From positions 1 through 33,500 of the forward strand of contig SVGO01000012.1 of NCBI GenBank assembly GCA_015056305.1: a stretch of 33,500 nt of DNA, read 5' to 3'. Shown here piece by piece: positions 1 to 33,500 of this stretch. The stretch comes from Clostridiales bacterium. GTDB taxonomy: Bacteria; Bacillota; Clostridia; Christensenellales; Aristaeellaceae. Numbering within the stretch: the first letter of the stretch is position 1; each line of letters opens with the position of its first letter. The notes beneath the pieces are model-generated. The model ran no database searches. It had not been told where the DNA came from and worked only from the letters and a program-made list of their open reading frames with translations. Both the position numbers and the translations under genes were made by a program.

Positions 1-6
1 TCTTTG

Positions 7-94
7 GCGCTTCGCGCATGGGTTACGTTGGGGATTTCATCCCCAAACCCCTGACAAGGGACTTCGCCCCTTGACCCCTTCTTCGCTTCGCGCC
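7..94 (+). repeat. Dispersed palindromic repeat, family A, copy 1
   Basis: An intergenic element with ends rich in GCGCTTCGCGC and TTCGCTTCGCGC enclosing two short palindromes, GGGGATTTCATCCCC and AAGGGACTTCGCCCCTT. Its central 54 bases are identical to the copy at 21148-21239, and related copies lie at 1923-2009, 16001-16081 and 20705-20791. No reading frame is apparent. It could act as a structured RNA end or be a small non-autonomous repeat. Confidence 0.8.
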
Positions 95-147
95 GGTTTC
101 AAGATTCCTTAATTAACTAAATATCCATAATGTTCATTTCCCCCGCA

Positions 148-176
148 TTGACAACCCCCCGCAAAGCAGATATAAT
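148..176 (+). promoter_or_regulatory. Consensus sigma-A promoter of the thrE-like operon
   Basis: TTGACA at 148-153 and TATAAT at 171-176 are both perfect consensus hexamers with the optimal 17-base spacer. Transcription should begin near 183, giving a leader of about 35 bases. Confidence 0.9.
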
Positions 177-219
177 CATCTAATTCCAAATCGCTGATCC
201 GCATCGGGAGAACATGCCT

Positions 220-990
220 ATGCAAAACCTTGATCAATCCGAAAAGCAGAAGATCCGGCTCATCGGCCTTGCGGCGCAGATGGTGCTGGAAAACGGCGGC
301 GAAACCTATCGCGTCGAGGAGACCGCCATGCGCATGGCCGGCGGCCTCGGGCTTAGCGATGTGAATGTCGTCGCTTTCCCCACGTCCATCTTCGTCAATG
401 TGGACGGCCGCTCGCGCATCCGCCGTATCACCCGACGCGGCACGAATACCTCGCGCCTTGCCCGCATCAACGACGTTTCCCGCCGCGTGGAACGCGGCGA
501 GCTCAGCGCCGATCAGGCCGAGGCCGAGCTTACGGCCATCGCCGCCGATCCCGGCTGGCGCCTTGTCACGCTGGTGATCGCCTACGGCGTCTCCGCCGCG
601 TCGTTCAGCCTGCTCTTTGGCGGCACGCTGGGCAGCGTCGCGGCCGCGCTACTGGCGGGCATGCTCATCCAGGCCATTCAGCCGCTCTTTGCGCATGTCT
701 CCATGGGCACGCTGCTCTTCAATTTCTGCGGCGGTTTCATCGGCGCGCTGCTGTGCCAGATTGCCTCGCATGCCGTCACCTACGGCGATGTGAACGCAGC
801 GATCATCGGCGCGATCATGCCCATGCTCACGGGCCTGCTCATGACCACCGCCGTGCGCGATACGATGTACGGCGATCTCATCTCCGGCATCGCGCGCGCT
901 GTGGAAGCGCTGCTGCTGGCCGCCTGCGTCGCGCTGGGCGTATTCGTCGGCCTGAAGATGGCCGTGATGCTGGGAGGGCTGCCGCTGTGA
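220..990 (+). CDS. Threonine/serine exporter, ThrE N-terminal domain protein
   Basis: A 256-residue membrane protein of the ThrE/DUF1212 family, expected to export threonine or serine with the next gene's product. The N-terminal half is soluble and carries the family-type stretch GGETYRVEET; the C-terminal half is a series of hydrophobic segments rich in Gly and Ala. An ATG at 214 is also in frame, but it is only three bases from the GGGAG at 206-210. The ATG at 220 has nine-base spacing and is preferred. The stop overlaps the GTG start of the next gene (GTGA), so the two are translationally coupled. In Corynebacterium ThrE both halves are one protein; the split form is common in Firmicutes. 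The family is clear; the substrate is inferred. Confidence 0.88.
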   Translation: MQNLDQSEKQKIRLIGLAAQMVLENGGETYRVEETAMRMAGGLGLSDVNVVAFPTSIFVNVDGRSRIRRITRRGTNTSRLARINDVSRRVERGELSADQAEAELTAIAADPGWRLVTLVIAYGVSAASFSLLFGGTLGSVAAALLAGMLIQAIQPLFAHVSMGTLLFNFCGGFIGALLCQIASHAVTYGDVNAAIIGAIMPMLTGLLMTTAVRDTMYGDLISGIARAVEALLLAACVALGVFVGLKMAVMLGGLPL

Positions 991-1454
991 ATACTTCTGT
1001 CATTTCGCAAATTCTGACTCATTCCATCGGCGCGTTCGGCGGCACGCTGGGCTACGCCTTCCTGCTCAATGCGCCGATGAACACCGTGCTGCCCGCCTCG
1101 CTGACGGGCCTGCTGGGCTATGTGATCTACGAGGTCATGCTCAATTTCTTCTCCCAGAGCGCGATCTTCAGCTACTTTGTCGCCACCGTCGTCATCGCCG
1201 TCATCTGCGAGATCGCCGCGCGCGTGATGCGCATGCCCTCGACGATCTTCCTGCTCACGGCGCTGGTGCCGCTCGTCCCCGGATACACGTTCTACTGCGC
1301 GATGCTCGCCATCGTCGAGCACAACGGCGCGGCGTTCGCCTCCTATGGTCTGGAAGCCGTGCAGATCGTCGCGGTCATCGCCGTCGGCGCCGCGGTAACC
1401 TCCACGCTCTTCCGCCTGCTGACCATCCGCGCAGCGCGCCTGGCCAGACGGTAA
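987..1454 (+). CDS. Threonine/serine exporter, ThrE_2 (DUF3815) small subunit
   Basis: A 155-residue, almost wholly hydrophobic protein with about four to five membrane segments, matching the C-terminal half of ThrE-type exporters. It starts at GTG 987, which overlaps the stop of the upstream gene; GGAGG at 973-977 gives nine-base spacing. An ATG far upstream in the same frame lies inside the preceding gene and is not credible. It probably forms one transporter with the upstream product. A strong terminator follows at 1467, ending a two-gene operon. Confidence 0.87.
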   Translation: MNTSVISQILTHSIGAFGGTLGYAFLLNAPMNTVLPASLTGLLGYVIYEVMLNFFSQSAIFSYFVATVVIAVICEIAARVMRMPSTIFLLTALVPLVPGYTFYCAMLAIVEHNGAAFASYGLEAVQIVAVIAVGAAVTSTLFRLLTIRAARLARR

Positions 1455-1466
1455 TGTGATTCTTTT

Positions 1467-1495
1467 CAGCAGACACATAGTCTGCTGTTTTTTTC
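1467..1495 (+). terminator. Intrinsic terminator of the thrE-like operon
   Basis: A seven-pair stem (CAGCAGA / TCTGCTG) with a seven-base loop, followed directly by a run of seven T and further T-rich sequence. Confidence 0.88.
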
Positions 1496-1585
1496 TTTCC
1501 AATGATCGTATTCATATCAATTCCCCTATGATACAATCAATACAGAAGCATCCGTTTTTCCCTGCGGATGCCCCGAGAATACACC

Positions 1586-1822
1586 ATGAACGCGAAGAAC
1601 AACGTATTTGTGGCGCCGCTTCTCGCGCTTGTCATGATCATGAGCAGCGCGATGGCGGCCGTGTACACCTTCGATCCGGCCACCCCCCACACCGGCGTGA
1701 TGACGGGGAGTTCAACAACGTGCTGCGCAGGTGATAAAAGGATCTTCGATTTTAAAAATACATTCCAACAAGATTTGCCTTCCCCTATGGGGAAGGTGGC
1801 AGTCCGAAGGACTGACGGATGA
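1586..1822 (+). pseudogene. Broken secreted-protein gene fragment
   Basis: From ATG 1586 the frame encodes a convincing signal peptide (MNAKNN, then a hydrophobic stretch ending SSAMA) and a short mature part beginning AVYTFDPATP. The open frame then runs into repeat B at 1778 and stops at 1822, so its end is not real protein. In another frame the bases after about 1695 read DGEFNNVLRR followed by two stops, which looks like a natural C-terminus reached through a frameshift. No good Shine-Dalgarno precedes the start. I do not recognise the family. It is best read as the remnant of an exported protein; a very small intact secreted peptide is possible. Confidence 0.45.
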
Positions 1823-1842
1823 GGTCCCCGGCCGCAGCCGGA
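1778..1842 (+). repeat. Dispersed repeat, family B, copy 1
   Basis: Contains CCTTCCCCTATGGGGAAGG, then GTGGC, a small hairpin (AGTCC/GGACT), GACGGATGAGGTCCCCGG and a CGGCCGCAGCCG palindrome. The same order is seen at 19403-19469, with an inverted partial copy at 19321-19373. Confidence 0.8.
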
Positions 1843-1922
1843 TCATTCGTGCAGATATTCTATTGAAGTGTATCAGAATCAAAAGCGTCGCCTATCGGCT
1901 CCTGTTTGATTCCCGCTTATCT

Positions 1923-2009
1923 TGCGCTTCGCGCACAGGAACGTTAGGGCTGCCGCCCTAAAACCCGCTCGGGGACATTGTCCCCAAACCCCTTCTTCGC
2001 TTCGCGCCT
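1923..2009 (+). repeat. Dispersed palindromic repeat, family A, copy 2
   Basis: Has the same GCGCTTCGCGC start and TTCTTCGCTTCGCGCC end as copy 1. The internal palindromes differ in sequence but keep their shape (AGGGCTGCCGCCCT and GGGGACATTGTCCCC). Such compensated change suggests that the fold, not the sequence, is conserved. Confidence 0.75.
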
Positions 2010-2029
2010 ATCCAAGAATTTTCTGCATA

Positions 2030-2062
2030 CAAAAACCGCCCCGGTTATCCGGAGCGGTTTTA
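2030..2062 (-). terminator. Intrinsic terminator of the GH13 gene
   Basis: An 11-pair stem with one mismatch, AACCGCTCCGG / CCGGGGCGGTT, around a four-base loop on the minus strand, followed by five T. It sits seven bases beyond the stop of the GH13 gene. Confidence 0.85.
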
Positions 2063-2068
2063 TGATGC

Positions 2069-4021
2069 TCATTTTGCGCTCGTCTGCGCGAAGTACGTCA
2101 CGCCGTGCATGCCCGCCAGCTTCACGGAGAACGCGCCCGCGCGCGCGGTGTGCGTCTCGTCCCGGTCGGAGATGATCTCCTTGGCGCCCATCAGGTCCTG
2201 CGCGGTCAGGTAGATGTCCGCCGTACGCGCGCTGCGGTTGATCAGCGTCACTGCGCAGCTGTCCTCCGCTTTGCGGCCCAGCGCATCCACGCCGCCGCTG
2301 GTCGTGCGGATCACGCCGATGACGTCGTCACACGGCGCAATGAACCTGCACTCGCCCGTGCGCAGCACCTGATTCTTGTTGCGCATGGCGATCATGCCGC
2401 GATAGTAGTTCAGCAGCTGCTTATCCTCATCGCCCCACGGATAGGTGCGCCGGCAGAACGGATCGGCGCAGCCCTCCATGCCCGCCTCGTCAGCGTAGTA
2501 CACGCAGGGCATGCCCGGCACGCTCATCATCATGCGCAGCATCATCCGCTGGCGCAGGGTGCCGACCATGCGCTCCTCCTGGGAGAGCTTGTGCTCGGCG
2601 CGCTTATCGCGCGGGATGTCGCTGCCGTCGTTGCCGGCAAGCACATTCAGGATGCGCGGCCTGTCGTGGCTGCCCATCAGATTCATGAGCGAATAGAGGA
2701 ACGGCTTGGGATAGTTGTGCATCAGCGCGGTCAGATCGCGCGCCACCGCGCCCGCATTCTTGCGGCCCATCAGGAAGGCGATCAGCGCGTCGCGCAGCGG
2801 ATAGTTCATCACGCTGTCCAGCGTGTCGCCCAGCACATAGGAGCGCATCACGCCATAGGATACTTTGTGGCTGGCGTCCTCCCAGACCTCGCCCAGCACG
2901 GCCGCGTCCTCGTCCACCGACTTGACCTCTTTGCGCAGCTCGCGCAGGAAGTCCATCGGCAACTCGTCCGCCACGTCCAGTCGCCAGCCGCTGGTGCCCT
3001 GACGCACCCAGTGCTTAACCACGGAATCCTCGCCATTGAGGATGTATTTGCGGAAGTCCTCGTCCATTTCATTGACGTTGGGCAGCGTGCGGAAGCCCCA
3101 CCAGCACTCGTAGTCCTCCGGCCAGTTCTTGAACGTGAACCACTTCTTGTACGGGGAATCCGGATCGCGGAACGCGCCGATCTTTTCGCCGTGCGTGCCG
3201 CGGCGGTTGAAGTAGACCGAGTCGCTGCCCACGTGAGAGAACACGCCGTCGAGCATCACGCGGATACCCATTGCCTTTGCTTCCTCGCACAGGGTGCGCA
3301 GCGTCTTCTCATCGCCGAACATCGGGTCGACCTGCATGTAGTCGCCCGTGTCGTATTTATGATTGGTGCGCGCGGTGAAGATCGGATTGAAATAGATCAC
3401 GCTCACGCCCAGCTCCTTGAGATACGGGAGCTTCTGGCGCACGCCCTCGAGGTTGCCGCCGAAGAAGTCGGTGGCGAAATTGTCGCCGTTCTCCGTCACA
3501 TTGAGCGAGGGCATCTCGTTCCAGTTCTCGTGCAGTTCGGGGTGATTGGTCTTGTCCTTGGCGTGCATGAGCGCGTCCGTGCCCTTGCCATGGAAGAATC
3601 TGTCCACCATGATCTGATACATCACGCCGTCGTACATCCACGTCGGCGTCTTGTACTTGGGATCGTAGACCGTGATCTGGAAATCCGTCGTGCCGCCCAT
3701 GCGGCCCTCGCCGCAGCCGGAATCATCCGGCGCGCCGAGCACATGGCGCGTGCCGTCGCCGGAAACGCCCTCGAACCGATACCAGTACAAGCACGGCTTC
3801 TCGCTCACCGTCACCTGCACCTCATAATAGCGCTTGCCGTCCCGCGCGCCCAGCGGACGCATCGGGAAATGCTGCTCTTTTCCGTCCCATACGCGCAGCT
3901 CCACGGCATCCGGCTCGCCCGGGCCAAGAACGGCCACGCGCAGGCAAACCTTCGAGCCTGCGGTCAATGCCCCCAGAGGATATCGATAGAACGCGTCAGT
4001 GGTGTTATGCTGAAGAATCAT
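2069..4021 (-). CDS. GH13 alpha-amylase / neopullulanase-like glycosidase
   Basis: A 650-residue enzyme of glycoside hydrolase family 13 that should cleave alpha-glucans such as maltodextrin, cyclodextrin or pullulan. An N-terminal beta-sandwich of about 120 residues (CBM34/neopullulanase type) precedes the barrel. The conserved GH13 regions are visible: DGVFSHVG at 258-265, GWRLDVADE at 345-353 with nucleophile D349, GEVWED with acid/base E378, and GSHD with the transition-state Asp near 453. No signal peptide is present, so it acts in the cytoplasm on imported oligosaccharides. An in-frame ATG seven codons earlier has no ribosome site, whereas GGAG lies seven bases before ATG 4021. Its own promoter and terminator make it monocistronic. 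Exact substrate cannot be fixed by sequence. Confidence 0.92.
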   Translation of the reverse strand: MILQHNTTDAFYRYPLGALTAGSKVCLRVAVLGPGEPDAVELRVWDGKEQHFPMRPLGARDGKRYYEVQVTVSEKPCLYWYRFEGVSGDGTRHVLGAPDDSGCGEGRMGGTTDFQITVYDPKYKTPTWMYDGVMYQIMVDRFFHGKGTDALMHAKDKTNHPELHENWNEMPSLNVTENGDNFATDFFGGNLEGVRQKLPYLKELGVSVIYFNPIFTARTNHKYDTGDYMQVDPMFGDEKTLRTLCEEAKAMGIRVMLDGVFSHVGSDSVYFNRRGTHGEKIGAFRDPDSPYKKWFTFKNWPEDYECWWGFRTLPNVNEMDEDFRKYILNGEDSVVKHWVRQGTSGWRLDVADELPMDFLRELRKEVKSVDEDAAVLGEVWEDASHKVSYGVMRSYVLGDTLDSVMNYPLRDALIAFLMGRKNAGAVARDLTALMHNYPKPFLYSLMNLMGSHDRPRILNVLAGNDGSDIPRDKRAEHKLSQEERMVGTLRQRMMLRMMMSVPGMPCVYYADEAGMEGCADPFCRRTYPWGDEDKQLLNYYRGMIAMRNKNQVLRTGECRFIAPCDDVIGVIRTTSGGVDALGRKAEDSCAVTLINRSARTADIYLTAQDLMGAKEIISDRDETHTARAGAFSVKLAGMHGVTYFAQTSAK

Positions 4022-4173
4022 GGTTTCACTCCATCCAATCATTTTCTTATGCGGGCAGGCCGTATGCTCTTATGCAGACAGATCATACAGAAATCGTTTT
4101 CGGTTAAACGCCTGCTGCCGCGTCAGCTCGCATTCGCTGCGTGTCTGTCCCCTCTTGGGGAAATCGCCTATAT

Positions 4174-4202
4174 ATTCTATCCTACTTTACATTTCCTGAC
4201 AA
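4174..4202 (-). promoter_or_regulatory. Promoter of the GH13 gene
   Basis: On the minus strand TTGTCA (4197-4202), a 17-base spacer and TAGAAT (4174-4179). It implies a leader of about 145 bases before the start at 4021. No known riboswitch was recognised in that leader. Confidence 0.72.
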
Positions 4203-4253
4203 TCCCCAAATTGGAGCGAATGCCACCGACGGTTTACATTTCCCCCGTTCGGT

Positions 4254-4289
4254 AAAAAGCAGCCCTCCGCCTTGCCAGGCGGAGGGCTG
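4254..4289 (-). terminator. Intrinsic terminator of the D-aminoacylase-like gene
   Basis: A stem of 11 or more pairs (CAGCCCTCCGCC / GGCGGAGGGCTG) with a short loop, followed on the minus strand by five T at 4254-4258. Confidence 0.87.
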
Positions 4290-4317
4290 AAACGCCATAT
4301 TGGAAACACAAAGCTGC

Positions 4318-5661
4318 TTACCGCCGGATGGGCCTTCCTGCCATCGCGCCGGTCGCCTTATCTCCCCGTGCGGCGATTTCGCCCGCGACGATCACATATT
4401 CGATGCCTTCGTTTGCGGCGTTGGGGCTGCCCAGGCCGGGGAAATCCGCACGGTCATGCAGTGCAAGCGGGTTGAGGATCACCAGATCGGCGTCGCAGCC
4501 GGCCTGCATACGGCCCTTCCTGTCAAAGCCCAGCACCTGAGCGGGCCAAAGCGTCATATGCGGGATGGCCTCCTCCCAGCTCAGCTCGCCGCGGTCAATC
4601 ACCATCTCGCGCAAAAAGCGCGGGAAGCTGCCCGCGATCTGCGGATGGCCCTCGCCCGGCAGATACGCGCCGGTATCGGTGGAGACCATGCACAGCGGAT
4701 TTCTGGCGATCGCATAGACCGCGCGCTGCGAGCCCGTATTGACGACGACCGCGTCGTTTGGATGGCACGCGCGCAGATGCTGATACAGCTTTTCGTCCGG
4801 CACGACGCCGATATGCTCGCCGGTGATCATGCGCAGATGATGCAGCTCGATGCCGTTGGCGCGCATGATGCCCGGCTCAAAGAGCGCCGCGCCAATGGAG
4901 GAGCACCAGTCCTTATACATGCCGCTGTCAAAGACAATGTCGATACCCATGCCGCGCGCACGCTCGACCATGGCCATCGCCTCGTCCTCCACGCCCACGC
5001 CGTATTGATAGACGAAATGCGACACGATCATCCGGCAGCCGGAGTGCGCCGCCAGATCGATGGCCTCCTGCAGGGAGTCCAGATCGGTCATGGAGTTCAT
5101 GCGCGTGTCGATGGAGACGGGTTTACCGTGGCGCTTTGCCACGGCGCAGAGCGCCTGCATCTCCAGGATCGACGAGCCGGGCGTATACGCCGGGCCGAGC
5201 GACACGCCGCATGCGCCCTGCAAAAGCGCGCGCTCGCACAGCTGCACCATGCGGTCCACCTGCTCCTCGCTCGCCGCCCGGAAAGGATCGACCACGCCTG
5301 CAGCCTCGCGCAGCGCGCACATGCCGACCATCTCCGCCTGATGGATCGGGAACGCCTTTTGCTCCCCAAAGAATTTTTCCAGATCCAGCGGAGAGAAGCC
5401 GCAGTTGCCGCCGACGGTGGTGGTGATGCCCTGCAGAAGGCTCAGCTCTCCTGTATATCGATGACCATCAATGTGACCATGCGGATCGATGAAGCCCGGG
5501 CAGACATAGCAGCCTGAGGCGTCGATCGTCTGCACCCCCTCGGGTGCATCTATCTCGCCGATGGCCGCAATCACGCCGCCTGTAACCAGCACATCCGCCT
5601 TGCATTTTTCGGCTTTTTCCGGATCGATCACAATGCCGCCCGAAATGAAAAGCTCAGACAT
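4318..5661 (-). CDS. D-aminoacylase-family amidohydrolase
   Basis: A 447-residue metal-dependent amidohydrolase of the N-acyl-D-amino-acid deacylase group. It begins with the typical small beta-domain (FISGGIVIDP) and a metal motif GFIDPHGHIDGH. GGNCGFSP carries the Cys used as a metal ligand in D-aminoacylases; IVSHF follows, then STDTGAYLPGEGHPQIAGSFPRFL with the catalytic Asp, and the C-terminal AGCDADLVILNP. The usual first motif is HTHDD, so HGHID is a variant. An alternative start at 5703 (14 more residues, AGAGGA six bases upstream) cannot be excluded; 5661 fits family length and has AAAGGG upstream. It lies downstream of potD but behind that gene's terminator. Substrate is unproven; hydantoinase or dihydroorotase activity is less likely. 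Confidence 0.82.
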   Translation of the reverse strand: MSELFISGGIVIDPEKAEKCKADVLVTGGVIAAIGEIDAPEGVQTIDASGCYVCPGFIDPHGHIDGHRYTGELSLLQGITTTVGGNCGFSPLDLEKFFGEQKAFPIHQAEMVGMCALREAAGVVDPFRAASEEQVDRMVQLCERALLQGACGVSLGPAYTPGSSILEMQALCAVAKRHGKPVSIDTRMNSMTDLDSLQEAIDLAAHSGCRMIVSHFVYQYGVGVEDEAMAMVERARGMGIDIVFDSGMYKDWCSSIGAALFEPGIMRANGIELHHLRMITGEHIGVVPDEKLYQHLRACHPNDAVVVNTGSQRAVYAIARNPLCMVSTDTGAYLPGEGHPQIAGSFPRFLREMVIDRGELSWEEAIPHMTLWPAQVLGFDRKGRMQAGCDADLVILNPLALHDRADFPGLGSPNAANEGIEYVIVAGEIAARGDKATGAMAGRPIRR

Positions 5662-5763
5662 GAAATCACATCCCTTTGGTATATCATACACACGATCTGT
5701 CATGCATGTTCCTCTAAAGAAAGCCCGGCGGGCTGAGCCCGCTTTCACCTGCGCTTCGCGCCC

Positions 5764-5807
5764 TTTTTCAAGAAAGTCAGCAATATGACGATGGCTTTCT
5801 TGAAAAA
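5764..5807. repeat. Perfect 13-base inverted repeat
   Basis: TTTTTCAAGAAAG at 5764-5776 is exactly complementary to CTTTCTTGAAAAA at 5795-5807, with an 18-base loop. Its right arm shares the A-run used by the potD terminator at 5803-5833, so the two hairpins may exclude each other. It lies in the leader of the amidohydrolase gene. Confidence 0.7.
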
Positions 5808-5833
5808 GAGCGCCGCCGAAGCGGCGCTTTTTT
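5803..5833 (-). terminator. Intrinsic terminator of the pot operon
   Basis: Stem AGCGCCGC / GCGGCGCT with a CGAA tetraloop, flanked by A on one side and T on the other so it could work in both directions. It is placed just after the potD stop. Confidence 0.88.
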
Positions 5834-5837
5834 GCGA

Positions 5838-6893
5838 TCAGAGGGAGAGCTTGAAAGTGGTCCAGATGTCCTGGAACTTCTGCTCGTTTTCCGGGGAGAG
5901 ATTCAGCACGAACTCGGCGTCGTCCATGCGCTCGTACAGGCCCATGAACTCGCTGCGCTCCTTGAACCAGTCGCCGATGACCTCCAGCGCGGCGGCGTTC
6001 GGGCTGCAGTAGTACTGCCACTCGGCGCAGACCGCGGCGATCTCCGGGCGGAGCAGGAACTCCAGGAACATATTCGCATTCTTGGCGTGCGGCGCGTTCA
6101 CCGGGATGAAGCAGCCGTCGATGCCAAAGCCGAGACCCTCTTCCGGCCAGACGACCTGCAGGTCCGGATTGGCGTCCAGCGCCATGCCGACGAACGGGGT
6201 GAACGTGTAGGCCACGCCGATATCGCCGGAGACGAGGTAGTTGTGCAGGTTCTCATACTCGAGCACGTGGATGTTGGCCTTGAGCTCGTCCAGCTTGGCA
6301 GCCGCCTCGGCGAGGATCGCCTCGTCGGTGGTGTTCATGCTCTGGCCCATAGAAAGCAGCACCATGCCGATGGTCACGCGGGCGTCGTCGATGAGGCCCA
6401 GGGTATCGGCCAGCGCCGGATCCCACAGGTCGTTGAAGCCCTTGATCTCCTTCTCGACCACGGACGGATCATACACGATCAGCGGGATGCCGCTGACGTA
6501 CGGCACGACGTACTCGTTGTCCGGATCGAAGAACTTGGAGGTGAAGTCCGGGTTGAGGTTTTCGAAGTTGGTCACGATGGACGGATCAAACTTCTGCATC
6601 AGGCCCGCCTCACGGGTGGTGTTGAGGATATAGTCGCTGGCGAGGATGATGTCGTAGTCGCCGCCGTCCACAGCGGAGAGCTTCTCATACATTTCCTCGT
6701 TGCTGGCGAAGGTCGCATAGTTGACCTTGATGCCGGTCTCCTCTTCGAAGGGCTGGATGACCGTCGAGTAGTCGATATAACCTTCCCAGGAGAAGATGTT
6801 GAGCACAGCTTCATCCTTCTGGTTCACGGTTTCGGCGACGGCGCAGGCGCTCATCATCACAAGCGCCAGCAGCAGGGCGAAAATCTTCTTCAT
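5838..6893 (-). CDS. potD: Spermidine/putrescine ABC transporter, substrate-binding lipoprotein
   Basis: A 351-residue extracellular binding protein of the PotD/PotF family that captures polyamines for the PotABC importer. The N-terminal signal MKKIFALLLALVMMSAC has a Cys at residue 17 in a lipobox-like setting (MSAC), so it is probably membrane-anchored by lipid. The mature part starts with the family-typical LNIFSWEGYIDYSTVIQPFEE and contains YDIILASDY and the VPYVSGIPLIVYDP region. AAGGAGG lies eight bases before the ATG. It is the last gene of potABCD and is followed by a strong terminator. Family assignment is firm; which polyamine is bound is inferred. Confidence 0.93.
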   Translation of the reverse strand: MKKIFALLLALVMMSACAVAETVNQKDEAVLNIFSWEGYIDYSTVIQPFEEETGIKVNYATFASNEEMYEKLSAVDGGDYDIILASDYILNTTREAGLMQKFDPSIVTNFENLNPDFTSKFFDPDNEYVVPYVSGIPLIVYDPSVVEKEIKGFNDLWDPALADTLGLIDDARVTIGMVLLSMGQSMNTTDEAILAEAAAKLDELKANIHVLEYENLHNYLVSGDIGVAYTFTPFVGMALDANPDLQVVWPEEGLGFGIDGCFIPVNAPHAKNANMFLEFLLRPEIAAVCAEWQYYCSPNAAALEVIGDWFKERSEFMGLYERMDDAEFVLNLSPENEQKFQDIWTTFKLSL

Positions 6894-6947
6894 GTTATTG
6901 TCCTCCTTGTGGGGGATATTTATGGTTCAACCTTATGAGCATGCCAC

Positions 6948-7757
6948 TCACTTGGATGAATTCAGTTTCTTGTCGCTGCGCGCGCGCAGCAGCTGGCTTA
7001 GGCCCACGACGATGAATATCGCGGCGAGCATCAGCGTGGAGAGCGCGTTGATCTCCGGTGTGCCGCCCGAGCGCAGGCCTGTGTAGACCTTAAGCGGCAG
7101 GGTCGTCGTCTCGGCGCTGGTGACAAAGAACGAGATGACCACGTCGTCGATGCTCATCGCTACGGCGAGCATCATGCCCGAGAGCACGGCCGGCATGATC
7201 AGCGGCAGCGTGATATCGCGCAGCACGCGCAGGGGGCTTGCGCCCAGATCGCGCGCGGCCTCCTCGATGGCCGGGTCCATGCCCACCAATCGGGACTTGA
7301 CGTTGATGAACACATACGGCACGCAGAACGTGGTATGCGTGAGCACGAGCGCGGTCATGCCGAGCTTAAACCCGACCGCCGTGAACACGGCCAGATACGC
7401 CATGCCCAGCACCAGCTCGGGGATCATCATCGGCAGCGTCGCCAGCGACTCAATAAAATTGCCGCCGCGGATATGCCCATGCGCCAGGCCAATCGCGCCC
7501 AGCGTGCCGATCACGCCGGCGAAGCCTGCGGACAGGCCCGCGAGGATCAGCGAGTTTTTCAGCGCATCCGCCATCAGCGCGTTGTTGAAGAGCCTCGTGT
7601 ACCAATTGGTCGTGAAGCCCTGCCACGCGCCGATGGTGCGGCCGGAATTGAACGAATAGATGATCACCATCAGGATCGGCAGATAGAGGATGATCAGCAC
7701 AAGCGTGAGATAGATCGGAGAGAAGATCTTGATCTTCTTTTTTCTTCTGCTTGCCAT
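6948..7757 (-). CDS. potC: Spermidine/putrescine ABC transporter permease
   Basis: A 269-residue inner permease with about six membrane segments. The start MASRRKKKIKIF is a positively charged cytoplasmic tail before the first segment. The EAA loop that contacts the ATPase is visible as EEAARDLGASPLRVLRDITLPLIM (about residues 162-185). Its start overlaps the potB stop by one base (ATGA), showing tight coupling. It is the second of the two permeases and follows potB as in typical pot operons. Confidence 0.93.
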   Translation of the reverse strand: MASRRKKKIKIFSPIYLTLVLIILYLPILMVIIYSFNSGRTIGAWQGFTTNWYTRLFNNALMADALKNSLILAGLSAGFAGVIGTLGAIGLAHGHIRGGNFIESLATLPMMIPELVLGMAYLAVFTAVGFKLGMTALVLTHTTFCVPYVFINVKSRLVGMDPAIEEAARDLGASPLRVLRDITLPLIMPAVLSGMMLAVAMSIDDVVISFFVTSAETTTLPLKVYTGLRSGGTPEINALSTLMLAAIFIVVGLSQLLRARSDKKLNSSK

Positions 7758-8623
7758 CAGAACACCCCCAGATCATCGCCGCCGCTTTTGCGGTAGACGA
7801 GGTAGATGCCCGCGGTGATGAAGATCAGCACCATGGACATCGCAGATCCCGTGTTCCAGTCGCGGACCTTGAGCAGCTGATCGCGGATCAGATTGCCCAC
7901 GAGCACCAGGCCGCCGCCCATGATATCCGCCAGATAGAAGATGCCTACGCTGGGCACGAACACCAGCACGCAGCCGGCGAGGATGCCCGGCATCGTCAGC
8001 GGCAGCGTGACGTCCAGAAACGCCTTCCAGGGTTTGCTGCCCAGATCGCGCGCGGCCTCCACGAGGGTAAAGTCCATTTTATCGACCGCGCTGTGGCACG
8101 GCAGGATCATGAACGAGATCATGCAGTAGACCATCGCCAGCAGCACCGAGCCGTAGGAGCCCAGGAACTTGATGTTCTTTTCGATCAGACCCAGGCTCTT
8201 TAAGACCGCGTTGATCGGGCCGTTGGCCTGCAGCAGGATCTTCCAGCCGTATATACGCACCAGCGCGCTTGTCCAGAACGGGATGATGACCAGCATCATC
8301 AGCAGCGCCTTCCAGCCTTTGGACGCGCGCGCCATGCAGTAGCCGAAGGGATAGCCGATCAGAAAACAGACAAGCGTCGTAAAGAACGCGAGCTTGAGGC
8401 TGTTGAAGAAGACGAGCAGATAGTCCGCACGCAGCAGGCTCTTGTAGTTATCCAGCGTGAACGCCGCGCCGAAGGTAAAGTCCTGTCCGCTTTGAACCAA
8501 AGACGTGCCCAGCACGTAGACAAGCGGCAGCGCCACCAGCACCACGGCAAAGAGCGTCATCGGCAGGACAAAGAGCGTATTTCTGCGCCGGTCTGCCTTT
8601 TGCAGGGTGGAATTACGCGCCAT
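7757..8623 (-). CDS. potB: Spermidine/putrescine ABC transporter permease
   Basis: A 288-residue permease with about six membrane segments and an EAA loop VEAARDLGSKPWKAFLDVTLPLTM. The open frame extends 39 codons further upstream, but that Arg-rich part is antisense-like sequence inside potA. The start at 8623 (MARNSTLQ, charged tail, then the first membrane segment) has GGGGGTG upstream and fits family length. It overlaps the end of potA by 11 bases and the start of potC by one, so all are translated from one mRNA. Confidence 0.92.
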   Translation of the reverse strand: MARNSTLQKADRRRNTLFVLPMTLFAVVLVALPLVYVLGTSLVQSGQDFTFGAAFTLDNYKSLLRADYLLVFFNSLKLAFFTTLVCFLIGYPFGYCMARASKGWKALLMMLVIIPFWTSALVRIYGWKILLQANGPINAVLKSLGLIEKNIKFLGSYGSVLLAMVYCMISFMILPCHSAVDKMDFTLVEAARDLGSKPWKAFLDVTLPLTMPGILAGCVLVFVPSVGIFYLADIMGGGLVLVGNLIRDQLLKVRDWNTGSAMSMVLIFITAGIYLVYRKSGGDDLGVF

Positions 8624-9701
8624 GCGACGCACCCCCAATGACCGCGGCCTGCGCCGGGTTCCAGTGCATATAAACCGTATCGCCCGGCTGCGGCGCATCG
8701 CACAGGCGATGATCGCCCTCGGCGACGACCTCCGTGCCATCTTTCAGATTCACATAGGTGAGCACCGTGCCGCCGGCATAGCGCGCCTCGCGCACTTGTG
8801 CCGGGAGATTGAATCCTTCCACAGGCTCCTTTGCGGCGCGCATGCGCTCTGTGCGCACGCAGACGTCGCAGATTTCGCCGGCATTCAGCTGCGCCTGCGC
8901 GCTGTCCACGCTGAAGGAGCCGTTTTCATTTTCGATCACGGCGCTGCCGCCATTGACGCAGCGGACCGTGCCCGTGAGGATCGTCGAGCGGCCGATAAAC
9001 TGCGCCACATAGCGCGTCTTCGGCCTGTCGTAGATCTCCTCCGGCGTGCCCAGCTGCTCAAACTTGCCCCCGCGCATCACGGCGATGCGGTCGGACATGT
9101 TGATGGCCTCTTCCTGATCGTGGGTAATATAGATGAAGGTAATGCCCAGCTTCTTTTGCAGGCGCTTGAGTTCCACCTGCATCTGGCGGCGCAGCTGCAG
9201 ATCCAGCGCGCCCAGCGGCTCATCCAGCAGCAGCAGCTGCGGCTGCGGCGCGAGCGCGCGGGCGATGGCGATGCGCTGCCGCTGGCCGCCGGAAAGCTGC
9301 GCAGGCATGCGCTTGGCGTATTCGCTCATCTGCACCAGCCCGAGCATTTCCTTGACGCGCGCGGCCTGCGCGGCTTTGTCCATCTTGCGCACGCGAAGGC
9401 CGTAGGCCACGTTCTTCTCCACGTTCATATGCGGGAAGAGCGCGTAGCTCTGGAAGACCGTATTCACCGGACGGCTCTCCGGCGGCAGGGCGGTCATGTC
9501 CTTTCCATTCAGGATCACCTCGCCCGTGTCCGGCGTCTCCAGACCCGAAACGATGCGCAGCGTCGTCGTCTTGCCGCAGCCGGAAGCGCCCAGCAGGGTG
9601 ACGAATTCGCCCTTATGTACATCAAGCGAGATATCCGACAGGACGTCGCCCTCGCCGAAGTTTTTGGAAATATGTTTTAATGAAAGCAGTACCTCTGACA
9701 T
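8613..9701 (-). CDS. potA: Spermidine/putrescine ABC transporter ATP-binding protein
   Basis: A 362-residue ABC ATPase that powers polyamine import. Walker A GASGCGKT is at 38-45, the Q-loop in TVFQSYALFPH at 81-91, the ABC signature LSGGQ at 136-140, Walker B LLLLDEP at 156-162 and the switch His at 194 (THDQEE). The C-terminal third is a TOBE-type regulatory domain, as in PotA and MalK. It is first in the potABCD operon and has a perfect consensus promoter upstream. The presence of all four pot subunits in order supports polyamine rather than Fe3+ or sulfate transport. Confidence 0.94.
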   Translation of the reverse strand: MSEVLLSLKHISKNFGEGDVLSDISLDVHKGEFVTLLGASGCGKTTTLRIVSGLETPDTGEVILNGKDMTALPPESRPVNTVFQSYALFPHMNVEKNVAYGLRVRKMDKAAQAARVKEMLGLVQMSEYAKRMPAQLSGGQRQRIAIARALAPQPQLLLLDEPLGALDLQLRRQMQVELKRLQKKLGITFIYITHDQEEAINMSDRIAVMRGGKFEQLGTPEEIYDRPKTRYVAQFIGRSTILTGTVRCVNGGSAVIENENGSFSVDSAQAQLNAGEICDVCVRTERMRAAKEPVEGFNLPAQVREARYAGGTVLTYVNLKDGTEVVAEGDHRLCDAPQPGDTVYMHWNPAQAAVIGGASHGA

Positions 9702-9733
9702 GTTTCATCCATCCATTCCTGTTAAGTAGTTCG

Positions 9734-9762
9734 ATTATATGACAGGTCATTCCCCGTGTCAA
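9734..9762 (-). promoter_or_regulatory. Consensus promoter of potABCD with a palindromic operator candidate
   Basis: On the minus strand TTGACA (9757-9762), a 17-base spacer and TATAAT (9734-9739) are perfect consensus. The palindrome ATGACAGGTCAT at 9739-9750 lies across the end of the -10 box and the spacer, where a bound repressor would block RNA polymerase. The TGAC-N2-GTCA form resembles sites of some GntR-type regulators, but no regulator gene is adjacent. Confidence 0.85.
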
Positions 9763-9818
9763 CAAAAAGTTTGATGATCGAAAAACGCCAGTTTAGTTTT
9801 GCTAAACTTTATCCGAAG

Positions 9819-9851
9819 AATCAGGCCTCCCCGCAGCGGAGAGGCCTGATG
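9819..9851 (-). terminator. Hairpin after the cardiolipin synthase gene
   Basis: A nine-pair outer stem (ATCAGGCCT / AGGCCTGAT) with an inner CCGC/GCGG stem, just past the gene's stop on the minus strand. The T-run that should follow is poor, so it may be a weak terminator or a 3' stabiliser. Confidence 0.55.
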
Positions 9852-9854
9852 CAT

Positions 9855-11447
9855 TTACAAAAGCGGCGCGATCACCTTGAGCGCCGGCCCAAGCATGCGG
9901 CGGCGCAGCGGCTCTTTCCTGAGCCGCTCGCGCGTCACGCGCTCGCAGCGCGCCATCGTCTGCTGGAAATCGCGCTCGATATCGCGAATACACGACGTCT
10001 TATACATATATGCCGCGCACTCGAAGTGATGATACAGGCTCCTATAATCGAGATTGATCGTGCCGACGACCGCCGCAGCATCGTCCGATACGAACACCTT
10101 CGCATGGACAAAGCCCGGCGTGTATTCATAGATGCGCACGCCCGCCTCCAGCAGCGCGGGATAATACGTCTTCGCCAGCGCATAGGGCATCTCTTTGTCC
10201 GGCTTTCCGGGCATGATGATGCGCACATCCACGCCGCGCTGCGCGGCATAACACAGCGCATTTTCCATCTCGCTGTCCAGGATCAGATACGGCGTCATGA
10301 TGTGCACATAGTGCTGCGCATGGGCGAGGATATCCAGATAGACGCGCTCCCCGAGCTTATCCTCGTCCAGCGGGCAGTCGCCATAGGGAATCACATAGCC
10401 CTGCGCGCCCTCGGGCGGCATCGCCGGCGCGGCGAGATAGCGCTCGTACTGCGCGGTCGTATCCTTGAAATCGCGCACATGCCACATCTGCAGGAACATG
10501 AGCGTGAAGCTTCGCGCCGCCTCGCCCTTGAGCATGACGGCCGCGTCCTTCCAGTGCCCGTATTTCTCCTTGCGGTTGATGTAGTGATCCGCCAGATTCA
10601 CGCCGCCGGTGAACGCCGTATGCCCGTCGATCACCAGAATCTTGCGGTGATCGCGGTAGTTATAGTGCGTGGAGAGGAACGGTGTGAGCGGCGCAAACGT
10701 CCGGCACTGGATGCCCAGCTTTTTGAGCCGTCTGGGATAGTCGTGCGGCAGCGTGTAGAATTCGTTCGTGCCGTCATAGAGCAGGCGGACCTCGACGCCC
10801 TGCTTCGCTTTGCGCGCGAGGATCTCGAGAATCCTGCCCCACATCACGCCCTCGTCGACGATGAAGTATTCCAGAAAGATGAACTTCTGCGCGCGCTCCA
10901 GCTCCGAAAGCATCCTTTTCCATTTGTCCTCACCCTGCGGGAAATAGGTTGCCTCCGTCCTGTCAAAGACAGGATAGCAGCCGCTGCGGCGCATATAGCG
11001 CACAAGCGCAGCGCCCGCGGGATTCTCCCCGGCAAAGCGCCCCAGCACCTGTTCATCCTGATGGATGCGCCGCTGATTGAACGCGGTCATCTGCCGGATG
11101 CGCTCGCGCATGGCGCGATGGCCCAGATCGCTTCGGGTATAAGCATAGAGCAGCGGGCCGAAAATGGGCATGATCATGACGACCATCAGCCAGGTGATCT
11201 TCGCCGTCGGATCATACCGGCTACCCATGATGATCGGCACCATCAGCATGTCGATGAGCACAGTCGCGCCGAACAGATGCGGCAGAAAACGCGCAAAATA
11301 GCGCACGGCCGCAAAGAGCGCAAACACCTGAAGCAAAAACAGCAGCACAATCACGCCCAGACGGCTGAAGACCATGGTCAGAAGGCCCCGCCTGCCTTTG
11401 TCGATCAGCGACATGCCCTCGCTGTGTTCGTAACGCTTTTCTTCCAT
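9855..11447 (-). CDS. cls: Cardiolipin synthase (phospholipase D family)
   Basis: A 530-residue membrane enzyme that joins two phosphatidylglycerol molecules into cardiolipin. The N-terminal 105 residues hold membrane segments (about 28-50, 58-72 and 84-103). Two HKD catalytic motifs follow: HRKILVID at 267-274 with GGVNLADHY after it, and HAKVFVSD at 447-454 with GTINLDYRS after it. This domain order and length match bacterial ClsA-type enzymes; the N-terminal part is a little longer. It is separated from the potA promoter downstream and from asnA upstream, so it may be transcribed with or independently of asnA; a terminator lies between asnA and this gene. Confidence 0.93.
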   Translation of the reverse strand: MEEKRYEHSEGMSLIDKGRRGLLTMVFSRLGVIVLLFLLQVFALFAAVRYFARFLPHLFGATVLIDMLMVPIIMGSRYDPTAKITWLMVVMIMPIFGPLLYAYTRSDLGHRAMRERIRQMTAFNQRRIHQDEQVLGRFAGENPAGAALVRYMRRSGCYPVFDRTEATYFPQGEDKWKRMLSELERAQKFIFLEYFIVDEGVMWGRILEILARKAKQGVEVRLLYDGTNEFYTLPHDYPRRLKKLGIQCRTFAPLTPFLSTHYNYRDHRKILVIDGHTAFTGGVNLADHYINRKEKYGHWKDAAVMLKGEAARSFTLMFLQMWHVRDFKDTTAQYERYLAAPAMPPEGAQGYVIPYGDCPLDEDKLGERVYLDILAHAQHYVHIMTPYLILDSEMENALCYAAQRGVDVRIIMPGKPDKEMPYALAKTYYPALLEAGVRIYEYTPGFVHAKVFVSDDAAAVVGTINLDYRSLYHHFECAAYMYKTSCIRDIERDFQQTMARCERVTRERLRKEPLRRRMLGPALKVIAPLL

Positions 11448-11554
11448 CGAATCAGATCCTTTTCCTCTCGCCTTTTCCCCTGTGATGATTGTAGCGGATC
11501 ATGGCATTCCTGTCCACCGCAGGGCCGCGGCGGTCAATCCATCGTATGCCGGAT

Positions 11555-11585
11555 AAAGAAAAACCTTCCCTCGTGGAGAAGGTTT
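11555..11585 (-). terminator. Intrinsic terminator of asnA
   Basis: An eight-pair stem, AAACCTTC / GAAGGTTT, with a nine-base loop, then TTCTTT on the minus strand, just beyond the asnA stop. Confidence 0.82.
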
Positions 11586-11593
11586 GAAAAGCT

Positions 11594-12607
11594 TTACAGC
11601 AGCGTGATGCCCGCCTCGCGGAAGACGCGGTGCGTCTGTTCATCCCAGATGGAGGACTGCACCTCGCCGATGTGCGCCTTGCCCAGCAGCAGCATACACA
11701 GACGGCTCTGGCCGATGCCGCCGCCCATGGCCAGGGGCAGCTTGCCCTCCAGCAGCAGGCTGTGGAACGGCAGGCTGCGGCGGTCGTCACAGCCGGAGAG
11801 GGTCAGCTGGCGGTCGAGGGACTCGGGGCTGACGCGGATGCCCATGGAGGAGATCTCCATCGCGCAGCCGAGCACCGGATGCCAGAAGAGGATATCGCCG
11901 TTCAATTCCCAGTCGTCATAGTCCGGGGCGCGGCCGTCGTGCCTGCTGCCGCTCTCCATGACGCCGCCGATGCCCTGGATGAACACGGTGCCGTGCTTGT
12001 GCGTGAAGATGTTCTCGCGCTCCTTGGGCGTCTTGTCCGGGTAGAGGTATTCCAGCTCCTGCGCGGTGACGAAGGTCACGTTGCGGTTGAGCAGCGGGGT
12101 ATCGCACAGCTGGGGATACTTGCCGCGCACGGTCAGCTGCGTATCGCAGATGCTGTTTACAATGTTTCGAACGGCCTCGTGCAGGGTATACACCGTGCGG
12201 CCTTCCTCGGTGATGACCTTCTCCCAGTCCCACTGGTCGACGTAGATGGAGTGAAGATTGTCCAGGCTCTCGTCGCGGCGGATGGCGTTCATGTCGGTGT
12301 AGATGCCCTTGCCCGGCAGGATGTCATAGCGATAGAGCGCCATGCGCTTCCACTTCGCCAGGGAATGCACGACGACAGCCTCCGCCTTCGCGCAGGGCAC
12401 GTCGAAGCTGACCGGACGCTCCACGCCGTTGAGGTCGTCGTTCAAGCCGGAGGTCGGCTCGACGAACAGCGGCGCGGACACGCGCTTGAGATTGAGCGTG
12501 CGGGAAAGGGAATCCTGAAAGACGCGCTTGATCAGGCTGATCGCGCTCTGCGTCTGATACAGGGAAAGATGCGGCTGATATCCCTCAGGAATGAAAGAAG
12601 AACCCAT
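11594..12607 (-). CDS. asnA: Aspartate-ammonia ligase (asparagine synthetase A)
   Basis: A 337-residue cytoplasmic enzyme making asparagine from aspartate, ammonia and ATP through an aspartyl-AMP intermediate. It has a class II aminoacyl-tRNA-synthetase fold. Family blocks are visible: VERPVSFDV near residue 65, LHSIYVDQWDWEKVI near 120, and the C-terminal ATP-binding GGGIGQSRLCMLLLGKAHIGEVQSSIWDEQT. Length equals the usual 330. AAGGAGG lies seven bases before the ATG. A promoter with an overlapping palindrome is just upstream, and the leader is too short for a T-box, so control is likely by a repressor. Confidence 0.96.
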   Translation of the reverse strand: MGSSFIPEGYQPHLSLYQTQSAISLIKRVFQDSLSRTLNLKRVSAPLFVEPTSGLNDDLNGVERPVSFDVPCAKAEAVVVHSLAKWKRMALYRYDILPGKGIYTDMNAIRRDESLDNLHSIYVDQWDWEKVITEEGRTVYTLHEAVRNIVNSICDTQLTVRGKYPQLCDTPLLNRNVTFVTAQELEYLYPDKTPKERENIFTHKHGTVFIQGIGGVMESGSRHDGRAPDYDDWELNGDILFWHPVLGCAMEISSMGIRVSPESLDRQLTLSGCDDRRSLPFHSLLLEGKLPLAMGGGIGQSRLCMLLLGKAHIGEVQSSIWDEQTHRVFREAGITLL

Positions 12608-12635
12608 AATTCTCCTCCTTGAAACACAAAACTAT

Positions 12636-12671
12636 GCTGTACAGTATACAGCGCAGAACACCTCAATGCAA
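12636..12671 (-). promoter_or_regulatory. asnA promoter and overlapping operator candidate
   Basis: On the minus strand TTGCAT (12666-12671), a 17-base spacer and TATACT (12643-12648). The inverted repeat GCTGTA-cagta-TACAGC at 12636-12652 spans the -10 box, the classic place for a repressor. The regulator is not identifiable here. Confidence 0.72.
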
Positions 12672-12702
12672 GCACATTTATATGCCCGCTGAAGCGAATC
12701 GA

Positions 12703-13779
12703 TCATGCAAGCAGCGTTTTCACAAGCGGAATCCGCTTGAGGAGCCAAACAGGAATTGCGCATACGCCAAACACCGCCATACAGTACGCCGCGCTGGCAA
12801 TCACCTGCGGCAGGCCCACAGCCAGGAGCCCATTCCACAGCCAGGTCCACTGCGATTCCAGCAGCTGCAGCACAGGCAGATGCAGCAGGTATACGCCAAA
12901 CGTATACCGGGCGGCAGCCGTTATCCAGCGCGCCGCAGGGCGATCCGTATCCATCGCCGCACAGATGCACTTTGCCGCGGCAAAAACCGCCGCGCAGTAA
13001 ACAGGCGCAAACAAATCGTGATATTTCTGAATGGACATGACCCAGACCTTTGTCGTTTCCCGGTATGTCATATAGCAGGACAGCGCTGCGCCCGCCAGCG
13101 CCGCTGCGCACAGCGTCCATGCCGCGCGGCGGCAGTGTCTCTCCTCGAGGCTATGATGCAGAAAATACCCCAGACAGGGATAAAACACAATGTCGCATGT
13201 GATGCACGCAAGGCTGAAATCCGGATTGAGCTGATGCAGGCCCTCCCAGCGAAGCTGCTCAAAAGCCGGCAGGAGACAGCGGAACACAAACGCCAGCGTC
13301 AGCAAATACAGATAATCCCGCCTGCTGATCTGGCGCACCAGACTGCCCAGAATGGGAGAGATCAGCAAAAAAGCAAGATACGCGTACAGATACCAATAGG
13401 TAAAGTTCCACGTGGATTCATACATGCCCAATATAAACGCTTTTACGCTCCACTGTGCATCTCCCTTGTAAACAGCCACGGCGCAGGATATCGCAGAAAA
13501 CAGCACCAGAACAGCGCCCATCCTGAAAATCCTGCGGATAAACAGCGTCTTCAGGGAGATTTCTTTGCCAAGGAGCAGCGCACCGGATATCGCAAAAAAT
13601 ACAGGCACTGCCATTTTGCTCAGTATCGATAGGAACATCTCCAAAAAGTACGGGATGCTGGCCAGCTCCCGATAGGCAAACATAAACTGTCCGCGCTCAT
13701 TGATGTGGATATAAATCACGCACAGACATGCGATGATTCTGAGCGCATCCAAATATACATATCTGTTTTTTCTTTCCAT
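12703..13779 (-). CDS. Membrane acyltransferase, acyltransferase 3 family
   Basis: A 358-residue polytopic membrane protein with about ten hydrophobic segments. The N-terminus has the family-type YLDALRIIACLCVIYIHIN, in which the conserved basic and His residues form the acyl-transfer site. Members (OafA, WecH, NodX) place acetyl or succinyl groups on cell-surface sugars or lipids. A GTG two codons upstream is possible, but ATG 13779 sits nine bases from AAGGAG and is preferred. It has no obvious partner genes, so the acceptor is unknown. GC content is slightly lower than that of its neighbours, which may hint at transfer. Confidence 0.85.
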   Translation of the reverse strand: MERKNRYVYLDALRIIACLCVIYIHINERGQFMFAYRELASIPYFLEMFLSILSKMAVPVFFAISGALLLGKEISLKTLFIRRIFRMGAVLVLFSAISCAVAVYKGDAQWSVKAFILGMYESTWNFTYWYLYAYLAFLLISPILGSLVRQISRRDYLYLLTLAFVFRCLLPAFEQLRWEGLHQLNPDFSLACITCDIVFYPCLGYFLHHSLEERHCRRAAWTLCAAALAGAALSCYMTYRETTKVWVMSIQKYHDLFAPVYCAAVFAAAKCICAAMDTDRPAARWITAAARYTFGVYLLHLPVLQLLESQWTWLWNGLLAVGLPQVIASAAYCMAVFGVCAIPVWLLKRIPLVKTLLA

Positions 13780-13916
13780 TCTCACCCGCTCCTTTCTTCC
13801 CGTCAGTCAGTATAACATAGACCTCCGTTTTTCCAATGCTTTTCTTTCAAAAACAGAGTTTTTCCCGTCGTTTGCGTCCATACTACGTCCAAAACGGAAA
13901 TCGGAGGTTTTTTCTG

Positions 13917-14960
13917 ATGGCCATCGAGCGGGGCAAAATCGTGATCATCGGCGCGGGGCATGTCGGCAGCGCCATTCTCAATTCACTGCTGGGCATGAAC
14001 CTGGCCAAGGAAATCGTGCTCATCAATCTGGACCGGGAGCAGGCGCTGGGCGAGGTGCTCGACGCCAGTCACACGCTCGCCTTTTCCTATGCGGCGGGCT
14101 GCGCCATCCGCGTGGGCGACTATGAGGACTGCCAGGGTGCCCAGATCATCATCAACACCGCCGGACCGTCCATCCAGCCGGGCGAGAAGCACGACCGCAT
14201 GGCACTGCTGGAAACAAACCTGCAGGTCGTCTCCCAGATCATGGACGGCATCACGCGCTATACGCGCGAGGCGATCCTCATCCATGTGACCAATCCGGTC
14301 GACGTGCTCACGTATTACTGCATGAAGAAATACGACTATCCGAGAGAAAAGATTTTCTCCACCGGCACGCTGCTGGATACCGCGCGCTTCAACACCATGC
14401 TCGCCGCTGCGCTGGGCATCGACGCGAAATCCGTGACCGGCTTTGTCCTCGGCGAGCATGGCGGCACGGCGTTCGTCCCGTGGAATACGGTCAACGTTGC
14501 GGGCATTCCCTTTGACCGGTTCACCGAGCAGTTTGATCTGAAGACGCCCATCGACCGCGAGAATCTCATCCGCGCGGTCAAGGCCAGCGGCATGGACATC
14601 ATCGAACTCAAGGGCTATACCTCCTCCGGCATCGCGCTGACGGTGTGCCGGGCGGTCTCCTCGATCCTGTTTAATTCGCATAGCGTGCTGCCGCTGTGCG
14701 TGATCCCGCAGGGCGAATACGGCCTTGAAAACGTCGCCATGAGCCTGCCGTGCATCCTTGGCGAAAACGGCATTGAGAAAATCCTCATCCTTCCGCTGGA
14801 CGAGGACGCCGAACGCGGCATGCGCGGATGCGACGAATTCCTGCGCAGCATCATCCACAACATCGATATGGAAACCGGAAAGGTGCATCCAGAAGGCTGG
14901 CTCGGCGGCTTCCCGCCCCAGCACACGAATCCGGCGTGCATCGGCAAGCCGGTGTCCTGA
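13917..14960 (+). CDS. L-lactate dehydrogenase-like 2-hydroxyacid dehydrogenase
   Basis: A 347-residue NAD-dependent enzyme of the lactate/malate dehydrogenase family. The Rossmann motif GAGHVGSA is near residues 11-18 and LINLDREQ ends strand beta-2 with the NAD-selective Asp. NPVDVLTYY and the catalytic GEHGG follow; standard enzymes read GEHGDS. The loop normally carrying Gln102 (lactate) or Arg102 (malate), ANQKPGETR in typical LDH, reads PSIQPGEKHDR, so substrate choice is uncertain. It is about 30 residues longer than most LDHs, with a C-terminal tail. The start is set by GGAGG at 13903-13907; the frame is open 27 codons further, but those read as non-coding. Confidence 0.82.
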   Translation: MAIERGKIVIIGAGHVGSAILNSLLGMNLAKEIVLINLDREQALGEVLDASHTLAFSYAAGCAIRVGDYEDCQGAQIIINTAGPSIQPGEKHDRMALLETNLQVVSQIMDGITRYTREAILIHVTNPVDVLTYYCMKKYDYPREKIFSTGTLLDTARFNTMLAAALGIDAKSVTGFVLGEHGGTAFVPWNTVNVAGIPFDRFTEQFDLKTPIDRENLIRAVKASGMDIIELKGYTSSGIALTVCRAVSSILFNSHSVLPLCVIPQGEYGLENVAMSLPCILGENGIEKILILPLDEDAERGMRGCDEFLRSIIHNIDMETGKVHPEGWLGGFPPQHTNPACIGKPVS

Positions 14961-14987
14961 GTGGGCTGTGCAAAATAACGCAGCCCC

Positions 14988-15016
14988 TTGAATAGAAGCT
15001 GCGCTTATGATATGCT
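14988..15016 (+). promoter_or_regulatory. Promoter of the small hydrophobic peptide gene
   Basis: TTGAAT at 14988-14993, a 17-base spacer and TATGCT at 15011-15016 with an extended -10 (TGA before it). Transcription should start near 15023, exactly where the 5' arm of the long-range repeat begins. Confidence 0.72.
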
Positions 15017-15084
15017 GACATTGTAGTCAAAAGGACTCGCACGGTAGCCCCGCTTTCTGCATTACGAAAGAGGGGTGATGCACG

Positions 15085-15168
15085 ATGGATAATCTGGAGC
15101 TGTTTAATCTGCCTCTGAATGTCGCTTCGCTGCTCGTTGCTGTTTACGCGTTAGGTCGCGCAAAATAA
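15085..15168 (+). CDS. 27-residue hydrophobic peptide, candidate type I toxin
   Basis: A short frame with a good ribosome site, AAAGAGGGG nine bases before ATG. The peptide begins MDNLELFNLP, has a hydrophobic middle (NVASLLVAVYAL) and ends in a basic GRAK, the plan of membrane-acting type I toxins. It has its own promoter at 14988 and a strong terminator at 15292. The mRNA's first 21 bases (15022-15042) can pair with 15250-15280 near its 3' end, which is typical of toxin mRNAs kept inactive until processed. An antisense RNA is predicted across its 3' region. I do not recognise the family by sequence. Toxicity is inference. Confidence 0.6.
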   Translation: MDNLELFNLPLNVASLLVAVYALGRAK

Positions 15169-15273
15169 AGCATGCCGCCGTGTAGAGTGCCATCTACCGG
15201 CGGCCTGATGCTTTTCGTGCTGTAACATTCGCAGTCAGCGAGTGTCACTGTGCGAGGCTCTCAACTTCCTCTT
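15160..15273 (-). ncRNA. Predicted antisense RNA, candidate antitoxin
   Basis: A strong minus-strand promoter, TTGACC (15303-15308), 17 bases, TAAAAT (15280-15285), would start an RNA near 15273. It would end at a long hairpin, AAGCAT-GCCGCCG pairing with CGGCGGC-ATGCTT (15168-15213), followed on the minus strand by TTTATTTT. The RNA of about 110 bases is complementary to the 3' untranslated part of the peptide mRNA, as RatA is to txpA. Confidence 0.6.
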
Positions 15274-15291
15274 GACTACATTTTACAACAA

Positions 15292-15330
15292 CAACGACCA
15301 GCGGTCAAGCCGCCGGTCGTTCTTTTTATT
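15292..15330 (+). terminator. Intrinsic terminator of the peptide mRNA
   Basis: Stem AACGACC-GCGG / CCGC-GGTCGTT, with one mismatch and a five-base loop, followed by CTTTTTATT. It contains the -35 box of the antisense promoter and overlaps the last codons of the convergent dipeptidase gene. Confidence 0.85.
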
Positions 15331-15931
15331 CGATTGGAAAATCGTAATAGACCTTCGGCAGATCGCACTTGAATGTATAATGCCACCACTCCTCGACGTA
15401 ATCGTCAAAGCCTGCGGCGAGCATGCCGCCGCGCAGCAATTCCCTGTTCGCCTTCTGTTGCGGCGTCACGCCTTCGTAATCATGCGAGGAAATCCTGGAG
15501 AACCAATCGAACTCGCCGCCCATGTCCAGCTCGTTGCCATCTTTATCTGTGAGCGTCAAGTCAACCGTCAACCCGCGCGAATGGCCGGAATACACGGCGA
15601 TGTATCCCTTGGGAAAGAGCTCGCTCTTATCCAGCTCCGGATAGAACTCTTCCTTCATCTTGATATCGTCCGTGTCCTTCGCCCAGCGGACAAAGTGATC
15701 GACCGCGCGCTGAGGACGATACGCATCGTAAATCAGCATGTATAACCCCTTGCGCTCAAATTCCTCCGCCGCAGCTTTCAGCGCCTGCGCCGCCTCGATG
15801 CGCAGCACGGATTTGGGCGCAAAATAGCCATCCACCGGGCAGCCGACAAAGTTGTGATCGCCCGCATAACGGATATCCTCACGCGCGGACGGAATGACGT
15901 CCTTGATGTAAACAAATCCTTCGGGAAGCAT
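15326..15931 (-). CDS. D-alanyl-D-alanine dipeptidase, VanX family
   Basis: A 201-residue zinc dipeptidase that splits D-Ala-D-Ala. All VanX active-site residues are present and almost at the same numbers: Arg72 (DAYRP), zinc ligands His117 and Asp124 (SGHSRGLTVD), Glu181 and His184 (EEWWHY). The frame extends upstream, but GGAGGG just before ATG 15931 and family alignment fix the start. No signal peptide is present, so it is cytoplasmic. No vanH, vanA, vanR or vanS neighbours are present, so a role in cell-wall peptide recycling or nutrient use (DdpX-like) is more likely than vancomycin resistance. Confidence 0.92.
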   Translation of the reverse strand: MLPEGFVYIKDVIPSAREDIRYAGDHNFVGCPVDGYFAPKSVLRIEAAQALKAAAEEFERKGLYMLIYDAYRPQRAVDHFVRWAKDTDDIKMKEEFYPELDKSELFPKGYIAVYSGHSRGLTVDLTLTDKDGNELDMGGEFDWFSRISSHDYEGVTPQQKANRELLRGGMLAAGFDDYVEEWWHYTFKCDLPKVYYDFPIE

Positions 15932-15958
15932 ATAACCCTCCGTCTCCATTATAAAATC

Positions 15959-15983
15959 AAGGGAAGGGCATAGCCCTTCCCTT
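15959..15983. terminator. Perfect palindromic hairpin
   Basis: AAGGGAAGGGC and GCCCTTCCCTT pair perfectly around ATA. On the minus strand it is followed by GATTTTAT, so it may end fhs transcription after the family A repeat. Confidence 0.6.
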
Positions 15984-16000
15984 GCATAGCTTCTTAAAAC

Positions 16001-16081
16001 CGCTGCGAAGCAAAGAAGGGTGCAGGGACAATGTCCCTGCCAGGGGCTTGGGGACAGCGTCCCCAAACGTCTCCCCCCGCC
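16001..16081 (-). repeat. Dispersed palindromic repeat, family A, copy 3
   Basis: A diverged copy directly after fhs. It keeps the palindromes CAGGGACAATGTCCCTG and TTGGGGACAGCGTCCCCAA and a GCGAAGCAAAGAAGGG end. Confidence 0.65.
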
Positions 16082-16085
16082 CGCA

Positions 16086-17762
16086 TTAGAACAGGCCCGT
16101 GATCTTGCCGGTCTCGTCGACGTCGATCTTCTCGGCCGCCGGCACCTTCGGCAGGCCCGGCATGGTCATGATGTCGCCGGTGAGCGCGACGATGAAGCCA
16201 GCGCCCGCGGAGACCTTCAGGTTGCGCACGGTGACGGTGAAGCCTTCCGGCGCGCCGAGCAGCTTCTGATCATCGGAGAAGGAATACTGCGTCTTGGCCA
16301 TGCAGATCGGATACTCGCCGAAGCCCAGCTCCTCGAGCTGCTTGGCCTGCTTCTTGGCGTTCGGGGTGAGCGCCACGCCCGCGCCGCGATAGACATTCTT
16401 CACGATCGCCTCGAGCTTCTTCTCAATGGAAGTCTCCAGCTCGTAGGCAAAGCGGAAGTTGTTCTCGGCATTCTCGCACAGGCGGACGACTTCCTCGGCC
16501 AGCTCCACGCCGCCGTCGCCGCCCTTGCCCCAGACCTCGGAGAGCGCCACATTCACGCCCAGCTCGCGGCACTTCTCGCGCACGAGCTCCAGTTCGGCCT
16601 CGGTGTCCATCGGGAAGCGGTTGATCGCGACCACGCAGGGCAGCTGATAGGTCTCGGTGATGTTGGACACATGGCGCAGCAGGTTCGGCAGACCCTTCGC
16701 CAGCGCCTCGAGGTTCTCATTGTTCAGGTCGGCCTTGGCCACGCCGCCGTGATGCTTGAGCGCGCGCACGGTCGCCACGACGACGACGGCAGCGGGCTTG
16801 AGGTTCACCTTGCGGCACTTGATATCCAGGAACTTCTCCGCGCCCAGGTCCGCGCCGAAGCCGGCCTCGGTCACGCAGTAGTCGCCTAGCTTCATCGCCA
16901 TGCGGGTCGCCATGATGGAGTTGCAGCCATGGGCAATGTTGGCGAACGGACCGCCGTGGATGAACGCCGGGGTGCCCTCCAGCGTCTGCACGAGGTTCGG
17001 CTTGAGCGCATCCTTGAGCAGCGCAGCCATCGCGCCGGCGGCCTTCAGGTCGCCCGCGGTGACGGGCTTGTCATCGTAGGTATAGCCGACGATGATGCGG
17101 GAGAGGCGCTCCTTGAGATCGGTGATGGAGGAGGACATGCAGAACACGGCCATGACCTCGGAGGCGACGGTGATGTCGAAGCCGTCCTCGCGCGGCACGC
17201 CCTGCATGCGGCCGCCCAGACCATCGATGACATTGCGCAGCTGGCGGTCGTTCATGTCCACGCAGCGCTTCCAGGTGATCTTCTTGACGTCGATGCCCAG
17301 CTGGTTGCCCTGCTGGATGTGGTTGTCCAGCATCGCGGCGAGCAGGTTGTTCGCCGCGCCGATGGCGTGGAAGTCACCGGTGAAGTGCAGGTTGATATCT
17401 TCCATCGGGACAACCTGCGCATAGCCGCCGCCGGCCGCGCCGCCCTTCACGCCGAAGACCGGGCCAAGGCTCGGCTCACGCAGCGCAAGGATCGCGTTCT
17501 TGCCGATCTTGCGCAGACCATCGGCCAGGCCGACGGACGTGGTGGTCTTGCCCTCGCCGGCCGGGGTCGGGGAGATGGCGGTGACCAGGATCAGCTTACC
17601 GTCCTCGCCCTCCACTTCGTTCAGCAGATTGTAGTCGATCTTGGCCTTGTAGTTGCCGTAGAGCTCCAGATACTTCTCATCCACGCCCGCCGTTGCCGCG
17701 ATCTCGCGAATGTTCTTCATTTCACACGCCTGTGCGATTTCAATGTCGGAAAGATAAGCCAT
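16086..17762 (-). CDS. fhs: Formate-tetrahydrofolate ligase
   Basis: A 558-residue cytoplasmic enzyme forming 10-formyl-THF from formate, THF and ATP. It feeds purine synthesis and one-carbon flow from serine, and in acetogens the methyl branch of the Wood-Ljungdahl pathway. The P-loop [11 protein letters not shown] lies at 65-75, followed by [36 protein letters not shown] and the C-terminal [20 protein letters not shown]. Length is that of the family. The frame is open to 17858, but that part is riboswitch leader; GAGGG eight bases before ATG 17762 fixes the start. Expression is controlled by the ZTP riboswitch directly upstream. serC and serA lie next to it, divergently. Confidence 0.97.
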
Positions 17763-17787
17763 AACAAATTCCCTCTCTTTCTTGCAA

Positions 17788-17819
17788 ACAAAAAGGCGCA
17801 CCGATACTCTCAGTGCGCC
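17788..17819 (-). terminator. Riboswitch-controlled terminator of fhs
   Basis: Stem GGCGCAC / GTGCGCC and a TTTTTG tail on the minus strand. Its 5' arm begins inside the conserved CTGGGC end of the ZTP aptamer, so ligand-bound aptamer and terminator compete for the same bases. Confidence 0.88.
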
Positions 17820-17895
17820 CAGACGGTCGGCATCAAGCGCACATGTGCGCCGCGGCACTTCCTGTGGGTCGTCCCACTTCCGTCAGTCATGCCGC
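17817..17895 (-). promoter_or_regulatory. ZTP (ZMP) riboswitch, pfl motif, upstream of fhs
   Basis: The minus strand shows the pfl consensus in order: CATGACTGACGGAAG, a GTGGG...CCCAC hairpin, CAGGAAGTGCCG, a linker hairpin (GCGCACATGTGCGC) and GCCGACCGTCTGGGC. ZTP riboswitches sense the purine intermediate that builds up when 10-formyl-THF is short and switch on genes such as fhs and purH. The overlapping terminator makes this an ON switch acting on transcription. Confidence 0.92.
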
Positions 17896-17973
17896 TGCAG
17901 GCTGTGCCTGCACCCATTTCCGAACTGCCTCTTCATCATAACGATACTCGGTGCTCGCAGCAAGGATTTTTGC
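17895..17973 (-). ncRNA. Conserved two-hairpin leader element, copy 1
   Basis: A 79-base element directly 5' of the ZTP aptamer. It shares GCAAAAAT-C-TGCTGCG-GCACCGA, exactly 23 bases, TTCGGAA-TGGG and a GC-rich hairpin with the copy at 27153-27231. CCGAG pairs with TTCGG through a G-U pair on this strand only. I do not recognise the class. Confidence 0.5.
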
Positions 17974-18015
17974 TGAATTGAGACAGCACAAAAAATGCTT
18001 TTCCCATATGGATAA

Positions 18016-18045
18016 ATGATATCATGCGCAGGCGATATCCGTCAA
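18016..18045 (-). promoter_or_regulatory. Promoter of fhs
   Basis: TTGACG (18040-18045), an 18-base spacer and TATCAT (18016-18021) with an extended -10 TG. It gives a leader of about 245 bases that holds the conserved element and the ZTP riboswitch. Confidence 0.68.
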
Positions 18046-18135
18046 GGGGCATTTGCCTTTTGCCCCCTTTCCCCCTCCTCTGGCAACCGGGGAGAGAATA
18101 CTTTTCAAAAAAAACACATAATTTTGTTTCCAGCA

Positions 18136-18164
18136 TTGCAATCGATTCGTTTTTATGTTAAAAT
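18136..18164 (+). promoter_or_regulatory. Promoter of serC
   Basis: TTGCAA (18136-18141), a 17-base spacer and TAAAAT (18159-18164) with an extended -10 (TGT). The leader is about 70 bases, with no riboswitch recognised. Confidence 0.75.
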
Positions 18165-18242
18165 GTGTCAACAACTAGCCGAAAATGATATTTTTATCAG
18201 ATTATCCTGCAAGTTTCGGCAATATTGAGGAGGCTTATTTCT

Positions 18243-19313
18243 ATGAACCGTGTTTACAATTTCGCGCCTGGCCCGTCCATGCTCGCCACTGAAGTGCTCG
18301 AAAAGGTACAAAAGGACCTGCTGTGCTACGGCAGTACAGGCATGTCTGTCATGGAGATGAGTCATCGATCCAAAATGTACCTGGAAATCTTCAATCAGAC
18401 CGTTGCGGATTTCAAGGAAGTCATGGGCGTGCCCGAGGGCTACAAGGTCATGTTCCTGCAGGGCGGCGCAACGCAGATGTTCGCCACCGTGCCGCTGAAC
18501 CTGATGCAGGGCGGCAAGGCCGATTACATCGACTCCGGCAACTTCGCGCACAACGCGCTGGTGGAAGCCCAGAAATACGGCGAGGTGAACATCGCCGGCA
18601 GCTCCCGCGCGGACAACTACACCTACATCCCGGAATACACCCTCTCCCCGGACGCAAAATACGTCCACATCACCACCAACAACACGATCTACGGCACGCG
18701 CTATGATCACACCCCGGACACCGGCGATATCCCGCTGGTGGCGGATATGTCCTCCAACATCCTGAGCGAAGTGTACGATGTGTCGAAGTTCGGCCTGATC
18801 TACGCCGGCGCGCAGAAGAACGTCGCCCCGGCGGGCGTGACCATCGTCGTCGTGCGCGAGGATCTGCTGGGCAATGAAGCGGCCTGCACCCCGAAGGTCA
18901 TGAGCCTGAAGAAGATGGCCGACGCGGACAGCATGCTCAACACCCCGAACTGCTTCGGCATCTATATCGCAGGCCTGACCTTCGACTGGATCAAGCGCCA
19001 GGGCGGCGTGGCTGCGATGGAGAAGATCAACATCGAGAAGGCGAACCTGCTCTACGACTTCCTGGATAACAGCAAGCTCTTCAAGGGCACGGCCAACGCC
19101 AAGGACCGCAGCCGCATGAACGTGACCTTCGTCACCGGCGACGCGGATCTGGACGCGGCGTTCGTGAAGGAAGCGGCTGCCAAGGGCCTTGTCAACCTCA
19201 AGGGCCACCGCATCGTCGGCGGTATGCGTGCAAGCATCTACAACGCCATGCCGATGGAGGGCGTGAAGGCGCTGGTTGAATTCATGAAGGAATTCGAGGC
19301 AAAGAACAAGTAA
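18243..19313 (+). CDS. serC: Phosphoserine aminotransferase
   Basis: A 356-residue PLP enzyme that converts 3-phosphohydroxypyruvate and glutamate to phosphoserine, the second step of serine synthesis. The start MNRVYNFAPGPSMLATEVL is characteristic; HRSKMYLEI, FLQGGATQMF and TTNNTIYGTRY follow, and the PLP-binding lysine is K192 in YAGAQKN. GAGGAGG lies nine bases before ATG 18243; the six extra upstream codons cover the ribosome site and are not coding. It is followed by serA after a 200-base repeat-filled gap and is divergent from fhs, tying serine supply to one-carbon use. Confidence 0.96.
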   Translation: MNRVYNFAPGPSMLATEVLEKVQKDLLCYGSTGMSVMEMSHRSKMYLEIFNQTVADFKEVMGVPEGYKVMFLQGGATQMFATVPLNLMQGGKADYIDSGNFAHNALVEAQKYGEVNIAGSSRADNYTYIPEYTLSPDAKYVHITTNNTIYGTRYDHTPDTGDIPLVADMSSNILSEVYDVSKFGLIYAGAQKNVAPAGVTIVVVREDLLGNEAACTPKVMSLKKMADADSMLNTPNCFGIYIAGLTFDWIKRQGGVAAMEKINIEKANLLYDFLDNSKLFKGTANAKDRSRMNVTFVTGDADLDAAFVKEAAAKGLVNLKGHRIVGGMRASIYNAMPMEGVKALVEFMKEFEAKNK

Positions 19314-19320
19314 TCTTTCG

Positions 19321-19469
19321 CCTGCGGGCGGGACCTCATCCGCCCTTCGGGCACCTTCCCCAGAGGGGAAGGCTAGATTTGTTCCCCTACACAGTATATA
19401 AACCTTCCCCTTTGGGGAAGGTGGCTCGCCATAGGCGAGACGGATGAGGTCCCCGGCCACAGCCGGATG
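19321..19469. repeat. Paired family B repeats in inverted orientation
   Basis: An inverted copy (19321-19373: GACCTCATCCGCCCTTCGGG, CACCTTCCCC, GGGGAAGG) faces a direct copy (19403-19469: CCTTCCCC, GGGGAAGGTGGC, GACGGATGAGGTCCCCGG). They fill the gap between serC and serA, and the RNA could fold into a long imperfect stem. Confidence 0.8.
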
Positions 19470-19513
19470 CGACTCATCTCCAATCATCAATCAACAGAGA
19501 GAAGGTTTCTTCC

Positions 19514-20692
19514 ATGGAATATAAGATTAAAACGCTCAACGCGATTTCCTCTGCGATCTACACCCAGCTGGACAACAAGTACAAGGTTGCCGACGACGTA
19601 ACCAATCCGCAGGCCGTGCTGGTGCGCTCCGCGTCCATGCACGACGCGCCCATCGACGACAGCGTGCTGTGCATCGCGCGCGCGGGCGCGGGCTACAACA
19701 ACATCCCCGTGGACGCCTGCAGCGAGAAGGGCATCTGCGTGTTCAATACGCCGGGCGCGAACGCCAACGCCGTCGCCGAGATGGTGCTGGCGGGCATGCT
19801 GCTCTCCTGCCGCAACATCGTGGGCGGCATCGAGTGGACCCGCACGCTCAAGGGCCAGGGCGCGGCGGTCGAGAAGGCCGTCGAAAAGGGCAAGAAGGCC
19901 TTCGTCGGCCCGGAGCTGCGCGGCAAGACGCTGGGCGTCGTGGGCTTGGGCGCGATCGGCGTGCTGGTGGCCAATGCGGCCGTGCATCTGGGCATGAACG
20001 TCGTGGGCTATGACCCGATGATCTCTGTCGAGCATGCGTGGAAGCTGAGCCGTCAGGTGAAGCGCGAGAACTCGCTGGACGCGCTGTTCTCCGCGTGCGA
20101 TTTCGTGACGCTGCATGTGCCACTGAATGAGAAGACGCGCGCCATGGTCGGCACGCGCACCCTGTCCATCTGCCGCAAGGGCGTGCGCATCATGAACTTT
20201 GCGCGCGGCGGTCTGGTGGATGATGCGGCGCTGGTGGACGCGCTGGGCGACGGCCGCGTGGCGTGCTATGTGACCGACTTCCCGAGCGACGCGCTGATCG
20301 GTCTGGACGGCGTGATCGCGATCCCGCACCTGGGCGCCTCCACGCCGGAGAGCGAGGAGAACTGCGCCGTGATGGCCGCCGCGCAGACGCGCGACTTCCT
20401 GGAGAGCGGCATCATCCGCAACAGCGTGAACCTGCCGGTGATCGACGTCGCGCCGGTGAGCAAGCCGCGCCTTTTGTGCATCCACGAGAACGTGCCCAAC
20501 GTGCTGGGCTCCATCACGTCTGCCGTGGCGGGCTTTGGCCTGAACATTTCCGACTTGGTGAACCGCAGCCGCGGCGCGATGGCCGTATCTGTTGTGGATA
20601 TGGACGATATCCCCGCCCGCGCGCAGGACGCGCTGTGCGATAAGGTTCGCGCGATCCCGGGCATGAAGCGCGTGCGCCTGCTGGGCGTGTAA
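19514..20692 (+). CDS. serA: D-3-phosphoglycerate dehydrogenase
   Basis: A 392-residue NAD-dependent enzyme making 3-phosphohydroxypyruvate, the first step of serine synthesis. The Rossmann motif GLGAIG is at 144-149, catalytic Arg at 231 (NFARGG) and catalytic His at 272 (IPHLGAST). The Glu of the catalytic triad, usually in an EP pair, seems to be replaced by Asp259 (TDFPSD). From about residue 320 a C-terminal ACT domain (LLCIHENVPNVLGSITSAVAG) suggests feedback control by serine. AAGG lies about nine bases from the ATG. It works with serC; serB is not in the window. Confidence 0.93.
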   Translation: MEYKIKTLNAISSAIYTQLDNKYKVADDVTNPQAVLVRSASMHDAPIDDSVLCIARAGAGYNNIPVDACSEKGICVFNTPGANANAVAEMVLAGMLLSCRNIVGGIEWTRTLKGQGAAVEKAVEKGKKAFVGPELRGKTLGVVGLGAIGVLVANAAVHLGMNVVGYDPMISVEHAWKLSRQVKRENSLDALFSACDFVTLHVPLNEKTRAMVGTRTLSICRKGVRIMNFARGGLVDDAALVDALGDGRVACYVTDFPSDALIGLDGVIAIPHLGASTPESEENCAVMAAAQTRDFLESGIIRNSVNLPVIDVAPVSKPRLLCIHENVPNVLGSITSAVAGFGLNISDLVNRSRGAMAVSVVDMDDIPARAQDALCDKVRAIPGMKRVRLLGV

Positions 20693-20704
20693 GCCTCTTA
20701 TATA

Positions 20705-20791
20705 GGCGCGAAGCGAAGAAGGGGTCTGGGGATGAAATCCCCAGGCAGGTCTGGGCGGCAGCCCAGCGTAACCCATGCGCGAAGCGCAAAG
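20705..20791 (-). repeat. Dispersed palindromic repeat, family A, copy 4
   Basis: Reversed relative to copies 1, 2 and 5: it starts GGCGCGAAGCGAAGAAGGGG and ends CATGCGCGAAGCGCAAAG, with palindromes TGGGGATGAAATCCCCA and TGGGCGGCAGCCCA. It follows serA directly. Confidence 0.75.
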
Positions 20792-20840
20792 AATCGGAGC
20801 GGAGCCGTCAGGCGACAATTACGATTCTGACACAGCAACA

Positions 20841-20873
20841 AAAGGATCTCTGCGCAAATTGCAGAGATCCTTT
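20841..20873 (+). terminator. Hairpin terminator after serA
   Basis: A perfect 13-pair stem (AAAGGATCTCTGC / GCAGAGATCCTTT) with a seven-base loop. The tail is only TTTCATT, so efficiency is uncertain. Confidence 0.65.
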
Positions 20874-20908
20874 CATTCTATACCGGAATCTCAATTGTCG
20901 CCTTGTCA

Positions 20909-20992
20909 CCCGGGGAACTCGCATAGTCGCGGCATGCCCGGAGAACTCTCATAGTCGCGGCATGCCCGGAGAACTCGCATAGTCGCGATGTT
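20909..20992. repeat. Tandem 28-base repeat, three copies
   Basis: Units start at 20909, 20937 and 20965 (CCCGGAGAACTCGCATAGTCGC then GGCATG), head to tail with no spacers and one or two changes each. Confidence 0.88.
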
Positions 20993-21000
20993 CCATCGCT

Positions 21001-21124
21001 CCTTGCGATTCTCCACGCTTCGCCTCGCCTATTGCGTCCACAGGACGCGCTCGGCTCCGGTGCCCCTTGCGATTCTCCACGCTTCGCCTCGCCTATTGCG
21101 TCCACAGGACGCGCTCGGCTTCGG
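21001..21124. repeat. Tandem 64-base duplication
   Basis: The block beginning CCTTGCGATTCTCCACGC at 21001 is repeated from 21065 with one visible base change over about 60 bases. No coding sense is apparent in any frame. Confidence 0.88.
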
Positions 21125-21147
21125 TCCCTCTGAGATTCTTTCTTTTT

Positions 21148-21239
21148 TGCGCTTCGCGCTTGGAGGAACGTTGGGGATTTCATCCCCAAACCCCTGACAA
21201 GGGACTTCGCCCCTTGACCCCATTTACGCTTCGCGCCTA
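21148..21239 (+). repeat. Dispersed palindromic repeat, family A, copy 5
   Basis: Shares a 54-base identical core with copy 1 at 7-94 and the same GCGCTTCGCGC and ACGCTTCGCGCC ends. It lies just past the stop of the GH2 gene. Confidence 0.82.
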
Positions 21240-21245
21240 TAACCG

Positions 21246-23483
21246 TTAGTTGGGCTTCTTGATTCTATTGAGCGTCGCGTTGAGCTCCAGCAGCTGTTCC
21301 TTGGTCATCTTCACATCCATCGCCCCCATCAGGCTCATCAGTCTGATGACGGTGAATCCGCCCATCATCTGCATCATCGCCGGGGTCATCTCAAAGCCCA
21401 TGGCCTTTCCGCCCTGCATGCCCCGCATCAGTTCCGCAAAGAGCGCTTTCCCTTCCTCCGTCCGCAGAATATCCTCCAGCTTGTCGTTCAGGGAGAAGTA
21501 GCCCTCAACCTCGGTGATGTCGAACCAGTTGAGAATCGCACCCTTCTCGCGCAGGCGATAGGCCTCGTTGAACACTTCAACCTTGTTGATCATGCTCTCG
21601 TCGCTGCACTCGCCCGCGACCGCCTTGAGCTTCGTCGTTCCCTTATTCGGCGCATCAAAGCAGAAGAAGTGATCCGCAGCCTGCTTCTTGCCCAGGCTCA
21701 CGCCGTTTGCAAAGAGCTCAACCTCCGGCTGGTTGGAATAGACGGTGACCTTCGTCACATCCTCCACGCGGTCCACATAGCGCTTGGAGCACAGATGGAC
21801 GAACGGATCATCGCTCAGCCATGCCTTGTAGGCATAGAAGGAATCCTTCTTGTACTTGCGGTCGAACGTCACCAGGCCCTTGTGGTTCTGGCCGTTCTCG
21901 CCGCCCTCCGCACGGTTGTCCGCGCCGAAGTCGAACATATTCCACACATGGGTCGCCCAGAGATACTTGCGGGTAAAGAGCTGCTTGATGAGCTCTTCAT
22001 GATAATATGCCTGATACTCCTCGGTGTAGTCGCCCTGGGTCGGCTTGGAGGTATGCCAGTTCAGCGCCTCGCAGCCATACTCGGAGCAGCCCACCGGGAT
22101 ATCCGGATACATCGCATGGAACCTGTCGAACCACGGGCCGTTCATGCTCGTGTCGCCGCCGTACCAGCCGAAGTAGTGATTCCAGGAGACGGTATCCGGA
22201 ATCTGAATATACTCGGCGTCCATCGGGCACATGGACACGATCGCCATGGTGGTCAGGCGAGTCTTGTCCATCTCGTGGCACAGGTCGTTGAGCACCTTAT
22301 GGTTGCCGATCAGGTCCGGATCAGCCTCGCCCTTCATGGTGATCTCGTTGGAGAGGCCCCAAACCACGATGGACGGATGGTTGTAATTCTGGATAATCAG
22401 TTCCTTCATCTGGGAGAGGGTGTTCCCGCGGCCGCCCGGCATGTGCTGGGAGATATACGGGATCTCGGCCCAGACGATCATGCCGTACTCGTCGCACAGG
22501 TCGTAGAAGTACTGGTCATGCTGATAGTGCGCCAGACGGATGGTGGTCGCGCCGACCTCGCAGATCAGCTCCATATCCTCCTTGTGGTGCTCATGGGTCA
22601 GCGCATTGCCCACGCCCCAGCGGTCCTGATGGCGGGAAACGCCGCGCAGCGGATACTCCTCGCCGTTGAGGATGAAGCCGTTCTCAGAGTCGATCGCATA
22701 GGTACGGCAGCCGAAGCGGGTGGTCACGGTGTCGAGCACCTTGCCGTCCTCGCAAAGCTCCACGATCGCGGTGTACAGATACGGGTCCCTGCGGCCATGC
22801 CACAGATGCACATCCTCGATCACCATGTCGCATGCACTCTGACCCGCCGGCGCCTCAGCCCTTACCACAGTGTTGCCCTCCGGCGTGCTGATCGTGCAGC
22901 GCAGCATCTGGCCTTCCTTGGCATTCTTGAGGAAGACTTCGGTCTTCACGCTGGCATTCTTGCCGTCCACGATCGGGGTGACCGCGACGCCCGGGCCGCC
23001 ATAGTACTCCAGATCAAAGTGGGACGCCGGCACGCCGATGAGGTTCACGTCGCGATACAGGCCGCCGTAAAAGGTGAAGTCCGCCATCTGCGGATAGACC
23101 TTGTCGCTTACGCTGTTGTCGACCATGACCACGATCAGGGTATCGCCGGTGCGGCTGACCAGCCCGGTCACGTCCGCGCGCCAGGTGGAATAGCCGCCGT
23201 CGTGATGGGCGGCGTGCTGGCCGCCGACATACAGATCGGCGGAGGAATTCGCACCCTGAATCTCGATGAAGAGCTTCTCGCCCTGGGGCAGATCCTCAAA
23301 GGAAAGATTCTTCACATACGCGCAAGTGCCGCGGTAGTAATCGCCCGCGCCGTCCTGGCCGTCGATGGCGTTCCAGCTGTGGGGCACATTCACAAAATAC
23401 GCAGGGGACGGCATACAAGCCGGCACGCCTTCGGGGGCCATCACAAAAGCCCACTTGCGGTTGATATTCACAGTCTGTCTCAT
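21246..23483 (-). CDS. GH2 beta-galactosidase-type glycosidase
   Basis: A 745-residue glycoside hydrolase family 2 enzyme. A jelly-roll sugar-binding domain (about 1-155), an immunoglobulin-like domain (about 160-262) and a TIM barrel (about 270-560) are followed by a C-terminal beta-domain. The acid/base is E380 (GLSNEI) and the nucleophile E468 (GCSEYG). The last 70 residues are a Met-rich helical extension (AMGFEMTPAMMQMMGG, then KMTKEQLLELN) not found in standard LacZ. There is no signal peptide, so it is cytoplasmic. The frame is open to 23954, but AAAGGAAG seven bases before ATG 23483 marks the start. It sits downstream of a GPH sugar transporter, probably one operon. Beta-glucuronidase activity is an alternative. 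Confidence 0.9.
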   Translation of the reverse strand: MRQTVNINRKWAFVMAPEGVPACMPSPAYFVNVPHSWNAIDGQDGAGDYYRGTCAYVKNLSFEDLPQGEKLFIEIQGANSSADLYVGGQHAAHHDGGYSTWRADVTGLVSRTGDTLIVVMVDNSVSDKVYPQMADFTFYGGLYRDVNLIGVPASHFDLEYYGGPGVAVTPIVDGKNASVKTEVFLKNAKEGQMLRCTISTPEGNTVVRAEAPAGQSACDMVIEDVHLWHGRRDPYLYTAIVELCEDGKVLDTVTTRFGCRTYAIDSENGFILNGEEYPLRGVSRHQDRWGVGNALTHEHHKEDMELICEVGATTIRLAHYQHDQYFYDLCDEYGMIVWAEIPYISQHMPGGRGNTLSQMKELIIQNYNHPSIVVWGLSNEITMKGEADPDLIGNHKVLNDLCHEMDKTRLTTMAIVSMCPMDAEYIQIPDTVSWNHYFGWYGGDTSMNGPWFDRFHAMYPDIPVGCSEYGCEALNWHTSKPTQGDYTEEYQAYYHEELIKQLFTRKYLWATHVWNMFDFGADNRAEGGENGQNHKGLVTFDRKYKKDSFYAYKAWLSDDPFVHLCSKRYVDRVEDVTKVTVYSNQPEVELFANGVSLGKKQAADHFFCFDAPNKGTTKLKAVAGECSDESMINKVEVFNEAYRLREKGAILNWFDITEVEGYFSLNDKLEDILRTEEGKALFAELMRGMQGGKAMGFEMTPAMMQMMGGFTVIRLMSLMGAMDVKMTKEQLLELNATLNRIKKPN

Positions 23484-23554
23484 GGAAATTCTTCCTTTCT
23501 TTGATTGTGCAGCATTTCTGCAGTCCCGGCAAAAACTACTTTTGACCGCGGGCT

Positions 23555-24958
23555 TTATTCTTTCTCGCGCTTTTCCTTGAGCCGTGCGACGTTCTCCTCC
23601 ACCTGCCGCCTGTGCAGCGGATACCACCACCACAGCACAGCAGCCAGCAGCAAAAAGCCCAGCGCCGGCACCAGCGTCGCGATGGCGAATATGCCGCGCA
23701 GCACCTGCGGCGACTGCCCGATCGCCGAGCCGGAAGCATAGCCGATCGCCGTGAGCAGCCAGCCGGTCGTTCCTGCGGCGGCAGCCTGACCCAGCTTGCG
23801 CGCAAAGGAATACATCGCATAGATCGCGCCGTCCTCCCGCGCGCCGCTGACAAGCTCGCTGTGGTCGATGACGTCGGTGATCAGCGCCCAGGAGACCATG
23901 GAGAACATGCCCAGGCCCAGCCAGCCCAGCGTCTGCAGCGCAACAAACACCCACACGCTTCCCGGTTTGATGATATACGTCGCAGCGGACACCAGCCCCG
24001 CAAAGAGATTGGCTGCGGCGGCGATCTCCGCCTTGCCAAAGCGCGCAGCCAGCGGCCTGGTCAGCGCAGCCGCAAGGAGCATGCTGCCCATCATCAGCAG
24101 CGTGGAGACGGACTGCGCCGAGGCGTTGTTATAATAATCCGGGTAGATATACCCGCCCATGTTCTGCATGGTCAGCTGCGCAAGCAGCATCACAACCGAC
24201 GCCGCGACGATGGACAAAAGCGCCCGGTTCCCCAGCGCGCTGCGAAACATCTCTATCACGGACTGCTGGCGCTGCGGCGCATCCGTCTGCTCGGGGATCA
24301 CGCGCTCCGTCGTTAAGTAGTAGCAAGCCAGATACGCAATCACCGCCAGCAGCGAAAATATGCCTGCAATCAGCGTCACGCGCGGGCCGATCAGCGTCTC
24401 CACGCCGTCCACCTTCTCATAGGCGAAGACCGGCAGCAGCACGCCGATCACCGCGCCTGCCAGCGACGCGCCCATGGAGCGGTATGTCGACAGGCTCTGC
24501 CGCTCGTCCGGCTCGGCGGAAAGCGCCGAGGCCATGGAGCCGTAGGGAATATTGATCGCCGTATAGAAAACCGAGCCCCAGAGAATATAGGTGATCAGCA
24601 GATAGGCAACCCGCGCCGCATACGGCAGGCGCGAAATCCCGCTTTGATACATCAAAAACGATGCGGCTGCCACCGGCACGCACATGCGCCGGATCCACGG
24701 CCGGAACTTGCCCACGCCAGCCACCGCGCGGCTTCGGTCGCACAGGCGGCCCATGGTCACATCGGTGAAGGCGTCCACAAAGCGCGCAAGCATCATAATC
24801 GTGCCGACCGCGCCGGCGGAAATGCCCACGACGTCCGTATAGAACTTCATGAGCACCATCGCCGAGAGAATAAACGTAAAGTCATTGCCGAAATCCCCGA
24901 AGAGATAGCCCAGCTTATCCCTCATGCCAAATGGGCGTATATCCTTTTCCCGTGCCAT
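23555..24958 (-). CDS. GPH-family sugar/cation symporter
   Basis: A 467-residue, 12-segment membrane transporter of the glycoside-pentoside-hexuronide group (MelB, XynB, UidB). The N-terminus KLGYLFGDFGNDFTF and DAFTDVTMGRLCDRS in the first cytoplasmic loop are family signatures; KFRPWI follows. It should import oligosaccharides or glycosides with Na+ or H+. The GH2 gene follows 71 bases downstream on the same strand, so the transporter probably supplies that enzyme with substrate. No clear promoter was seen in the 56-base gap behind the dnaA terminator. Confidence 0.92.
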   Translation of the reverse strand: MAREKDIRPFGMRDKLGYLFGDFGNDFTFILSAMVLMKFYTDVVGISAGAVGTIMMLARFVDAFTDVTMGRLCDRSRAVAGVGKFRPWIRRMCVPVAAASFLMYQSGISRLPYAARVAYLLITYILWGSVFYTAINIPYGSMASALSAEPDERQSLSTYRSMGASLAGAVIGVLLPVFAYEKVDGVETLIGPRVTLIAGIFSLLAVIAYLACYYLTTERVIPEQTDAPQRQQSVIEMFRSALGNRALLSIVAASVVMLLAQLTMQNMGGYIYPDYYNNASAQSVSTLLMMGSMLLAAALTRPLAARFGKAEIAAAANLFAGLVSAATYIIKPGSVWVFVALQTLGWLGLGMFSMVSWALITDVIDHSELVSGAREDGAIYAMYSFARKLGQAAAAGTTGWLLTAIGYASGSAIGQSPQVLRGIFAIATLVPALGFLLLAAVLWWWYPLHRRQVEENVARLKEKREKE

Positions 24959-25014
24959 GCTGCATCCGATCCTTTCCGGTCATTGGGTTTTATTCTGATC
25001 CAAATCAGTCTTTG

Positions 25015-25061
25015 AGATACATAAAAGGAGCTCCCTTTTCGGGAGCTCCTTTTATGTATCT
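25015..25061 (-). terminator. 21-pair perfect stem-loop after dnaA
   Basis: AGATACATAAAAGGAGCTCCC pairs perfectly with 25041-25061 around a five-base loop. The right arm touches the dnaA stop codon, so the hairpin starts inside the gene's end. The inner GGAGCTCC stem followed by TTTT can act as a terminator. Confidence 0.8.
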
Positions 25062-26386
25062 TATTTTTCGGTGATGATCTTCTTGAGATCGGCGATGATC
25101 GCCTTCATCTCGCCGCCCTCTTCGAGCATCTTGCTCACCTTATCGCAGGAGTTGATGATGGTGGAGTGATCGCGGCCAAACGCATCGCCGATGCGCGGCA
25201 GAGAAAGGCCCGTCATCTCGCGGGTGAGATACACGGCCACATGGCGCGCAAGGGCAATCTCCTTCTTGCGGGAGTTGCCGCGCAGCAGCGCCGAGCCCAG
25301 ACCATAATAATCGGCCACGCAGTCGATGATCAGATCCGGCGTGATGCGCTTGGGATCGCGCACGACGGCGATATCGTGCAGCGCATGGGAGATGACCTCC
25401 TCGTTGATCGCGCAGCGGTTGAGCTTGGCATACGCGTTCACGCGGATGAGCGAACCTTCAAGCTCGCGGATATTGCTCTCCACGCGGCCGGCGATCAGCT
25501 CGAGCATCTCGTCGCTGATCTCGATGCCCTCGTTCTCGGCCTTCTTGCGCAGGATGGCGATGCGGGTATCGAAATCCGGCTTCTGGATATCGGCGATCAG
25601 GCCCCACTCAAAGCGGGAGCGCAGGCGCTCCTCCAGGCGGGCGATCTCGCGCGGCGGCTTATCAGAGGAGATGATGATCTGCTTGCCGGCGGAGTGCAGC
25701 GCGTTGAACGTATGGAAGAATTCCTCCTGCGTGGAATCGCGGCCGGCGATGAACTGAATATCGTCGAGCATCAGCACATCCACATTGCGGAAGCGCTGGC
25801 GGAATTCGACGTTCTTGTTGTTCTTGATGGCGGAGACCAGCTCGTTGGTGAACATCTCGCTGGGCAGATAGAGCATGCGCATATTCGGGAAATGCTCCTG
25901 GATGAAATGGCCGATGGCGTGCATCAGATGCGTCTTGCCCAGGCCCACGCCGCCATAGAGGAACAGCGGGTTATACGCCATGCCCGGCGCTTCGGCAACG
26001 GCCAGCGAGGCCGCGTGCGCAAAGCGATTGGACGAGCCGACGACGAACGTATCGAACGTGGCCTTGGGGTTGAAGGTATTGACGCCCTGAAGCGGACGGG
26101 CCTCTTCCTTCTTCTGGCTTTCCTGCCAGGCGATGCGCTCCTTGACGCTCATCAGCTCCACGCTCATCTCCCTGCCGGCAACCTGAGAAATCGCCTCGGT
26201 GATCATGGGCAGGTAGCGCGCGCGGATGGTCTTTTCGTTGAACTCGCTGATGACCTCCAGCGCCAGCTTATCGTCGACCACATACACCGGCTTAAGCGGC
26301 TGGTCGATCCACGTGGTATAGGACACATTGGCCAGCTCCTCGCGCAGCAGCGCCTTCGCCTTGTCCCAAATCTCGACATGATCCAT
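25061..26386 (-). CDS. dnaA: Chromosomal replication initiator protein DnaA
   Basis: A 441-residue AAA+ ATPase that binds DnaA boxes and opens the origin. Domain I (about 1-85) starts IWDKAKALLREELANVSYTTWI; domain II is a short linker; domain III has Walker A GGVGLGKT at 145-152 and Walker B MLDDI at 206-210. The C-terminal domain IV carries the DnaA-box-binding signature GRDHSTIINS. GGAGG lies seven bases before the ATG. The upstream region holds many DnaA boxes, one near the likely promoter, suggesting autoregulation. dnaN, recF and gyrB do not follow; a sugar transporter does, which is unusual. Confidence 0.97.
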   Translation of the reverse strand: MDHVEIWDKAKALLREELANVSYTTWIDQPLKPVYVVDDKLALEVISEFNEKTIRARYLPMITEAISQVAGREMSVELMSVKERIAWQESQKKEEARPLQGVNTFNPKATFDTFVVGSSNRFAHAASLAVAEAPGMAYNPLFLYGGVGLGKTHLMHAIGHFIQEHFPNMRMLYLPSEMFTNELVSAIKNNKNVEFRQRFRNVDVLMLDDIQFIAGRDSTQEEFFHTFNALHSAGKQIIISSDKPPREIARLEERLRSRFEWGLIADIQKPDFDTRIAILRKKAENEGIEISDEMLELIAGRVESNIRELEGSLIRVNAYAKLNRCAINEEVISHALHDIAVVRDPKRITPDLIIDCVADYYGLGSALLRGNSRKKEIALARHVAVYLTREMTGLSLPRIGDAFGRDHSTIINSCDKVSKMLEEGGEMKAIIADLKKIITEK

Positions 26387-26437
26387 GACGGTTCCTCCGT
26401 ATCTTGTATTTCATCGTGCCTGCATGGCACTGCATAT

Positions 26438-26675
26438 TGTGGTTAAAATGATTATAAACAGATGGTGCACATATCCCTGTGGATAATCTGTGGATATCCA
26501 CATCCGTTTCCACAGCATGTGGAGAAAAGCGGATAGGTTGTGGATAACTCATTTGAGAGCTTCCCTATCATAGCAAAAAAAAGCCTTGTTTTCAAGGCTT
26601 TTTCGGCGGATTGATTTTTGCGCAATTTGCAGTTTATCCACAGGTCTCCTGCCGGTCATTGAACGTTTATCCACA
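26438..26675. other. Chromosomal origin region (oriC) with DnaA boxes
   Basis: Perfect TTATCCACA boxes lie at 26478-26486 and 26539-26547 (minus) and at 26634-26642 and 26667-26675 (plus). One-mismatch boxes lie at 26489-26497, 26494-26502 and 26438-26446, with more TGTGG-type half sites near 26682. The cluster is directly upstream of dnaA, the normal place for oriC in Firmicutes. No clear AT-rich unwinding element was picked out; the A/T-rich stretch near 26565-26630 is a candidate. Confidence 0.9.
26575..26603. terminator. Bidirectional terminator inside the origin region
   Basis: AAAAAGCCTTG / CAAGGCTTTTT with a four-base loop, T-rich on both strands. It would stop transcripts from the ArsC-like gene before they cross the dnaA-proximal box cluster. 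Confidence 0.8.
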
Positions 26676-26769
26676 ATATCCTGTGGTAAGTGTGGAAGGG
26701 TGTACACAACGTATACGCATAACCGGCGCGATTCCTTCATTTTTCGCGTATAGCTGCGTGAAATATCGC

Positions 26770-27120
26770 TCAAATTTTCTTCTCCGCGATCCATTTCTCC
26801 CAGACGTCCGGGCAGTAGCCGACAGTCGCAAGCTTTCCGCTCCTGACAATGGGCAATTTCAGCAGCTGCGGCTTCTCCATCAGGCCCGAGAGAATCGTAT
26901 CCCTGCTCTGCGTGTAGGCAATCACGCTCTCGCGAAAGGCCTTGGAGTCCCTGTCGCAGAGGTTCTCCAGCCCGACAGCCGCCGCCACGCTCTCCAGCTC
27001 GCGCTTGCCGATGCCGTATTTGAGCACGTCCACCCGCTGATAGCTGACCCGGCGCTCCTTGAAATAGCGCTCGGCCTTCTGCGTGTCAAAGCCCTTGCCG
27101 GCATAAATCTGCAGTCCCAT
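26770..27120 (-). CDS. ArsC/Spx-fold protein lacking the active-site cysteine
   Basis: A 116-residue protein of the ArsC-related thioredoxin-fold family (ArsC, Spx, YffB). The fold pattern is clear: a first strand LQIYAGKGFDTQKAERYFKE, then YQRVDVLKYGIGKREL, and near the end LLKLPIVRSGKLATVGY. At the place where ArsC and Spx have CxxC or CxxS, this protein reads GKGFDT, so it has no redox Cys there. It cannot be an ordinary arsenate reductase; a binding or Spx-like regulatory role is possible. The start is fixed by GGGAGG eight bases before ATG 27120. Its leader carries the conserved two-hairpin element. Confidence 0.8.
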   Translation of the reverse strand: MGLQIYAGKGFDTQKAERYFKERRVSYQRVDVLKYGIGKRELESVAAAVGLENLCDRDSKAFRESVIAYTQSRDTILSGLMEKPQLLKLPIVRSGKLATVGYCPDVWEKWIAEKKI

Positions 27121-27152
27121 ATGGTCAACCTCCCGGTTATGCGATATAATAC

Positions 27153-27231
27153 AAGCGGGCAATGCCCGCTCCCACTTCCGAACAACTTATACAGAATAAA
27201 GCGATTCGGTGCCCGCAGCATGTATTTTTGC
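27153..27231 (-). ncRNA. Conserved two-hairpin leader element, copy 2
   Basis: A 79-base element in the leader of the ArsC-like gene, the same length as copy 1. Hairpin one pairs CCGAA with TTCGG around 22 bases; the linker is AAGTGGG; hairpin two is AGCGGGC / GCCCGCT. A possible opposite-strand promoter (TGGTCA, 17 bases, TATAAT at 27145-27150) would start an RNA at the edge of the element, so its direction is not proven. Confidence 0.5.
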
Positions 27232-27269
27232 GCGGTTATCCATGTCGTAAAATAGGAAAATATACAATT

Positions 27270-27298
27270 ATAATACCTTGCGGCAACACATCCGTCAA
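27270..27298 (-). promoter_or_regulatory. Promoter of the ArsC-like gene
   Basis: TTGACG (27293-27298), 17 bases, TATTAT (27270-27275) on the minus strand. The first nine bases (TTGACGGAT) equal those of the fhs promoter, which also drives a copy of the two-hairpin element. Confidence 0.65.
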
Positions 27299-27312
27299 GG
27301 CAAAGGAGCACT

Positions 27313-28047
27313 ATGAAAAAGAAAATCGCGCTCGTCACGGGCGCTTCCGGCGGTATTGGCTCCGCCTGCGCGCGCGAACTCGCTGCAAGGGGCTATACCG
27401 TCCTCGCGCACGCCAACCGCAATCTCGCCGCGGCGCAGCAGCTCGCCGATGAGCTCTGCGCCAAGGGCATGGACACACACGCGATGTGCTGCGATCTGAG
27501 CGACAGCCGCGCCGTGCAGACCATGTGCGACGAGATTCTGAAACTGTATCATCACGTCGACGCGCTTGTGCTCTGCGCAGGCGTGTCGCATACGGGCCTT
27601 ATGACCGACATGACGGACGAGCAGTGGCATCGCGTGATGGATATCAATGTCTCCGGCTCGTTCTATCTCATCCGCGCGCTCGCGCCGGGCATGGTCTCTC
27701 AGCGCAGCGGATCTATCGTCACGATCTCGAGCATGTGGGGGCGCAGCGGCGCCTCCTGCGAGGCGGCATATTCTGCGAGCAAGGCTGCGATCATCGGCCT
27801 GACGAAGGCGCTCTCCAAGGAGCTGGGCCCCAGCGGCGTTCGGGTCAACTGCATCGCCCCCGGCGTCATCGATACCAAGATGATGGACGAGCACAGCGAG
27901 GAAACCAAGGCCATTCTCGCAGAGGAAACCCCGCTGGGCAGGCTCGGCACGGGCGAGGACGTGGCCAGGGCTGCGGCATTCCTTCTTTCTGACGAGGCCT
28001 CCTTCATCACCGGCCAGACGCTGGGCGTGGACGGCGGATATCTGTGA
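27313..28047 (+). CDS. Short-chain dehydrogenase/reductase, FabG-like
   Basis: A 244-residue NAD(P)-dependent oxidoreductase of the classical SDR family. The cofactor motif TGASGGIG is at 9-16, CAGVS near 88-92 replaces the usual NNAG, and the catalytic residues are Ser139 or Ser140, Tyr153 and Lys157 (YSASK). The C-terminus ITGQTLGVDGGYL is typical of FabG-like enzymes. Residues HANRN after the second strand favour NADPH. AAAGGAG is close before the ATG. It stands alone with its own terminator, away from fatty-acid genes, so 3-oxoacyl-ACP reductase is only one option. Confidence 0.9.
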   Translation: MKKKIALVTGASGGIGSACARELAARGYTVLAHANRNLAAAQQLADELCAKGMDTHAMCCDLSDSRAVQTMCDEILKLYHHVDALVLCAGVSHTGLMTDMTDEQWHRVMDINVSGSFYLIRALAPGMVSQRSGSIVTISSMWGRSGASCEAAYSASKAAIIGLTKALSKELGPSGVRVNCIAPGVIDTKMMDEHSEETKAILAEETPLGRLGTGEDVARAAAFLLSDEASFITGQTLGVDGGYL

Positions 28048-28065
28048 ATACCATAATCGCAATCC

Positions 28066-28090
28066 GGCGGGCTCAGCCCGCTTTTATTTT
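28066..28090 (+). terminator. Intrinsic terminator of the SDR gene
   Basis: GCGGGC / GCCCGC with a three-base loop, followed by TTTTATTTT. Confidence 0.83.
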
Positions 28091-28153
28091 GCGCAAAATG
28101 AATGGTTTTACATTTTTCTTCACAATTGGTCCCGTTCTTTTTGTTCAGAATCG

Positions 28154-28212
28154 TTGACTTTTTTGTGGTTTCTCTATAAAATATGAATAGGAACTTCTGT
28201 GCAAGGAAGTTC
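28154..28212 (+). promoter_or_regulatory. glgA promoter and 5' stem-loop
   Basis: TTGACT (28154-28159), 17 bases, TAAAAT (28177-28182). The RNA would start near 28189, so the hairpin GAACTTC / GAAGTTC (28191-28212) lies at its very 5' end and may protect the mRNA. The leader is about 105 bases. Confidence 0.8.
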
Positions 28213-28293
28213 TGTTTAACGTGCTCCTGATCATCATGCGGTATTAAGTTTCGACTTTTGTATATATCCCCTTAACGAAAGGAGACCTTTCCC

Positions 28294-30111
28294 ATGAACA
28301 TTCTGTTTGTCACCAGCGAATGCGCGCCTTTCAGCAAGTCCGGCGGTCTGGCGGACGTTGCCTTCTCCCTGCCGCCGGCGCTCAAGCAGGCCGGCGACAA
28401 CATCGAGATCATCGTGCCGTATTACAAGATGACCCGCGACCGCTTCGAGGACGAGATCTCCTTCGTCAAGAAGTGCTCCTGCCAGCTGGGCGACCGTACG
28501 ATCGAGTACGGCCTGTGCCGCGGCCAGCTCTCCGGCGTGACCGTCTGGTTCATCGAGCATGAGCATTTCTTCCATCGTCCGCGCCTGTACGGCTATGGCG
28601 ACGACTCCCTGCGCTTCGCGTTCTTCTCCCGCGCGGTGGTCGATCTCATCGGCCAGCTGACCTTCATCCCGGATATCCTGCACTGCAACGACTGGGAGAC
28701 CGCGCTGTCCATCATCTATCTCAAGAATGACGCCGTGCTGCGCGATGAGCTCAAGCCGATCAAGAGCGTCTATACCATCCACAACATCGCCTATCAGGGC
28801 CAGTTCGGCTCCGACGAGCTCACCGGCACCTTCGGCCTGCCGTGGGGCTGGTACGACGGCGGCCTGGGCTACGAGTTCGAGGGCCGCAAGGACATCAACC
28901 TCATGAAGGGCGCCATGATGATGGCCGACGCGGTGTCCACCGTGTCCCCGACCTATGCGCGCGAGCTGCATTATCCGACCTTCGGCATGGGTCTGCAGGG
29001 CGTGGTCGACATGGTCAACCACAAGCTCTACGGCATCCTCAACGGCATCGACGTCAAGCACTACGATCCGTCCATCGATCCGCTGATCCCCTACAAGTTC
29101 GACTCCCGCGACCGCTACGGCAAAACGCTGTGCAAGCGCGAGATCCAGCGCATCTTCGGCCTGAACGAGGAGCCGGAATGGCCGCTGCTGGCCAGCGTTG
29201 CCCGCCTGAACGAGCAGAAGGGCATCGAGCTGATCAAGCAGATCCTGCCGCAGATGATGGAAATGGGCGTACAGCTGATCGTCTTCGGTCAGGGCGACCA
29301 GAAGTATATCGACTACTTCAACTGGGCCAAGCAGAACTGGCCGGGCCAGCTCGGTTTCTCCAGCGACTACAACGAGCCGATGGCGAGCAAGATCTTCGCC
29401 GGCGCGGATATGTACCTCATGCCCTCCCGCTTTGAGCCGTGCGGCCTGTCCCAGATGATGGCCATGCGCTACGGCACCGTGCCGATCGTCCACGAGACCG
29501 GCGGCCTGAAGGACTCCGTGCGCGCCTACAAGGATTTCGACGGCATCGGCGACGGCTTCGCGTTCTCCGATTATCAGGCGAAGGACCTCTACCTCGCCAT
29601 TCAGGAAGCGGTCAAGCTCTACTTCTCCAACGAGGAGATGTTTGACAAGCTGCGCAAGCGCTGCATGGAGAAGGACTTCTCCTGGGACAAGAGCGCCAAG
29701 GCGTATCAGTCCATGTATTCCGACATCTGCGGCAGCACCGGCGTGGGCGAGTATATCTCCTTCCAGGACGCGTTCGACCAGCTCAAGCACTGCTACATCG
29801 AGAACGCCAAGCAGAACAAATACCGCTATCCGGACAAGTTCCATGCCGGCTATCACCGCGTCATCCAGATCGAGATCGTGGGCCGCGGCTCCGGTTTCTT
29901 CTACGTCGAATATCAGAATGGCGAGCTGAGCGTCATCCCCGAGCCGCGCGGCAATGCCGAGGCCTTCATCGAGTGCAGCTTCGACAACCTGCTGGATATG
30001 GCCCGCGGCTTCGTGACCACGGACAAGCTCTTCCTCTCCGGCCAGCTCAAGCTCTCCGGCAACCTCGCCAAGGGCTTCGAGGTGCGCTATCTGCTCACGC
30101 CGGGAAGGTGA
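28294..30111 (+). CDS. glgA: Glycogen synthase with C-terminal SCP2-like domain
   Basis: A 605-residue GT5 glycosyltransferase that extends alpha-1,4-glucan from ADP-glucose. The ADP-glucose-binding KSGGLADV is at 15-22 (KTGGL in most GlgA). HNIAYQG and GILNGID follow, and the C-terminal Rossmann half carries SRFEPCGLSQ with catalytic Glu381. Typical GlgA ends near 480; here about 110 more residues follow. They read as an SCP2 sterol-carrier-type domain (IEIVGRGSGFFYVEYQNGEL, then LFLSGQLKLSGNLAKGFE). The start is MNILFVTSECAPFSKSGG with GGAG upstream. No other glg genes are adjacent. The enzyme call is firm; the role of the tail is unknown. Confidence 0.93.
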   Translation: MNILFVTSECAPFSKSGGLADVAFSLPPALKQAGDNIEIIVPYYKMTRDRFEDEISFVKKCSCQLGDRTIEYGLCRGQLSGVTVWFIEHEHFFHRPRLYGYGDDSLRFAFFSRAVVDLIGQLTFIPDILHCNDWETALSIIYLKNDAVLRDELKPIKSVYTIHNIAYQGQFGSDELTGTFGLPWGWYDGGLGYEFEGRKDINLMKGAMMMADAVSTVSPTYARELHYPTFGMGLQGVVDMVNHKLYGILNGIDVKHYDPSIDPLIPYKFDSRDRYGKTLCKREIQRIFGLNEEPEWPLLASVARLNEQKGIELIKQILPQMMEMGVQLIVFGQGDQKYIDYFNWAKQNWPGQLGFSSDYNEPMASKIFAGADMYLMPSRFEPCGLSQMMAMRYGTVPIVHETGGLKDSVRAYKDFDGIGDGFAFSDYQAKDLYLAIQEAVKLYFSNEEMFDKLRKRCMEKDFSWDKSAKAYQSMYSDICGSTGVGEYISFQDAFDQLKHCYIENAKQNKYRYPDKFHAGYHRVIQIEIVGRGSGFFYVEYQNGELSVIPEPRGNAEAFIECSFDNLLDMARGFVTTDKLFLSGQLKLSGNLAKGFEVRYLLTPGR

Positions 30112-30119
30112 GAAGTAAA

Positions 30120-30209
30120 ATGCTCCCTTCGGGAGCGTGAAATCCGCCCTGCGGGCGGGTGAAGCTGCCCGCAGGGCAGTGAAGTTCGCCTGACGGCGAG
30201 TGAAGTTTG
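30120..30209 (+). repeat. Array of four hairpins joined by TGAA(A/G) linkers
   Basis: Four successive stem-loops with different stems (GCTCCC-TTCG-GGGAGC, CCGCCC/GGGCGG, CTGCCC/GGGCAG, TCGCC/GGCGA), separated by GTGAAAT, GTGAAG or TGAAGT. Stems vary while linkers are kept, so structure is what repeats. It lies in the 3' region of glgA. Confidence 0.8.
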
Positions 30210-30228
30210 GTTTTCAGGTAATTTAAAG

Positions 30229-30256
30229 GGCGCTGCCGATGGCAGCGCCTTTTTTG
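30229..30256 (+). terminator. Intrinsic terminator of glgA
   Basis: Perfect nine-pair stem GGCGCTGCC / GGCAGCGCC with a GAT loop and six T. Confidence 0.92.
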
Positions 30257-30261
30257 CGCAC

Positions 30262-30296
30262 AAAAAAGGAGAGGGCTGCCGCAGAAGCGGCAGCCC
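30262..30296 (-). terminator. Intrinsic terminator of the flavoprotein gene
   Basis: Perfect ten-pair stem GGGCTGCCGC / GCGGCAGCCC with a four-base loop. On the minus strand CTCTCC then six T follow. It stands back to back with the glgA terminator. Confidence 0.87.
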
Positions 30297-30322
30297 GAAG
30301 GAAGAAAGAAGAAGGAGACAGA

Positions 30323-32032
30323 TTAGTTCAGATTCGCAGCAGCGCTCGCGCCGGCGATGCGGCCATAGATTACCGCATGACCATACGCAGAACCACAGGT
30401 GTAGATGGTGCCGTAGAAGTTGCTGTTGGCCAGCTCACCAGCCGCATACAGGCCTTCCACAACGGAGCCATCCTCCTTGAGAACCTCGGCGTCGGGGGTA
30501 ATGCACAGACCGCCAATGGTGGTGGTACGCATCGGCGTGGTCAGTGCAACGGTATACGGAGCCTGAATGCCGAGGTTGTACTCAGCAGGCTTGCCAAATA
30601 CATCGTTATCCGTGCCGGCAGCAGCGTTATAAGCGTCGATGGTCGCCTGCACATTTTCAACCGGAGCGCCGATAATAGCAGCCAGCTCTTCAACGTTTGC
30701 GGCCTTTACAGCGTTCAGGTTATCCACCAGCCACTGCGTGTTGCTGTCAATGTTGTCGTCAAAGATAAACCAGAACTCATTCTCAACACCGGTAGCCAGC
30801 TGACGGCGCATCTCCGTGTAGATGGTCGGCTGAATGTTGGCCTCATTGATGAAGCGCTCGCCATTGGAATTGAGAATCATGATCTTGTGCGGAATGCTCA
30901 TGTCATAGCCGCCCGCAGACAGGGTAAGAGCCGCAAAGGTAGCGCCGCAGGTATCCCAGTCGTCGGTGAAACGAACCACCGCGCCAACCTTCTCCGCCAT
31001 GTCCAGACCGTCGCCGACGGTACCAGCACTGGCATTGCTGGCAACCTTCTCAGCGCCCGGCGTAGAATACTGCGCCAGCTTCTCGGTGCTGGAAGCGAAA
31101 CCGCCAGTCGCCAGCACGACGCCAGCCTTGGCATAAATCTTCTGCTCGCCGCCGTCCGCATAACGAACCACAGCGCCGACAACCTTGCCGTTCTCTTCAA
31201 TCAGATCAGTCGCAGCAACCTCCAGACGGATGTCCGCGCCAAGGCTATACGCATAGTCCGCAATATCGCCCATGATTTCCGGACCACGGCCCGGAAGACG
31301 ATTCGCCACGAGGGTCTCCGGAATCATCGGATAGCGCTGAACGTTCTCCGGATGCTTGACCATGTTGTCATAAATCCAGTTGTAGGTGTCCACGCTGGAA
31401 TCGATATACTTACGGACAACAGCGGCATCCGCGCGCTGCTCAGACTCGTTCATCAGGAACTCATAGAGTTCATCTGCGTCCATATCCTCTTCGCTGTCGG
31501 TTTCAATAGCCGCGCGAAGAATAACGCCGCCGGACATGGAAGAGCAGCCGCCCAGGAAGGAGAGCTTCTCCACCAGGATGACATTCGCGCCAGCCTCACG
31601 CGCAGAGATCGCGGCCGTCAGACCTGCGCCGCCGCCGCCGATGACCAGCACATCGGTGGTCTCGTCTTCACGGACAACCTCCTCAACAGCCACTTCCTTA
31701 GCAGTCAGCGTCGCACCGGAAGCAGCCAGAGCCTCAGCCGCAGCGCTCAGCGCCGCATTGCTGGAAATCGTCGCGCCGGCAACAGCATCCACATCCACAC
31801 GGTTGCCCGCGATCATGGCCTCCGCCAGTTTTTCAAGAGCAGCACCGCCAATGGCCGGAGTCTCGCCCGCGCCCTCGATCGCAACGTTTGTCAGGTTTGC
31901 ACCATCAATGGTCAGGGTCACGACGACGTCGCCGCCGAAGCCCTTCGCGGTCGCGCTCTGGGTCTGCGCAAAAGCACAGGCCGGAAGCATCAGCGCAAGA
32001 ATCATCAGCGCCGCAAGGATTTTCTTCATCAT
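30323..32032 (-). CDS. Secreted FMN-binding, FAD-dependent reductase
   Basis: A 569-residue extracytoplasmic flavoprotein of the fumarate/urocanate reductase group. A signal sequence (MMKKILAALMILALMLPACAFA, Cys19 in a weak lipobox) is followed by an FMN-binding domain (about 28-105) with DAVAGAT at 82-88, the ApbE flavinylation motif; FMN should attach to Thr88. The FAD domain starts at 127 (VLVIGGGGAGLTAA) and contains GGCSSMSGG and the C-terminal YGTIYTCGSAYGHAVIYGRIAG. Such proteins pass electrons from a membrane flavin chain to an external acceptor. AGGAGG lies close to the start. It is divergent from a TetR regulator with operators between. The acceptor is not predictable. Confidence 0.92.
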   Translation of the reverse strand: MMKKILAALMILALMLPACAFAQTQSATAKGFGGDVVVTLTIDGANLTNVAIEGAGETPAIGGAALEKLAEAMIAGNRVDVDAVAGATISSNAALSAAAEALAASGATLTAKEVAVEEVVREDETTDVLVIGGGGAGLTAAISAREAGANVILVEKLSFLGGCSSMSGGVILRAAIETDSEEDMDADELYEFLMNESEQRADAAVVRKYIDSSVDTYNWIYDNMVKHPENVQRYPMIPETLVANRLPGRGPEIMGDIADYAYSLGADIRLEVAATDLIEENGKVVGAVVRYADGGEQKIYAKAGVVLATGGFASSTEKLAQYSTPGAEKVASNASAGTVGDGLDMAEKVGAVVRFTDDWDTCGATFAALTLSAGGYDMSIPHKIMILNSNGERFINEANIQPTIYTEMRRQLATGVENEFWFIFDDNIDSNTQWLVDNLNAVKAANVEELAAIIGAPVENVQATIDAYNAAAGTDNDVFGKPAEYNLGIQAPYTVALTTPMRTTTIGGLCITPDAEVLKEDGSVVEGLYAAGELANSNFYGTIYTCGSAYGHAVIYGRIAGASAAANLN

Positions 32033-32053
32033 TTTCTCCTCCTATTTACTTTT

Positions 32054-32092
32054 ATACTCAAGTATCATACTCAAGTATCGTTCTTGAGTATG
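32054..32092. promoter_or_regulatory. Operator cluster between the flavoprotein and tetR genes
   Basis: ATACTCAAGTAT occurs twice in direct repeat (32054-32065 and 32067-32078; each is a palindrome ATACT-CA-AGTAT). CATACTCAAG (32066-32075) is also perfectly inverted at 32083-32092 (CTTGAGTATG) with seven bases between. The cluster lies just downstream of the flavoprotein -10 box, right for TetR repression. Confidence 0.8.
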
Positions 32093-32118
32093 ATATCATG
32101 AAAGAATGAAATATGCAA
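32090..32118 (-). promoter_or_regulatory. Promoter of the flavoprotein gene
   Basis: TTGCAT (32113-32118), 17 bases, TATCAT (32090-32095) with an extended -10 TGA on the minus strand. The -10 overlaps the end of the inverted operator. Confidence 0.75.
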
Positions 32119-32173
32119 TACCGATTTGTCAAAAAACTGACATTTTTTCGGACGATCAAATTTCAATATTGGA

Positions 32174-32202
32174 TTGCGCGGCAGAAAAAATGATGGTATG
32201 AT
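32174..32202 (+). promoter_or_regulatory. Promoter of the tetR-type gene, probably giving a leaderless mRNA
   Basis: TTGCGC (32174-32179), 17 bases, TATGAT (32197-32202). The start codon at 32209 is only six bases beyond the -10 box, where transcription should begin, and no Shine-Dalgarno is present. Confidence 0.65.
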
Positions 32203-32208
32203 GCCTGT

Positions 32209-32799
32209 ATGAATATGACACATGACAAGCGGTTTATCCGCGGCAATCAAACCTTGCAAACCCTCATTGAGGTCGGCAAAGCGCTCTGGGTATCTCAGGA
32301 GAATATCAGTGAAATCACATTGGATGAAATATGCTGCCGATGCGAGATGACCAAGGGCGCATTCTATCACCACTTTGCCAGCAAGGATGCTTTTTTTGAA
32401 CAAATCAGCTCCTGTGTTCTGGCGGAGCATATGGTTTCGGTGATTAGCAGCAGCGATGAAAAATATCCTGACCAGCCCGATAAACAAATCAGCGCATGGA
32501 TCAGAGGAATCGCTGATTATTCGGCGCATTACCGAAGCAATATCCGTTATTTCAGCAAGATCTCCCAGCTGGATAATCGCAGACAAACCATCAGCTCATG
32601 GCGCAGTACCGTTCATGAGCATCTGACCCGCTGGCAGGAACAGGGCCTTGTGCGAAATGATATCAGCGCGCAGGCGCTTCAGGACTATCTGGATTCATTT
32701 ACATACGGTACATACCTGCTTACAGCATATCAGTATATTGAACATCCTCATCAGGATGAGTTGATCAATTCCTTTGTTCAAACACTACTGATTAAATAA
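32209..32799 (+). CDS. TetR/AcrR-family transcriptional regulator
   Basis: A 196-residue dimeric repressor. The N-terminal helix-turn-helix is at about 33-66 (ITLDEICCRCEMTKGAFYHHFASKDAFF), the standard TetR pattern with the YHHF core. The C-terminal ligand domain is helical and not assignable. It is divergent from the flavoprotein gene and very likely binds the ATACTCAAGTAT sites between them, so its ligand may relate to that enzyme's substrate. The mRNA looks leaderless; a second ATG at 32215 is an alternative start. Base composition is more AT-rich than that of most genes here, which may hint at transfer. Confidence 0.9.
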   Translation: MNMTHDKRFIRGNQTLQTLIEVGKALWVSQENISEITLDEICCRCEMTKGAFYHHFASKDAFFEQISSCVLAEHMVSVISSSDEKYPDQPDKQISAWIRGIADYSAHYRSNIRYFSKISQLDNRRQTISSWRSTVHEHLTRWQEQGLVRNDISAQALQDYLDSFTYGTYLLTAYQYIEHPHQDELINSFVQTLLIK

Positions 32800-32811
32800 G
32801 CAATGAAAACC

Positions 32812-32857
32812 AAAACAGCCAAAGCGGGACATTCCCCAAACTTTGGCTGTTTTCTGG
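32812..32857 (+). terminator. Intrinsic terminator of the tetR-type gene
   Basis: A 13-pair perfect stem AAAACAGCCAAAG / CTTTGGCTGTTTT with a 16-base loop, 12 bases after the stop codon. Confidence 0.83.
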
Positions 32858-32865
32858 TTCATAGA

Positions 32866-32900
32866 AAAAGACCGTGAGCAAATGCCCACGGTCTTCTTTT
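32866..32900. terminator. Bidirectional terminator, serving the kinase gene
   Basis: AAGACCGTG / CACGGTCTT with a ten-base loop. T-rich tails follow on both strands (CTTTT on plus, TTTTT on minus). Confidence 0.83.
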
Positions 32901-32917
32901 GCATATTCAGCTGAAAT

Positions 32918-32994
32918 CAGCAAACCCTCGGCCACGTCCGCTTCAGATGGAATGAGCACCAACTGCTTCGGATGTGGGTTCGGGCACTGCCCGA
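32918..32994 (+). ncRNA. Conserved two-hairpin element, copy 3 (diverged)
   Basis: A 77-base stretch ending at the kinase stop. It shares CAGCAAA, then TTCGGA-TGTGGG, and a CGGGCA-C-TGCCCG hairpin with copies 1 and 2. Hairpin one pairs CCACGTCCG with CGGATGTGG, with one G-U pair on the plus strand that would be A-C on the other strand. As plus-strand RNA it has no clear promoter; it may instead be part of the kinase 3' region. Confidence 0.4.
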
Positions 32995-33500
32995 TTAGCG
33001 CTCGACGCGGCCGGAGCCGGAGCCCTTCATCAGAGCGGTGACTTCGGAAACGGTGACGCGGTTGTAGTCGCCGGAGATGGTGTGCTTGAGGCAGGAAGCC
33101 GCAACAGCATACTCCAGAGCGTCAGACTGCTTCTCGTAGGTCAGCAGGCCGTAGATCAGGCCGCCGGAGAAGGAGTCGCCGCCGCCAACGCGGTCAACGA
33201 TATCGGTGATCTCGTACTTGCGGGAGACGTAGAACTCCTTGCCGTCGTAGATGCAGGCAGCCCAGTCGTTGCGGTCCGCAGACTTGGACTCACGCAGGGT
33301 GATGGCGACGCGCTTGAGGTTCGGATAGAGCTCCATGGCCTTCTTGGCGATGCCTTCGTAGACGTTGCGGTCGAGGGAACCGGACTCAACGTCAGAAGAA
33401 GCGGTGATGCCCAGGGACTTCTGGAAGTCTTCTTCGTTGGCGATGGCCACGTCGACGTACTTCGCGATCTCGGACATGACTTCCTTGGCTTCCTTGCCGT
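32995..33500 (-). CDS. PfkB-family sugar kinase, C-terminal part
   Basis: The 3' part of a ribokinase-family gene, cut by the window end; 168 residues are visible and the frame continues past 33500 (GKEAKEVMSEIAKYVDVAIANEEDF). PfkB signature 2 is present as DIVDRVGGGDSFSGGLIYGLL, with the catalytic Asp in GGGD (GAGD in most members). VDVAIANEEDFQKSLGI and the overall pattern are closest to 2-keto-3-deoxygluconate kinases, which phosphorylate KDG from uronate breakdown; fructokinase or ribokinase cannot be excluded. A bidirectional terminator and a copy of the two-hairpin element lie downstream. Confidence 0.88.
   Translation of the reverse strand, partial: GKEAKEVMSEIAKYVDVAIANEEDFQKSLGITASSDVESGSLDRNVYEGIAKKAMELYPNLKRVAITLRESKSADRNDWAACIYDGKEFYVSRKYEITDIVDRVGGGDSFSGGLIYGLLTYEKQSDALEYAVAASCLKHTISGDYNRVTVSEVTALMKGSGSGRVER

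Follow-up and report, generated by a model that had tools for sequence, protein, structure and literature searches.

The DNA analysed here is a 33,500-nt stretch of a Clostridiales genome (the window), in which positions 14988-15330 correspond to one copy of a repeated unit of 300 nt. This copy is flanked by a dehydrogenase gene (lactate/malate type, ending at 14960) and a D-Ala-D-Ala dipeptidase gene (ending at 15326), which are mutually convergent. From left to right, it consists of a promoter and a 5' arm, then of a ribosome-site hairpin and the peptide ORF, and then of a central hairpin, a 3' arm and a convergent promoter. The sense promoter (TTGAAT, 17 nt, TATGCT; 14988-15016, + strand) comprises a -35 box at 14988-14993 and a -10 box at 15011-15016, with a TG one base upstream of the latter; it scores 8/12, below the cut-off of the promoter scan, and is therefore not listed by it. 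Transcription predicted from the -10 box would begin at ~15023 and place the 5' arm of a long-distance pairing (TGTAGTCAAAAGGACTCGCACGGT; 15022-15045, +) at the extreme 5' end of a toxin mRNA of ~306 nt (15023-15328, +), as predicted from promoter and terminator. A hairpin formed by GCCCCGCUUUC and GAAAGAGGGG (15047-15076, +) covers the Shine-Dalgarno sequence and precedes the ORF (15085-15168, +) of a 27-residue hydrophobic peptide (MDNLELFNLPLNVASLLVAVYALGRAK), the proposed membrane toxin. It is followed by the central hairpin AAAGC..GCCGCCGTGTAG/CTACCGGCGGC..GCTTTT (15166-15216), a likely terminator of the antisense RNA that is possibly bidirectional, and by the 3' arm (ACTGTGCGAG and TCCTCTTGACTACA; 15247-15280, +), the partner of the 5' arm. 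On the opposite strand, the promoter TTGACC-17-TAAAAT (15280-15308, -), whose -10 box abuts the 3' arm, would drive a putative antitoxin antisense RNA of ~112 nt (15162-15273, -), delimited from this promoter and from the hairpin plus TTTATTTT. Finally, the sense terminator (hairpin and T-run; 15291-15328, +) contains the antisense -35 box in its loop.

The promoter, the 27-residue ORF and the convergent promoter TTGACC-17-TAAAAT announced by the original prediction are all present in this segment. The pairing that it proposed between the mRNA 5' end and 15250-15280 is borne out as well, positions 15022-15035 being complementary to 15267-15280 at 13 of 14 bases and 15036-15045 to 15247-15256 at 9 of 10. 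The predicted fold of the + strand RNA 15022-15330, in which the ends are paired, has a z-score of -6.8, and none of 100 shuffles is equally stable. Taken alone, the antisense promoter is unremarkable in the window (one found, with 0.8 expected after shuffling 14500-15800), and the terminator scan of the window lists only the right end (~15292-15321, both strands), leaving the central hairpin unlisted. It is the stability of the fold, together with a layout that recurs in relatives with covariation, that puts the locus above chance. Elsewhere in the window, a ZMP/ZTP riboswitch (RF01750, 52.8 bits for a cut-off of 39; 17810-17900, -) lies close to where the 16086-17858 (-) frame starts, and a Gut-1 RNA (RF01706, 52.1 bits for a cut-off of 50; 30135-30211, +) is located just upstream of a 620-aa frame (30239-32101).

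Copies of the unit and their distribution

A plain DNA search retrieved a second copy in the same genome and further copies in relatives, the clear matches making up a set of 17 copies and the weaker ones being taken up later, with the first covariance model. A half unit at a contig end (G007:C57) was never counted among them; the last 160 bases of this locus (L048) hold the right half of a unit, with the antisense promoter and a 3' arm of the window type. The 17 copies recognisably keep the -35/-10 pair, the 5' arm, the hairpin ending in the ribosome site, a hydrophobic-peptide ORF of 25 to 31 codons with basic residues close to its end, the GCCGCCG-type central hairpin, the 3' arm and the ATTNT...GTCAA motif of the reversed antisense promoter. 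The homologues with peptide, both promoters and end pairing on which the original prediction depended are thus available in these 17 copies, with the 3' arm decayed in at least one of them (G026_C19), and the covariance search that it had put forward as a check added many more copies beyond this set. Three plain hairpins in which no ORF or arms were seen (G006_C25, G028_C32 and G005_C10) and a remnant (G014_C79) were rejected.

Among the covariance models, R1 (3' half) matched 11 of the 29 genomes of the genus at E ≤ 0.01, including copies with quite different arms (e.g. GTAGGCAGGAAGG with CCTTCCTGCCTAC), and R2 (5' end), which recognises one subfamily only, matched only 4 of 150 family genomes. 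R3, a full-length model including the end pairing and built from six copies of a second subfamily, matched 111 of 308 family genomes in 31 of 50 genera at E ≤ 0.01, with a weak tail that includes the central hairpin by itself, and 64 of the 308 in 16 genera (hand count) at E ≤ 1e-10. Trained without the window copy, it finds this copy at 3e-16. By hand count, at least six copies are present in the own genome (reverse-strand hairpin rows left out) and eleven in the relative G011, one of them without ORF. Tandem arrays occur in G077, G018, G007, G008 and G244. At L173 and L179 (G077), L104 (G018), L166, L169 and L182, two to four units follow each other a few hundred bases apart, and some units of tandem arrays encode identical peptides.

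A restriction of the unit to the family was suggested by an order-level sample (297 genomes), in which 13 genomes outside the family were matched, all weakly (best 6e-6) and by the central hairpin or a much shortened form. This view was overturned by a class-level sample (245 genomes): a match at E ≤ 1e-4 was found in 24 of them, own genome included, and some are full units on reading. The exact 5'-end pattern occurs at eight places in genome contigs and at one in viral contigs, and blastn in phages and plasmids gave no match above the cut-off. The sole indication seen that phages might carry the unit is a full copy (L057:2679-2974, -) on a contig of 6.7 kb with a viral label (IMG/VR).

For the comparisons across copies, 109 copies were selected by hand among the loci already retrieved and the listed R3 matches, best scores first and with a spread of genera; this non-random set has nine loci in common with the 17-copy set. 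Twelve of the 121 R3 matches, which are short, weak or on the reverse strand, were not extracted, yet they are rows in the covariation and G-U/A-C counts. L142 is truncated at its 3' end and was excluded from the swap, promoter, ribosome-site and terminator counts, but not from the pN/pS comparison. Several copies are apparently decayed: L190:711-1092 (-) is longer and without ORF, L129:1501-1717 (+) is shortened, L109 at ~1686-1771 (+) retains only a remnant of the peptide end, and L099 (G025:C5) has lost its ATG start.

Conserved features of the peptide and of the two predicted RNAs

A short hydrophobic ORF is present in 108 of the 109 extracted copies, the search itself having required a hydrophobic frame, and 104 of these ORFs encode 24 to 33 residues. 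L190 has no ORF; L123 (43 aa) and L129 (20 aa) are counted as ORFs yet omitted from the peptide list. There are 102 distinct peptides with a median length of 28 residues, and 107 of the ORFs start with ATG. In 29 disjoint pairs, mean pN is 0.10 and mean pS is 0.36, with pN lower than pS in 27 of the 29; the peptide is under purifying selection. The window peptide has no match in Pfam, NCBIfam or PHROGs, and six to ten family peptides searched against each of these libraries gave sub-cut-off matches only, the better ones being Hol_Tox (7e-4), symporter small accessory protein and Heimdall-CTERM (0.012 each) and YpmT (0.025). In the same vein, Rfam has no match over 14988-15330 at gathering score, and at E ≤ 1 only STnc310 appears (18.8 of 40 bits).

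The antisense promoter reaches at least 10/12 in 107 of 108 copies, 37 of which display a perfect TTGACA/TATAAT (shuffled mean 5.9), and the sense promoter reaches at least 8/12 in 102 of 108 (shuffled mean 6.0). Moreover, the predicted antisense start falls within the paired 3' arm in all 108 copies (~15273 in the window), so that the first nucleotides of the antitoxin would equal part of the mRNA 5' arm. Where the central hairpin could be located (99 copies), the 12 bases before it contain on average 7.1 A and the 12 bases after it 5.3 T, so that it probably ends the antisense RNA. A strict scan for unbulged hairpins finds the central antisense terminator in 36 of 108 copies (3.9 when shuffled) and the right-end sense terminator in 42 of 108 (3 when shuffled). 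Since such strict terminators occur in a minority of copies, there is less certainty about where the RNAs end than about where they start. Judging from the sequence, the central hairpin is the most likely end of the antisense RNA in the window, which would then stop at ~15162, overlapping the toxin stop codon, and measure ~112 nt.

The long-distance pairing of the mRNA ends covaries among the copies. In the alignment of the 121 R3 matches, which was fitted to the structure and whose members were partly selected for end pairing, 92.9% of cells pair and none of 500 shuffles reaches any of the measures; in the end helix, changes on both sides are found in 12 of 13 pairs, and sliding the partner abolishes the signal. 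Because this alignment was fitted to the structure, we also compared own and swapped ends without any alignment. The mean duplex energy of 104 non-redundant copies is -25.8 kcal/mol with their own ends versus -17.9 kcal/mol with swapped ends, a result that none of 5000 permutations equals, and the 17 copies collected by DNA similarity, with no structure model involved, give -31.6 versus -27.8 (0 of 20000 as good). The own 3' arm outranks all other partners in 22 of the 104 copies and is in the top tenth in 69. In four of the six copies of the own genome, but not in the window copy, no other 3' arm pairs better with the 5' arm than that of the same copy. As the own partner is not always the best one, close copies could cross-pair.

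The type of base changes is also informative about the strand on which selection acts. The ribosome-site hairpin has double changes in 8 of 8 pairs and 165 G-U against 22 A-C, an excess that points to selection on the + strand RNA. For the end helix, the ratio is 60 to 31, with one of the 13 pairs (columns 2 and 549, 38 cells unpaired) omitted from the count, and the two helices of the central hairpin exhibit little bias (13 to 15 and 33 to 18). Such a pattern is expected if the end helix and the ribosome-site hairpin act in the mRNA and the central hairpin in both RNAs. By eye, an extra GTAG at the mRNA start of G011_C159, G026_C64, G025_C145 and G025_C5 can pair with a CTAC past the antisense -10 box, which would lengthen the end helix outward. 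In copies from other genera (L140, L141, L185, L193, L196 and others), a hairpin absent from the window copy lies between the -10 box and the 5' arm and would put a stem-loop at the mRNA start; a loose scan finds it in 71 of 108 copies versus 33.0 when shuffled.

Concerning the ribosome site, its mean unpaired probability over 107 copies is 0.19, compared with 0.34 for the RNA interior, and it is below 0.3 in 88 of them. In the window copy, the bases tested at the site are unpaired at 0.31 in the full RNA and at 0.19-0.24 after 3' truncation. Since the site is no more open once the 3' end is removed, it is the local stem, not the end pairing, that hides it in these folds. The end pairing would then have another role, likely in protecting the RNA ends or in timing the pairing with the antisense RNA.

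Relation to Hol_Tox and competing explanations

Peptides of most other genera in the family begin with M-S/T-x-Y-E, and six of 54 relatives of this type match Hol_Tox (PF16935) at E ≤ 1, the best with an E-value of 7e-4 and 19.8 bits for a cut-off of 23.3. We take this Pfam entry to be the one covering the BsrE/BsrH group of B. subtilis, and its superfamily presumably corresponds to BsrE/TxpA-like toxins; the Pfam model has matches in B. subtilis and L. lactis. For profile comparison, 54 MTDYE-type peptides (A7) and 29 peptides of the window group (A8) were hand-sorted from 100 listed peptides plus some others, those left out being mostly near-duplicates, and were set against four Hol_Tox peptides (A9). 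The hhalign probabilities are 94.6% for A7-A9, 95.9% for A8-A7 and 64.8% for A8-A9, and none of 150 column-shuffled controls reaches any of the three values; the direct link of the window subfamily to Hol_Tox (A8-A9, probability 65) is thus the weakest. The likeness consists of a short peptide with one hydrophobic stretch, a basic tail and, in most genera of the family, the M-S/T-x-Y-E start.

Nine loci outside the family were found by R3; the peptides of four exceed the Hol_Tox cut-off, and several loci have matched ends, such as L286 with TGAGGTAATCGG and its complement. Conversely, R3 responds weakly or not at all to the four Hol_Tox loci found by Pfam (L245 1e-5, L244 0.004, L243 0.08, L246 none). 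Inverted repeats between the 5' and 3' ends were noticed by eye, with no chance control, in the Hol_Tox loci L243 and L244 and in out-of-family loci such as L281, L285 and L286, and the Hol_Tox loci L245 and L246 have repeats of 7-8 bases only. The locus had been announced as undescribed: this holds in that no Rfam, Pfam or NCBIfam entry matches it, but not for the peptide, which profile comparison identifies as a distant relative of Hol_Tox.

Based on these comparisons of sequences, the unit is very probably a chromosomal type I toxin-antitoxin module of the Hol_Tox superfamily, belonging to a branch that has diverged and expanded in this lineage. The initial reading of the locus as a type I system gains support from the conserved peptide, the covarying end pairing and the kept antisense promoter. 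To our knowledge, this well-supported branch has no name.

Inverted arms, many scattered copies and the absence of the unit between the same two genes in relatives could also recall a small MITE-like mobile element, with terminal inverted repeats, incidental promoters and an incidental short frame. However, the arms differ between copies yet match within each copy, G-U prevails over A-C in the ribosome-site hairpin (165 versus 22) as in the end helix (60 versus 31), and selection acts on the peptide, which makes such an element very improbable; nor is a target duplication visible, even if the divergence of the two intergenic stretches without the unit could mask one. An attenuator or other cis-regulatory RNA serving the dehydrogenase or the dipeptidase gene, with an accidental short frame, would fit the position of the unit between the convergent ends of these genes in the window. 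This is scarcely credible given the other neighbours found at the other copies examined, the two syntenic relatives without the unit and the conservation of the peptide. Indeed, among 23 fetched dipeptidase-gene loci, the dehydrogenase gene adjoins in two besides the own one, and both are without the unit.

The one rival to be taken seriously is a non-toxic small membrane protein (e.g. an accessory or stress peptide) tuned by antisense RNA. Purifying selection and RNA control say nothing on toxicity, and 20 neighbouring frames scanned included eight named by Pfam, none of those a phage gene. Against this, the Hol_Tox relationship fits toxin modules better, and the many divergent copies, the tandem arrays and the absence of the unit between the same genes in two relatives argue in the same sense, so that we regard a harmless peptide as improbable.

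Proposed control and comparison with known type I systems

As a toxin-antitoxin module, the unit could function as follows. The mRNA would fold into an end-closed, poorly translated form, and a short, strongly transcribed antisense RNA would pair with its 3' UTR over the stretch that runs from the 3' arm back to the stop codon of the toxin ORF, thereby competing with the mRNA's own 5' arm for the 3' arm. The sense-antisense duplex may then be cut by RNase III, as for txpA/RatA. The peptide would be made only when the antisense RNA fails, and would then harm the cell's own membrane. A broader and doubtful proposal, which we make tentatively, is that of a strand-exchange switch, in which closed-loop competition for the 3' arm, and not a hidden ribosome site alone, would be how modules of the Hol_Tox type were originally controlled in Bacillota. 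If the toxin-antitoxin reading is right, modules of the Hol_Tox type reach uncultured gut Clostridia, where they go unrecognised by the libraries tried and can be numerous per genome. The peptide is too short and diverged for protein searches and the RNA anatomy finds the unit, which opens the way to its mapping where Pfam fails. Besides, the covarying end pairing provides a concrete and testable claim on how the mRNA would be kept silent.

Convergent or overlapping RNAs and a small hydrophobic toxin are shared with fst/RNAII (par) and ldr/rdl. Loci of ldr are multi-copy or tandem, and par possesses direct repeats and a shared terminator; unlike in par, the repeats of the unit are inverted and constitute the mRNA's own two ends, and the window peptide has no Fst match in Pfam or NCBIfam. 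The toxins of bsrG/SR4 and txpA/RatA are longer than the peptide of the unit. Many known type I modules are phage-linked, whereas the Pfam-named neighbours of the unit are not phage genes. A full-text literature search of partial coverage, judged on titles and the start of abstracts, contained no paper on the unit in these bacteria among the matches listed. In the excerpts used of a review on Clostridia, an earlier search is described that found TxpA-like or Fst-like sequences in two clostridial species only, and the C. difficile modules covered there are unrelated (PMC6563280).

Long-distance 5'-3' pairing of the toxin mRNA relates the unit to aapA/IsoA of Helicobacter and to hok/Sok. In the consulted part of the literature on these systems, such pairing is a known means of control for aapA and hok, and keeps the full-length aapA mRNA inert (PMC6733600). 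Their peptides and hosts are nevertheless unrelated to those of the unit, and their anti-Shine-Dalgarno sequence resides at the 3' end. Here, according to the predicted fold, the Shine-Dalgarno sequence is not sequestered by the 3' end: the local stem 15047-15076 holds it, also in the 3'-truncated RNA, and the 5' arm lies upstream of this stem. The parallel with Hok that had been drawn initially fits less well for this reason, the ribosome site being hidden by the local stem and not by the 3' arm.

The parallel with TxpA and BsrG proves more apt. In B. subtilis, PMC6562991 describes a ribosome site held in a short stem for txpA, bsrE and bsrG, with an antitoxin that pairs at the 3' end and leads to degradation, as well as convergent genes for bsrG/SR4 and txpA/RatA, whose 3' overlap provides a complementary stretch of 100-140 bp. 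TxpA/BsrG form a toxin family apart from BsrE/BsrH, and the modules are located on prophages or on the skin element, as stated in the excerpts of PMC6563280; unlike them, the copies of the unit examined are not visibly on phages. With bsrG/SR4 and txpA/RatA as portrayed in these excerpts, the unit nonetheless has in common the convergent arrangement, the 3' overlap and the hidden ribosome site.
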